Shown here in pieces: positions 1 to 47,706 of a stretch of 47,706 nucleotides of DNA. Origin of the DNA: a virus; the IMG/VR virus record IMGVR_UViG_3300036791_001288, positions 1 to 47,706 of that record, one strand, 5' to 3'. Numbering within the stretch: the stretch's first letter is position 1; each line of letters begins with the position of its first letter. Both the position numbers and the translations under genes were made by a program. Below the pieces are notes generated by a model. The model did no database searches and was not told where the DNA came from. It worked only from the letters and a program-made list of their open reading frames with translations.

Positions 1-2
1 TC

Positions 3-845
3 TACACCAAGAAGCACACTTTTTCCGCAAACGCCGCCGCATCTGCTCCTAGCGTCAATTTCACAGGTTTGGTCTTTGCTGGTAATGGAACTACCAGCAC
101 GCCGTCGGTCTACATCAATCAGTCTGTAACAGCGCCGACTACGTGGAACATAACAGGTACAGCTTTCGGCATGAACCTTGCCGCCGGCACCGGTCGCGCG
201 ATTGACATTCATACTGGAGGCGGCGCATCCATTTTCAGCGTAGACGCTGCTGGTGGCGTTTCATCTGCGAGTATCACTTCAAGCGGTAGCATTGAGGCAG
301 CCGCAGGAAGCGCACTCGGCTTAAACGCCCGGTCGCAATTTCGCTCCCTTGCCGATGGTCGCATGTCCGTGAATACCACCGCCAACGGCTCGAACGGAAT
401 GAGCAGGTTCACATTCGGCACGGAAGCGGCGAATAACCCGGCGTTCTTCTTCGACGGTTCAACCGCGGCGATCTACGCAGCAGATGGTACAGGAGCTCAG
501 TCGGGCGGCATCCTTGGCTCCGCGCAATGGGTTACGCCAACGGCATGTCTCCAGTCGGTATCCCCAGCAGCTTGCGGAGCTAACGTAACTGGAAGAATCG
601 CGTTAGCCGCGGCGGCGACTACGTTGGTGGTGAATACATCTAAGGTAACAGCCGCGAGCGAAATCCTTGTCCAGAGGGATGATTCACTGGGAGCGGCTCT
701 GGGCGTAACCTGCAACACGCAATCAACTCTTGTATTGGGCACACCGCGAATAACAGCTCGTACTGCGGCGACTAGCTTCACAATCACCGTTGATGCTGGG
801 CCGACTACAAATCCACTATGTATGACATACTATATCATTAACTGA
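3..845 (+). CDS. Tail fibre, C-terminal part (5' end lies at 46549-47706)
   Basis: This frame is open from the left edge with no start codon and ends in TGA at 843-845. It is the continuation of the gene beginning at 46549: from base 21 the sequence equals 47611 onward in the same frame. The joined protein is about 628 residues. The part seen here is low in charge and rich in Ala, Ser, Thr and Gly, with repeated short beta-type segments (for example FSVDAAGGVSSASI), as expected for a trimeric fibre shaft and tip. The last ~120 residues contain three Cys. Codons for residues upstream of base 21 encode YTKKHT, whereas the right-end copy encodes QSHVAT at the same place. A TTG at 69 is an internal codon, not the start. 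Receptor binding is inferred from position and composition. Confidence 0.8.
   Translation, partial: YTKKHTFSANAAASAPSVNFTGLVFAGNGTTSTPSVYINQSVTAPTTWNITGTAFGMNLAAGTGRAIDIHTGGGASIFSVDAAGGVSSASITSSGSIEAAAGSALGLNARSQFRSLADGRMSVNTTANGSNGMSRFTFGTEAANNPAFFFDGSTAAIYAADGTGAQSGGILGSAQWVTPTACLQSVSPAACGANVTGRIALAAAATTLVVNTSKVTAASEILVQRDDSLGAALGVTCNTQSTLVLGTPRITARTAATSFTITVDAGPTTNPLCMTYYIIN
21..116. repeat. Terminal overlap, left copy (matches 47611-47706)
   Basis: These 96 bases are identical to the last 96 bases of the window and lie in the same reading frame of one tail-fibre gene. The sequence is therefore circular, circularly permuted or terminally redundant. Bases 1-20 do not match the bases just left of the right copy (47591-47610), so the two ends differ in their upstream flank. 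Confidence 0.95.
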
Positions 846-853
846 GAGATACT

Positions 854-2344
854 ATGAATACAACAGTAAACGTTCCGCTTTCCATCATCGATGACACAGC
901 TAAAGGCTGTAACTTCCAAATGGGTTCGGATGGACTCACGGTGACAGACAGCACCCCACCTCCTCCTACAATTACGTCGGTCACCGTGACTGGTCCCGGC
1001 ACGCTGCTCGAAGGTGCCTCTGCTCAGTTTCAGGCAAGTGTAGTGGGAACCGGGAGCTTTAACCCGGCCGTGGTCTGGTCCTGTAGTGATGGGACGATCT
1101 CCCAGTCAGGCGTGTTTACAGCCCCGCAGAAGGTCGAGTCGGTTAACGTAACTGCAAAGTCGGTACAGGATCCGACGAAGTCCGGCACCGTGCCAGTTGA
1201 CATCTCCATGCCGAGTAATACGGTCAAGATCGCTCCTTCGGGTGGAGATGATACCGCTGCCCTGCAAGCTGCGTTGAACAAGACAGCGGCAGCCGGTCAG
1301 ATCCTAGAAATGACCGTAGGGACGTTTCATCTTAATCCGGTTACAATCCCGTCAGGAACAAACCTCCTCGTTGACCCTGGTGTCCTGGTTACCGATCAGT
1401 CAGCGTACGGTACCAACGCGGTCATGTTCGGTATCATAGGCTCCAACGTGAAGATCACGGCGACTGGCGCCTTCTTCCAGATGCCTTTGAACCACGCACA
1501 GAGTCTGGTTGACAAATCCGAATACCGTCACTGCTTCGCGATTCAATCTGGTACCGCGGTCAGCAACATCACGATCATTGGGGCAAGTGTGAAGTCCGCC
1601 GGTGGCGACTGCTTCTACATCCGTAACTGCTCCAGCTGTTCGTTTTCCAACCTGAGCGCGACGGGAGCCATCAGAAACGGCATTTCGTGCACCGGCAAGG
1701 TAAACGGCCTGACGTTCACCAACATCACGTCAACGGCGAACGCTGACGGAGACTTCGACTTCGAGCCGAACACCAACTCGGACTTCCTGCAGAACATCAT
1801 CATCAATAACCTGACGACAGGTGGTGGCACTAATGGAGGTATTAACTTCGGTCTTCAGAACCTTGATAGCACAACTCCTCCAGTTTCCATCGTTGTCAAC
1901 GGGTATACTTCTACTGGTAACGGTGGGACAAGTGGTCCAGGGTACCCGATCTTCTTTGACTCGAACCAGGCAGGGAAGACTCCTGTTGGCGGAACTGTTG
2001 TAGTCAACAACATCAATATCAAGAACGCCGTTAGCGCGTCCATTTACGGAAAGAATCAAGGAGGTAACAACTTCTGTCAGTTCACGTTCAACGACATTAC
2101 CTCGAGTAACTCCAATACAGGAGGGCCAGATCGCTTTGGCGTCAGCGCATGCGTCGGCGTTGAGTTGTACGGAGGTCAACCTGGTCCCGCTGGTAACGCA
2201 ATATTCAATCCCAAGTTGATCCAGGCCGGCTCCCGATCCTCGGCTTACTTCACCATCCTGAGTGGGGCGGTCAACACTCAGTTCAACGGTTCTACAACTA
2301 CCTGTACCGGAGCACCTGCTGGAAGCAAGGTAAAATACCCATGA
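854..2344 (+). CDS. Tailspike-like protein: Ig-like domain plus right-handed beta-helix
   Basis: This 496-residue protein has a short N-terminal segment and a Pro-rich linker near residue 35. A bacterial Ig-like domain spans about 37-117 (VVWSCSDGTISQSGVFTAP) and is followed by a solenoid of short beta strands (about 125-460) typical of pectate-lyase or polygalacturonase-fold spikes. N-x-T/S turns such as GSNVKIT and VSNITIIG repeat at rung-like spacing. Such folds in phage tails bind or cleave host surface glycans; no catalytic residues were assigned. The Ig-like segment resembles the versions common in Acidobacteriota surface proteins. The ATG is preceded by GAGA and follows the previous stop by 8 bases. 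The last codons overlap the next start (ATGA). Confidence 0.75.
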   Translation: MNTTVNVPLSIIDDTAKGCNFQMGSDGLTVTDSTPPPPTITSVTVTGPGTLLEGASAQFQASVVGTGSFNPAVVWSCSDGTISQSGVFTAPQKVESVNVTAKSVQDPTKSGTVPVDISMPSNTVKIAPSGGDDTAALQAALNKTAAAGQILEMTVGTFHLNPVTIPSGTNLLVDPGVLVTDQSAYGTNAVMFGIIGSNVKITATGAFFQMPLNHAQSLVDKSEYRHCFAIQSGTAVSNITIIGASVKSAGGDCFYIRNCSSCSFSNLSATGAIRNGISCTGKVNGLTFTNITSTANADGDFDFEPNTNSDFLQNIIINNLTTGGGTNGGINFGLQNLDSTTPPVSIVVNGYTSTGNGGTSGPGYPIFFDSNQAGKTPVGGTVVVNNINIKNAVSASIYGKNQGGNNFCQFTFNDITSSNSNTGGPDRFGVSACVGVELYGGQPGPAGNAIFNPKLIQAGSRSSAYFTILSGAVNTQFNGSTTTCTGAPAGSKVKYP

Positions 2345-4575
2345 TCAAACGACTACTAGTGCTGTTACTGTTCGCAATACCAGCGTTGGCTCAGACACCA
2401 GCGGTCGTCACCGGCTTAGTGTTTGACTCTGGTGGTACTCCTGCTATTCGTGGTACTGTACAGTTTGATATCCAGCCGCAGGTCCAAGGTGTCCAGTACT
2501 TCATCCAAGGTATCGGCACTGTGGCACCTCAAACTGTTATCTGTGGCATAGATGGAACCGGTCACGTGATGAATGCTACCGTCTTGACCAATCCGTGTAC
2601 AGTCTGGGGTAACGACTTGATCAACCCGGCCAACACGACGTATACCGTGACATTCAACCCTAACGGTCAGTCGACCAACAGCGTCGCCGGTGAATGCATC
2701 GCGGGGAGCACATACAACCTCAACAGTCCGATCTTCTGCCCAATCGTCCAGATAGTTCCTCAGCAGGCGATCATTAGCACTAGCCCGACCACTACAAACA
2801 TTATTCCAAACGCTAACAAGGTCTACAACATTGGATCCCCTCAGGCGCAGTTTGCCGCCATTTACGCCGGCAACATCTTCGGTAATCTATCAGGTTCGTT
2901 ACCCGCCCTAGTCTTTGCGGATCAATTCGTGAACGTCCAGGCGGCAATCACCGCATGCCCTACGAACGGTTGCATCATCTACGCGACGTCTCCCACGGTC
3001 AACCTTGCATTGGGTACTATTGACGCAGGTAACAAGTTTGTTACCCTCCTGCTTGGTCCGTACGTCTATACCCTCACCCAGCTGACCTTGGAGACCAACT
3101 TCCACATGTTCGGCACTGGTTCGGGTGCGTCCGGTGGTACCGTCATCCAATCGACGTCGACAACAATTCCGATGGTCGTTCTTCCTGCAGCTCCTCCTAC
3201 TGGGATTGGAGGGGTCCAGTTAGGTGGCTTTCGACTGTACTGTGGGGCTACTAACACTAACCAGATAGCCATTGACATCGTGGCTCCTCCGTTTAGTGGC
3301 CTCTGGTACAGCAAGTTTGACGACATCGATGTTGGTGGGGATGGCACTCACGCATGTGCGGGGAACTCTCTTCGTCTAGAGGCCAACAATAATACAGGCG
3401 TCAACCAATTCCTGACCATCAGCAACTTCTGGGCGTTTAGGACGACGGGAGGCGCTCCGGCCTTATTGGCAACGGGTCTTAATGGTCAGGTATCGATGTT
3501 CAACACACAGTGGGATGGACCTACTCCTCACGACCTGGGATTCATCAACGCGCAGATCGACGACGGGACAGAGACGATTCTCGGGCCTTACACGTGGATG
3601 ATCACGAACTTCACATCACAACACGCATGGGGGGCTACCGGCACCGGTCTGGTCATCAAAGGCTGCAGTAACTGCACGGTCATCGACGGGCACTTTGAAG
3701 ACGATAACGGTGGCATCACCCTCGCCGTCGGCAATCATTTCGGCAATACCGACGTCCATATCATGGACAACGTCTTTACGACGAATACGGGAATCAACCC
3801 ACCTGGTAACACTGGTTGGATCTTGCAGGCGGATGCCACATCTCGTGCGGACTTCCAGGATAACGTAGTAAGGGGTACTCCTGACGCCTGTCTCCTAGGC
3901 GCAGTTACACTCGTGACAGCACGTGGCACTATGAATCAGGCGAACGGCCTGCCAGATCCATTGTGCGATAACTTTGGTGTCGCCACCCAACGATTCACAG
4001 CGAATGGCACCTTCACCATTCCCGGCATCGTCAATAAGCTGAAGGTCACTGTATGTGGAGGTGGAGGCGCTGGTGGAGGCAGTACAGCTGGCAATAACGG
4101 TTCCGGTGGCGCCGCAGGCGGTTGCACGTATCAGTGGTTAGCGACTGTATTTCCCGGAAATACTCTTACTGTGACAGTCGGCAACGGTGGTACAGGCGCG
4201 TCAGGTACTACGGGGGGAGCAGGGGGTTCGTCGTCGGTAGCTTCTGGCACACAGGTGATCACTACTATCACAGGCTTGGGTGGTGCCGGTGGCTTCTGCG
4301 TTGGAGCAACGTCCGCTGGTGCTGGCCAGACGGCTGCGGGCGTCACCGGCTTGATCAACGCAGGAGGTGGCGGAGGTAGTATCGGTACTGGAGGTGCAGG
4401 TGGAACCGGAGCGTCGTCGCCGTATGGAGGCGGCGGCGGCGGCGCAGGCTCAGGAGGCTTCAGCGGGAACGCGGCGGTCGGCTTTGCGGCAGGTGGTGGC
4501 GGATCTTCCTCTGGTGCAAGTACAGCTGGAGGTAACGGCTCCGGCGGCCTGGTCATCTTTGAATGGGTGAACTAA
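2341..4575 (+). CDS. Tail fibre/adhesin with signal peptide, beta-helix and glycine-rich C-terminus
   Basis: This 744-residue protein begins MIKRLLVLLLFAIPALAQ, a typical Sec signal peptide with an ALAQ cleavage site. A transthyretin-like beta domain follows (about 20-130, starting VVTGLVFDSGGTP), then a 'NKVYNIGSPQAQFAAIY' fibre segment (~160), a beta-helix-like region (~195-520) and a Gly-rich domain (~545-744) with many GGGG runs ending in GLVIFEWVN. Gly-rich tips of this kind are known receptor-binding modules of phage adhesins. The N-terminal signal plus beta domain is paralogous to that of the fibre starting at 46549. The start overlaps the previous stop by four bases, showing translational coupling. 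Receptor binding is inferred. Confidence 0.75.
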   Translation: MIKRLLVLLLFAIPALAQTPAVVTGLVFDSGGTPAIRGTVQFDIQPQVQGVQYFIQGIGTVAPQTVICGIDGTGHVMNATVLTNPCTVWGNDLINPANTTYTVTFNPNGQSTNSVAGECIAGSTYNLNSPIFCPIVQIVPQQAIISTSPTTTNIIPNANKVYNIGSPQAQFAAIYAGNIFGNLSGSLPALVFADQFVNVQAAITACPTNGCIIYATSPTVNLALGTIDAGNKFVTLLLGPYVYTLTQLTLETNFHMFGTGSGASGGTVIQSTSTTIPMVVLPAAPPTGIGGVQLGGFRLYCGATNTNQIAIDIVAPPFSGLWYSKFDDIDVGGDGTHACAGNSLRLEANNNTGVNQFLTISNFWAFRTTGGAPALLATGLNGQVSMFNTQWDGPTPHDLGFINAQIDDGTETILGPYTWMITNFTSQHAWGATGTGLVIKGCSNCTVIDGHFEDDNGGITLAVGNHFGNTDVHIMDNVFTTNTGINPPGNTGWILQADATSRADFQDNVVRGTPDACLLGAVTLVTARGTMNQANGLPDPLCDNFGVATQRFTANGTFTIPGIVNKLKVTVCGGGGAGGGSTAGNNGSGGAAGGCTYQWLATVFPGNTLTVTVGNGGTGASGTTGGAGGSSSVASGTQVITTITGLGGAGGFCVGATSAGAGQTAAGVTGLINAGGGGGSIGTGGAGGTGASSPYGGGGGGAGSGGFSGNAAVGFAAGGGGSSSGASTAGGNGSGGLVIFEWVN

Positions 4576-4824
4576 ATGCCACAGAGACATCAAGGCATAC
4601 AGCGCGTGGAGTGGAGCAGGTGTGACCGGTGTTGGTTCGAATACCCGATCCAGAAACTCGTCATTCAGAAGGGCTTAAAGGTTTGTACGGTGACCTGTTA
4701 CGATGAGCTGCTGGTGGAGGAACGCTCGATGATGATCGCTCAAGTCCTGGACGATCAAAGCGAACTGCAGACGGATAGTGAGCAACAGGTAACAGACGAT
4801 AACGACCTCCGGTTCATATGGTGA
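4576..4824 (+). CDS. Small Cys-pair protein in the tail cluster
   Basis: This 82-residue protein has CDRC near residue 16 and two further Cys about 20 residues later (VCTVTC), a spacing compatible with a small zinc-binding ribbon. It is acidic at the C-terminus. The ATG directly abuts the previous stop. It is the same strand and tight spacing as the virion genes, so it may be a minor virion or assembly protein. I do not recognise a family. Confidence 0.6.
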   Translation: MPQRHQGIQRVEWSRCDRCWFEYPIQKLVIQKGLKVCTVTCYDELLVEERSMMIAQVLDDQSELQTDSEQQVTDDNDLRFIW

Positions 4825-4828
4825 GCTG

Positions 4829-5587
4829 ATGGCGATTACACTAGGAAGTCTTGCTGTAGAGATCAACGCGATGTTGGGCAATAGGTCAGATGTTATGACC
4901 TATTCAGCCTTCCCGACGGTGGGCAACCTGCAGGACTCAGATCGCATGGCGCTTTGGATCAGGGAAGCGTACAACGAGATTACGTATAACTATCGCTTTG
5001 AAGAGCTTGAACAGGGTGTTACGGGCATGTGCATCGCCGGTATCGACTTCTACAAGTACCCACCCTTGATGCGACGGATTCGGGCGGTCACGATTCTGTT
5101 TCCGTTGTCAGCCGGACAGCAGGAACCCCGACCGGTCCGTCGCAGGCATATTAGGAATATCAGGAGGTATCAGACTTCGAATCAAGGGCCGCCGAGTATC
5201 TACGCTCCGTATAATCCAGGAACGGGAGCTGGTATCATCCTACGGCCGGTCCCCGACCAGGGTTATCCTCTCATCTGGGACATCGTCTTGAAGCCTACGT
5301 ATAATACCACTCCTAACGTGAGTGTTGCCAATACCGTGTGGCAGTTGTCCGATGACTGGCTTGACATATTCAAATGGCTTGTGGCGCTGAAAGGCCACAC
5401 TGCCCTCGTAGAGCCCGACAAAGCGGCGCCGATCCAACAGCTCTTGTTCGGTGGCCTCGATCCGAGAACCGGACGGAAGATGCCCGGCATCATCAAAGAA
5501 CGTACGGCTGCCCGTGATCAACTCGACATCGAAGACGTAGAATTCGGCTTGCAACCTCAAGTCCGGAGGTACACAAACACCGTCTGA
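4829..5587 (+). CDS. Head-tail adaptor / tail-tube A-like protein
   Basis: This 252-residue protein starts MAITLGSLAVEINAMLGNRSD and continues with MALWIREAYNEITYNYRFEEL, an all-helical N-terminus. Beta-rich segments follow around RPVPDQGYPLIWDIVLKP and a helical C-terminal half. This layout is like podovirus gatekeeper/adaptor proteins that connect portal and nozzle. It lies immediately before the nozzle-like gene, the order found in T7-like and P22-like tails. The ATG at 4829 overlaps nothing upstream, and its stop shares a base with the next ATG. Assignment rests on order and general pattern, not on a diagnostic motif. Confidence 0.55.
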   Translation: MAITLGSLAVEINAMLGNRSDVMTYSAFPTVGNLQDSDRMALWIREAYNEITYNYRFEELEQGVTGMCIAGIDFYKYPPLMRRIRAVTILFPLSAGQQEPRPVRRRHIRNIRRYQTSNQGPPSIYAPYNPGTGAGIILRPVPDQGYPLIWDIVLKPTYNTTPNVSVANTVWQLSDDWLDIFKWLVALKGHTALVEPDKAAPIQQLLFGGLDPRTGRKMPGIIKERTAARDQLDIEDVEFGLQPQVRRYTNTV

Positions 5588-6756
5588 TGCCGAACCAGCA
5601 ATCAGTCATAAGCGGTCCGTTCATGGGGGTGGTATCCGACCTCACGTCTCCTCAAGGCCCCCCGAATGACTTCGACGACATCAGTAATTTCTTCGTCAGG
5701 AAGGGTGCTCTGCATACCCGCCCCAAGCTGAACCTGTTTAGCAACGACGTCGCCAACGTTCAGCGGGTATCCCAGATCGGATCGTTTCAGGACGCGAACT
5801 TCAACTGGCACACGTATAAGCTACTGGACACGCATAATAGTCCCACCGTGTTCAGCGCAGCGGCGTTCCTGAGGCCAGGAGGCCCCCCGTACAACTGGGA
5901 CTCGTTGACCATGCCGTCGTTGCCCGCTGGCAGCCTGGACATCGGCTTGCGGTACAGCCGGGTTACAGTAGGCAACATCGTCATCTTTTGCAACGGTGGT
6001 TACCCTGTCATGTACCTAGACGGCTCGAACACCGTACAGACCCTGGGTGATGTGCCCGGTACAGCTCGGTATGTCACAGAGAACGCCAATCACGTAATCA
6101 TCGCGTATACGCAGGAACCCGCGTTGGGGAGCCCAGGCGCTACGCTCTTTCCTAGGCGCGTCAGGTGGTCAGGGGTCAATAATCCGTTTGAGTGGGCGAC
6201 ACTCACGGACTTTACCGCGGGGTCCAACGATCTACTGGATGTACCCGATGGTATCACCGGACTCAATACTCTCGGGCGTAATACCTACATCTGGCGGTCC
6301 AACGGTGTGACGGTCATGTCTCCAACGGGTCAAGGCCTCACACCTTGGTTCTTTGAAAACTTTTCGATATCCGAGGATGGCATCGGTAGTATCTTTCCGT
6401 ACTGCTTAGCGACGTATGGAAACCAGTGTATGTTCGTCGCTCGGGATAACGTTTACATCTTTGACGGTACCTCGTTCACATCTGTAACCGGCATAAGCCA
6501 AACAGCGGCTAGTGGAGCGAATCGCAGGCGGATCTATAACGACTTGGCGCTGTCCACCACGAATCCTCCTCCGTGGGCAACGATCATTCCTAACTGGACC
6601 CTGGGCTTCGACATGCTCTGTTACGTCCTGTCAATACAACGTGTGGACGGCGTCAACATCACGTGGGTTTATACAATGGAAGATGGGCAATGGATGAGGT
6701 TCTCCTCGGCGCAAGGCATGCCCACGGCGATTAACAGCTTGGTGTCCATCTCATGA
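5587..6756 (+). CDS. Tail nozzle / tail-tube B-like beta-propeller protein
   Basis: This 389-residue protein contains RRVRWSGVNNPFEWATL (~200) and repeated beta blades with 'G..VY..DG' turns (DNVYIFDGTSFTSVTG at ~285). The 'RWS..NNPFEW' signature is shared by many podovirus nozzle proteins that form the distal tail channel. N-terminal residues 1-45 include SDLTSPQGPPNDFDDISNFFVRKG, typical of the family's start. It follows the adaptor-like gene with one shared base and overlaps the next gene by four bases. Confidence 0.7.
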   Translation: MPNQQSVISGPFMGVVSDLTSPQGPPNDFDDISNFFVRKGALHTRPKLNLFSNDVANVQRVSQIGSFQDANFNWHTYKLLDTHNSPTVFSAAAFLRPGGPPYNWDSLTMPSLPAGSLDIGLRYSRVTVGNIVIFCNGGYPVMYLDGSNTVQTLGDVPGTARYVTENANHVIIAYTQEPALGSPGATLFPRRVRWSGVNNPFEWATLTDFTAGSNDLLDVPDGITGLNTLGRNTYIWRSNGVTVMSPTGQGLTPWFFENFSISEDGIGSIFPYCLATYGNQCMFVARDNVYIFDGTSFTSVTGISQTAASGANRRRIYNDLALSTTNPPPWATIIPNWTLGFDMLCYVLSIQRVDGVNITWVYTMEDGQWMRFSSAQGMPTAINSLVSIS

Positions 6757-7886
6757 CGGCGACGATCATCGGCGGCCTGTACCAAACGAATATTATGGTA
6801 TTCGTAGGAGCTCCCTCTGTCGGCGCTCAGGAGACGGGTATCTGCTTGGTGCCGAATGCGACGGCGGCGCCGATTACGGTTACCAACGCATCGTTTGCTG
6901 GTGCGGGGGCCTTCAGTGTCGTATTTGGTCAGTTCCCCGTAACGGTTCCATCTGGCAGTTCCGTAGTGGTGCAAGTCGTCTACACAACTGCTATCGGTTT
7001 ACAAACTGGCGTTATGACGCTTGTCACCACTAGCGGTTCACTGCCTTCGGTCAACCTTACGGCCAACGTCGGTACCAATACGTCTGACATCTTCCCGAGT
7101 TTGATATTCCCAGGTGTCAAAGTTGGCCAGTCGTTGACGTTTCCTCTGATGGAAATCGTCAATCCCCTGACGACGTCCAATACAACGACGGCCCTCGGTA
7201 TGACTACGGGAACCGACTTCGCTATTACCGGCGCTCCCGCGATGCCGTTTACTCAGGTTGCTGGTGCTGTATCTGCTCCGTTCAACGTGGTCTTCACGCC
7301 TACGACTACCGGCTTGAGGTCAGACAGCATCTTCGTAACGAACGTTAACGGTACAGCAAGTAGGCCGATTACAGGTACCGGTACAGTCTTGCAGTCGTTC
7401 GATAGCTTGAACCCTCCAGCTCCCGCTGGTGCTATGCTGATGGCGTTTACAGGCATTCCGACGCCGACGATCTACTTTACCCAGCAGAATAACCTTCCCG
7501 CGCAGCTTGTCAACATAGATTGTGAAGAGGCGGCGCTGGCGACGAAGATTACGAACTTCGGCAGGCCCAATATGGAGAACCAGGTCCTGAGGATCAGAGG
7601 CCACTACAAAGACCTAGGTGTCGCCATCATGTTCATCACCGTGACCACCAGGAGACTGGACGTCACACCATCACAGGCGGCAAACGCAATCCAAACTCAG
7701 ACGAAGACGTTCAGCATCGGTACCGCGGTGGCCGACGAGTGGCCGAGACAATTCACAGTGGACTTTGACGTCACCGGTGAACTCACACAGATCTCGATCG
7801 GACGCAATGCAAACCAGGGGCCTGTGTGGCTCATAGACTACTGCCCAGAGTGGGTACCGAAGGGAGAGGTCTTGGAGGGTGTATGA
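6753..7886 (+). CDS. Virion protein with ASH/choice-of-anchor-D-like repeats
   Basis: This 377-residue protein has two tandem beta-sandwich repeats. The first (~25-105) has PITVTNASFAGAGAFSVVFG and VPSGSSVVVQVVYT; the second (~108-215) ends FNVVFTPTTTGLRSDSIFV. This is the pattern of ASH (ASPM-SPD-2-Hydin) or choice-of-anchor-D domains, common in secreted proteins of Acidobacteriota and related soil bacteria. The C-terminal ~150 residues form a different beta domain. Position between nozzle and fibre-like genes implies a tail appendage. The start overlaps the previous stop (ATGA). Confidence 0.65.
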   Translation: MTATIIGGLYQTNIMVFVGAPSVGAQETGICLVPNATAAPITVTNASFAGAGAFSVVFGQFPVTVPSGSSVVVQVVYTTAIGLQTGVMTLVTTSGSLPSVNLTANVGTNTSDIFPSLIFPGVKVGQSLTFPLMEIVNPLTTSNTTTALGMTTGTDFAITGAPAMPFTQVAGAVSAPFNVVFTPTTTGLRSDSIFVTNVNGTASRPITGTGTVLQSFDSLNPPAPAGAMLMAFTGIPTPTIYFTQQNNLPAQLVNIDCEEAALATKITNFGRPNMENQVLRIRGHYKDLGVAIMFITVTTRRLDVTPSQAANAIQTQTKTFSIGTAVADEWPRQFTVDFDVTGELTQISIGRNANQGPVWLIDYCPEWVPKGEVLEGV

Positions 7887-8290
7887 TCATACCGATTTCG
7901 CCAAGGACGCTTCGCAGCGTGAAGGACAAGACGGTGCAGGATGCACTCCGGGAGATCAACACGGAGATCTCGAGGGTCGTCAACGGCAACCTGAACTTTG
8001 GCTCGCCCGAGGACCAACTGCTCAAGAATCCCCCGACAGCTGGCAACATGCATGGATCCTGGCCGGGGACGCTTGTAGCGTTGGGTGGCTACCAAATCAT
8101 TACACCGGTGACGCCGAATACGGAATTTACAGTCAATCACAATCTGGGTCACATCCCGATTGGGTATGACGTCAAGGGGCAAGATCAGGCCGGCATCGTG
8201 TACGATTCACGGAGGAACCTATGGACGAACACACAGATGTTCTTGAAATGCAACGTGGCGTCGATGAACATTCGTCTATTCGTACACTAG
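7883..8290 (+). CDS. Small virion-associated beta protein
   Basis: This 135-residue protein starts MIIPISPRTLRSVKDKTVQD; the ATG overlaps the preceding TGA (ATGA), which is why I prefer it to an upstream in-frame ATG at 7826. The N-terminal half is helical. The C-terminal half has TEFTVNHNLGHIPIGYDV followed by a MFLKCNVASMNIRLFV ending. This 'N-x-T-x-N-H-N-L-G-x-x-P' type of beta domain occurs in many podovirus genes next to ejection proteins. Function is unknown. Confidence 0.65.
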   Translation: MIIPISPRTLRSVKDKTVQDALREINTEISRVVNGNLNFGSPEDQLLKNPPTAGNMHGSWPGTLVALGGYQIITPVTPNTEFTVNHNLGHIPIGYDVKGQDQAGIVYDSRRNLWTNTQMFLKCNVASMNIRLFVH

Positions 8291-8781
8291 TACGGGTGGA
8301 TCAAGCGTATGCTGAGGCGAACCCGGACCGCATCAAATGGCTCTGGGGGAAGTTCGAGAAGCAGGACTATGCCTTCGACGATCCTGGTAAAGCCGCCGGC
8401 GCGGAGATATTCCTGCGGGCGATCTACGACAGGCAGTCAGAATGCTACCAGTACGGGGATAAGGGGTACGTCGTCTTGACATCAATCGTCCAGCCCGTCA
8501 ACGCGATCATCCACTTTATGATCTGGGATGATTTTGAGTTGTCCGACGTGGTCGACGCCGCTACGGAAATCCTAGACCACGTCTTTCTGGACCTCAAACT
8601 GGAGCGGCTCACGGCCGCCATTCCCGCAGGAAACCGGCAAGCGATCCGGTTAGCCACGCTGAACCGTTTCAGATACGAAGGAGAGATGAAGCGCGCGTTC
8701 CTGAAGAACGGTTCGTTCTCCAACGTGCAGATCTACGGTCTGCTACGTGAGGATTACGTGCGTAGAGGGGTGAAGAACTAA
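8221..8781 (+). CDS. GNAT-family acetyltransferase-like protein
   Basis: This 186-residue protein has a mixed alpha/beta layout matching the GNAT fold. A central strand lies near VVLTSIVQPVNAIIHFMIW (~80-100). A helix follows (SDVVDAATEILDHVFLDL), then ERLTAAIPAGNRQAIRLATLNRFRYEGEMKRAF, the usual 'N..A..l...lGF..EG..r' C-terminal signature. The ATG at 8221 has a strong GGAGG six bases upstream even though it overlaps the preceding gene by 70 bases. GNAT genes next to internal virion genes occur in several podoviruses; the substrate is unknown. Confidence 0.7.
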   Translation: MDEHTDVLEMQRGVDEHSSIRTLVRVDQAYAEANPDRIKWLWGKFEKQDYAFDDPGKAAGAEIFLRAIYDRQSECYQYGDKGYVVLTSIVQPVNAIIHFMIWDDFELSDVVDAATEILDHVFLDLKLERLTAAIPAGNRQAIRLATLNRFRYEGEMKRAFLKNGSFSNVQIYGLLREDYVRRGVKN

Positions 8782-9410
8782 TGCCAGCAGCAGCCGGTTT
8801 AGGCATAGGAGCAGCATTGGGAGGGATCGGTGGAGCCCTCAATCAGCAAGCGGCCAATAAAGGCCCGCAGGCGTTGTACCCTGGCCTGCAGGGTCAAGGC
8901 ACAGCGGACCTCTCGTCGATCGCGGCACCCTCGTTCACCAGCTTGATGAGCTTGATCAAAACGGGAAACCCCGTCAGCACTCAGGGAGTCGACCAGGCGG
9001 CAACTGCCACGCATAACCTCCAACAGAGCCAATCCCTGGCTAAACTACGGGAGTCGTTCGGCGCAAGCGGGATGTCCAATTCCTCTCCGGCTGCAGTTGG
9101 CATCGGAAACTTCCTTGCCCAAGACGACGCGAGCTTCCAATCGATGCTCGCACAGCTCAATTATCAGTCGGCGACGGACGCTGCCAACAGGCAACAGGCG
9201 GCGACCAACTTCGGCATCTCGAGCTTCCTGCCTCCCGCGTTCACCGATGTCGGACCCAAAGGTTCGGTTGGAGGGGCCTTCCTCGGTGGCGCAGGAGCCG
9301 GTGCAAGTGGTGGAGCTGCTACCGCGTCTTCCATCTCATCATCTCTCTCGATGCTTGCGTTGTTGAAGCAACTTGGCCTGGGCGGCGGCACTAGTCCTAT
9401 TATGAGTTAA
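8781..9410 (+). CDS. Internal virion (ejection) protein candidate A
   Basis: This 209-residue protein begins with a Gly/Ala-rich, membrane-interacting-looking segment (AAGLGIGAALGGIGGALNQ). It continues with helical, Gln/Ala/Ser-rich sequence and a second Gly/Ala-rich stretch (~165-185). Small proteins of this composition directly before large coiled-coil virion proteins are typical podovirus ejectosome components. The ATG overlaps the previous stop by one base. There is no sequence motif beyond composition and order. Confidence 0.55.
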   Translation: MPAAAGLGIGAALGGIGGALNQQAANKGPQALYPGLQGQGTADLSSIAAPSFTSLMSLIKTGNPVSTQGVDQAATATHNLQQSQSLAKLRESFGASGMSNSSPAAVGIGNFLAQDDASFQSMLAQLNYQSATDAANRQQAATNFGISSFLPPAFTDVGPKGSVGGAFLGGAGAGASGGAATASSISSSLSMLALLKQLGLGGGTSPIMS

Positions 9411-9419
9411 GGAGGCGTT

Positions 9420-10997
9420 ATGGGTGGATTACTCTACAGTGCACCACAGTTTGGCGCAGGCGGCGGAGGGGCAGCTCCTGGTGGTGACAGCTCCACACCG
9501 GGACAACTTGGACAGTTGGCCTTGGCCGTCAAGTCCGCGAAGATGCAGGAAGCTCAGACGAACAGGCAGAACGCGCAGGAAAGTGTAAAAATGATTATGG
9601 GTAGTCCCATACTCACAATGATGACCGATCCAAAACAGTTAGAGAAGTTATTATTCGATGGCTACGGTCTCAAGTTCAACTCTGCTCCCCCCGCCAATCC
9701 AGCTCAGGCAGCTGCTGGAGCCGGACCAGCAGGTGCTTCCGATCCCGGACCGAATATTGGGGCTCCAGACTCCAATACGATGAAAATGTTGGCTGCCGGT
9801 ATGCAGGGGAACAAGTCCGGTGCCCAGGCCGGCTCTCCTGCGTCGCCTAACGCAGCTGGTAAAGCTCCTGGAGGAGGAGTCTCTCCCACTATCGGTCCTG
9901 GCGTAGTTGATCAACTTCACGGGCAAGCTAAAGCGGCGCTCGATCATACCTACGATAGATTAGCTCCTATCTACGCCGGTGCAATGGATCAGGCACAACT
10001 TGACTCGGTCAAGCGGAACTACGAACTTATGCTTGAGGAAAAAAAGACTCAGGCGCTTGGCGGTGACTACTACGCTATGGGTCAGATTGCTGCTGCATCT
10101 GGCCAACATGTGACCGCCGACGACATGCGGAGTCAGCTTTCGGTAGCTACCAACCTAACCCCGGAAATCACCAATAAAGCCTTGAGCTTTGCGCTTGGAA
10201 ACGAGTCTTCAGCCGACCAAGCTAAGAGATACGGGGACATGGTCACAACGTTAATCGGTAATAAGACATTTATGGATCGGGTGAAGGATCCTGCAGATGT
10301 CACCGAATACGCTCGAGAGCTTGTTTACACCGGTAAGGCTCCTCATATCGAAATGAAGCCACATTCGTTGGATGAATTAACGCGGATGTCGGAACGGGAG
10401 AAGTTTCTCGTGAATGACGTCGGCCTGCCCTATGACACAGCCCATACTTACGCTCAGAGTGAGATTGACGGTCTTTCTCCTACGCTGTCAATGCCTACGG
10501 GGTTCCAGACGATTGCTCAGCGAACTATGACGGGTAAAGAGCAAGCGACGGCAGCCCAAGTTGAGGCGAATAGGATTGAAGCGGTGAAGGCAGAGCAAGC
10601 TGGTGTCAAGATCCTTGGCGACTTGAAGAAGCAGGAAAACCAGGAACTGACCGACCGCCTAACTGGTATGATTGAGGCGGACAAGAACAAGCATCCGTAT
10701 CCTCCTGACATCAGACAAGGTATCCTGAATCAGGTAGCAGCGAAGACTGGGTTGACTCCCGTCGCCGTTACTCACTGGTATAACTATATTGGGTTGGGCG
10801 GTTCTGACTACGAGTATAAGAAAGTCAGTGACTCTGCAGCGGCGCAAGCGGGAGCAGGTACGTCCACCGCACCAAAGTCTGCGGAGGAAGGTGGTGCAAG
10901 CCTTCCGTATCAGATGTTGTACAGACTCATGCATAAGGAGCCTATGCCGATGCAGGATGTAGCGCCAACTACGCCGTCGGAGGAAGAGTCCCAGTGA
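9420..10997 (+). CDS. Internal virion (ejection) protein candidate B
   Basis: This 525-residue protein has a Gly-rich start, a low-complexity Pro/Ala/Gly region (~85-160) and then a long helical, charged region (~165-480). A GGAGG lies just upstream of the ATG. Together with the genes on each side (209 and 1754 aa) it forms a small, medium and giant series like the gp14-gp15-gp16 ejection proteins of T7-type phages. Homology to those proteins is not claimed. It overlaps the next start by four bases. Confidence 0.55.
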   Translation: MGGLLYSAPQFGAGGGGAAPGGDSSTPGQLGQLALAVKSAKMQEAQTNRQNAQESVKMIMGSPILTMMTDPKQLEKLLFDGYGLKFNSAPPANPAQAAAGAGPAGASDPGPNIGAPDSNTMKMLAAGMQGNKSGAQAGSPASPNAAGKAPGGGVSPTIGPGVVDQLHGQAKAALDHTYDRLAPIYAGAMDQAQLDSVKRNYELMLEEKKTQALGGDYYAMGQIAAASGQHVTADDMRSQLSVATNLTPEITNKALSFALGNESSADQAKRYGDMVTTLIGNKTFMDRVKDPADVTEYARELVYTGKAPHIEMKPHSLDELTRMSEREKFLVNDVGLPYDTAHTYAQSEIDGLSPTLSMPTGFQTIAQRTMTGKEQATAAQVEANRIEAVKAEQAGVKILGDLKKQENQELTDRLTGMIEADKNKHPYPPDIRQGILNQVAAKTGLTPVAVTHWYNYIGLGGSDYEYKKVSDSAAAQAGAGTSTAPKSAEEGGASLPYQMLYRLMHKEPMPMQDVAPTTPSEEESQ

Positions 10998-13900
10998 CGC
11001 CTCCGATAACTCCAACGCAAGCGTTACCACAGGCACCGCAGGTCAAGCCGTGGTCGGAGATCAGCAAGAACTTCGATCCACTGATGCCCAAGGAGACGTA
11101 TGATAATCTCCGTCTGCATTATTTCCAGAGTTTCGTCGTCCCTCGTATGGCACCTAACACTAACATCGCAGCTACATACGAGGAATTCTCGAAGCTCACC
11201 GAGCGGCCGAAGTTACTCTCCACCGGCCAGCGAGCTATGTTCCAGCTTGCAGTTGCTGGCGGTGCTGCGGCTGAAGCTGCTCTTGCTCCTATTGGAGGAG
11301 CACCCGGACAGAAGGGTACGGCGGCAGCCCGCGACTTGGCCTGGCTGCACCACTTCAACGAAGGCGTCTCGAAGATAGCGGGTAGGGAAGGCATGAGCGT
11401 CAGTGCGATGCAGGCGGCAGGGTCGTTTGCCGGACTCGGCGCTGACTTCGCTCTGTTGGAGGAGAGCCTCACCCCGATGATGGCTGGCATCGCGAAAGAG
11501 ATAACCACGAATGCCAAAGCGGTCGATGTACTGTCCAAGACCCTTCGAGGCGGCATGGCGTTTGGCACGTATGACGCAATGAGTGAGAAGTCGCCGAATC
11601 GGCTTCAGGCCGGCCTCAAGGGCTTCGCGATAGGAGGCGCATGGGACCTGGCTTTGAGCGTTCCTGGTTTTATGAAGTCGAAAGGCGTGGCTGGTTCGAA
11701 GGCGGCGGCAGACGACATCATAGCGAAGGCTAATGCTGGGGCACCGCCGTCACCCGCAGCAGATATCGCAGCGTCTGTCAAGGCACAGCATGACGCGGAG
11801 ATTGGCCGCATGGAACTCCGTCCCGAACACGGCTTGTGGACCTATGCCCTCGGTCAACGCGGCATGAGTGTCATAGTCAGAGATATCGCCGGTCAAAGTC
11901 AAGTAATCGAAGTCAGGCCGGGAAAGGTCTACGATGCCTATCGAGAGGTCCGAAGTCTCGTTGCCCAAGGAGGAAGTGTTGAGAACTATCGAGTCCACCC
12001 CGAAGACTCCCATATGGTCAACGAGTTCGTCAGAATCCAAACCCTTGCAGAGGAATCCAAATATCGGGGCACCGTTGTCCGAACACCAGAGGGCAAAGCA
12101 GAAGCGGTTGCACAGGTGTCGAAGTCTGAGGGTGTCCCGGCCGAAGCGGTAAGCAAGAACACGGTGGAAATCGCCAATGTTCCTGTTCAACATCCGATCA
12201 TGAAGAAGGCGGAGCCTGTTGCGAAGGCGGTTGCTGAAACGCCGATGACGCCGGCCCAGATCGACACAGCGTTGAAGGCCAAGGCGGGTATAAACGAGAC
12301 GGAGAGGAAGTTCCTGAACTATCACGTCAACAAGATCTGGGATCCCGCCGTGCCGTTCGAGGACAAGCGTTCGTCCGTGGTCATCGTCGCCAAGAACGCG
12401 CCGGAGTTACTGCCGCAGCAGTTCAAGAGTCAGCTGGTCAAGGGAGCCAAAGCTGTCAGGGCGGAGAGGAAGACGATAGCCAGAGTAAAGGGGAGGACGG
12501 TAGAAGGCAAACCGCTCGAAGTCGAAATCACAATGAGTCCGATCGAGGAGGCCAGGCAGGAGACGATCAGCCAGACGGAGAAGTTCGGTAAGAAGAAAGT
12601 CACACAGGAGACTGAAGCCGGAGCCAAGGCCAAAGAGACCAAGGCCAGAGGCAGAGGCAAGCGTGGTGGCGCCCGAGCTCTCCTGGAGGGACCCGAAGAC
12701 CCCAGCACGTTCAAAGCTCGTCGACCGCATGATATCGAAGTGCGGAAGAGCCCGTATGATGCCACGTGGGAAGTCCTCGAACGGCGTTCATCCAGCGATG
12801 AAGCTGCGTCGGTATCCGTCAAGCATCCGTATAACTTCAACAGTGAAGCGGAGGCAACGAAGTTCGCAGAGGACTTGAGGAGTAAGATCGAGAAGCCAAC
12901 GGAGTCCGACTTCGACATCCGCTCAATGATCCCGAGGTCGGAAGAGCGCGTGTATGAGACGTCTGGCGACGAAGGAGCTGTGACAGCGGAGGGTGAAACG
13001 TTCGGCAGCCTAAACGAAGCCATGGATGCCTCTGGCGACCATAAGTACGCTGTCAGCCCCGCCGGACGCAAAGACGTGGCAACACAACTCGCAGAGATCA
13101 GTCTGAAAGATCGCGTGATGGGGTCCATCGAAGACGTCGCCAAAGGTGACCTCCCGCAGATCGGAAAGGCACTGGCACAACGTGGATGGCAAGCTATCTT
13201 ACTCAAAGGTTACGAACCAGATAAAGTCGAGATTGTATACTTCCGACCGGAAGACCGTGCCGGTGTCATACCCTTGGTCAACTCCTACGACCAGTACATC
13301 TCGCAGCAGGCGGGGCGCTTTTTTGATTCTAATGGTCACCCTACTCGTACTCTGGGTGCTGTTGAACATGGTCGCCTGGGGGCAGCTTTTGGAATTCCAG
13401 CGGAGGATATTGCGAAATTCGATCCCAAGACGCATGGACGTGGAGTCAAGCCAGCTAGTGAAATACGCGTGAGGCCGAAGGGCCAACGGCTGGTCATGGG
13501 TCAGCAGGACATGAATGAGTTGTACCAGAACGCGAAGGGGCTTGCGGTTCCTTCAATGAACGAGCTGGCACAGTCCCTCGGTATCGACCTGCCGTTGTCC
13601 CTGCAGAACGGTGACCCGTTGATTATTCTGACGCCCGACGTCGGCAAGGAGACACTGTTCCATGAACGACTACATGTTAACGGAATGCATGCCGGGACAT
13701 ACGATAACTTTCCAGAACATATTGAGGAAGGCGACCGGAAGACCGCTCTTGAGCTGGGAGAGGGCCTCTCGAAGGACTTCGCGGGATACAAATTTCTGGG
13801 ACATCGAATCCTTGTTGAAGAAGCCTTCACTCATGCCGCCACCGCTCTCAGATATGGAAACGCTGACTATCTCGACCGTCTTGCTCAATACGATACAAGC

Positions 13901-16258
13901 GTGGCCCACGTTGTCAACTTCGTGTTTAATACAGCGAATAACCTACTCGAGAGAACGTTTGGAGCATCTGATACCGTTCCCGTTCGCATCTTCCAACGTA
14001 CCTTGTGGGATCTTATGCGTAGAGGTTCAGATGAGGTTGCTGAAGCAGTGGAGCAAGGTAGTCGGGCAGGAGACAGCGGAATCGCTTCTTGGTGGGATCC
14101 TAAGACCAATAGCTGGGTCCTCAAAGCCGGCCCTGGCAGGGAGTTAGTATTCGAGGACATTAATAGTCTGTGGGATCACCTCCTGGACGACGACAAGAAC
14201 TTTATGGCTCCGTCGGCGTCGTTGCGGGCGGAAATGGGTGGTGTCCGCGGCAACATGGCTCCGATCGGTCACGAGCCCGCCAACAGGCCGTTGCCGGTTC
14301 CAGACGCCCCACCGGACAAGTACAAAGTCGGCCTGAGTGCGATGTCTGCATTGTGGCGTCCGACGATGCCCTGGGTGGCAACAGTCCACGAGCAGCTCAA
14401 TACGTTTTTCCGCAAGACGGGGAACTACCTACCTCTGTACGAACGTGTGAAGGGCGTCGATGAGCAGTACCGCCAAGGCGAACGTTGGCTCCAGCAAACG
14501 CTGGAGGAGGCAGGTGATCTTGTCCGGCCCTTTGGCGGCCGGAAGATGCGGTCGACGTTCGACTACCTGACCCTGAGCGAAGCGGAGAGGACCCCCGCAG
14601 CTCAAGCGAAGTACGGATTGACCCCCGCAGACGCCTTGCAGGCGAACAAAGTCTGGCAGTGGATGCTGCAGTTCAGGCAGGACACCGGCATCGACATCCC
14701 GCGATACATGAACGAATACCACCCGAAGCTCAGGTCGTTTGGATGGGCACCGGAGCGGGCGTTTGGACCCATCACGGCGCCGCAGTCGGCTTCATATTGG
14801 GATCGATTGATCCGACACGATGGCAAATGGGAGCCGCAGGACGCTCACCTTGGGCGTTTCATGAACCTAGTGGTCAGGGAAGGCATGGAGAAGAAATTCA
14901 CCGGAAAGGCCCTCGATGAACTGGAGAAGATTACAGAAAAGAAGACACCTGATGGACAATACATCATCCCTAATACTGTTAGGTGGCCTCTTACTAATTA
15001 CTCTCGTTATATGCGAGGTATTCCTGATACTAGTCAGCAAGTCATCAATAAAGTAATGTCGGACGTCTTCGACACGATTAACGAAAAAGCCAAGGCGTTG
15101 AACCAGAAGCTTCCGGCGAACGCCCAAATTCCGATGATCACGACGCCGCCAAAGACGGTTATGAACCGTTTCATGCTCGCGTCGTATGTGATGGGCCTCG
15201 GCCTTCGGCCTGCCATCGCCGTCAGGGACTCGATGTGGTCGTTCGTCAGTGCCTTGACCGTCCTCGGACCCGTACGCTTCGGCAGGGCTTTTTCATCGTT
15301 CATGATGTCTCCGTCGGCGTCCTTGGACTTCGCTGACCAGATGGGGGCGATGCTACGGAAGAACAACGTAGGAGAATTCTATGGAGACCTCACAGCGGAA
15401 ACCCCTCCCACAGGCCCCGGCTGGATGGACCGCGTCACTAAGTGGTCGAACGCTCTTCTGGCACCGTCGCGTTGGGGGCATAATTTTGGTCGTGCGCTCA
15501 TGTTCCATGGAGAATTCCACGACGCTGTTGAAAGCATTGCGGCTTATCGAGCAGGACGCATTAGCGTTGACGACTTGCTTGAGAACTCTACAATGTGGTT
15601 CATGGATCGACCGGCTCAGTCTAACCTGCTCCGACTCGTCAGTGACGCTCACATTCCGGTTGAAGACGTTGCGACGAAGATCGGACTTGAGGCGGTTGAT
15701 CTCACCCAGTGGCCTTACAGACGTGGAACGCAGCCAGCCCTTCTTCGTTATGGCGCTGGCAGGATCTTTGGACAGTATGGTGTCTGGCCGGCGAACTACG
15801 CCGATTTCCTGTATCGTATTGGACGGAAGTGGACGGAGAAACCAGCACTCGCCGCCCGAACGAGCGCGATGTGGGTCGCGGTGAATTATGCCGCCAGTCA
15901 CCTGATGGAACAGGGTCTGGGTGCGGATACATCAAGGTGGTTCTGGACGTCGCCTGCTGGCTTCGCCGGGTCGCCTCACGCTGACTTCGTCCACGCTGTG
16001 ATGGTGGCGCCTGAGGATACCGATGAGGGACACCAAGCTCGTAAGACGATCCTGGAGTATCCGCTGAACTTCATCCCGGCTCTCGGCGAGATGCGCTCGG
16101 TGATGAAAGGTATCGAGGAAGGGGGTGGTGAGCTGAACTGGAACAGTACACTGCGCGCGATGGGGTTCAAGCCCATGGCAGATGTCAATCAAGATCAAGA
16201 TTGGCAGGATTGGGTGAAGACCCAGATGGGGTTTGAAAACATGAGGAGGAAGCCATAA
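10994..16258 (+). CDS. Giant internal virion protein with HExxH metallopeptidase-like motif
   Basis: This 1754-residue protein is the largest in the genome. The N-terminal ~300 residues are Ala-rich and helical, with membrane-like stretches (LAVAGGAAAEAALAPIG). Residues ~380-620 are Lys/Glu-rich. HERLH at 890-894 matches the zinc-metallopeptidase motif HExxH, and an EE pair at ~942-943 in a helix (LVEEAFTHAAT) could supply the third ligand. The C-terminal ~600 residues (from ~1120) are helical and Trp-rich. Size, order and the last position in the virion operon fit a DNA-ejection protein of the T7 gp16 type. No lytic transglycosylase motif was found. The start overlaps the previous stop by four bases. 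Confidence 0.65.
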   Translation: MTPPITPTQALPQAPQVKPWSEISKNFDPLMPKETYDNLRLHYFQSFVVPRMAPNTNIAATYEEFSKLTERPKLLSTGQRAMFQLAVAGGAAAEAALAPIGGAPGQKGTAAARDLAWLHHFNEGVSKIAGREGMSVSAMQAAGSFAGLGADFALLEESLTPMMAGIAKEITTNAKAVDVLSKTLRGGMAFGTYDAMSEKSPNRLQAGLKGFAIGGAWDLALSVPGFMKSKGVAGSKAAADDIIAKANAGAPPSPAADIAASVKAQHDAEIGRMELRPEHGLWTYALGQRGMSVIVRDIAGQSQVIEVRPGKVYDAYREVRSLVAQGGSVENYRVHPEDSHMVNEFVRIQTLAEESKYRGTVVRTPEGKAEAVAQVSKSEGVPAEAVSKNTVEIANVPVQHPIMKKAEPVAKAVAETPMTPAQIDTALKAKAGINETERKFLNYHVNKIWDPAVPFEDKRSSVVIVAKNAPELLPQQFKSQLVKGAKAVRAERKTIARVKGRTVEGKPLEVEITMSPIEEARQETISQTEKFGKKKVTQETEAGAKAKETKARGRGKRGGARALLEGPEDPSTFKARRPHDIEVRKSPYDATWEVLERRSSSDEAASVSVKHPYNFNSEAEATKFAEDLRSKIEKPTESDFDIRSMIPRSEERVYETSGDEGAVTAEGETFGSLNEAMDASGDHKYAVSPAGRKDVATQLAEISLKDRVMGSIEDVAKGDLPQIGKALAQRGWQAILLKGYEPDKVEIVYFRPEDRAGVIPLVNSYDQYISQQAGRFFDSNGHPTRTLGAVEHGRLGAAFGIPAEDIAKFDPKTHGRGVKPASEIRVRPKGQRLVMGQQDMNELYQNAKGLAVPSMNELAQSLGIDLPLSLQNGDPLIILTPDVGKETLFHERLHVNGMHAGTYDNFPEHIEEGDRKTALELGEGLSKDFAGYKFLGHRILVEEAFTHAATALRYGNADYLDRLAQYDTSVAHVVNFVFNTANNLLERTFGASDTVPVRIFQRTLWDLMRRGSDEVAEAVEQGSRAGDSGIASWWDPKTNSWVLKAGPGRELVFEDINSLWDHLLDDDKNFMAPSASLRAEMGGVRGNMAPIGHEPANRPLPVPDAPPDKYKVGLSAMSALWRPTMPWVATVHEQLNTFFRKTGNYLPLYERVKGVDEQYRQGERWLQQTLEEAGDLVRPFGGRKMRSTFDYLTLSEAERTPAAQAKYGLTPADALQANKVWQWMLQFRQDTGIDIPRYMNEYHPKLRSFGWAPERAFGPITAPQSASYWDRLIRHDGKWEPQDAHLGRFMNLVVREGMEKKFTGKALDELEKITEKKTPDGQYIIPNTVRWPLTNYSRYMRGIPDTSQQVINKVMSDVFDTINEKAKALNQKLPANAQIPMITTPPKTVMNRFMLASYVMGLGLRPAIAVRDSMWSFVSALTVLGPVRFGRAFSSFMMSPSASLDFADQMGAMLRKNNVGEFYGDLTAETPPTGPGWMDRVTKWSNALLAPSRWGHNFGRALMFHGEFHDAVESIAAYRAGRISVDDLLENSTMWFMDRPAQSNLLRLVSDAHIPVEDVATKIGLEAVDLTQWPYRRGTQPALLRYGAGRIFGQYGVWPANYADFLYRIGRKWTEKPALAARTSAMWVAVNYAASHLMEQGLGADTSRWFWTSPAGFAGSPHADFVHAVMVAPEDTDEGHQARKTILEYPLNFIPALGEMRSVMKGIEEGGGELNWNSTLRAMGFKPMADVNQDQDWQDWVKTQMGFENMRRKP

Positions 16259-16410
16259 TGGACGATCCGAATACAGCGGTAAGCAAGTTGGAGGCGGAGG
16301 CGGAAAACGTGCTCGCTACGCTCAAGGCCAGTTCCGGTACACTGCTCGATGAGATCAAGAGTCGAATCGACGCCGTCATCGGAAAGCTCCAAGCCGCAAT
16401 CGAACCGTAA
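16258..16410 (+). CDS. 50-residue coiled-coil protein
   Basis: The ATG shares one base with the preceding stop and has AGGAGG eight bases upstream. The product, starting MDDPNTAVSKLEAEAENVLA, is one amphipathic helix with heptad-like Leu/Ile/Val spacing and no Cys. It may be a small virion or assembly factor or a lysis accessory; no family is recognised. Confidence 0.6.
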   Translation: MDDPNTAVSKLEAEAENVLATLKASSGTLLDEIKSRIDAVIGKLQAAIEP

Positions 16411-16427
16411 CAGAAAGGACACACAAG

Positions 16428-16793
16428 ATGCAATCACAACTTGGCATGATCACTCCGTTCTTCCACAAGGCAGACGGAGGCATGATCGAGCAAGCAGCGA
16501 ACCCGGAACAGGTGGGTACTCCAGGACAAGGCCCTGCGTTGAAGTACCGATGCATGAGCTGTCACAAATACCTGGAGTTGGACGAGGTAACAGACGAGAA
16601 GCCGGGAGCAGCTGAGGCACCTCCGGCTAGGCCGAATACGGCGTCGGAAGTTGCCGGCCAGCGAAGTCACCTGGCACCAGGAGCACCTCCGGCGTCGACC
16701 AGTTACAGAGCTCCAGCGTCAAGGACGACGACTGCAGCGGCAGAATCCACGCCGAGTCCGGCAACGGATCCCGGCAAGAAGGAGGATCATTAA
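16428..16793 (+). CDS. Hypothetical protein with one CxxC pair and disordered tail
   Basis: This 121-residue protein has the pair CMSC at ~42-45 and then an Ala/Pro/Thr-rich low-complexity tail (~60-121). AAAGGA lies about ten bases before the ATG. It follows the virion cluster in the same direction and its stop overlaps the next start. One Cys pair alone would need a partner to bind zinc. Unknown function. Confidence 0.55.
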   Translation: MQSQLGMITPFFHKADGGMIEQAANPEQVGTPGQGPALKYRCMSCHKYLELDEVTDEKPGAAEAPPARPNTASEVAGQRSHLAPGAPPASTSYRAPASRTTTAAAESTPSPATDPGKKEDH

Positions 16794-16993
16794 TGGCCGC
16801 CACAGGAAGGGAACCCGGGGGCGAAAGAGACAAGCCCCACATCGACGACGTGATCACTGAGACCGGCGAGGCTTCTGACAGCCCGAAGCACATCGCCAAT
16901 GCAATTACCGGTGCAAAGCCGGAGGGACAAGTGTTGGGTTCCTCGCAACCGCCAATTGCCAACACTATTACCAAGTCCGGGCCAAACCGGTAA
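16793..16993 (+). CDS. Small hydrophilic hypothetical protein
   Basis: This 66-residue protein is mostly polar and charged, with two similar segments (DDVITETGEA... and ANTITKSGPNR, ANAITGAKPEG), suggesting a short internal repeat. GGAGG lies upstream of the ATG. It is the last gene before a terminator hairpin, so it closes the virion transcription unit. Unknown function. Confidence 0.5.
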   Translation: MAATGREPGGERDKPHIDDVITETGEASDSPKHIANAITGAKPEGQVLGSSQPPIANTITKSGPNR

Positions 16994-17000
16994 CTGAGGG

Positions 17001-17036
17001 CGGGGGCTCATTCATGGTGGGCTCCCGTCTTCCTTT
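17001..17036 (+). terminator. Rho-independent terminator after the virion operon
   Basis: Bases 17001-17010 and 17018-17027 form a 10-bp GC-rich stem (two G-U pairs) with a 7-base loop. They are followed by the T-rich TCTTCCTTT. It lies between the last small gene and the ATP-grasp gene and should reduce read-through into that gene. Confidence 0.65.
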
Positions 17037-17071
17037 GGATGTAGCACATCCTGACCTCAAGCGGAGGCAAC

Positions 17072-18409
17072 ATGGCGGAGAAGTTTCTGATGTTAAGTGG
17101 TGGTGGAGATGGCCTGGGCCTGGCCCTGCGCCTGCGGATGGAAGGCAACGACGTCTCAGTCTGGATTCGTGAGAGCCGCTCCAAGCAGAACTACGACGGC
17201 TTGTTGAAAAAGCCAGAAAGGTTTGACCAAGCACTTGATGCTGATACTATCGTCATATTTGACAGCTCTGGCGGTGGGCGTACTGCTGATCGGCTCCGTG
17301 CTCGTGGGCATCATGTATTTGCGGGCAGTACTTTTGCTGATCAACTCGAGCTCGACAGGCCTCTGGCTCTTAGTATTATGGATCAGGCTGGTATTAGGAC
17401 TCCTCCAAGTCAGACCTTCCGTAGCTGGGATAAAGCTAAAGACTTCGTGTCCAAGCATGAGGAGCGGCTCGTGTTTAAGGCCAGCGGCAAGACCGGGGAT
17501 TACCTAGGGTCCTACGTCAGCTACGACAAGGGAGACCTCCTTGAGATGCTCGAGTACTTCCGGGACCTCACAGCCGGCAAAGGTAAACCGGAGTTCATCC
17601 TACAGGACTTCGTGGAGGGCCAGGAGATATCCACGGAAGGTTGGTTCAACGGTCAAGAGTTCATGCTGCCGTGGAACCACACGATTGAACGCAAGCAGCT
17701 GATGAACGAGGGCATCGGCCCCAGCTGCGGTTGTGCGGGCAACCTCGTCTGGTCTGTGAAGGAGCTGAATCATGTCATCGAAGAGGGTATCGCACGTATG
17801 GCAGCCGTCCTCCGTGATAATGAGTACGTGGGACCAATTGATCTTAACACCGTCGTTAATGACTCCGGCGTCTGGGGTTTGGAGTTCACACCAAGATTCG
17901 GGTACGATGCGTTACCTGCTCTTCTTGAGCTGTTTGAGAAGCCGGTGGGCGAAGTTATTGCTTCAATGGCAAGAGGGGAGCGGCCAACCGAGTTACCTCT
18001 ATCAGGTAAGTTCGCAGCTGGACTTCGGGTCAGCATCCCGCCCTATCCAAGTGAACACCTGCACTCTGATGAGGGTATTCCAATACGAGGACTAACACGT
18101 GATGATAGAGATCATCTGTATTTCTTTGATGTTAAGCTTAACGAAGCAAACAAGCTGGTCTCCACTGCTGCTTTTGGGGCTATTGTTACTGTTACTGGTA
18201 GTAGCGATGACGTTAGCAGCGTTATGGACGGGCCGCTTGAAATTGCTAAGAGAGCGAAGATCCCGAGTAAGCAGTATAGGACCGACCTCGGAAGGCTCTT
18301 CCTCGAAGAGTGGTGTAAGTTCGACCAGTTCATCCGGGGAGAAGACGTCGGAACCGGCATCGCCACCACGGAGACGGTGGGGGGACAAGCTCAAGTCGCC
18401 GCCTCCTGA
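17072..18409 (+). CDS. ATP-grasp ligase, PurD-like
   Basis: This 445-residue protein opens with a Rossmann-type glycine loop (LMLSGGGDGLGLALRLRMEG), as in the N-domain of phosphoribosylamine-glycine ligase. An ATP-grasp core follows: LALSIMDQAGIRTPP (~108-123), the nucleotide-binding strand RLVFKASGKTGDYLG (~133-147), LQDFVEGQEISTEGWF (~172-188) and the metal-binding end GPIDLNTVVNDSGVWGLEFTPR (~260-281), with Glu and Asn/Arg in the usual places. It joins a carboxylate and an amine using ATP; the substrate is unknown. GGAGG precedes the ATG. It lies after a terminator and converges with the minus-strand operon, overlapping its last gene by 19 bases. It could act in purine supply, or in tailoring a small molecule or modified base. 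Confidence 0.75.
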   Translation: MAEKFLMLSGGGDGLGLALRLRMEGNDVSVWIRESRSKQNYDGLLKKPERFDQALDADTIVIFDSSGGGRTADRLRARGHHVFAGSTFADQLELDRPLALSIMDQAGIRTPPSQTFRSWDKAKDFVSKHEERLVFKASGKTGDYLGSYVSYDKGDLLEMLEYFRDLTAGKGKPEFILQDFVEGQEISTEGWFNGQEFMLPWNHTIERKQLMNEGIGPSCGCAGNLVWSVKELNHVIEEGIARMAAVLRDNEYVGPIDLNTVVNDSGVWGLEFTPRFGYDALPALLELFEKPVGEVIASMARGERPTELPLSGKFAAGLRVSIPPYPSEHLHSDEGIPIRGLTRDDRDHLYFFDVKLNEANKLVSTAAFGAIVTVTGSSDDVSSVMDGPLEIAKRAKIPSKQYRTDLGRLFLEEWCKFDQFIRGEDVGTGIATTETVGGQAQVAAS

Positions 18410-18705
18410 CGCCTGATCACGTGATCGATCTCTCTGTACTCGAGAGAGCGGTAGGTTCGGCCTTCCAGCGTTACATGGGTACCTGCGTGTCTGTTAAACA
18501 AGATGGTGTCACCCACATGCACGTATTCTTGTACCATGGGATCTGGACCTACCGCTACTACTTCGCCGGAGGTCGGCTGAGGAATGTTCTTCTCTTGGAT
18601 GACGACGTGCAGGCCGGCTGCCTTGGCACGTTCCTCGAGTTCGGTAACGGGTTGTATCTCGATGCATAGTACACGGCTTCCCTGTGGTATCAGTACGCTT
18701 GACAT
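18391..18705 (-). CDS. GroES-like co-chaperonin
   Basis: This 104-residue protein has the GroES plan: an early strand (GSRVLCIEI), a mobile-loop region (~25-42), SGEVVAVGPDPMVQEYVHVGDTIL, then AGTHVTLEGRTYRSLEYREIDHVI, which parallels the GroES ending. ATG at 18705 is chosen because AAGGAG lies six bases upstream and TGATG couples it to the previous gene; an in-frame ATG at 18720 is less likely. Phage GroES homologues (such as T4 gp31) help the host GroEL fold capsid protein. It ends the minus-strand operon. Confidence 0.75.
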   Translation of the reverse strand: MSSVLIPQGSRVLCIEIQPVTELEERAKAAGLHVVIQEKNIPQPTSGEVVAVGPDPMVQEYVHVGDTILFNRHAGTHVTLEGRTYRSLEYREIDHVIRRQEAAT

Positions 18706-18977
18706 CAGGACTCCTTCCATGGTAAGGCGGCGAGGCCCAAGATGTGACTGCTGGGGCCTAGGTACGGAAGCTTCTCGGTTTTGTGCACCAGGAAGTCCGC
18801 GTCGCCATCTTCGTTTTTGATCTGGACGTAGGACTCCTTTATAACGTAGGATTGGCCGCTTTCGGTGAAGAGCGTCTGATCATCGAAGATCATCCGGACT
18901 ACCCTCCACGCTTGGCCTTTGTAGTTGATCGTATCACCCAAGACTAGCTGGGTCATCACTGACGGTTCTGACACCAC
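18705..18977 (-). CDS. Small beta-rich hypothetical protein
   Basis: This 90-residue protein starts at a GTG (18977 or 18974) seven to ten bases after CTGGAGG. It overlaps the end of the transglycosylase-like gene by 44 bases. It looks like an SH3-type barrel (VLGDTINYKGQAWRVVRMIF, then ESYVQIKNEDG). It is translationally coupled to the GroES-like gene. Unknown function. Confidence 0.55.
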   Translation of the reverse strand: MVSEPSVMTQLVLGDTINYKGQAWRVVRMIFDDQTLFTESGQSYVIKESYVQIKNEDGDADFLVHKTEKLPYLGPSSHILGLAALPWKES

Positions 18978-19731
18978 ACACCTCCAGGTTATGTCTGATA
19001 ATAGCCTGCTGTATCGACGTCGGCATGACGGTTGTGAGGAAGTTCACCGGATAGGCGAGCTTGGTCCATTCCCGTCGGTCTTCTTTGTCGTCGATTCGGT
19101 AGCCGCACCAGCCCCGCCAGACAGGTGCACTCGAGTCAACGCTAGCAACTCCCGCTTCAGCGAGGTAATGGAGTTCGTGATGGAGACCATCGACCATACC
19201 GAAGCAGTGAACGCCGAGGCTAGGATGATCACGCTTGATAAGTTTAGCCAGTTCCACCCGTGCAAGGGGGTTGTCAGTAATCGCGTAAGCGAGAGCGCGA
19301 GGAATACCGATATGACTAATACGGCTATCTTCGACCATTTCAAGGTATCCTTGCATGAAGCCAGATGCATCTCGAGGTTCTGCTTGTGGGATGAATAGAA
19401 ACTCCGTCTTATGTTGGAAGGCGTCCCAGAGTTCGTCGAGGTAGAACCTGGCGGCGTAGAGGGTCCGCTTCCAGTTCTTGAGGAGGAAATCCGGTAGAAC
19501 TGTGATCGTGGGTTGAAAGTATTCAATCGCCAGCGCGTACGCGTCAACGTTAGGAATCGGAGCCCCCTCATACGCACCGTTGTCCAGGATGATGTGGTCA
19601 CCTTGCTTTCTCCTCTCGCGGTAGAATTCGCAGTACTCCTGATCCATGATATGCTGCAGGACCAGGTGTCGGTTGGTCAACGTGCCGTAGTCCTTCAGAC
19701 CCCTAATAGGACTGATTACGCAGAAGTCCAT
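18934..19731 (-). CDS. dpdA: DpdA-like DNA 7-deazaguanine transglycosylase (TGT superfamily)
   Basis: This 265-residue protein begins MDFCVISPIRGLKDYG with AAAGGAGG upstream. It carries signatures of phage TGT paralogues: HIILDNGAYEG (Asp50, equivalent to the first catalytic Asp of tRNA-guanine transglycosylases), TVLPDFLLKNWKRTL, HIGIPRALAY, VHCFGMVDGLHHELHYL and AGVASVDSSAPVWRG (Asp199, candidate nucleophile). DpdA enzymes swap guanine in DNA for preQ0 or a relative. The genome also encodes FolE, QueD, QueE and QueC, which make that base. It is shorter than cellular TGT and lacks an obvious C-terminal zinc site, as in other phage DpdA forms. A tRNA-acting TGT cannot be excluded from sequence alone. 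Confidence 0.75.
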   Translation of the reverse strand: MDFCVISPIRGLKDYGTLTNRHLVLQHIMDQEYCEFYRERRKQGDHIILDNGAYEGAPIPNVDAYALAIEYFQPTITVLPDFLLKNWKRTLYAARFYLDELWDAFQHKTEFLFIPQAEPRDASGFMQGYLEMVEDSRISHIGIPRALAYAITDNPLARVELAKLIKRDHPSLGVHCFGMVDGLHHELHYLAEAGVASVDSSAPVWRGWCGYRIDDKEDRREWTKLAYPVNFLTTVMPTSIQQAIIRHNLEVCGVRTVSDDPASLG

Positions 19732-20024
19732 CCGGTTAACCTCCTTTTGTATTTGTAGACGGCGTTTATCGAGCAGGCTGCAACGCTAGCAATCTCTCGA
19801 GTATCAGCGAGTTGCACGTAGCGCGGATGTAAATGGTGTAGACGCCAGGAGATTCTTGCGCTATTCTGAGCTCCCCCTGCTGGTCGAACTTGAACTCCAA
19901 GGTCGTGAAGCCATCGTCTAATCGTAGCAGAAGACTGATCCGTGCGTACGGCGATAGTGGTAAGGGAAAGGTTTTCGGTTTCATACAGTTGCTTCAGCAG
20001 GGGTTTGACCTCGTGTTCTTCCAT
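19716..20024 (-). CDS. Double helix-turn-helix DNA-binding protein
   Basis: This 102-residue protein has two HTH-like segments: LSLTTIAVRTDQSSATIRRW (~19-38) and ADTREIASVAACSINAVYKY (~73-92), separated by a Gly/His-rich linker. The end overlaps the dpdA-like start by 16 bases. It could be a transcription regulator or a DNA-targeting helper for modification. It is one of two candidates for the factor that binds the repeated promoter box. Confidence 0.6.
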   Translation of the reverse strand: MEEHEVKPLLKQLYETENLSLTTIAVRTDQSSATIRRWLHDLGVQVRPAGGAQNSARISWRLHHLHPRYVQLADTREIASVAACSINAVYKYKRRLTGWTSA

Positions 20025-20027
20025 CGG

Positions 20028-20303
20028 TCAGTTCCCCAACTTCACAATCTGCTCGACGGTTGAGTCGCAGCATTTGATGACGGTGCTGTGGCGCTCGCCG
20101 CTTCTGGCATCGCCTAGTTGCATCTCGGTCGTGAAGACGATGTCGAGCTTGTCCAACGTTTCGCCCGGAGGTTTGTTGCCGACCCGACCCAGGACCAGGC
20201 CTCCGTGTTCGACTTTGCTGACCTTGCATAGGATTTGAGGTGCCACGAGGAAGATCAGTACCGTGTCCCCTTCTTTCAACTCGTTGCCGAATCGGTCTCT
20301 CAC
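20028..20303 (-). CDS. Small SH3/KOW-like hypothetical protein
   Basis: This 91-residue protein starts at GTG 20303 with AGGAG nine bases upstream. FGNELKEGDTVLIFLVAPQ and CKVSKVEHGGLVLGRVG resemble a small beta barrel found in phage accessory proteins. It shares four bases with the end of the helicase-like gene. Unknown function. Confidence 0.55.
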   Translation of the reverse strand: MRDRFGNELKEGDTVLIFLVAPQILCKVSKVEHGGLVLGRVGNKPPGETLDKLDIVFTTEMQLGDARSGERHSTVIKCCDSTVEQIVKLGN

Positions 20304-21715
20304 TTTTCATCTCTCCTTTTGATGTAGTACAAATGCTGTAGCTTATCTATGTGTTCATCTATCATCCCAGAATCTTTGAGAGAAGCAATGATTCCTTTAA
20401 CTTCCGGCCCGTTATAGCGATGCTGTAGTCGTCTAAGCAACTCGCTATGGTCGATGACACCTCCTCCAGTTCTGATGGCTTGAAGGACGACGTCTGCACC
20501 ATGTCCACTAGCCGTCTTGAACATCGTTCTAATAAGTCCGGGTAGGAATCGCTCAGTCCAATTAAGGATTTCGACAGCCCGAGTAAAGCATTCGAGGCAC
20601 ACAGTAAGATCAAGATGTTCTGCAAGATGAAGGCAGAATGCGACTCGGAGGACGTGGTCGGGCTTTCGTTGGTAATACGTTGAAAGGAGTTCATGCTCGA
20701 CGTGTTTGGCTTGTTCTTTGTGTCGGGAGTACCAGATTTCATGGGCTCGGTCGGTCTGCTGGTCGAGCCGGAGTTCACCTTGGACTTCGTGGATCCGTGA
20801 GAGTTCATATGTTAGGGTCTCCTTCAGTTTTGGGTTGCCGGGACGTGGAATTCGTTCGACCCTGGGGCTGTCTTCCTGCACAACCAGGATGTTACGTGGC
20901 ACGAAGCCCCCGGTGACCATGTCCTCGGGCGTATTGTCGATGAACCACGCCGGCGTCGAGCACATGAGGGTTGAAATCGCAACGTCGTGTAGGGTAGTCT
21001 TGCCTCTGCCGATAGTCTCAGAGGACCAGACATCTGGGCAATCGAGCAGCCTGGTGAGGAGAGGTACAGTACCTTCCATGTACCGTTGCTTTCCCAGAAA
21101 CACGGAGAGTTCGGGGGCATAGACAAGTCCTTGTGCGTGCTCTTTCATCGATTCCACTAGTTGCTCCGGTGTCAGCTTCTCGCTGTAGATCTTGGACAAC
21201 TCCAGAGCCTGGAGCATGCCGATGGCGATATTGGCAGCTGATGTCTTCTTAATGCCACTAGGCCCGAGAATAATGATAGACAGATTAGGGTAAAGCTTGT
21301 AGTAGCCCATGTTGAACCAGCAACGCCGGTTGACGGTAACACCGACAGCAACCAGAGCGCAAAAAAGATGAAATGCCAACGGCGCCTCCGAATGCTCGGT
21401 GTACTCCGCATAACGATCAAAGAAGCCTCCTTTCGGGATCAGGTCCCTGAGTTCGCTCTCGACTAAGCGGGGATCCAGGCCAAGGACTTTTTCAACTTCA
21501 ATTCCATCGCCGATTGCGATGAGAAGGTCCTCAGCACTGAGGCCGAACGTCTCGCAGATGAGCCGCCGGACCTCTGACTTCTCCTTCTCACCGAAACCGC
21601 CGGGGAAATTCCTCACCCACTTCAATGCCTGGTCAAACAACGGATGTGTCTGGTCCAGTCGATGATTGGCCAGAAACGCTCGGAATACCTCCAACTGCTC
21701 TCGAGTACTTGACAA
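20300..21715 (-). CDS. DUF3987-like P-loop ATPase, probable replicative helicase
   Basis: This 471-residue protein has an N-terminal helical part (1-95) and a hydrophobic helix before the core (APLAFHLFCALVAVGVTVNRR). Walker A is GPSGIKKTS at 151-159, preceded by NLSIIIL. An arginine- and threonine-rich sensor region follows (WSSETIGRGKTTLHDVAISTLMCSTP), and the C-terminal end is winged-helix-like. This is the DUF3987 arrangement found beside phage family-A polymerases. The start is TTG 21715 with GGGAGG six to seven bases upstream; it overlaps the polymerase gene by 83 bases. No separate primase was found, so priming may be host-derived or lie in an unrecognised gene. Confidence 0.7.
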   Translation of the reverse strand: MSSTREQLEVFRAFLANHRLDQTHPLFDQALKWVRNFPGGFGEKEKSEVRRLICETFGLSAEDLLIAIGDGIEVEKVLGLDPRLVESELRDLIPKGGFFDRYAEYTEHSEAPLAFHLFCALVAVGVTVNRRCWFNMGYYKLYPNLSIIILGPSGIKKTSAANIAIGMLQALELSKIYSEKLTPEQLVESMKEHAQGLVYAPELSVFLGKQRYMEGTVPLLTRLLDCPDVWSSETIGRGKTTLHDVAISTLMCSTPAWFIDNTPEDMVTGGFVPRNILVVQEDSPRVERIPRPGNPKLKETLTYELSRIHEVQGELRLDQQTDRAHEIWYSRHKEQAKHVEHELLSTYYQRKPDHVLRVAFCLHLAEHLDLTVCLECFTRAVEILNWTERFLPGLIRTMFKTASGHGADVVLQAIRTGGGVIDHSELLRRLQHRYNGPEVKGIIASLKDSGMIDEHIDKLQHLYYIKRRDEK

Positions 21716-24146
21716 TCCAATCCTCCCAAACTATGGTGTCACCCCAGTTTGGTTTACCTGTAGTGCTGGTTTCCAGTGTACCGACTTTGAGGGTACAGGG
21801 AAGCCAGAAGTTCTTCATTCCCCATTTGTTGATCATCTGGGGCCAAGGTTGTTCCATCACCTCCCGTACGTAGGATACACAGCCGAAAAGCGCCCGTCTC
21901 GGGCACGACACTTGGATCGAGTCGTGGACGGGAAAGAGCAATCGCGCCCCAAAATTCCCGAGGCCGACGTACAGTTCCTTGAGTACGCGCTCGAGGATGT
22001 CGGCGAGGTTGGATTGTCCTGTCCAGGCGAGGATCTCGTTCCGAAGGGTGTGGACGTGGGGGAACCACCTGATCCTGTCGAAGAAGTTCCGGCAGTAGCC
22101 GTAGCTGCCGGCTTCTGACAGGAGGTCGTTATGGTGACGCGCCACTTGCCAATGCTCTTGCATGAAACCGTCATAGATTTGAACAGATCGCGATTTTGCA
22201 ATGCCAAAGCCGTCTTGAAGAGACTTCGGACCTCTCCCGTAGAGCATACCAAGCGGACCACTCTTGGCAACGAGGAGTTCCCAGGGGGGAATGTCCTTTC
22301 TCCGGAAGTCCTTTTTAGGAGGTTTTCCAGGCTCAAAGAAGGGTTTTTTGAAGATGTCTTCGTAGAACATGCCATAGATGTACCGGCCTTCCCTCCTGCA
22401 CTTGAGGATCGGTTCGTCGTTGGAAGCGAACCCGTATATGTAAAATTCAGCGGCGTCGAAGTCGCCCGAAATGATACAGTCTGTGTTGGGGTCGTCAGGT
22501 ATAATGATCGTCCGAGGGTAAATACCCGCAAGTTCTTCGGGGATGTTCTGAAGGTCTGGGTTTTTCGCTTGTATGCGCCCCGCCTTTTGACCGTGTAGCT
22601 TATGTCCAGGATGAGCCCTTCCGTCGGATCCAGCGAGATGCGTGAAATCAGATGCTTTCTTGAGCTCACGCATTGTAAGAAGGAGATTAGCAAGTTGATT
22701 CTGGTGTTTATCACGGTACATCTCCAGGACGTCTTGGTCGCATGACGGCGTGAATTTGGCAACTTCGCCTTTGTTCTTCGGCGGGCGTTTGCGCAGGACC
22801 TGGGGCAGGCCCATCGCCGTGAACATCGCGATGAGTTGCTGCGGCGATTGCCAGTCCACGGTCGGCAGCTTCTCCACCCAGAACTTTTCATACGCATCGA
22901 GGGCTTTGTACATCTGGAGTTCAAGGCGATCGGCAAGTTGCGTATCGCAGTTAATTCCGGTTGTCTTGCAGTCGATGACCCAGTCGTACAGGGGCATGTC
23001 GGCGTCCATCACCGGATGAAATATGCGCATGGCCTCCATCTTCATCTGCGCTTCCCTTGACGCCCATAACGTGCCGTAAGTATCACATGCGTTATAACGG
23101 TCCGGGTTACTGTTACCCAGGTTTTTAGTATACGGCATATCAGTGAACAGCGAGAGAGCACTTCCGAGGTCCTTGCGTTTAAGGTCACTGTAACTCCGGT
23201 TGAGCTGCATCATTAGGTCAATTGGAGTGATGCCCAGGTCGCCAAACTGTCGCTTGGAATGGTAACCTTCAAACCCCCAGTTGAACACACGACAGTACAT
23301 TGGGCGAGTGCGGCGTCTTGTAAAGAGGGGACGGAGTAAGCTGAGCATATCTCCCGGCACACCAAGACACCAACCTGGCGCATGACTAAGTCCCGCAACT
23401 TGTATATCGGTGGTATCGCCCCCCAGTAGTTCTTCTTCTTCCTCTGCAGCGGACTTAACGGGAGTTTCATAGTCAAGTGCAAAGTCGTCTTGGGCTTCAA
23501 TAAGTTCGATGTACTCAAGGACTCCCGCAGAAGTTGGTTTGTAATCGTAGTGCTCCTGGACCCGAAGTCCGTGGCCTTTGGCAAATTTAACAGCTTTGGC
23601 GATATCTGCGTCCATATAGATAATCTCGCGGAACCCTGTAGACGCAATATATGCCGGATGAGCTGCTGGGATAATAACGCGAGTACTGGACAGAGGATAG
23701 ACACATCCTCGGAGCCAGTGCGCAGGATTAGAACCCTTTTTGAGGTTCCTAGGGGGACTGACGGTGAGCATCGTTTTACCCGTGAACGCATTAAACGCCT
23801 CCTGTCCTAACGTGAGTATGGTGGTATGTTCTTCAAGAGTGTCCAGTTCTTTCTGTAGAAGTGGAGCGCAGCACCGAACTGCCCCGCTTGGCACCGGATG
23901 ACGAGGCTGTACAAAGCATTTAACCGCGTTAGTGACGAAACATCGCGATCGGCTAAACCCAGCACGTGCCAGGCTTCGGTCAAGTATGCCTCCGCTACCG
24001 CCTTGAAAAGGGCTTCCGATGGAGATTTCCGTAGGTCCAGGACACTGTCCGACGATGACAAGCTTCGCATTTGATGGTCCTTCCCCCCAGATTGGACCTG
24101 GGGCGTCCTTGAGTGGGCATTGATGGCACAGGGGACCGGGTTTCAC
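21633..24146 (-). CDS. Family-4-type uracil-DNA glycosylase fused to family A DNA polymerase
   Basis: This 837-residue protein starts at GTG 24146, coupled to the previous stop (GTGA). Residues 1-185 form a UDG domain with Cys7, Cys10, Cys77 and Cys92/93 (Fe-S pattern close to family 4), VGQCPGPTEISIGSPF (33-47), FVTNAVKC and PAAHPAYI. Next comes a 3'-5' exonuclease-like domain (FALDYET; FNWGFEGY; YNACDTYG). The polymerase has KAGRIQAKNPDLQNIPEE, motif A ISGDFDAAEFYIYGF, motif B with K...GPLGMLYGRG and motif C PVHDSIQV. Two oddities: motif C is HDS, where HDE is usual, and the second exonuclease motif has Glu in place of Asp. A UDG-like domain fused to Pol A is known in SPO1-type phages. It is the genome replicase. 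Confidence 0.88.
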   Translation of the reverse strand: MKPGPLCHQCPLKDAPGPIWGEGPSNAKLVIVGQCPGPTEISIGSPFQGGSGGILDRSLARAGFSRSRCFVTNAVKCFVQPRHPVPSGAVRCCAPLLQKELDTLEEHTTILTLGQEAFNAFTGKTMLTVSPPRNLKKGSNPAHWLRGCVYPLSSTRVIIPAAHPAYIASTGFREIIYMDADIAKAVKFAKGHGLRVQEHYDYKPTSAGVLEYIELIEAQDDFALDYETPVKSAAEEEEELLGGDTTDIQVAGLSHAPGWCLGVPGDMLSLLRPLFTRRRTRPMYCRVFNWGFEGYHSKRQFGDLGITPIDLMMQLNRSYSDLKRKDLGSALSLFTDMPYTKNLGNSNPDRYNACDTYGTLWASREAQMKMEAMRIFHPVMDADMPLYDWVIDCKTTGINCDTQLADRLELQMYKALDAYEKFWVEKLPTVDWQSPQQLIAMFTAMGLPQVLRKRPPKNKGEVAKFTPSCDQDVLEMYRDKHQNQLANLLLTMRELKKASDFTHLAGSDGRAHPGHKLHGQKAGRIQAKNPDLQNIPEELAGIYPRTIIIPDDPNTDCIISGDFDAAEFYIYGFASNDEPILKCRREGRYIYGMFYEDIFKKPFFEPGKPPKKDFRRKDIPPWELLVAKSGPLGMLYGRGPKSLQDGFGIAKSRSVQIYDGFMQEHWQVARHHNDLLSEAGSYGYCRNFFDRIRWFPHVHTLRNEILAWTGQSNLADILERVLKELYVGLGNFGARLLFPVHDSIQVSCPRRALFGCVSYVREVMEQPWPQMINKWGMKNFWLPCTLKVGTLETSTTGKPNWGDTIVWEDWIVKYSRAVGGIPSVSGQSSTGPDTSVV

Positions 24147-24364
24147 TGGTGATTCCTGTAGTCGAACAGGCTTTTGCCACTGTTTTTGTAAACAGCGAGG
24201 TGAGCGATCTGGTTCCCCTCTCGGTAGTAATAGTGTTTGGCGACGCCGTGAGGGACGCCGGTGAACGACAGGCCTTGTGGTAGGACCTCACCCTCGTAGC
24301 GCAGCTGGATCTCGTCCTGGTGCTCGGCGATGTACCTCTGCATGGATTTCTTCGTCGTGATCAT
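24143..24364 (-). CDS. Small hypothetical protein
   Basis: This 73-residue protein is basic and aromatic-rich (VAKHYYYREGNQIAHLAVYK) with no Cys. The ATG overlaps the previous stop and its own stop overlaps the polymerase GTG start, so its translation is coupled on both sides. Unknown; perhaps a polymerase accessory by position. Confidence 0.55.
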   Translation of the reverse strand: MITTKKSMQRYIAEHQDEIQLRYEGEVLPQGLSFTGVPHGVAKHYYYREGNQIAHLAVYKNSGKSLFDYRNHQ

Positions 24365-24657
24365 GGTTTTACCAACGGCTTCAGCATCTCTTTGAGTTCC
24401 TCTACCTTAGATTCGACCTCGGCACGGCGGGCCTCTTGCTGCTCCCAGAATATGGCGACGACATCATCCAGTGTATGTTTTCCAACTAAGTGACAGTCAA
24501 AGGGTTCACCGGATTTCTTTGTCTTGTTACATGTAGCGATGATGTTATCCTCATAATTACCCAAAGTGATCCTGGTTAAAGGAGATGTAGTCGTAGTCGA
24601 GTTCCCTCCCTGTAACTGCATGGCAAAGGCTAATGTGAGTATGTAGGCTTTCATCAT
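24361..24657 (-). CDS. Exported protein with C-terminal coiled coil, spanin candidate
   Basis: This 98-residue protein begins MMKAYILTLAFAMQLQGGNS, a short hydrophobic N-terminal signal. A Thr/Ser-rich stretch, two Cys (ATCNKT and DCHLV) and a charged coiled coil (AIFWEQQEARRAEVESKVEEL) follow. Secretion plus coiled coil suits an envelope-spanning lysis protein, but it lies far from the other lysis candidate. It is coupled to both neighbours. Confidence 0.5.
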   Translation of the reverse strand: MMKAYILTLAFAMQLQGGNSTTTTSPLTRITLGNYEDNIIATCNKTKKSGEPFDCHLVGKHTLDDVVAIFWEQQEARRAEVESKVEELKEMLKPLVKP

Positions 24658-24734
24658 TCATCCCCCACATACCAGTACGGCAAGTCCGGGTCCTGCAGGT
24701 ACAACTCCCAGTACAGAATCATCGTAAGCATCAT
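24654..24734 (-). CDS. 26-residue aromatic microprotein
   Basis: AAGGAGG lies just upstream of ATG 24734, which overlaps the folE stop (TAATG). The product, starting MMLTMILYWELYLQDPDLPY, is hydrophobic and Trp/Tyr-rich. Its TGA overlaps the next gene's ATG. The strong ribosome site and double coupling argue for translation; it may be only a leader that keeps ribosomes moving into the next gene. Confidence 0.5.
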   Translation of the reverse strand: MMLTMILYWELYLQDPDLPYWYVGDE

Positions 24735-25291
24735 TACCTCCTTGTCAAGTCAAAGAACCTCTTTTCAAGATCACGGTCGGTGGCAAAGTCCCCTGCGAGT
24801 TTGTACGTGATGAAATCTGCATCAGAACGGACTCCCCGAATTCTTGTGCAGTCATGTCTGCCGGCAACGAGGCAAGCAGCTCCACGGACACCAGGACAGA
24901 TCTCGAGTAGAACACGTAGGCAGTCTTTGGTAAACTTCTCCTGAAGTACAGGGCCAGTATTGCATTCATCAAGCACACGAGCAAGTTTGCTAAGACCCAG
25001 AACATGCCCGTTCGGAATATACGCGATGGATACCCGAAGGTCGACAGGTAAGAGATGGTGAGGACACATTGTGTAAAGAGTATGACCGCGCAGAAGAATA
25101 AAGTCGTTGAAGTCCTCTGGAAACGTAGCCCACTCTCTGTCTTTGGGTCCAAACAGCTCAGCGTACATCCGTGCAACGCGTTCGGGGGTGTCTCGGTAGT
25201 TACGGTCTTGTAGTTCACAGTCCAGGCCTTTCAGTATAAGCTCAACGCCAGCTTCAATCTTTCCAAGGTCCAAGATGAACCTCTCTTTCAT
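24734..25291 (-). CDS. folE: GTP cyclohydrolase I
   Basis: This 185-residue protein catalyses GTP to 7,8-dihydroneopterin triphosphate, the first step to preQ0. Signatures: RDTPERVARMY (33-43), MCPHHLLP with Cys76 and His79 as zinc ligands, IPNGHVLGLSKLARVLDE (92-109) and HDCTRIRGV with Cys148 as the third ligand. Met at 25291 (MKERFILDLGKIEAG) is chosen because it begins the family's first helix; longer in-frame starts run over the upstream gene. It overlaps that gene by 38 bases. The canonical CEHH is CPHH here. Confidence 0.92.
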   Translation of the reverse strand: MKERFILDLGKIEAGVELILKGLDCELQDRNYRDTPERVARMYAELFGPKDREWATFPEDFNDFILLRGHTLYTMCPHHLLPVDLRVSIAYIPNGHVLGLSKLARVLDECNTGPVLQEKFTKDCLRVLLEICPGVRGAACLVAGRHDCTRIRGVRSDADFITYKLAGDFATDRDLEKRFFDLTRR

Positions 25292-25559
25292 AGATAAGAT
25301 ACAGCCATGTGATAGCTTTAACCAGTATTCTTCTTCGCCCGGCACTGTACGGATCCAGGCGTTGGAACTCACCAAGTTTAAGGCGAGTTTCACCGAGAGC
25401 ATGTGAAAAATCATTTGATGGGTTAGTTTCGTAGAAGCCTCCGTCAACGCCGTAGTGTTTCTTCTTTTCCCGAAGGAGGTCGCTGACATCAGCGAGCATC
25501 TTGACCAGGATTTGGCCTCGTAGTTCGTCGCTAATTGGGGGTGATGATTCTGTATTCAT
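25254..25559 (-). CDS. All-helical hypothetical protein, possibly nucleotide-metabolism related
   Basis: This 101-residue protein starts at ATG 25559, nine bases after AGGAGG; an upstream in-frame GTG would place that site inside the gene. DLLREKKKHYGVDGGFYET followed by SHALGETRLKLGEFQRLDP resembles the 'K...YG...K..R...L' pattern of DUF1599/nucleotide-modification-associated proteins. The match is weak. The position just before folE would suit such a role. Confidence 0.5.
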   Translation of the reverse strand: MNTESSPPISDELRGQILVKMLADVSDLLREKKKHYGVDGGFYETNPSNDFSHALGETRLKLGEFQRLDPYSAGRRRILVKAITWLYLIYEREVHLGPWKD

Positions 25560-25869
25560 CCTTTTCGTCCTCCTCACTTGGGCCTCTCGGCGCCATCATG
25601 TCTTGCTTGAACTTTTCCCAGAACCGTAAAGATGCTTCTCGATATCCAGGTCCGCTAACGGCTTCATTGTAATGGCGGCGGATAACCTCGCCGGTGTCGT
25701 TGTTATGTGCCACGATATCGTAACACAGCTCGGGCCGGAAGTGCTGACCATATGCGATAGAGTACTTGCCAAGCGTGCTAACTGCCTCGTCAATCGGGGT
25801 GAACTCCTCTGGATATCCCCGTCGAAGCGGTATACGCTTGACTCCGTGCGGACGTTTCTTCTCATTCAT
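25531..25869 (-). CDS. Hypothetical protein, que gene cluster
   Basis: This 112-residue protein starts at ATG 25869 with GGAGGG five bases upstream. It is charged, with HGVKRIPLRRGYPEEFTPID near the start and an acidic tail. It overlaps the next gene by 29 bases. No domain is recognised. Confidence 0.55.
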   Translation of the reverse strand: MNEKKRPHGVKRIPLRRGYPEEFTPIDEAVSTLGKYSIAYGQHFRPELCYDIVAHNNDTGEVIRRHYNEAVSGPGYREASLRFWEKFKQDMMAPRGPSEEDEKDEYRIITPN

Positions 25870-26047
25870 CTTCCCTCCGGTGGAATGGGTGAAGGGTGCC
25901 ATCAGCCTGCAGGAAGAGTTTCTTGAGGTTATTGGACTTTTCGTATACGGAGACCTCTTCGCCACAGGTCTTGCAGGTGAAGCGGCTTTCGTACTTGTAA
26001 CCGTGTTCGTTCAGGAGGGTTTCAGTCCATACGCTTGGATATATCAT
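25862..26047 (-). CDS. Small CxxC protein
   Basis: This 61-residue protein has one CKTC pair (~25-28) within FTCKTCGEEVSVYEKSN, half of a zinc ribbon; two His near the C-terminus could complete a site. It overlaps the end of the queE-like gene by one base and the next start by eight bases. Unknown. Confidence 0.5.
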   Translation of the reverse strand: MIYPSVWTETLLNEHGYKYESRFTCKTCGEEVSVYEKSNNLKKLFLQADGTLHPFHRREDE

Positions 26048-26721
26048 CAGCGTACCCCCAGGAATTTGTGTAGTTGGACGCTCAGGCGCCAGTGTGGAAA
26101 GTGCTCCAGAATAGCCTGGGCCAGTTTCATGTTGACGGGGTCCACCGCCAGCTCGTCGTTGATCGGCTGGACGAAGACGTTGGGGTGATTGAGGATCTCA
26201 TCCGGGATATCTTTGAGGAGGAAGTTCCGGTCGATCAGGAGTTTGATTTCGTCGGCGACGTCGATCATCTCCCGCAGACAGCCGTGCTTGGGGCTGACGG
26301 TGATCCACAGTCCGATGGGTTCGTATAGGATGGTGCCGGATGTCTCGATGTGGATGCGTTTGTCGAAGTCAAAGGCTAGCTTACAGAGTTGGTTGAACGC
26401 AGGGGTGTCTTTGTGCAGGAGGGGTTCGCCTCCCGTGAGGCAAATGTGGTCCTCCCACGTTTCCTCAATGAGGCTCACCACTTCCGTTGCTGTGCCGTGG
26501 AAGAAGTCGGTGTCGCACCAGAAGTTCCTTCCGTCGATCGTGGTGCACTGCGCAGCTCTGGCTCCGGTCTTGAGGATCGGAAAAGCCTGATCAGACGTCG
26601 GGAGCTGACGCCCAACATTACACCCAGCAGTACGAATAAAATGCATGGGAGTGCCGACATGTAGTCCCTCTCCTTGTATACTGTGAAAGTGTTCAGCTAC
26701 GGGTAGTGTGGTCAGCATCAT
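26047..26721 (-). CDS. queE: 7-carboxy-7-deazaguanine synthase (radical SAM)
   Basis: This 224-residue protein has the QueE opening AEHFHSIQGEGLHVGTPMHFIRTAGCN, where the Cys is residue 34. The cluster motif is stretched: Cys34-X24-Cys59-X9-Cys69 ending FWCDTDFF, instead of CX3CX2C. ICLTGGEPLLHKD (the SAM-binding GGEP) and HIETSGT follow. It converts CPH4 to CDG using SAM and magnesium. It overlaps the end of queD by 29 bases. The start may be ATG 26721 or 26718. Confidence 0.88.
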   Translation of the reverse strand: MMLTTLPVAEHFHSIQGEGLHVGTPMHFIRTAGCNVGRQLPTSDQAFPILKTGARAAQCTTIDGRNFWCDTDFFHGTATEVVSLIEETWEDHICLTGGEPLLHKDTPAFNQLCKLAFDFDKRIHIETSGTILYEPIGLWITVSPKHGCLREMIDVADEIKLLIDRNFLLKDIPDEILNHPNVFVQPINDELAVDPVNMKLAQAILEHFPHWRLSVQLHKFLGVR

Positions 26722-27139
26722 ACTCCAATCTTAGTAGTTCCGCGGAGGACGTGCAGGTCTCCTCCAGCCTGAGTTTGTACCACTTTATGAGTTGAAGTTG
26801 ACCGCCGATCGCATGGAGCAGGTTTTCGCTCGTGGGGTAGAAGTTCGGAGGTAACCACGGTACCATCCAGTTGTCATGCGCGTGACGGTCTTCCATCTCG
26901 TGTACGTCGGTGAGGATATGCCCCCAGGTACCAAGATGCCTATGGTCCAAGCTATCGATGATAGGTTTGACGAGTTCGCTGATCTCGGCGAAGTCCCGGA
27001 CGAAGCCGGTTTCCGAATTGATGGCGCCGCTGATGTGTACGTGCAGCTGCCAGCTGTGTCCATGCAGTCGGCTGCATTTACCGGGGTGTCTGGGCAGCAC
27101 GTGGCTGGCTTCAAACCTGAATGATTTTGTCAGTATCAT
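26693..27139 (-). CDS. queD: 6-carboxytetrahydropterin synthase
   Basis: This 148-residue protein converts dihydroneopterin triphosphate to CPH4. It has FEASHVLPRHPGKCSRLHGHSW, with zinc ligands His13, His26 and His28 and catalytic Cys22, then GFVRDFAEI (Asp49) and SLDHRHLG (Asp65, His66), and ends with PTSENLL. The ATG at 27139 overlaps the stop of the small membrane protein upstream. Length is slightly above the bacterial norm of ~120-140. Confidence 0.92.
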   Translation of the reverse strand: MILTKSFRFEASHVLPRHPGKCSRLHGHSWQLHVHISGAINSETGFVRDFAEISELVKPIIDSLDHRHLGTWGHILTDVHEMEDRHAHDNWMVPWLPPNFYPTSENLLHAIGGQLQLIKWYKLRLEETCTSSAELLRLEYDADHTTRS

Positions 27140-27228
27140 CGTTGGCGTCTCTTTCTCCGGCGGTCCAGCGAGGACTCCACGCAGATAGCGAAGAGTCCCC
27201 ACAGGAGCGGGATTAGGATTGCGATCAT
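27136..27228 (-). CDS. 30-residue single-pass membrane microprotein
   Basis: The ATG overlaps the acb2-like stop (AAATGA) and its TGA overlaps the queD ATG. The product, starting MIAILIPLLWGLFAICVESS, is one hydrophobic helix of ~18 residues followed by a very basic tail (DRRRKRRQR). This is a clear positive-inside membrane topology. Function unknown. Confidence 0.55.
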   Translation of the reverse strand: MIAILIPLLWGLFAICVESSLDRRRKRRQR

Positions 27229-27443
27229 TTGCCTTCGCAGGCGATAGCTGCGTTGGCGGTCATGCAGGCTTCGCGGATGAGTCTGACAGCTGCCGAGACG
27301 TCTGCGCCCTCGGGAGCGTCCTCGACGATGGTCATGGCAAGTTGATGTCCAGCATCTCGAATGCGTTGGTATTTCGGGAGCTGGTCAGGAGTCGGAGAAT
27401 GATACGTGAACCAGTGTTGCAATTGCTCGTCTGTAATTTTCAC
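27225..27443 (-). CDS. acb2: Acb2-like cyclic oligonucleotide sponge (anti-CBASS)
   Basis: This 72-residue protein has HWFTYHSPTPDQLPKYQRIRDAG, then LAMTIVEDAPEGADVSAA and RLIREACMTANAAIA. These match the Acb2 (Vs.4) helical hairpin: F-x-Y-H-x-P...Q...Y..IR, then LRE..M.ANA.IA. Acb2 assembles as a hexamer that sequesters cyclic di- and trinucleotide signals made by CBASS and related defences. It is coupled to the gene on each side by four-base overlaps. Confidence 0.85.
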   Translation of the reverse strand: MKITDEQLQHWFTYHSPTPDQLPKYQRIRDAGHQLAMTIVEDAPEGADVSAAVRLIREACMTANAAIACEGK

Positions 27444-27847
27444 TTTGCCATTGCTCCCTTCGGCCCTTCCTGCAGCGATTTGATGTTGAACGGCGCGATC
27501 TTGCCGCGTTTTTCACCCTGGTACGTCTCATGGTCGATCTTGACAAAGAGTTCCCCGTCGTTGATCCGTTCGGGGTCGTGACCTTCGGGACTGGGTTTGT
27601 AGCCGACGGCCTCATAGTACGCCTTCAGCTTGGCCAGTGCGTGAGGCTGAAGCGACGCCATGTCAAAGAGGACCCGGCCGACGTGAGGCTCGTTCTGAAC
27701 CTTCATCCAGATGCACCACATCGGTTCGCCGGAGTTCTCCGACATGCGCTCTTCTCCCTTCGTGATCCTGACGTGGTACCAGCCTTCTGCGGGTAGGTCC
27801 CCCCACTTCTCAACCTTGCTCATGTCCTGCGCGTATTGTGGACTCAC
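27440..27847 (-). CDS. DUF669-like protein, possible ssDNA-binding/recombination accessory
   Basis: This 135-residue protein starts at GTG 27847 with AAAGGG seven bases upstream. GEPMWCIWMKVQNEPHVGRVLFDMASLQPHALAKLKAYYEAVG and LFVKIDHETYQGEKRGKIAPFN follow the DUF669 pattern (a mixed beta protein seen beside phage Sak4 and RecT-type recombinases). It sits one small gene away from the RecA-like ATPase. Binding to single-stranded DNA is inferred from that association. Confidence 0.6.
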   Translation of the reverse strand: MSPQYAQDMSKVEKWGDLPAEGWYHVRITKGEERMSENSGEPMWCIWMKVQNEPHVGRVLFDMASLQPHALAKLKAYYEAVGYKPSPEGHDPERINDGELFVKIDHETYQGEKRGKIAPFNIKSLQEGPKGAMAK

Positions 27848-27851
27848 TTGG

Positions 27852-28040
27852 TCACCCTTTCCTGTTTTGAATTATACTACGGACTGCGTTGTTCAGTGCG
27901 TCTTTCACTGCCGGTTCAAACTGCGACGCGGCAATATCGTATTGAACGCCGTGGACCTCGCGGACGTTGCTGTCGGCCTGCACCAGCAACTTCAGCTTGG
28001 GCCATTGGTCGATGACTGTTACCGTGAACGACTTGTTCAT
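27852..28040 (-). CDS. Small hypothetical protein in recombination module
   Basis: This 62-residue protein is beta then alpha (SFTVTVIDQWPKLKLLVQAD, then VKDALNNAVRSIIQN). The ATG overlaps the stop of the RecA-like ATPase gene (ATGA). No family is recognised. Confidence 0.5.
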   Translation of the reverse strand: MNKSFTVTVIDQWPKLKLLVQADSNVREVHGVQYDIAASQFEPAVKDALNNAVRSIIQNRKG

Positions 28041-28861
28041 AGTGCCGCTACCCTCTCTAGGTCGGTGATAAACGGGGTGTAGTCATCCGACTCCTCACTG
28101 TTGTATTGAGTTACCGTGATGCCTTCGGGAAACTGCCCGTCCTTGCCTTTTAAGACCTTTGAACCGTGGTCGATATCAAATATGTGCATTGGACGAGGAA
28201 ACGATAGCATACTGCGAGTTTTACCCACTCCTGGGACTCCATAGAGCATCCAGATCCACGGAGCTCCCCAGACCAGTTGTGGATTCTTCTCCACAAGACT
28301 CCGGAGTTCGGAATAGTTAGCAGGGAGGATTCCAGCTGAATTAACAAGGGTACCTCCGAATCGGTCCTTGGCCACCCAGTTGTCCCCAGCGGTACCGTCG
28401 CCGAGAGGTTCGGGCTTGCAGATCCAAGAAGGCGTTCCATTGACAAGTCGAACTCGGAAGACATTGTCGCATACCCCCATCATTTCGGTTGGTGCGGTGG
28501 AGCCAGGGATGTTCGGCCAGCCCATCACGGCAATCGGCTCTGCAGGCGTTTTGCCCTTCGTCGTCATGACCCCGCCTCTGGCGTAGATCTTTTCAACTTG
28601 CTCGTGGACTAGCATCACGACTTCTATGCCTCCCTTATCCCGGTAGTCTTTGAATCGTCGGCATACCATGTTCATGCGTTCGGTGCAGCCGGGATAGTTG
28701 TTCATGGCACGGATCTGCTCGGTCAAGCTACCGTTACTGGCAATAGTAGCGTGCTTCTTCATGTCGAAGGAGAAGGCCAAGCGGCTCCACTCGTGCGCGC
28801 TGTCGATTACCATGGTCTTAGGTCTGGTGGTTGGATACTGATTAACGTGTTCAGCTGGCAT
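28037..28861 (-). CDS. RecA/Sak4-like ATPase with circularly permuted motif order
   Basis: This 274-residue protein starts at ATG 28861 (TGATG with the queC stop). Residues 15-25 KTMVIDSAHEW look like Walker B, 80-88 EVVMLVHEQ like the following strand with its sensor His, and VAKDRFGG (~180) like the C-terminal end of Sak4/AAA_24 ATPases. Only then comes WMLYGVPGVGKTRSM, with Walker A at 208-215, and MHIFDIDHGSKVLKG, which in relatives are at the N-terminus. The protein ends SDDYTPFITDLERVAAL, the segment that normally leads into Walker B. Thus the C-terminal third belongs in front of residue 1. Recombinase or helicase-loader function is inferred from the family and from neighbouring DUF669-like and Cas4-like genes. 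Confidence 0.75.
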   Translation of the reverse strand: MPAEHVNQYPTTRPKTMVIDSAHEWSRLAFSFDMKKHATIASNGSLTEQIRAMNNYPGCTERMNMVCRRFKDYRDKGGIEVVMLVHEQVEKIYARGGVMTTKGKTPAEPIAVMGWPNIPGSTAPTEMMGVCDNVFRVRLVNGTPSWICKPEPLGDGTAGDNWVAKDRFGGTLVNSAGILPANYSELRSLVEKNPQLVWGAPWIWMLYGVPGVGKTRSMLSFPRPMHIFDIDHGSKVLKGKDGQFPEGITVTQYNSEESDDYTPFITDLERVAAL

Positions 28862-29565
28862 CACTGTGCCTGCGCATACGTCAGGGGGTCCGAGACTTTG
28901 TTTTCGACGAAGGCGTCGAGACGAATTCGACAACTGTCGCATCGTCCGCAAGCCAGCTCGCTTCCTTCGTAGCACGACCACGTAAGGTGAAGGGGAGCTT
29001 TGAGCTCCAGCGCAAGAGCCACCACACTAGCTTTAGACGAATTGATGATGGGAGCGTGCACTTGTATAGAACGGTTTGATTCGTATCCACGTCGAGTAGC
29101 ATAATGCGCAAGATGGTTCCACGCGGATACAAAGACAGGACGACAGTCCGGGTATCCGGAGAAGTCCACCGCGTTGAATCCTGTGATGATGAAGTCAAGG
29201 TCGAGTGCCTCCGCGTAGGATTGGGCGATTGCCAACAGGATCGTATTCCGCCCGGGAACATACGATCGGGGTACCCTGGCCGTCATCGCACTGAGTGCTC
29301 GATCACGAGGTAGAACCTCGGCAGGATTAAGAAGTGCTGATGCCGTGCGTATACCGTCGAGGAGCTGCGGCAGATGAAGTACCGTGTGGTCGAGATGATA
29401 GAAGGCCGACACGTCCATGGCAGCCTTAACCTCCCGATCGTGACGTTGACCGTACAGAACGGAAAGCGCATGGGTGACCTCGTATCCGTCGCTCTTTGCC
29501 ACGGCAGTGGCGGTGCAGCTGTCGAGACCTCCACTAAGTAGCACTATACTTTTTCGACTTTGCAT
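28861..29565 (-). CDS. queC: 7-cyano-7-deazaguanine (preQ0) synthase
   Basis: This 234-residue protein has the PP-loop SGGLDS at 11-16 and LYGQRHDREVKAA (~38-50), the QueC substrate signature. A C-terminal zinc site follows: Cys198, Cys206, Cys209 and Cys212 (CYEGSELACGRCDSC). It turns CDG into preQ0 with two ATP and ammonia; some phage relatives may stop at the amide ADG. ATG 29565 directly precedes the P-loop strand (MQSRKSIVLL); the gene overlaps the upstream one by 32 bases. Confidence 0.92.
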   Translation of the reverse strand: MQSRKSIVLLSGGLDSCTATAVAKSDGYEVTHALSVLYGQRHDREVKAAMDVSAFYHLDHTVLHLPQLLDGIRTASALLNPAEVLPRDRALSAMTARVPRSYVPGRNTILLAIAQSYAEALDLDFIITGFNAVDFSGYPDCRPVFVSAWNHLAHYATRRGYESNRSIQVHAPIINSSKASVVALALELKAPLHLTWSCYEGSELACGRCDSCRIRLDAFVENKVSDPLTYAQAQ

Positions 29566-29776
29566 ATCTCTTGGCCCTTTCGTAGTCTCCCGCGAACGGG
29601 ATGTAAGCGTTCGTGACAGGTGAGATGTTACTCTGGTCAACATTCTTGAGAACACCGACGTGCTGGTGGCATCGCTGGCATTTGATACAGGTCCAGATTT
29701 CATTCTGCATGATGATGACGGTCCTGGAACGGTCGATTTCCAATTCACCGCCGCACTCACTGTGAATCATCCACAT
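29534..29776 (-). CDS. Small zinc-ribbon-like protein
   Basis: This 80-residue protein has a Cys near residue 8 (ECGGE) and CIKCQRC (~30-36), followed by a basic Tyr-rich tail. The Cys arrangement suits a zinc ribbon. It overlaps the nuclease gene by 20 bases and queC by 32. Unknown function. Confidence 0.55.
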   Translation of the reverse strand: MWMIHSECGGELEIDRSRTVIIMQNEIWTCIKCQRCHQHVGVLKNVDQSNISPVTNAYIPFAGDYERAKRYAKSKKYSAT

Positions 29777-30785
29777 CGGTTATTGGTACCTCTCCTTCTG
29801 CTGGTTTTGGCGCTGGCAGGCCCAGATGCTTGTAGTACTCCAGCTCTACGTAGTCGAGTTCCCGAGTGCGGAACTCTCCTGGTTGGACAACTCCATTCCG
29901 CTTACAGACATCCCAGAAGTCACACCGACGATTGTAAGACATACAGGATTGTGTGTTTCGGTAAAACTCCCGGAAAGGATCTTCTGCACCATCAGCTCCT
30001 TCGAAATCCCGAGCGATTCTCGCCATTTCATCTTGAAACTCGCCGAGGTCATCCTCACTTCGAAGGTACGGTTCCCGCTCCGGACTGTAATCGAAATCGA
30101 AAGGGTTTTGGTTCTTGGCTGGCTTGGGGCTTTTTTCCATGAGGACTCCATTGATTGGTAGACCTGTTGCCTTTCTGACCCCCCAGACGTAGCAGGAGAT
30201 CTGTAGTGCGAGGTACCACTGATCCCACCAGATTTCTTGTTTCATGCCGGAGGTCTTACGCTCGAGGATCCAAATAAGGCTGTTCCACTGGAGGACTCCG
30301 TCGGTCCTGCCGCGGACTTTGTGGTTCATCACGCATCGGAAGTCTCGGCAGTCCTCTGCCAGATGACCTCCAGTACGCTTGTCGTCTGGATAAAGTATTC
30401 GATGTACGTACAGACAGTGGTGTTCTGTATGAGGCAGATCGACACAAAATTCCACTTCGGGTTTGAGCACGGTCCAGGTATCCTGTTCAGACTGATTAGC
30501 CTGGGCGTTGAGCATTCGCTTGACCAGCTCGATGTTCCGCTCATGGATCGGTTTTTCTTCGGGAAGGATGAAAGTCTTTGCCAATTCCTCTCGGTAGAGG
30601 GTCTCGGCAGCGGCAAGGGCCTTGACACGCCCACCGCCTGAATTGAGCACGGCGCACCCCTTGTGATAAGCCGACCCAAGCGTTAAAGGTTGGGTAAGGC
30701 TCCTCGATGTCAACCGTTGGTTGTACCACCACTGGAGGCGTCTGCACTTCAGGAAGAAATTCGCCCGTGAGGCGTTGATGATCAC
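29757..30785 (-). CDS. Cas4/RecB-like PD-(D/E)XK nuclease with Fe-S cysteines
   Basis: This 342-residue protein starts at GTG 30785 coupled to the previous stop. Cys14 is in FFLKCRRLQWWY. GSAYHKG (~37-43) supplies the conserved His. The nuclease core is GRTDGVLQWNSLIWILERKTSG (Asp, then ExK). QISCYVWGVRKATG follows, and then CMSYNRRCDFWDVC supplies three more Cys near residue 295. The first and last Cys set is the Fe-S arrangement of Cas4/AddB nucleases. It likely makes 3' single strands for the neighbouring recombinase-like ATPase. Confidence 0.8.
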   Translation of the reverse strand: MIINASRANFFLKCRRLQWWYNQRLTSRSLTQPLTLGSAYHKGCAVLNSGGGRVKALAAAETLYREELAKTFILPEEKPIHERNIELVKRMLNAQANQSEQDTWTVLKPEVEFCVDLPHTEHHCLYVHRILYPDDKRTGGHLAEDCRDFRCVMNHKVRGRTDGVLQWNSLIWILERKTSGMKQEIWWDQWYLALQISCYVWGVRKATGLPINGVLMEKSPKPAKNQNPFDFDYSPEREPYLRSEDDLGEFQDEMARIARDFEGADGAEDPFREFYRNTQSCMSYNRRCDFWDVCKRNGVVQPGEFRTRELDYVELEYYKHLGLPAPKPAEGEVPITDVDDSQ

Positions 30786-31006
30786 GAGTGTTTACCTCGA
30801 GCATGCTCAGGAGATCGCCGATCAACATTCGGAGCATATTCCGTCCTCCAGTCCTTCGGATTCCTAAACTCACCGTGATAGCTTACACAGTGATGTTTGG
30901 TCTCCGCGTGGAGATGCGCCGAGTCAAGCGCTTGGGCCACTTGCTCGACGTTGGTACACATCAGTCTAAAGCCACATCCACATGCAACTGTCAGTCTGAT
31001 CTGCAT
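30782..31006 (-). CDS. Small Cys/His hypothetical protein
   Basis: This 74-residue protein has CGCGFRLMC near the N-terminus and several His (LHAETKHHC), suggesting zinc binding. GGGAGGAAG lies just before the ATG, and its stop overlaps the nuclease start. Unknown. Confidence 0.55.
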   Translation of the reverse strand: MQIRLTVACGCGFRLMCTNVEQVAQALDSAHLHAETKHHCVSYHGEFRNPKDWRTEYAPNVDRRSPEHARGKHS

Positions 31007-31095
31007 TCTTCCTCCCGTTTGGGTCTTGGACTAACTTCGACTTCCAGTGAGGAGGGCGTCCCCGTTCAGCGGTCCGAAAGCCGCCAACCCCCCTC

Positions 31096-31117
31096 ACTCG
31101 AAGCCGAAGCTTCGAGT
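31096..31117 (-). terminator. Stable UUCG-tetraloop hairpin
   Basis: On the minus-strand transcript, bases 31117 to 31096 form a perfect 9-bp stem closed by C(UUCG)G, one of the most stable RNA hairpins. It lies in the 127-base gap between two genes. There is no U-tract, so it may stabilise or separate transcripts rather than terminate them. Confidence 0.5.
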
Positions 31118-31133
31118 ACTGCCGGGATGCAAC

Positions 31134-31508
31134 TTACGACGCGTGGGTGGCTTCCGCTTCGTCTTCGCCCTCTTCCGGAACTTCGGCTTCGTCCATCAGC
31201 TTCGCCTCTGCCGCGGACTCCGCCTGCGCGTTGACCTGCGCCCAGAGGTTCGGGTAAACAGCACCGGTTTTGGGATCCACGACCTCGGACGGAGTGGCCA
31301 GGGCCTGTTCCTTCATCTGCTTGAACTTCTCCCGTTGCTTGGCCTGGTAGGTCTTCATCCCACCCTTAGCATACTGCTTCTTCTGTTGGACCTTCTGGCG
31401 GACGCGTACCTTTGTCAGCTGCTCGGCGATTTGTGACGGACTCAACTTCGAGATCTCCGCACTGATCGCCTGCATGTCGACCGCGATTGCCTGTGTGTTT
31501 TCAGCCAT
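31134..31508 (-). CDS. Coiled-coil hypothetical protein
   Basis: This 124-residue protein has an N-terminal helix (MAENTQAIAVDMQAISAEI), a basic helical middle (VRQKVQQKKQYAKGGMKTYQ) and an acidic tail. ATG 31508 is the first good start downstream of a sigma70-like promoter. No family is recognised; the basic/acidic layout could suit DNA binding or scaffolding. Confidence 0.55.
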   Translation of the reverse strand: MAENTQAIAVDMQAISAEISKLSPSQIAEQLTKVRVRQKVQQKKQYAKGGMKTYQAKQREKFKQMKEQALATPSEVVDPKTGAVYPNLWAQVNAQAESAAEAKLMDEAEVPEEGEDEAEATHAS

Positions 31509-31569
31509 ATCGGTTGCTCGCTCTCTGGTGGGTGTACGTGGCCACCGCACGATTTGTGATTCAGTAGAC

Positions 31570-31621
31570 AGTATACTATATTTGAGAATCAAAATCAATG
31601 CCCAGTGGGACTGTCCAGTGG
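31570..31621 (-). promoter_or_regulatory. Leftward promoter P-A with CCACTGGG box
   Basis: Read on the minus strand: -35 TTGATT (31598-31593), 17-base spacer, -10 TATACT (31575-31570). TCCCACTGGG lies next to the -35 at 31601-31610 and a second CACTGG lies at 31615-31621. It drives the gene starting at 31508 and those beyond it. Confidence 0.65.
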
Positions 31622-31622
31622 T

Positions 31623-31991
31623 TTATCCCTCCGAGCGTACCTTGTCAAGTTTGGTCCTCTCTTCGCTAAGTGTTCGGATGAAGACGTCGAGGTAGTCCGC
31701 CGAGGCCTGCCAGCTGTGCCGACTGAGGCCGTCGATGATGTCCTTGGCCTGTTGTTCGTATTCGTCTCTGGCGTCGTACAGGTGGAATACCCGACGGAGG
31801 TTCGTTGAGCCCTCAGGGTCGAACCCGTTGCGTCCCAGAGGACTCTGCTCGATTTTATATATGTAGACTTCGAAGCCGCTGTTGACGCCTGCTTGGCACC
31901 TGGCTGTCAAGTCCTCTTCGCTGTCTGCGGCGATGAGGTATCCATATGAGGCACCCCTTCCGTGGTAACTCACGAAGTAGTTAGTGGGCAT
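31623..31991 (-). CDS. Hypothetical protein
   Basis: This 122-residue protein starts MPTNYFVSYHGRGASYGYL at ATG 31991, which overlaps the preceding stop region. It begins with a beta-alpha-beta-like half (DSEEDLTARCQAGVNSGFE) and ends in a helical half rich in Arg, Asp and Glu. No family is recognised. Confidence 0.55.
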   Translation of the reverse strand: MPTNYFVSYHGRGASYGYLIAADSEEDLTARCQAGVNSGFEVYIYKIEQSPLGRNGFDPEGSTNLRRVFHLYDARDEYEQQAKDIIDGLSRHSWQASADYLDVFIRTLSEERTKLDKVRSEG

Positions 31992-32199
31992 CTGGCAACC
32001 CATGTCCGAACAGATCATCAAAGCAGACTTCACAGATACCCGTAATAGCGTATTCGTTGAAGCCTGCTTGACTGTAGCAACGGGGACGAGCTGGTTGCCG
32101 ACACTTAATGCAGTAGCCCTTCTCTCGCTGCTCAGTGTCGAAGCCGGCCGCTTTTGCCGCGTCTTCTTTCAACTTCTCTAACTCAGTCTTCTCTTTCAT
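31981..32199 (-). CDS. Small four-Cys zinc-ribbon-like protein
   Basis: This 72-residue protein has CIKC (~30-33), a further Cys at ~41 and CEVC (~56-59) after a charged N-terminal helix. The two CxxC pairs indicate a zinc ribbon. GGAGG lies upstream of the ATG. Unknown partner. Confidence 0.55.
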   Translation of the reverse strand: MKEKTELEKLKEDAAKAAGFDTEQREKGYCIKCRQPARPRCYSQAGFNEYAITGICEVCFDDLFGHGLPDAH

Positions 32200-32417
32200 T
32201 TCGGGTCCTCCGTCAACAGCTGTTGGTACAGGCTGATGATGTCCAGCTGTTGTTGTTTGAGTTGCAGCGCGAGCTCGTTCAACAGGTCTACGATTTCCAG
32301 TCGATCATCTGGGGTGAACTCGCGGTCGTCAGCCATAAGGACACGGCTGTACAACCGGTCACTTTGCTCCACTGTTCTGGTCAACTTCTCCATCGCTACG
32401 CGTGATGGTGCGGCCAT
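32196..32417 (-). CDS. Small helical protein
   Basis: This 73-residue protein is helical, with a Leu/Gln-rich coiled coil (IVDLLNELALQLKQQQLDII). AAGGAGG precedes the ATG at 32417. It overlaps the upstream gene by 59 bases. Unknown. Confidence 0.5.
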   Translation of the reverse strand: MAAPSRVAMEKLTRTVEQSDRLYSRVLMADDREFTPDDRLEIVDLLNELALQLKQQQLDIISLYQQLLTEDPK

Positions 32418-32661
32418 CGGTTTTCCTCCTTGCTGCCAGAATGTGCTGCTCTTTGTACCAAAGCATTGTGTAGCCGACTTCTTCCATATCCTGGGCGCAG
32501 GCTATGAACGCGATGATGTCGTCCTTCTCGTGGGTTTTGATCATCTGCCTCATGGCTTTGTAGCCTTTGTCCAGGATCAGCCGGACCTGGGCATCTTGTT
32601 CCGGTTTCGTCGGTTCCTGAAAGCTGACAAACCACGGCCTGTCAGAATTGTATGTTGTCAT
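32359..32661 (-). CDS. Hypothetical alpha/beta protein
   Basis: This 100-residue protein starts MTTYNSDRPWFVSFQEPTKP (ATG 32661, GGAG upstream). It has a helix DAQVRLILDKGYKAMRQMI, then DDIIAFIACAQDMEEVGYTML. The small alpha/beta layout is unassigned. It overlaps genes on both sides. Confidence 0.5.
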   Translation of the reverse strand: MTTYNSDRPWFVSFQEPTKPEQDAQVRLILDKGYKAMRQMIKTHEKDDIIAFIACAQDMEEVGYTMLWYKEQHILAARRKTDGRTITRSDGEVDQNSGAK

Positions 32662-32917
32662 CGAGTGGCTCCACTGGAGGATGTTCAACGAGTTTGTCGT
32701 CACTGGGAGGTCTCTCGACCTCCCTCAGCAGACCCTTGTACTGTTCCGGGTATGAAGCGAGCCATTTGTTAAACGACTCAGCGCACTTCCGACAGAGGTC
32801 CAGGTACTTGAGCGGACTCTTGTCATGGGCACGGTTGACCTCGGACATCTCAAGGACCACATTGCGGAGGGCGTCGATTCGGCAACGGCAGCGGTCACAC
32901 TCAGTGTAGTTGGACAT
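32642..32917 (-). CDS. Small CxxC/CxxC protein
   Basis: This 91-residue protein has CDRCRC (~7-12) and CRKC (~42-45) separated by a helix, a zinc-hairpin layout, then a Pro/Glu-rich tail. GGGAGG precedes ATG 32917, which overlaps the previous stop. Unknown. Confidence 0.55.
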   Translation of the reverse strand: MSNYTECDRCRCRIDALRNVVLEMSEVNRAHDKSPLKYLDLCRKCAESFNKWLASYPEQYKGLLREVERPPSDDKLVEHPPVEPLDDNIQF

Positions 32918-33225
32918 CACTCACCTCCCGCTTCCGTCTCGGCTTCCTGTTCGATCCTCTCTAACTCATCCTTGTCCAGCAACGTCTTGGCCATCTTGAT
33001 CATCATGCCTTTCTTAATCGTCTGCTTCTTGTGGTACAAGTTCCTCTGCACGATGAAGTCATACGACCACTGTAACCAGGCGACCATATTACGGAGGTCC
33101 ACCTCCTGCTCGTCCTCAAGCGTCTCCGCGTACTCAGCTAGAAACTCCTCCTGTTTCTTAATCAGCCCAGCAAGCCCATCCAGTTTCGTCGGCATCTTGT
33201 TCGCTGTTACGTCGTCGTTTGCCAT
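32917..33225 (-). CDS. Helical hypothetical protein
   Basis: This 102-residue protein has AGLIKKQEEFLAEYAETLEDE and an acidic C-terminus. ATG 33225 has only a weak ribosome site; an internal ATG at 33195 is possible. It overlaps the upstream gene by up to 68 bases. Unknown. Confidence 0.5.
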   Translation of the reverse strand: MANDDVTANKMPTKLDGLAGLIKKQEEFLAEYAETLEDEQEVDLRNMVAWLQWSYDFIVQRNLYHKKQTIKKGMMIKMAKTLLDKDELERIEQEAETEAGGE

Positions 33226-33655
33226 ATTCGTCTACGCTTTCTGGTTGCGCAGAGGCAACCTGTTCGGAGTTAGGTGGTGGATACTTCGCTATCATCTCTT
33301 GCAACTCAGCTTCACTTACTTCCTCTGCTCGTATGTTACCCTTTTCATCTACCATTCCAGGGTATTTTCTCTTGTATTCCTCCTGTAGTTGCCTCAACTT
33401 CTCATCGGAGTTAGGCGTCACCCCTCTGAGAATCTTTTGTTCATCGGGACGGTCTGGCGGCCTACCCGGCTTCGCGTAGTAGAAGTCGTTGAACTCCTGT
33501 TCGGTCATCTCCAACCCAAGCTTATCCTTGTAGTCTTTGATGATCTTCAGTACTTTCCCTTTCTCCGGGTGCTCATCCGGCATCAGCGCATAGATCCTCT
33601 CCCACCGCTTGCACTTCGAGCGGTACGAGTTCATCGTGGTTCTGGCCAATCCCAT
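33158..33655 (-). CDS. Basic helical hypothetical protein
   Basis: This 165-residue protein starts MGLARTTMNSYRSKCKRWER with AAAGGA upstream. It has a Lys/Arg-rich N-terminal half and a Pro-rich KPGRPPDRPDE linker, then EKLRQLQEEYKRKYPG. It may bind nucleic acid. It is the first gene after promoter P-B and a ~200-base leader. Confidence 0.55.
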   Translation of the reverse strand: MGLARTTMNSYRSKCKRWERIYALMPDEHPEKGKVLKIIKDYKDKLGLEMTEQEFNDFYYAKPGRPPDRPDEQKILRGVTPNSDEKLRQLQEEYKRKYPGMVDEKGNIRAEEVSEAELQEMIAKYPPPNSEQVASAQPESVDEYGKRRRNSEQDADETGWACWAD

Positions 33656-33867
33656 TGAGTTTCCTTTCTTGCTTGCTTTATTTGGTCTTCTGCACGAAGC
33701 CTTTCTTCCATAATAGAATAATCAAGCTAAAGCTAGCTCCCACCGGACCACCCCACTCCTTATAGTATATATATGTTTAATTATAAAATCATTAAATACT
33801 ATAGAGAGGTGGAGTCTGGTTTGCTTGGGTTATCCGTTTCCCGAACAAAGGCTTCGATCCTCGTACC
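33656..33867 (-). promoter_or_regulatory. Long AT-rich untranslated leader
   Basis: About 210 bases between promoter P-B and its first gene contain no credible coding frame. The middle (33760-33805) is very AT-rich with runs such as TATATATA. The right part has a GC-richer stretch that superficially resembles a tRNA T-arm but cannot fold as a tRNA. A regulatory or second-promoter role is possible; nothing specific is identified. Confidence 0.4.
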
Positions 33868-33920
33868 ATTATACTATAGCAGGGGCACAAAAGCAAGCCC
33901 CAGTGGTACACATCAGTGGG
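33868..33920 (-). promoter_or_regulatory. Leftward promoter P-B with CCACTGGG box
   Basis: Minus strand: -35 TTGCTT (33896-33891), 17-base spacer, -10 TATAAT (33873-33868). CCACTGGGG abuts the -35 (33898-33906) and a second CCCACTG lies at 33914-33920, overlapping the end of the upstream gene. Confidence 0.7.
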
Positions 33921-34173
33921 ACTCAGCATCCTTCCACCAAGGTTGGTCAGCTTTGACGTCGCCGTCACCGACGAAGACCCGATAGGCGCCAAGCGGCGTT
34001 GACATCACGCTGACAGGCGCGCCGACTTTCTTATCCCACCAGTCGATGACCTCCGCCGGCGAGTGAAACTTATTGCTCCAGTGACGTTTGCCCTCTGCAT
34101 CCAGCCACTCTGCCCAGAAGCTGTCACGGTATCCTGGGTTATGCTCTACGACTACCCACCCGAGGTATTTCAT
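33913..34173 (-). CDS. Trp-rich hypothetical protein
   Basis: This 86-residue protein starts MKYLGWVVVEHNPGYRDSFW and has seven Trp. It reads as a small beta sheet with a helix (SPAEVIDWWDKKVG). The ATG overlaps the previous stop. Similar in flavour to the other small Trp-rich early proteins. Unknown. Confidence 0.55.
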   Translation of the reverse strand: MKYLGWVVVEHNPGYRDSFWAEWLDAEGKRHWSNKFHSPAEVIDWWDKKVGAPVSVMSTPLGAYRVFVGDGDVKADQPWWKDAESH

Positions 34174-34367
34174 ATGTCCATTCCCCTTTCACGTTTGTCC
34201 GCACACGAGTTGCAGTACGCGTAGTCGGGTCGCAGCTTGACCATCCTGTCACAGCCCTGGCAACGCTTCAACCGGGACTCCTTCTGCACCTGCTTGTAGA
34301 ACTCCCGCACCTCGTCGTCGTCCATATCATGCCACTCACCGAAGTTATCATCGTAATACGTCGTCAT
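34170..34367 (-). CDS. Small zinc-ribbon protein
   Basis: This 65-residue protein has an acidic N-terminal half (MTTYYDDNFGEWHDMDDDEV) and CQGC...CNSC (~36-39, 52-55), a compact zinc ribbon. It is coupled by four-base overlaps on both sides. Unknown. Confidence 0.6.
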   Translation of the reverse strand: MTTYYDDNFGEWHDMDDDEVREFYKQVQKESRLKRCQGCDRMVKLRPDYAYCNSCADKRERGMDI

Positions 34368-34681
34368 GGCTTCACCGCTCCTTTCAACTGAGCCTCTCGC
34401 TCCAGGTCCTTGATATCCAGGCCTTGTTCCTTCAGACGGGCACCCAACAGCTTCATCCGGTCCCTCTCCCGCTGACTGCGCTTCTTGTGGCTCTCCGACT
34501 GATACTCCATCTGATAGATAGCCCGATTGACGAGTGCCACGATCTCAGCGTCGTTGAACACTCCTCTGACGCTGTCTGGCCCAGGAAGACCTCCTTCCTC
34601 ATCCCCCATCGTCTGGAAGTTCGCGTCACCCTTGGCGTTCCTCGGAATTACCTTATCCTTCAAACGGATCTCGATCGCCAT
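34364..34681 (-). CDS. Hypothetical protein with helical, basic C-terminus
   Basis: This 105-residue protein starts MAIEIRLKDKVIPRNAKGDA (ATG 34681, GGGAGG upstream). The C-terminal half is a long charged helix (KKRSQRERDRMKLLGARLKE). It overlaps the upstream gene by 29 bases. Unknown. Confidence 0.55.
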   Translation of the reverse strand: MAIEIRLKDKVIPRNAKGDANFQTMGDEEGGLPGPDSVRGVFNDAEIVALVNRAIYQMEYQSESHKKRSQRERDRMKLLGARLKEQGLDIKDLEREAQLKGAVKP

Positions 34682-34940
34682 CTTCCTTTCCTCCCTTTGC
34701 AATCTGTTCTAGCTTCACACCGCCATATTGCCAAATCGGCTCACTGAAGACACCTAACTTCAACTCCGTACAACGTTGAGCTTGGTCTGTGTCGAATATT
34801 GCCCACGTACCAAACAGTTTCCAACTTAAGCCGTTGTCATCCGGCTCTGTCAACAGGTTCAAGTTCAAGTCGGCGAGCTTGTCGAACTTATACGTATGCA
34901 AGCCGTCTTGGTCCTCATCATACAACACTAGTATGATCAT
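34653..34940 (-). CDS. Hypothetical beta-rich protein
   Basis: This 95-residue protein starts MIILVLYDEDQDGLHTYKFD; short strands alternate with Asp/Asn-rich turns (DLNLNLLTEPDDNGLSWKLF). The ATG overlaps the previous stop (ATGA). No family is recognised. Confidence 0.5.
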   Translation of the reverse strand: MIILVLYDEDQDGLHTYKFDKLADLNLNLLTEPDDNGLSWKLFGTWAIFDTDQAQRCTELKLGVFSEPIWQYGGVKLEQIAKGGKEDGDRDPFEG

Positions 34941-35161
34941 CTGTTTACGTACACATCCTTTCTCGTGTTCTTCTCCGCGTGCCTTCGAAGAATGGCTTTT
35001 GCAAAGAACCGCACTTCGTTCAGGTTAGCCGCGTCGATCGGAGGAAGGAACAGGCCTCCACGAGCGCCATCACCCATAGCATGACGCCGAAGCATGTCCT
35101 CGCAGGTCTCTTCAACATAACGAAGATACTGCTTGACGTTCAACAAGCTTTTCCTTGGCAT
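34937..35161 (-). CDS. Small helical hypothetical protein
   Basis: This 74-residue protein starts MPRKSLLNVKQYLRYVEETC. It is helical and Arg/Lys-rich, with a short Gly-rich break in the middle. ATG 35161 overlaps the previous stop (TGATG). Unknown. Confidence 0.5.
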   Translation of the reverse strand: MPRKSLLNVKQYLRYVEETCEDMLRRHAMGDGARGGLFLPPIDAANLNEVRFFAKAILRRHAEKNTRKDVYVNR

Positions 35162-35400
35162 CACATCATCCCCTTTCTATACGCGTATATTACTACGTAA
35201 TCGGGCATCACTCGGACTTCAACTATCTCATACTGAGTGACATCCACGTGTTCAAACGTCAGTGGCGACGACGCATTCGGTTGCGCTGATGTGGTACTCA
35301 CATCCACGCACGTCTTAGACTCATGCTTTTGAAACTCCTTCTCATACACCTGATCAAACATCTCCCTACGGCCTTTCTTAACCCTCACCACAACTTTCAT
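35161..35400 (-). CDS. Small hypothetical protein
   Basis: This 79-residue protein starts MKVVVRVKKGRREMFDQVYE. It has a central polar stretch and a beta-strand C-terminus (YEIVEVRVMPDYVVIYAYRK). The ATG overlaps the upstream stop (GATGA). Unknown. Confidence 0.5.
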   Translation of the reverse strand: MKVVVRVKKGRREMFDQVYEKEFQKHESKTCVDVSTTSAQPNASSPLTFEHVDVTQYEIVEVRVMPDYVVIYAYRKGMM

Positions 35401-35612
35401 CGCTCGATCGACCATCCTTTCTTCCCGTGAGTCTCCGACCCGTCCTTGGACCACGTCAACGCGCGGAAGCTGAACCACTCTTCTCGTCCCTCCACCTCCC
35501 TATAAGTGTAAAACGACCACCAACCTGGATCATGCGCGATGCAGAAGTACCTACCCATCACGCAAATGTGAAAGTTCAAGTTGTCATACCACGTCAGCTT
35601 CAGTCTTTCCAT
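35397..35612 (-). CDS. Small aromatic-rich hypothetical protein
   Basis: This 71-residue protein starts MERLKLTWYDNLNFHICVMG (ATG 35612 with AAGGAGG eight bases upstream). It has six Trp and many Tyr/Phe, likely a small beta sheet. It overlaps the end of the upstream gene. Unknown. Confidence 0.55.
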   Translation of the reverse strand: MERLKLTWYDNLNFHICVMGRYFCIAHDPGWWSFYTYREVEGREEWFSFRALTWSKDGSETHGKKGWSIER

Positions 35613-35881
35613 GATGATGCCTCCTTCACCAACTCCCAGCTGTTCATGCACTGCTCCATTTCCTCATCTGTGGGATCCCCTTTCAACTTGGGACACCACA
35701 TCTCACTCGCATCAGGATGCCAACAGCTCTCGTCTTTGTCAAACATCATTCCTTCGAAGCACTCTACTCCCCTGCCAACCGAATGGCCCGCGCCGAACAA
35801 CTCCGTCTTGTGATGCTTGCAGACCCACACCCACTTCTCATACTGCCACTCGATCCTAATCGGCTTCTCTTTCCATTCCAT
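35600..35881 (-). CDS. Cys/Trp-rich hypothetical protein
   Basis: This 93-residue protein starts MEWKEKPIRIEWQYEKWVWV at ATG 35881, six bases after GAGGAG; another in-frame ATG lies at 35887. Five Cys with His (CKHH, C..P......WC) suggest metal binding. It is first in the unit driven by promoter P-C, with a leader of about 14 bases. Confidence 0.55.
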   Translation of the reverse strand: MEWKEKPIRIEWQYEKWVWVCKHHKTELFGAGHSVGRGVECFEGMMFDKDESCWHPDASEMWCPKLKGDPTDEEMEQCMNSWELVKEASSWKD

Positions 35882-35901
35882 ACACATCTCCTCTTCGTCG
35901 T

Positions 35902-35950
35902 ATTATACTACAAACAAACAGCAATGGCAAGTCCCAGTGGGACACAGTGG
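35902..35950 (-). promoter_or_regulatory. Leftward promoter P-C with palindromic CCACTGGG box
   Basis: Minus strand: -35 TTGCCA (35930-35925), 17-base spacer, -10 TATAAT (35907-35902). The perfect palindrome GTCCCACTGGGAC occupies 35931-35943 and a further CCACTG lies at 35945-35950. Confidence 0.75.
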
Positions 35951-35951
35951 C

Positions 35952-36167
35952 CTATCCAGCTAGGTCGCCCGACTTGTTGCAATTACACAGCAAGCCGATG
36001 AACGCCTTACCGCAATCTGCGCAGATCTTCTCGTCCTCACACTCCTCCCACTCCTGGTCCCAATCGAGCGTCGGAATCACACCAAGCAGCTTGAGTGCCT
36101 CCAACCTCGCCATCAACGTCACCGCGTCTCGCTCCGTCTCCACATACACACTCTTCCATACTCTCAT
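35952..36167 (-). CDS. Small Cys-rich hypothetical protein
   Basis: This 71-residue protein starts MRVWKSVYVETERDAVTLMA (ATG 36167 after GGTGGAG). It is helical, then acidic (DWDQEWEECEDEK), and ends with CADCGKAFIGLLCNC, a likely zinc site. Unknown. Confidence 0.55.
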   Translation of the reverse strand: MRVWKSVYVETERDAVTLMARLEALKLLGVIPTLDWDQEWEECEDEKICADCGKAFIGLLCNCNKSGDLAG

Positions 36168-36244
36168 GGTCTCCACCTTTCTCCGTACAAACCACGTTTG
36201 AACTCCCAGATCAACCTTTGCAGCAACATCAGCAACTGGATCAT
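36164..36244 (-). CDS. 26-residue amphipathic microprotein
   Basis: The ATG overlaps the upstream stop (GATGA) and its TGA overlaps the next ATG. The product MIQLLMLLQRLIWEFKRGLY plus a short basic end is an amphipathic helix. Coupling supports translation, but it could serve only to carry ribosomes to the next gene. Confidence 0.4.
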   Translation of the reverse strand: MIQLLMLLQRLIWEFKRGLYGERWRP

Positions 36245-36441
36245 CCGTCTACCTCCTTCTTCACCGCCATTAGTCTCCGTTCACCCTTCACCTCAAACCG
36301 ACTTCCTCCAATCGCTGGTGCCAACAGTTCACTCTGGAACACTCTGACCGCGAGCGCCTTCGTGTACTCCAACGTTGGCATCAGCCTAACCCACCGTCCA
36401 TCTTGCCTCTCAAACAACCCGTACAGTCGCTTGCTCATCAT
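36241..36441 (-). CDS. Small basic hypothetical protein
   Basis: This 66-residue protein starts MMSKRLYGLFERQDGRWVRL (ATG 36441, AAAGGAG seven bases upstream). It is a beta-alpha-beta-like basic protein. It follows a strong intergenic hairpin. Unknown. Confidence 0.5.
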   Translation of the reverse strand: MMSKRLYGLFERQDGRWVRLMPTLEYTKALAVRVFQSELLAPAIGGSRFEVKGERRLMAVKKEVDG

Positions 36442-36467
36442 CGTGCTCCTTTCCACCAACACAGATA

Positions 36468-36503
36468 GGTAGGTCAAGTAGACTTTCATCTACTCAACCT
36501 ACC
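36468..36503 (-). terminator. 15-bp intergenic hairpin specific to the minus-strand RNA
   Basis: Arms 36503-36489 and 36482-36468 pair over 15 bp around a six-base loop. On the minus-strand RNA the two central positions form G-U pairs, whereas the plus strand would have C-A mismatches. There is no U-tract. It may be an attenuator, processing or stability element between two early genes. Confidence 0.55.
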
Positions 36504-36530
36504 AGGTTGTATGTTCATCCGAGCCTCTTA

Positions 36531-36746
36531 CTACTTGCTGCCGTTCTGGCCGTTCTGGCCGTTGACCGCCGCCTTGAGCGCAGCCTTCACCAGCTTCATC
36601 TTCGCATTCCTCACCTGTGTGTACGCCTTGCGGTAGGCGACATTATTGATGAACCCAGCGATCTGCTTGGGCGTCAACGTGGGGTTCTGCTTGGCAACCT
36701 TCAGGACCTGCTCGCTCGTCTCACTGACCTTCGTAAAGTTAATCAT
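36531..36746 (-). CDS. Small basic helical protein, first gene after a strong promoter
   Basis: This 71-residue protein starts MINFTKVSETSEQVLKVAKQ with GAGGTGA upstream. NPTLTPKQIAGFINNVAYRK resembles a helix-turn-helix, followed by a Lys/Ala-rich helix and an NGQNGQNG tail. It is probably among the first proteins made; it may bind DNA. Confidence 0.55.
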   Translation of the reverse strand: MINFTKVSETSEQVLKVAKQNPTLTPKQIAGFINNVAYRKAYTQVRNAKMKLVKAALKAAVNGQNGQNGSK

Positions 36747-36792
36747 ACGTCACCTCGTTTGGATTTGACAGCAACATCTCATCTACAAATCG

Positions 36793-36820
36793 ATTATATC
36801 ACAGATATTTTGAAAGTCAA
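36793..36820 (-). promoter_or_regulatory. Strong leftward promoter P-E without the box
   Basis: Minus strand: -35 TTGACT (36820-36815), 16-base spacer, extended -10 TGATATAAT (hexamer 36798-36793). The DNA upstream (36821-36840) is AT-rich like an UP element. The CCACTGGG box is absent, so this promoter is probably used immediately by host polymerase. Confidence 0.75.
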
Positions 36821-36867
36821 CATATATTTTAAATTCGGGAATACCATGAATACTATGAATACCAGTA

Positions 36868-37122
36868 TTACCCTAACTTCTCCTTTCCTTCTTCCGTCAA
36901 CATGTACACTCCGTCCGACGTCCTTCTTACAACTAGGCCTTTATTGCGTAAATACATCAGCGTATCATACACCATTCCATTAACCGGCTTGTTGATGAAG
37001 TGGCCTTTCTCCTCACGTTCCTTCCTGTGTTGGCGGTTCATTTGCACCATCACAGGATTGGTATTCAACTCCCTACAGGTGGCCGGCAGACAGCTGACAA
37101 CTGCTTTGATCCAATGTTGCAT
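36868..37122 (-). CDS. Winged-helix-like protein
   Basis: This 84-residue protein starts MQHWIKAVVSCLPATCRELN (ATG 37122, AAAGGAGG upstream). KPVNGMVYDTLMYLRNKGLVVRR followed by DGVYMLTEEGKEKL is a helix-turn-helix plus wing. A transcription regulator is plausible, and it is a candidate for the CCACTGGG-box factor. Confidence 0.6.
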   Translation of the reverse strand: MQHWIKAVVSCLPATCRELNTNPVMVQMNRQHRKEREEKGHFINKPVNGMVYDTLMYLRNKGLVVRRTSDGVYMLTEEGKEKLG

Positions 37123-37249
37123 ACTACCTCCTTTTGAACTTGGACAACTTTGCCACGCGCCCTGCTCTGTGGACGACGACGGTGCAGACTTCGGGCCTTG
37201 GAGGGGTTTACCCCGAAGCGGCGAATCCCTCAGACCGCTCACCACGCGC
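37123..37249 (-). other. Structured gap
   Basis: There is no convincing gene. CTTCGGG (37189-37195) and CCCGAAG (37212-37218) can pair, and GGGG/CCCC (37203-37206 with 37211-37214) forms an alternative inner hairpin. This may be an attenuator or a terminator without a U-tract. Confidence 0.3.
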
Positions 37250-37474
37250 TTACTTCAGCAACCCCTTCAACACCTTCATCCTCTCATACCGCGCCTTCAT
37301 GTACGCAGCGCGCTTGGCCACCACTTCAGGACGCTTGTTATACTCCTTTCGATACTGTTCATTCTTCTGCAACCTCTCTATGTCCAGACTAGTAAACCCC
37401 AACTCCAACAGCTTAGCTTCTAGTCCATTAGGCTTGTTGCTAGTAACAACGTTGACACCAGTTACCTTCTTCAT
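37250..37474 (-). CDS. Small basic hypothetical protein
   Basis: This 74-residue protein starts MKKVTGVNVVTSNKPNGLEA with AAAGGAGG upstream. The second half is a Lys/Arg/Tyr-rich helix (EYNKRPEVVAKRAAYMKARY). It is the outermost minus-strand gene, next to the divergent control region. Unknown. Confidence 0.55.
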   Translation of the reverse strand: MKKVTGVNVVTSNKPNGLEAKLLELGFTSLDIERLQKNEQYRKEYNKRPEVVAKRAAYMKARYERMKVLKGLLK

Positions 37475-37732
37475 ATTGCCTCCTTTGGCAATACCACTAC
37501 GATTACCCCCGCGCCCCCCTAAAACCGGTGCTGGCGAGCGGGGGGGTTAACGCCCCACAAAAAATCTGTCCGGTGGGCCTGGTCTGTTGCCTATCAAAAA
37601 ATTTTTGGCCCAGTGGGGGCTTGCCAAAGCCGGCCAAGCTGTGGTATAATAGGCGTGGATGGCAAGACAGCAGGCGGGGAGGTGCATCCGCCAGGATCGC
37701 TTTGCTCGGTTGGAAGTTCTAAGGAGGCCAAT
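37475..37732. promoter_or_regulatory. Divergent control region between the leftward and rightward transcription units
   Basis: These 258 noncoding bases separate the minus and plus operons. They hold the GC-rich near-palindrome 37541-37556 centred on GTTAAC, an A/T run (AAAAAATTTTT, 37596-37606), the regulatory box 37609-37619 and promoter P-D. No clear -35/-10 pair is seen for the leftward gene at 37474. Confidence 0.6.
37609..37650 (+). promoter_or_regulatory. Rightward promoter P-D for the late (virion) operon
   Basis: The -35 TTGCCA (37621-37626), 18-base spacer and extended -10 TGGTATAAT (hexamer 37645-37650) form a good sigma70-type promoter. CCCAGTGGGGG (37609-37619) sits against the -35 as in the three leftward promoters. 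It should drive genes from 37733 through the virion cluster. Confidence 0.75.
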
Positions 37733-37963
37733 ATGGCTGGACGTAGCTTAGGTCAACGTGACGCGGGGTTGCCAGGTGGCAGTGAAATGTCCGGAGAGGT
37801 ACTGACGCCGCCTGAGGGTGAGCGGCCCACTGGGGCTCGAAGTAGTATCGCGGTTGGCTCGAAGGTCATCTTTCACGGTAGGGTGGAAGAGCCTTATGAG
37901 AACGATGGCCCCCCACTCGGCTCGTATCACGGCTCGACGGGTCCGCTGCCGAAGGACCAGTAA
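37733..37963 (+). CDS. Small hypothetical protein, first rightward gene
   Basis: This 76-residue protein starts MAGRSLGQRDAGLPGGSEMS at ATG 37733, five bases after AAGGAGG. It is Gly/Pro-rich and polar with a short beta segment (IAVGSKVIFHGRVEE). Its stop overlaps the next ATG (TAATG). Unknown. Confidence 0.55.
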   Translation: MAGRSLGQRDAGLPGGSEMSGEVLTPPEGERPTGARSSIAVGSKVIFHGRVEEPYENDGPPLGSYHGSTGPLPKDQ

Positions 37964-38130
37964 TGGTCATAGCACTGGCGGTTTTGTTCATGATCGTCGG
38001 CGCCTTGTGGTACGCCTTGACGAATAACCAGAAGCAGATGGCCCTCGCGTTGTGGGTATTCGCCGCGGGGTGCTTCGGTGTGGTATTCGAGTTCGGCACC
38101 TGGTGGCTAAGCTGGGGCGGGAGGCATTGA
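37963..38130 (+). CDS. 55-residue two-helix membrane protein, holin candidate
   Basis: The product starts MVIALAVLFMIVGALWYALT, has the loop NNQKQ and a second hydrophobic helix (ALWVFAAGCFGVVFEFGTWW), then a short basic end. Two membrane helices in a small protein fit class II holins. The gene is coupled on both sides (TAATG, TGATG). Holin function is inferred only from topology; no endolysin gene is recognised nearby. Confidence 0.55.
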   Translation: MVIALAVLFMIVGALWYALTNNQKQMALALWVFAAGCFGVVFEFGTWWLSWGGRH

Positions 38131-38498
38131 TGGGCCAGACTAATATTCAGGTCCCGATTGAAAACCGGGATCCAAACGCGTACGTGCAGGAGAACAGGGA
38201 GTTTGCCGTAGGCGAGCAGCGGAAGACTTGTCCAGGTCCTGTGCAGATGGGGGAGACGCCGCGGTCACCGGCCTCTTGCCTCTTGATGCACGGACGAGAG
38301 CAACCGGCGGTGCAGGCAAGTGACATGCGGTATGGTGAGAGAATGTCGCGTGGGTTCTCTCAGCATATGTCGGGGCGTGAGAATGTGGACCCCGACCCGC
38401 CGGTGGCTACTAGTAGTGAGAGGCTCAAGCTTGGAGGGGATCACCTCCCACACGGCATGGACCACTATGACCATGTGACGGGCACCAGGCACGAGTAG
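38130..38498 (+). CDS. Hydrophilic hypothetical protein
   Basis: This 122-residue protein starts MGQTNIQVPIENRDPNAYVQ, ATG 38130 after GGGAGG. It is polar and probably disordered, rich in Gly, Pro, Glu and His, ending HYDHVTGTRHE. It may be a small virion or packaging accessory by position. Unknown. Confidence 0.5.
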   Translation: MGQTNIQVPIENRDPNAYVQENREFAVGEQRKTCPGPVQMGETPRSPASCLLMHGREQPAVQASDMRYGERMSRGFSQHMSGRENVDPDPPVATSSERLKLGGDHLPHGMDHYDHVTGTRHE

Positions 38499-38508
38499 CG
38501 GGGGCCAC

Positions 38509-39111
38509 ATGTACGGTGATGAACAGAGTCCGGGTGGTAACGGATTGCCGAATGGCAACAAGGGCCTCGGGAGATCCGCTGCCACCCAAGGTGTCAGGGA
38601 AGAGATGTTGCTGAAGCTTCTGCTGATGGGCTTCACGGTCAAAGAGGCCTCTGGGCAGATGAAGTACTCGTACCAGTCGCTGTGTAAGATCAGCAGGCAG
38701 CCGGAGTTCCTCGTCAAGCTCAGGGGTCTGTCAGGTGAGATCGCCCAGCGACTGATCGAAGAAATGTCGATGAATACGGTCGAGTTCGCCAAGAAGCTGG
38801 AGGAGGCTTCGGCAGCGGCGTTGGACGCGATGATCAAGATGATGGATGATCTGGAGAAGCATGGGCCGAGTAAGCTACGGATGCAGATAGCGCAGGACTT
38901 GTTGGACAGAGATGCCAGGAGTAGCCGGACAAAGAGGTTGGACATCGGGGGTCAGGTCAATCACGATTTCATAAGCCCGCAGGTTCTGCTGCACGCCGCC
39001 AGCGTGGCTCGTGAGGTCGAGGGGAAGAGGCTCGAGAGTGGCGGAACAACCGTCATTGACATCACAGGGCAAGACAATCCTGCAGATAGCGGAAACGGGC
39101 AAAGCGGATGA
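38509..39111 (+). CDS. Terminase small subunit-like protein
   Basis: This 200-residue protein has an HTH-like segment (LLKLLLMGFTVKEASGQMKY, ~34-53), then a helical oligomerisation region (EEMSMNTVEFAKKLEEASAA) and a disordered C-terminus. Size, HTH and position directly before the large subunit fit TerS, which recognises phage DNA for packaging. Its last 101 bases overlap the longest frame of the large subunit. Confidence 0.65.
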   Translation: MYGDEQSPGGNGLPNGNKGLGRSAATQGVREEMLLKLLLMGFTVKEASGQMKYSYQSLCKISRQPEFLVKLRGLSGEIAQRLIEEMSMNTVEFAKKLEEASAAALDAMIKMMDDLEKHGPSKLRMQIAQDLLDRDARSSRTKRLDIGGQVNHDFISPQVLLHAASVAREVEGKRLESGGTTVIDITGQDNPADSGNGQSG

Positions 39112-40657
39112 GTTGTGGGATGAGCTCCGGTTCAAGTCGGACAACTCCCTATACTTTTTCACGAAGACCGTGATGAACTACCGGGATCTGACAGAGGACC
39201 TCCATCTGCCATTCTGCCTCCGGATTGAGGAGGACCTACCGCTGTTGCTCAAGGGCTACCTGATGATGCGGGGAAGTTTCAAGTCGACGATCAGGACCAA
39301 AGCGTACAGCCTTTGGGCGTACCTTCGCGATCACGAGCAGGGTATCCTCATCCTCGGGGAATCAGACACCGTCGCCAAGAAAGCACTTATCGATATCAAG
39401 TGGCACATCCTCAACAACCAGCTTCTCCGGTGGCTGTACCCTGAACTCAAGAAGGTTGACCCCGACAGCACCAAGTGGACGGATGCGGAAATCCTTCTTC
39501 CCCGTGAGGGATCCTATGATGAGCCCACTATCACCTGTGACGGAATCGGAGCCAAGAGGACCGGTTTCCACTACTCGGAAGTCATCTTTGACGACCCTAT
39601 TGGAGACAAAGCTGCAGCGAGTGAAAGTGTTATGGACGCTGCATGGGAATGGATCGAGTACAGTCGTGGTCTCCTACGAGACGCGTCTACGTCGAAAAGG
39701 ACGTTTGTGGGAACTCGATGGAAGCATGGTACGGGTGACGTATATGGACGTCTGATGGCCAAGATGCCGGAGATGCGGTGGTACATCCGCAGCGCCATCG
39801 AGAACGATAAGCCGACGTTTCCCCAGCGCCTAAGCATCTCCACCCTGGCGCAAATCCGGAACGAACAGGGTGACTATAAGTTCAACTGCCAATACATGAA
39901 TAACCCGACGGCACCGGGAGGAGCGGACTTCGAGCCGGGTTGGATCCAGGAGTATGAAGTTGCAGCCGACGGCTCCACAATCCTACCCTGTGATGGATCT
40001 CCCCCCATCAGCACGAAGGCGCTCCTCCGGATGTCGATGTACGACGTCAGCGCAGGGGGCAAAACGGCTGGGGCCGAAAACGCGATAACGTTCGCCGGCA
40101 TGGACTACCTTCGGCGTGCCTTCATTCTGACATCGTGGGCGGAGAACTGTACCATCGGCAAAGCCGTAGAGAAGTGGCATAACCTCAATGACCAGTGGCA
40201 AGCGTACCACAACCACTACGAACTTGTCGGCGCCCAGAAAGCCGTCGAGGACTTCTGCAACGAACGCTTGGGTCCTTGTCCGTATTGCGACGCTGGACAC
40301 GTCAAAGACGGCAAACTGCTGAAGGCAGCGCACCGGCGCATCAAGCCGATCGGCATAAAACCACCGGGCGGCAACATGAACAAAGAGGACCGCATACGGC
40401 TGTACGCCCAGAAACCCTTCCAAGAGAAACGCGTCTACCTGCATACATCGATGCACGCCCTCCGCTCGCAGATCATCGAGTTCCCGCATGGCACCCTCGT
40501 GGACCGCTTTGACACCCTCGCGTACCTCCTGCATCTGCTCCGCGCTCCGCTGTCAGACTCGGACATCCAGAGTCAAGTAGCAACCGAGCAAGTGGCCATG
40601 CATAAATCAAAACCGTTCATCCAGACGGAACACGACTACGGAGGCTACTCACGTTGA
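39011..40657 (+). CDS. Terminase large subunit
   Basis: A protein of up to 548 residues that pumps DNA into the prohead. The Walker A region is YLMMRGSFKSTIRTKAYSLW (~86-105) with a variant glycine loop, and Walker B is SEVIFDDPIGDKAAASES (~197-214). THE 'GTRWKHGTGDVYGRL' coupling motif follows, then a nuclease domain (SMYDVSAGGKTAGAENAI, ~346-363). The start is uncertain: GTG 39011, GTG 39041 or a later codon, because the TerS frame overlaps and no strong ribosome site stands out. Confidence 0.85.
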   Translation: MRSRGRGSRVAEQPSLTSQGKTILQIAETGKADELWDELRFKSDNSLYFFTKTVMNYRDLTEDLHLPFCLRIEEDLPLLLKGYLMMRGSFKSTIRTKAYSLWAYLRDHEQGILILGESDTVAKKALIDIKWHILNNQLLRWLYPELKKVDPDSTKWTDAEILLPREGSYDEPTITCDGIGAKRTGFHYSEVIFDDPIGDKAAASESVMDAAWEWIEYSRGLLRDASTSKRTFVGTRWKHGTGDVYGRLMAKMPEMRWYIRSAIENDKPTFPQRLSISTLAQIRNEQGDYKFNCQYMNNPTAPGGADFEPGWIQEYEVAADGSTILPCDGSPPISTKALLRMSMYDVSAGGKTAGAENAITFAGMDYLRRAFILTSWAENCTIGKAVEKWHNLNDQWQAYHNHYELVGAQKAVEDFCNERLGPCPYCDAGHVKDGKLLKAAHRRIKPIGIKPPGGNMNKEDRIRLYAQKPFQEKRVYLHTSMHALRSQIIEFPHGTLVDRFDTLAYLLHLLRAPLSDSDIQSQVATEQVAMHKSKPFIQTEHDYGGYSR

Positions 40658-40782
40658 GAGATGGACGCAGGTGCGGTGGTCAGATCCGGATTGACGGTTT
40701 TCCCTACCCGGGGTTTCCGTTCCGGGGCTCACGATCCAATACCCTGCGTCCATCTCTACATGTGAGCCTAAAAAACCCCGGG
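40657..40782 (+). ncRNA. Structured intergenic RNA/DNA element between terminase and portal
   Basis: Bases 40657-40671 and 40743-40757 are a perfect 15-bp inverted repeat closing a 71-base loop. Two sequences inside the loop pair with bases beyond the stem: GGCTCAC (40726-40732) with GTGAGCC (40762-40768), and CCCGGGGTTT (40707-40716) with AAACCCCGGG (40773-40782). These interleaved pairings imply a pseudoknot or a switch between two folds. The 184-base gap has no gene. Candidates are a packaging site, a packaging-RNA-like molecule, or an attenuator controlling the portal operon. Confidence 0.5.
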
Positions 40783-40841
40783 GAACAGCGGGGGATGGGG
40801 GCCTTATTCAACCATTAATTCAGCTCGACATTGGCGATGAC

Positions 40842-42734
40842 ATGAAGGGACAACTCGTCAAGCAGTTGACCGACGTCCTGCAGAACTGTATTACGGCTCG
40901 ATCCAACCAGATCGATTCGAAGTATACCAGGTGGATGGATAACTACTCCGCGAAGCCACTGGAGGCAGTCCGGACCACACCGTACTACCGGGCGTCGAAC
41001 TTCGTCCCGCAGCTGATCCGGATGCACACGGATATCCTCTCCGCCCGTATCTACGGTCTGATCATCGCCACCAAACCAATGTGGAATCCGAAATCGCTCA
41101 TGACCCTCGACCACGGTGCGATTGAAGCCGTCACCGAGTGGATGGACTACATCAGTAAGTTCCAGCTGAGGCTTCCCGAGGTCTTCGACATGGGGATCTT
41201 TCGTGCGTTCAAGACAGGACACCTGATGCTGAAAGGTCCCTGGGTCGAAGAAAGTATCTGGAAGGTCAAAGGCCTGTCGCCGACGGGCAAAGACTTGGAC
41301 AAAGAGGAACAAGTCACCGACTTCATGGATCTGAAACCCGTGGCGTTTGACGACATCTACATCAACCCGATCACCGTCCAGTACGCCCGGGAAGCTGAGC
41401 ACATATTCCACCGCCTTAGGATGACCAAATACCATGTCGAACAACGGAAAGCCAACAACGTATGGGACAAGGACGCCTGTGACAAAGTGCTGGGTGGACC
41501 TGATAACAATGAGGGAACTGCGAGACAGGCACAGGCAGAAGAAGCAGGCATATCACTTACGAAGGACGTTACTCGACCTTACTCCGTTTTCGAGGCGACA
41601 TTTAATTATCAACTTGAACCTGGAAGAACCTATGAGCTGGTCGTTGTATTCAACCCTAAGGTGCCAGGCAAGGATGGTTACCTCCGAGGGTACTACAACC
41701 CACTTCGATACGTGAAGAACTGTTACACCGAGATAAAATTCCTGCCACGGGAGGACTTCATCTATGGATATTCCATCCCGGAAATCCTCGAACAATCCCA
41801 AGAGGAACAAGCCCAAATTCACAACGCTCGCAGAGATAGCAACACAATTGGAAATATCCCAACTTTCAAAAAGAAAAAGTACGCAGACGTCCCCAATCCC
41901 AGTAGTGAATGGTACCCCGGTAAAGTCTTCGAACTAGACCAAATGGACGACATGGACGTCCTGAACCTTCAGGTGAACTACAACTCCATGATCGATGAAG
42001 AGAGATACCTGATGTCTCTCGCGGAGCAGTATACCGGCGTGCAGCCCCCGATGCAAGGTTACGGTTCCGGTGTCATGCAGGGTAAGCGTGGTATCTACAG
42101 CAGCCAGGGTACCTTGGCGATGCTCGCCGAGGGTAACCGTCGACTTGACATATACCTAAGCCGCTCGCGATACTCGTTTCACGATCTCGGGAACCTGATC
42201 TACCAGTCGTATAAACAATACCGGCCTGACGGAGCCGAGTTCGCAGCATGGGGAGAACGTGGTGATGCCGTCAGAAAAACCTTCAAACTCACAGAACCAA
42301 AAGGATTCCCGGGATTCTTCTTCAACCTCACTGCGTCGGATGCAGGAGCGAATAGGGAAGTTGAACGCACGAGTCTCCTTCTTATGGCTAACACAATGGG
42401 GGCGTATTACAGACAGATTACGGAGGCAGCCGGCCTGGTCACCCAGCTACCGGAAGGTCACCCCCTCCGCCAGGTCCTCGTCGCCGTCCTTGATGGAGCT
42501 AAGGACCTCGCCAACCGGCTTCTCTTTGCATTTGACGTCGGCGATCGCAAACAGCTCGTGCCCGACGTGCGCCAGCTACTGGGAGCTAGCGGTAAAGACA
42601 TTGCTGCATCCGTTGACAGAACAGGACTGCCAGGCTCTGACCAGACTCTTTCAATCGACCGACTTCGAAATCTTTCGCAAAGTATTACAAATCAGCCGAG
42701 CGGAGGTCTCGCGACGCCTGGCGGAGGAAGATGA
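40842..42734 (+). CDS. Portal protein
   Basis: This 630-residue protein starts MKGQLVKQLTDVLQNCITAR. It has the portal-like wing/stem pattern: an N-terminal helical region with RTTPYYRASNFVPQLIRMHTD, FRAFKTGHLMLKGPWVE, a stretch AEHIFHRLRMTKYHVEQR, and the clip region LPREDFIYGYSIPEILEQSQ followed by helices EEQAQIHNARRDSN. Length fits podovirus portals with a barrel. No strong ribosome site precedes ATG 40842; the frame is open upstream without an ATG. Confidence 0.8.
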   Translation: MKGQLVKQLTDVLQNCITARSNQIDSKYTRWMDNYSAKPLEAVRTTPYYRASNFVPQLIRMHTDILSARIYGLIIATKPMWNPKSLMTLDHGAIEAVTEWMDYISKFQLRLPEVFDMGIFRAFKTGHLMLKGPWVEESIWKVKGLSPTGKDLDKEEQVTDFMDLKPVAFDDIYINPITVQYAREAEHIFHRLRMTKYHVEQRKANNVWDKDACDKVLGGPDNNEGTARQAQAEEAGISLTKDVTRPYSVFEATFNYQLEPGRTYELVVVFNPKVPGKDGYLRGYYNPLRYVKNCYTEIKFLPREDFIYGYSIPEILEQSQEEQAQIHNARRDSNTIGNIPTFKKKKYADVPNPSSEWYPGKVFELDQMDDMDVLNLQVNYNSMIDEERYLMSLAEQYTGVQPPMQGYGSGVMQGKRGIYSSQGTLAMLAEGNRRLDIYLSRSRYSFHDLGNLIYQSYKQYRPDGAEFAAWGERGDAVRKTFKLTEPKGFPGFFFNLTASDAGANREVERTSLLLMANTMGAYYRQITEAAGLVTQLPEGHPLRQVLVAVLDGAKDLANRLLFAFDVGDRKQLVPDVRQLLGASGKDIAASVDRTGLPGSDQTLSIDRLRNLSQSITNQPSGGLATPGGGR

Positions 42735-42897
42735 TCCGCTGGAGACGATCCGGTGGCAGGGTGACATGCGACGCATACGAATCATCGAATGCTTGCCGAT
42801 AGAGGTACAAGGGATTCTCGCTGCGTTTGTCGAGCAGGACAAACGTAACAGGGAGCTACAGCGGGAAAAGGAGAAACGCGCAAATGAAGTACGGTAG
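42601..42897 (+). CDS. Small helical protein overlapping the portal end
   Basis: This ~98-residue frame overlaps the last ~134 bases of the portal gene and continues 163 bases past it. It contains DCQALTRLFQSTDFEIFRKVL, then helical RRLAEEDDPLETIRWQG and a charged tail. Small proteins of this type follow the portal in many podoviruses. The start is uncertain (TTG 42601 proposed; no strong ribosome site). Confidence 0.55.
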   Translation: MLHPLTEQDCQALTRLFQSTDFEIFRKVLQISRAEVSRRLAEEDDPLETIRWQGDMRRIRIIECLPIEVQGILAAFVEQDKRNRELQREKEKRANEVR

Positions 42898-43639
42898 ACT
42901 ATTTCCAAGGTTGTACTTTTCATCGACGCCTGTCTTCGGCGAAGCAGATCGGATAGCAGCCGGCGGCGGTGGTGGTGATGACGGCGTTCCAGCGGAGCTC
43001 AAGGGGAAGACTCCGGCGGAGATCGCTCGTTACTACCAGAACCGGGAGACGATGCTACGGGCTGAGCTAACACCGAAGCCTCCTCCACCGAAAAAGGACG
43101 AGCCACCTCCGGATCCCACCGCGGCTGAATTCTGGAATGATCCAGCCAAATCGACGCAGCGCATGATGGCGAAGGCGTTGACGAAAGAGGAGTTCGAACG
43201 TCTGGCCGGGAGTCTCCGCCCGTCGATGATTTGGGCGGCGAAGGAACAATGTAGGCAAACCCATGCGGACTTCGACCGCATCAAGGTCGAAATCGATCAG
43301 TTAATGAAGAACGTTCCCGAGTGGCAGCAGACCGACCCCGTCATGTGGGAAACAACATACACATATGCAAAAGGTCAAGCTCACGATCGGCTTGCGGCAG
43401 AGGACCGGGCGAAGCCACCTGTGCAGCAGACATCTGAACGTGTACAGCCAGGGAGTGTCAACGCACCTCCGGATGTCAACCTGAACACCGTTACTCTGCC
43501 CGGCCTGCTGCCGAAGCATACCGCCGCTCACGTCGCCGACAACCTTGGCGTCTCGCATGATCAATACCGCAAAGCGGCAAAAGAACTTGAAGGGGATGGA
43601 CGCCTGCCCCTGACGTACGACACCCGGGGGAAGCGATGA
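42884..43639 (+). CDS. Scaffolding protein
   Basis: This 251-residue protein starts MKYGRLFPRLYFSSTPVFGE (AAGGAG ~11 bases before ATG 42884). A Gly-rich then Pro-rich segment (PKPPPPKKDEPPPDP) leads into helical, charged sequence. Composition and position between portal and capsid genes fit a scaffold. It overlaps the upstream small gene by 14 bases. Confidence 0.6.
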   Translation: MKYGRLFPRLYFSSTPVFGEADRIAAGGGGGDDGVPAELKGKTPAEIARYYQNRETMLRAELTPKPPPPKKDEPPPDPTAAEFWNDPAKSTQRMMAKALTKEEFERLAGSLRPSMIWAAKEQCRQTHADFDRIKVEIDQLMKNVPEWQQTDPVMWETTYTYAKGQAHDRLAAEDRAKPPVQQTSERVQPGSVNAPPDVNLNTVTLPGLLPKHTAAHVADNLGVSHDQYRKAAKELEGDGRLPLTYDTRGKR

Positions 43640-44085
43640 GCACTAAGCCTCCAATTACACCAGTTTCCGCACCACCACAAGCTAAGTTAACCGACGATCA
43701 AAAGCGACAGCGTTTCGCCGAGATACGTCAACGCATGAGTAGGAGTCAAATCGAGGTAACCCCGCCTCCGGGCAAAGTAGGTTATTGGGCACCGTTGGAC
43801 GACACACGGGAGATGGGCCGGCTCAGCTGGCTCGGATTCTCAATCGTTCACGACGACCCGAAGAACCGAGCTTGGCAGGCAAACGGCGCTAAAGAAGACG
43901 GAACCTACGTGATCGGAGACGTCATCCTGATGGAAATCGACAGGGAGACCTACGAATTCATCCAGGGTGAATACATCCAGACGCATGAAGCTATGCTCAA
44001 GAATACGAAGGCCACCTTCATCTCCGACGCTGAGGCCGCCGGGGTACCTGCGTTTGAAGTCGCCAAACGAGGCGCTTCTAGATAG
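43636..44085 (+). CDS. Hypothetical virion/assembly protein
   Basis: This 149-residue protein has a helical N-terminus (KRQRFAEIRQRMSRSQIEVT) and then a beta-alpha part (GRLSWLGFSIVHDDPKNRAW; YVIGDVILMEIDRETYEF). It is coupled to the scaffold gene by a four-base overlap. Proteins of this type lie between scaffold and capsid genes in related podoviruses. Unknown role. Confidence 0.55.
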   Translation: MSTKPPITPVSAPPQAKLTDDQKRQRFAEIRQRMSRSQIEVTPPPGKVGYWAPLDDTREMGRLSWLGFSIVHDDPKNRAWQANGAKEDGTYVIGDVILMEIDRETYEFIQGEYIQTHEAMLKNTKATFISDAEAAGVPAFEVAKRGASR

Positions 44086-44094
44086 GAGAGCAAC

Positions 44095-44709
44095 TTGGCT
44101 GCTAGCAGCAACGTAGCTCGTCCGATCTACCCCTACCAGATTCGTAATAATGCGTCTGGCGTAGCTCAGGGAGATCGGAAGCTTGAAAAATCCGGACAAG
44201 CGTTCTTGCAGGGTACCCCCGTGCAAGTCGACGTCGCTGGTGCCACAGGGTTCCTCATCGCATGCCCTGCTATGACATCCGCGGCAACGGCGATCATCGC
44301 GGGATTCTCCCAAGAACAAGGTCATAACCTAGCTGTCTCTGGTGTCGGCAAGACCCTCACCACAGGACAAATTCCTCCCAACCAACCAGCTGCTGTTGTC
44401 CAGCCCATCGGCGCACCGATTAGTGACGGTACATGCGGTCTGTGGGTCGCCGACGACACGTCGCTGTTCATCGCTGTCTACGGTGACTCCACCACTGCTG
44501 CCAACGCTGTCCTAGCCCAAGTTCAGGTCAACTCCATCAGGGGCTTGGTCAAAGACGCTGGCAACAACTTCTGGTACGTCGCTAACGACATCACAACTAC
44601 AGCGGCTGGCGCTTGCGTCGAAATCCTGTTCCTGGTCGACCCAATCGGCACCCTTAACGGACGCGTAGCAATTCGCGTCACGCACGCTGCTCAGCAGCAG
44701 AACACGTAA
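44095..44709 (+). CDS. Capsid decoration/cement-like protein
   Basis: This 204-residue protein starts at TTG 44095 with AGGAG six bases upstream. It is a beta-rich, Ala/Thr/Gly-rich protein directly before the major capsid gene, the usual place for head decoration proteins. No specific motif was seen. Confidence 0.55.
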   Translation: MAASSNVARPIYPYQIRNNASGVAQGDRKLEKSGQAFLQGTPVQVDVAGATGFLIACPAMTSAATAIIAGFSQEQGHNLAVSGVGKTLTTGQIPPNQPAAVVQPIGAPISDGTCGLWVADDTSLFIAVYGDSTTAANAVLAQVQVNSIRGLVKDAGNNFWYVANDITTTAAGACVEILFLVDPIGTLNGRVAIRVTHAAQQQNT

Positions 44710-44724
44710 GGAGACTGAACACAC

Positions 44725-45630
44725 ATGGCTTCCACACGTGGTGCGTTTTCCCAACTGTTGGCCCCAGGCTTGTTCTCGGTCATCTATGAAGACCTCGAGA
44801 TGCATCCGGAAGAGTACAGTCAACTGTTCAACATCTATCCTTCGGAACAAGCGTATGAGGAAGACCAACTTATCGCTGGTCTTGGTGCTGTTCCAACCAA
44901 GCCCGAAGGCACACCGATCTCCCTTGACGAACCGATTCAGGGCGGCAGCTTGCGTTACACGCATATTTCATATGGCTTGGGCTTTCAAGTCACACGTGAG
45001 ATGTGGGATGACGACAAGTACGGGATCATGCGAAGGGTCAGTCAGGACTTTGCGGGGTCTATCCGGCAGACGGTCGAAGCGGCATTTGCCGGCGTCCTCA
45101 TCAACGGCTTTACCACGACGACGACAATCGACGGAGCCGTCCTCTTTGCCAACGTTACGGGCGGCGGTCACCCTCTTTTGGGTGGTGGCTCCTATCCAAA
45201 TCGTTCGGCTACCGATATCGCGTTCTCAGTGACAGGTCTCCAAGAGCTGACACTGCTGTTCGAAAAGATGGTCAACGAGCGTGGCTTGCTGAAGCGTACT
45301 ATGCCAGAGCAAGTTTGGATCCCTCCCGACATCCAGTTCAAAGCGGGGGAGATCCTCCACAGCGCGTACAAGCCGTACACCGGCACGAACGAAATCAACG
45401 TGATGCAAGGGCGTTTCACCCCCTACGTCAACCACTTCCTTACGAACCCGACACAGTGGTTCATGACCGCCGCGAAGCGCGGCCACACGCTTAAGGGCTA
45501 CTGGCGTACACAGCCGCAATTCGACAGCCAGGACGACTTCATGACCAAGGGCGCGTCATTTAGCGTCTTCTTCCGCTTTAGCGCCGGGGTCACATACTGG
45601 CACGGAGTCTGCGGCTCCAACGGAGCCTAA
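44725..45630 (+). CDS. Major capsid protein
   Basis: This 301-residue protein with AAGGAG upstream of ATG has the HK97-type layout seen in Mu gpT-like capsids: an N-terminal arm, an E-loop region (GGSLRYTHISYGLGFQVTREM, ~74-94), a spine helix (FAGSIRQTVEAAFAGVLING) and the P/A-domain (KRTMPEQVWIPPDIQFKAGE). Its place after decoration and scaffold genes supports it as the shell protein. Confidence 0.8.
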   Translation: MASTRGAFSQLLAPGLFSVIYEDLEMHPEEYSQLFNIYPSEQAYEEDQLIAGLGAVPTKPEGTPISLDEPIQGGSLRYTHISYGLGFQVTREMWDDDKYGIMRRVSQDFAGSIRQTVEAAFAGVLINGFTTTTTIDGAVLFANVTGGGHPLLGGGSYPNRSATDIAFSVTGLQELTLLFEKMVNERGLLKRTMPEQVWIPPDIQFKAGEILHSAYKPYTGTNEINVMQGRFTPYVNHFLTNPTQWFMTAAKRGHTLKGYWRTQPQFDSQDDFMTKGASFSVFFRFSAGVTYWHGVCGSNGA

Positions 45631-45631
45631 C

Positions 45632-46198
45632 GTGCCTACACTACCTACCAACCTCGTTCCGAAGGGGGCCAACGTTCCAAACGGTTGGCCCTTCGACTCT
45701 TCGAAGTTCTGGTTTGACCCTACTCCGACAGCGTATCCAGACGGCGTCGTTTCCAGCGGGGTGATGCAATCAGCGATCTGCGTCATCCTGACTTCAGCTC
45801 AGCTGCTGAACTTGCAAAACGTCGCCGTGCAGTTGGTCAGCGCTCCGGGCTTGGTCGACAAGGGCTTCGGGTCTGCCTTGGCGCTGTTCCCCACGAATAT
45901 GGTTCTGCAGTACCGATTCGGTGGCACAGCGTACACGGTTGCCGCTACCTCGGCGTTTCAAATCGAGTATAGCGGCCAGACCACCAACCTCATTTCGGCA
46001 GCTGCCACCGGGCTTGTTGACCAAGCTGTGAACGAAGTGGTCAACATCGGTGTACCAGCGGTATCCGGCAATTTGGCCCAAACAGTGGTTGCCAATTTGG
46101 GGTTGGAAGTAAAACTGGCAGGCACGACTCCGTCGCTGACTCTGGGCAACGGTACAGTTGCCCTGTTCCTACAGTTTGACATCATGGTGTTGCAGTAA
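45632..46198 (+). CDS. Virion structural protein
   Basis: This 188-residue protein starts at GTG 45632 (GGAG six bases before). It is beta-rich: VILTSAQLLNLQNVAVQLVSAPGL, then ALFPTNMVLQYRFGG and a hydrophobic end. The 'S/T-A-Q-L...L...V-L-V-x-A-P-G' motif recurs in phage structural proteins of unknown fold. It is two bases from the capsid stop. Confidence 0.6.
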   Translation: MPTLPTNLVPKGANVPNGWPFDSSKFWFDPTPTAYPDGVVSSGVMQSAICVILTSAQLLNLQNVAVQLVSAPGLVDKGFGSALALFPTNMVLQYRFGGTAYTVAATSAFQIEYSGQTTNLISAAATGLVDQAVNEVVNIGVPAVSGNLAQTVVANLGLEVKLAGTTPSLTLGNGTVALFLQFDIMVLQ

Positions 46199-46203
46199 CG
46201 GAA

Positions 46204-46237
46204 GGGTGAATGTAAGATCAGAGGCTTACATTCACCT
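46204..46237 (+). terminator. 12-bp perfect hairpin
   Basis: 46205-46216 and 46225-46236 are perfectly complementary with an eight-base loop, extended by one G-U pair. It sits between a structural gene and the next start. No U-tract follows, so it may be a partial terminator or an mRNA stabiliser that separates capsid from tail-fibre expression. Confidence 0.5.
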
Positions 46238-46257
46238 ACCGCTTTAGAGGAGATATC

Positions 46258-46542
46258 ATGCCACCACAGTTGAGTGCAAATCCGTTAAAAGTAGCTAGCG
46301 CGGATGCATTACCGGTGACTGTTCACCTGGGCTCGATGAAGGTCCGGCACATCGAGTGGTACAACTATGTCGCTGCTACAGCGGGTGCCGTCATCACGGA
46401 TCAGAACGGTAACGACATCGCGCGGTTCGCCCCGGAGTCCGCGACGGACCTAGAGCTGAAGAAGACGGGCAACATCGGCTACGTTACCGGCCTGGTCGTA
46501 GTATCGATCTCAAGCGGTGAAGTCGCAATCTTTTTCGAATGA
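46258..46542 (+). CDS. Small virion protein
   Basis: This 94-residue protein has AGAGGAG before ATG. It is a small beta protein (LPVTVHLGSMKVRHIEWYNY; GYVTGLVVVSISSGEVAIFF) without Cys, likely a minor tail or head part. It precedes the signal-peptide tail fibre. Confidence 0.55.
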   Translation: MPPQLSANPLKVASADALPVTVHLGSMKVRHIEWYNYVAATAGAVITDQNGNDIARFAPESATDLELKKTGNIGYVTGLVVVSISSGEVAIFFE

Positions 46543-46548
46543 GGACTT

Positions 46549-47706
46549 ATGCGGAGAATACTTCTCTTCCTAGCCCTATTGATGCCTTCGATCCTCTGTG
46601 CTCAGTCCACAGTAGTCTCCGGCACCGTAATCGACGGCGACGGTCAACACTGGTTCGCCGGAACATTCCAGGTGACATTTATTCCAAGTGTACCAGGGCA
46701 GTACACGTGGACTGGTGGACCGTTTGGCCCCGCACAACAGAACGTACAGGGGCTCCTGGATGGTACAGGGCATTATTCAGTTAGCCTGCCGTCCAACAAC
46801 GCTTTGTCTCCGAGTGGTAGCCATTGGCAATTGACGGTTACATCAGCTACCAGACCTGCGTTGACCAGCACGCAGACGTTGTCCTTGGTCGGTGGAACTC
46901 TTACGGTGAACTTCACTCCTCCTCCGATCCGCTTTGGTGCAACGGTCGGTGGCATAGCGTATATATCAGGAGAGGTCAGCAGTGCGGTCATCGGTGATGT
47001 TATAAACTTCATCGCGGGTGCCGGTATCATGACTTGCTCAACAGTCGTTAGCGGTGCCTGCACTGTATGGACACCCGTTGGTGGTGGTGGTGGTGGCTCG
47101 TGCCCAAACGGCCTGGGGTTTACCATTCAAGTCACTAACGGTGCTGCTTGCGTTGGGGATAACAACTTTACCTGGGATGGAGACTCTCTCACAGCGCAGA
47201 GTCCAAATGGAACAGGTGATGACGAGCTATCTACCGGTCCGAACCTATTCAACAGGATTCTCATACGGCCTACCGATGTAAATTTAACCGCGGATGAATC
47301 TGGCGCTAATATAACTATTGAGGCGACGTCTGGGAGTATCACGTCGACTGCAGGGACAGAGACCCTGACGAGGACAGCTGGAGGGGATACACTCGGGAGT
47401 CCGACGGGTGGAGCCAAAGGCGCTGCAACGCTTAACGCTGTTGGACTGTTCGTCAACGGAGTCGCCGTCGGTACAACGACTGGAACCGTCACGAACGTAT
47501 CTGGAACGGCAAATCAAATTGACGTGGCAACGCCGACGACGACACCTGTCCTATCACTGGACCCCACGCTATCTTTCCCTGGAACGTTTACTCAGTCTCA
47601 CGTCGCTACGTTTTCCGCAAACGCCGCCGCATCTGCTCCTAGCGTCAATTTCACAGGTTTGGTCTTTGCTGGTAATGGAACTACCAGCACGCCGTCGGTC
47701 TACATC
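46549..47706 (+). CDS. Tail fibre, N-terminal part with signal peptide (continues at base 21)
   Basis: The frame is open to the window end for 386 codons and continues at 21-845, giving ~628 residues. It begins MRRILLFLALLMPSILCAQS, a Sec-type (possibly lipoprotein-like LCAQ) signal, with GAGGA five bases before the ATG. A transthyretin-like beta domain (TVVSGTVIDGDG, ~22-150) is paralogous to the one at 2341. A Gly-rich turn (~182-187), beta-repeat shaft and GTFTQSHVATFSANAAASAP follow. It is a receptor-binding fibre by context. Confidence 0.8.
   Translation, partial: MRRILLFLALLMPSILCAQSTVVSGTVIDGDGQHWFAGTFQVTFIPSVPGQYTWTGGPFGPAQQNVQGLLDGTGHYSVSLPSNNALSPSGSHWQLTVTSATRPALTSTQTLSLVGGTLTVNFTPPPIRFGATVGGIAYISGEVSSAVIGDVINFIAGAGIMTCSTVVSGACTVWTPVGGGGGGSCPNGLGFTIQVTNGAACVGDNNFTWDGDSLTAQSPNGTGDDELSTGPNLFNRILIRPTDVNLTADESGANITIEATSGSITSTAGTETLTRTAGGDTLGSPTGGAKGAATLNAVGLFVNGVAVGTTTGTVTNVSGTANQIDVATPTTTPVLSLDPTLSFPGTFTQSHVATFSANAAASAPSVNFTGLVFAGNGTTSTPSVYI
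47611..47706. repeat. Terminal overlap, right copy (matches 21-116)
   Basis: Identical to 21-116 and in the same reading frame of the tail-fibre gene. Removing one copy and the unmatched first 20 bases leaves a circle of about 47,590 bases. Confidence 0.95.

Follow-up and report, generated by a model that had tools for sequence, protein, structure and literature searches.

The gene at the centre of this analysis lies on the minus strand of an uncultivated viral contig, IMG/VR record IMGVR_UViG_3300036791_001288, all 47,706 nt of which are referred to here as the window. It is very likely (probability approximately 0.92, in the absence of any biochemistry) that this gene encodes a Sak4-type RecA-core recombinase, or single-strand annealing protein, that has undergone circular permutation in nature. 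The order of the halves is reversed within a continuous open reading frame, the reversed order is conserved in 19 contigs, and the permuted proteins form a single clade. The frame is uninterrupted and yields a single 274 aa product; its ATG overlaps the end of QueC, and its stop codon lies 4 nt inside the next ORF. Coordinates are collected in Table 1.

Table 1. Features of the permuted gene, its surroundings and its predicted structural elements. Positions refer to the window unless a locus is named; E, strand; H, helix.
Feature	Residues	Position	Strand	Basis
Sak4-like RecA-core ATPase gene, very likely circularly permuted		28037..28861	-	274 aa plus stop
Walker B half (C-terminal two thirds of canonical Sak4, now first)	1-195	28277..28861	-	PF13479 and hhalign
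P-loop half (canonical N-terminal third, now last)	196-274	28040..28276	-	PF13479 and hhalign
Walker B strand KTMVIDSAHEW, at new N-terminus	15-25	28787..28819	-	
Walker A/P-loop GVPGVGKT, near new C-terminus	208-215	28217..28240	-	
Join of old C-terminal helix to old first strand, NPQLVWGAPWI	193-203	28253..28285	-	
K165-D-R167, likely counterpart of 52A Sak4 K-x-R, mid-protein	165-167	28361..28369	-	Position and motif, inferred
QueC, directly upstream, stop overlapping ATPase start		28861..29760	-	PF06508, E 4.1e-62
Small conserved ORF, directly downstream, 4-nt overlap with ATPase end		27852..28040	-	
DUF669-like/SSB-like partner gene		27440..27847	-	PF05037, E 4.5e-4; phrog_3724, E 1.1e-10
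PD-(D/E)XK/Cas4-like exonuclease of the recombination module		29757..30785	-	phrog_1218 (exonuclease), E 1.8e-14
LAGLIDADG ORFs, both sides of permuted gene		L002:5589-6023 and 6753-6986		
LAGLIDADG ORF		L008:4134-4592		
LAGLIDADG ORF		L014:3744-4190		
LAGLIDADG ORF		L003:7535-8011		
LAGLIDADG ORF		L252:4406-4813		
Canonical E28-33, H39-43, E50-54	E203-208, H214-218, E225-229			Predicted pairing
Canonical H60-63, E69-73, H77-89	H233-237, E248-252, H258-273			Predicted pairing
Canonical E95-99 (Walker B), H101-115	E16-20, H22-33			Predicted pairing
Canonical H126-149; E152-162	H44-52 with H57-77; E80-86			Predicted pairing
Canonical E176-179, H183-192, E195-207	E110-112, H125-130, E133-140			Predicted pairing
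Canonical E215-223, E245-247, H251-258	E143-147, E178-180, H183-192			Predicted pairing

Both nucleotide-binding motifs are present, Walker A (GxxxxGKT) as GVPGVGKT at residues 208–215 and Walker B (hhhhD) as MVID at residues 17–20. In the family alignment T16, D20, S21 and E24 of the Walker B region are invariant, as are K214 and T215. The native 274 aa protein matches PF13479 (AAA_24) at 46.7 bits against a cut-off of 27 and the Sak4-like family phrog_124 with an E value of 9.9e-16, each as two stretches in reversed order. The N-terminal piece alone (residues 15–168) covers PF13479 positions 66–195, and the C-terminal piece (residues 202–265) covers positions 3–69; likewise, positions 110–238 of phrog_124 are matched by the N-terminal two thirds alone. 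When the halves are swapped in silico, each profile returns a single stretch, residues 4–244 to positions 3–195 of the 195 in PF13479 (E 4.4e-13) and residues 3–248 to positions 43–238 of phrog_124 (E 7.1e-18). With hhalign, ATPase residues 11–84 align with canonical 94–166; comparison of the family alignments in native order yields a pair of reversed hits (E 2.4e-10 and 6.4e-10), which merge into a single hit in swapped order (E 7.5e-20).

In a rotation scan against a canonical HMM, full-length permuted proteins gain clearly in best-domain score once rotated (24.0 to 39.0 bits for the window protein, 39.7 to 86.2 bits for its relative L013), whereas canonical proteins score best unrotated or at most 1.4 bits from it. 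The break in the HMM, judged on permuted members with both halves complete, falls consistently between positions ~66–81 and 92–95. A local-HMM test matched both halves in reversed order across the permuted family, the best of 1,080 composition shuffles reaching 6.8 bits. The Walker B half of the window protein is weak in this test (10.7 bits, E 0.012), and stronger support comes from its relatives. The best families for the window ATPase are Sak4/AAA_24 and not a GTPase class, and no NKxD-type G4 motif of GTPases was seen on reading its sequence. Complete permuted members span 247–274 aa, all of which is assigned to the core; the additional DNA-binding domain found in RecA/Rad51 is absent.

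AlphaFold2, given the native order with 12 relatives, predicts one confident domain (pLDDT 78.2, pTM 0.80), with low confidence at residues 89–122. The model of a canonical Sak4, L132 (pLDDT 87.8, pTM 0.84), aligns best with the solved phage 52A Sak4, 8rc5 (Z 22.7, 208 residues aligned, rmsd 2.5), followed by RAD51 and RecA. After rotation, the predicted helices and strands of the permuted model pair one-to-one with those of the L132 model; a short strand (92–94) and a helix (170–173) have no listed canonical partner. The cut site follows helix C and precedes the Walker B strand. Foldseek and VIA-align searches of the permuted model against the PDB returned only noise (best VIA Z 7.0, to a cis-prenyltransferase). 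The lack of a reliable match from sequential aligners is expected for a permutation because such aligners are order-dependent. BFVD A0A516LUR7, the sole significant viral structure hit (E 5.8e-5, 217 columns, TM 0.4), may represent either a further permuted protein or only a partial alignment. That the permuted protein adopts the same RecA-type core fold is thus a model prediction, resting on the element map and sequence profiles without a superposition.

A first-pass annotation, made from sequence alone, had placed the Walker B-like segment ahead of the P-loop, the reverse of the normal order, and this held as stated. Its further claims, that the C-terminus is the piece which normally precedes Walker B (helix 258–273 is the counterpart of the canonical helix preceding Walker B), that the VAKDRFGG region which normally ends the fold lies mid-protein and that the new termini fall in the loop before Walker B, also held. 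The suggestion that the permuted gene product still folds is supported by the native AlphaFold2 model and the element map, not by superposition. An end-to-end alignment of the swapped form with PF13479, set beforehand as a check, was obtained, and close homologues with the same order were found. An unbroken alignment of the native order to known ATPases, or an N-terminal part of different fold, would have refuted the idea; alignment to canonical Sak4 breaks, and the same RecA-type fold is predicted to continue through the N-terminal part.

Identity to the window protein is ~40–67 % across the 19 distinct IMG/VR contigs, a total that counts the window and takes in L016 (truncated), L002 (early frame break) and L032 (in-frame stop). 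Two relatives with the same permuted order emerged from an initial scan of viral contigs. The DUF669-like neighbour, a bait by which gene order was not selected for, recovered 13 loci in viral contigs, and the Walker B half comes first wherever the ATPase gene is present (L015 is cut off); a bait search of viral contigs with the window exonuclease gave no hits. Neighbours on both sides are common to the contigs with the permuted gene. Among 84 canonical proteins collected, near-identical copies included, the P-loop lies in the N-terminal part in all 83 with a recognisable P-loop (L215 gave no motif hit). Synonymous change is far above non-synonymous change in both halves of the L009/L012 pair (dN 0.018, dS 1.085); purifying selection acts on both halves of the permuted gene. 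Two members carry lesions. The in-frame stop in L032 (L032:6388-6390) falls at a conserved Trp position and could be a sequencing error, decay or recoding, and the early break in L002 (L002:6000-6070; LTFS, then TAA, then the MKKHA frame) is a one-base difference that could be an error or a frameshift.

Whole records searched with AAA_24 and phrog_124 contained the permuted gene only, with no second, canonical copy, and these searches, the only ones bearing on the point, gave no sign of a leftover duplicate next to the gene. A scan of contigs from 84,980 species genomes found no relative. Sequence searches of named phages gave no relative in native order, and the swapped form matched only canonical Sak4 at ~23–34 % identity; a PDB sequence search with either form returned nothing relevant.

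The surrounding genes resemble those of canonical Sak4, exonuclease and SSB-like neighbours of the same kind being found beside it in named phages. The PF05037 match of the DUF669-like gene is just under the family cut-off, with weak matches to SSB families phrog_7778 and phrog_378, and the L014 relative of the window exonuclease matches PDDEXK_1. No family hit was obtained for the small downstream ORF in Pfam and PHROG profile searches. The best reading, which is inferred, is that the locus is a conventional Sak4 recombination module in which the recombinase is permuted.

Several other features of the window were observed. One region (24734-29760, minus strand) encodes QueC, QueD (PTPS), GTP cyclohydrolase and a radical SAM protein resembling QueE; this queuosine-type gene set raises the possibility of 7-deazaguanine DNA modification, inferred from gene content. 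A 72 aa ORF (27225-27443, minus strand) matches the Acb2/Tad1 hairpin domain (PF24729, E 2.6e-13) and might be an anti-CBASS/anti-Thoeris nucleotide sponge. The 1754 aa ORF at 10994-16258 (plus strand) has no PHROG match. Additionally, ORFs resembling LAGLIDADG homing endonucleases occur repeatedly near the recombination and queuosine genes of several loci. A homing-endonuclease origin was considered as a general cause of the permutation and is not supported, such ORFs lying near the gene in few members only.

The permuted proteins form one clade with support of 100/100 (93/96 once L252 is added). Their nearest relatives, L251 and L252 (IMGVR_UViG_3300012189_000006 and IMGVR_UViG_3300012096_000027), are unpermuted, matching PF13479 in one stretch (residues 16–213 to positions 4–194, E 3.9e-20), and lie in an exonuclease–Sak4–DUF669–QueD operon that matches that of the permuted genes. 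L252 groups with the permuted clade at 100/100, subject to a long-branch warning given the long branches between permuted and canonical proteins. Its loop at the cut site is long, ~16 residues by eye, which is compatible with, and no more than suggestive of, a permissive site. Several terminase relatives at 26–33 % identity carry a canonical Sak4; in the closer terminase group the permuted form is found wherever the gene is present. As the nearest relative is unpermuted in a matching operon, the simplest history is one derived event, inferred to be a single permutation in place. Permutations usually arise by tandem duplication, after which the outer halves are trimmed. In such a history, the Sak4 gene would have undergone tandem duplication (or an equivalent rearrangement) in place, once, after which a new start arose before Walker B and the outer halves were lost; no duplication intermediate was found.

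In the proposed architecture, the chain would begin with the Walker B strand, run to the old C-terminal helix and a short linker, and end with the P-loop strand and P-loop, followed by two further strands and helices. A single-domain ATPase core would thereby be rebuilt, with Walker A and Walker B contributed by opposite chain ends. The 52A Sak4 forms Rad51-like filaments; the published figure of its ATP site depicts Lys41, Thr42 and Tyr216 from one protomer alongside Lys229, Arg231 and His232 from its neighbour (PMC11846896). The canonical profile, aligned to 8rc5, places a TKIR motif at Lys229/Arg231; among the permuted proteins R167 is invariant and K165 nearly so. K165-x-R167 is probably the counterpart of this neighbour-protomer K-x-R, on position and motif only. 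DNA binding and annealing by HK620 Sak4 are ATP-dependent (PMC5928155). The permuted protein most likely still acts as a Sak4, with ATP-dependent single-stranded DNA (ssDNA) binding and annealing; this function is inferred, again without biochemistry. It would bind ATP and ssDNA and anneal or pair strands in partnership with the products of the neighbouring exonuclease and SSB-like DUF669 genes, as for canonical Sak4.

Of the alternatives, the one that survives best, though unlikely, is that the protein is permuted but catalytically degenerate, its fold being kept for DNA or protein binding with ATP hydrolysis dispensable. The last P-loop glycine is missing in L008, L009, L012 and L032 (GxxxxKKT or GxxxxEKT; GIKKT, GMEKT), where ATP turnover may be weak or lost, and the Walker A mutation K30A of PA73 Sak4 cost only 1.7-fold in recombineering in an early test (PMC5928155). 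However, the invariant K214 and T215, a Walker A that most members, the window protein included, retain intact, and the ATP requirement of HK620 Sak4 speak against degeneracy.

A two-domain protein, with an unrelated N-terminal fold and a separate small P-loop domain, is very unlikely. The absence of a clear fold from Foldseek and VIA-align in sequential order could be taken in its favour. Against it, the N-terminal two thirds alone match most of both Sak4 profiles, the P-loop piece is the first part of the fold only, and the protein is predicted as one unit (pTM 0.80) whose elements are the canonical ones in rotated order. Splicing, whereby a permuted intron or inverted split intein would restore or circularize a canonical product, is also very unlikely. 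LAGLIDADG ORFs directly flank the gene on both sides in L002 and lie upstream in L008, but the few-base overlaps of the window ATPase with QueC and the downstream ORF leave no space in which intron halves could fit, inspection by eye shows no intein-like ends, and most members lack a nearby LAGLIDADG ORF. An assembly or binning artefact, conceivable for a single uncultivated viral contig, is all but excluded by the same order in 19 distinct contigs of this divergence with shared flanking genes on both sides.

Natural permutation thus remains the preferred reading, and the window protein is a Sak4 by homology that fails only the motif-order feature of the family, namely Walker A before Walker B with a single-stretch profile match. 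With canonical Sak4 (phrog_124; PF13479; HK620, PA73 and 52A, PDB 8rc5) it shares the whole-core profile, Walker A and B, the likely K-x-R for the neighbour's ATP, the predicted secondary structure and the operon context of exonuclease and SSB/DUF669-like genes. In contrast to canonical Sak4, its chain is rotated, starting at Walker B and ending after the P-loop third, and a short linker replaces the N-terminal extension. L251 and L252, nearest in sequence and alike in exonuclease–Sak4–DUF669–QueD order, differ in their canonical motif order and in a longer loop where the permuted proteins have their termini; L252 also lacks QueC between exonuclease and Sak4. Natural permutations of P-loop NTPases are known among GTPases. 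The cpRAS GTPases (G3-G4-G5-G1-G2; PMC2430557) are a precedent with an equivalent cut, immediately ahead of the Walker B (G3) strand, yet there the permuted unit is a RAS-like GTPase domain within larger proteins rather than a RecA core, and no shared function is known. The YRG/YlqF/YqeH GTPases (G4-G5-G1-G2-G3) are likewise circularly permuted, with another cut, in another class, and act in ribosome assembly. No permuted Sak4 or RecA-core recombinase was described in the literature searched, coverage of which is incomplete.

A bolder reading, no more than possible, is that the permutation is functional rather than neutral and went to fixation throughout a phage lineage. With the termini relocated to the loop preceding Walker B, and with loss of the canonical N-terminal segment, a possible aid to protomer joining, the result could be altered polymerization on ssDNA, altered control or evasion of Sak4-targeting defences. 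If true, this would be the first RecA-core recombinase with a natural circular permutation, in a family in which both ends of the core serve in protomer contacts and among P-loop NTPases, where natural permutation is rare. Profile matches in two reversed stretches can reveal genuine permutations to which sequential structure aligners are blind. The permuted gene and its unpermuted relative in a matching operon form a before-and-after pair for how a permutation arises, one that bears on the importance of folding order and on which termini are needed for filament formation.
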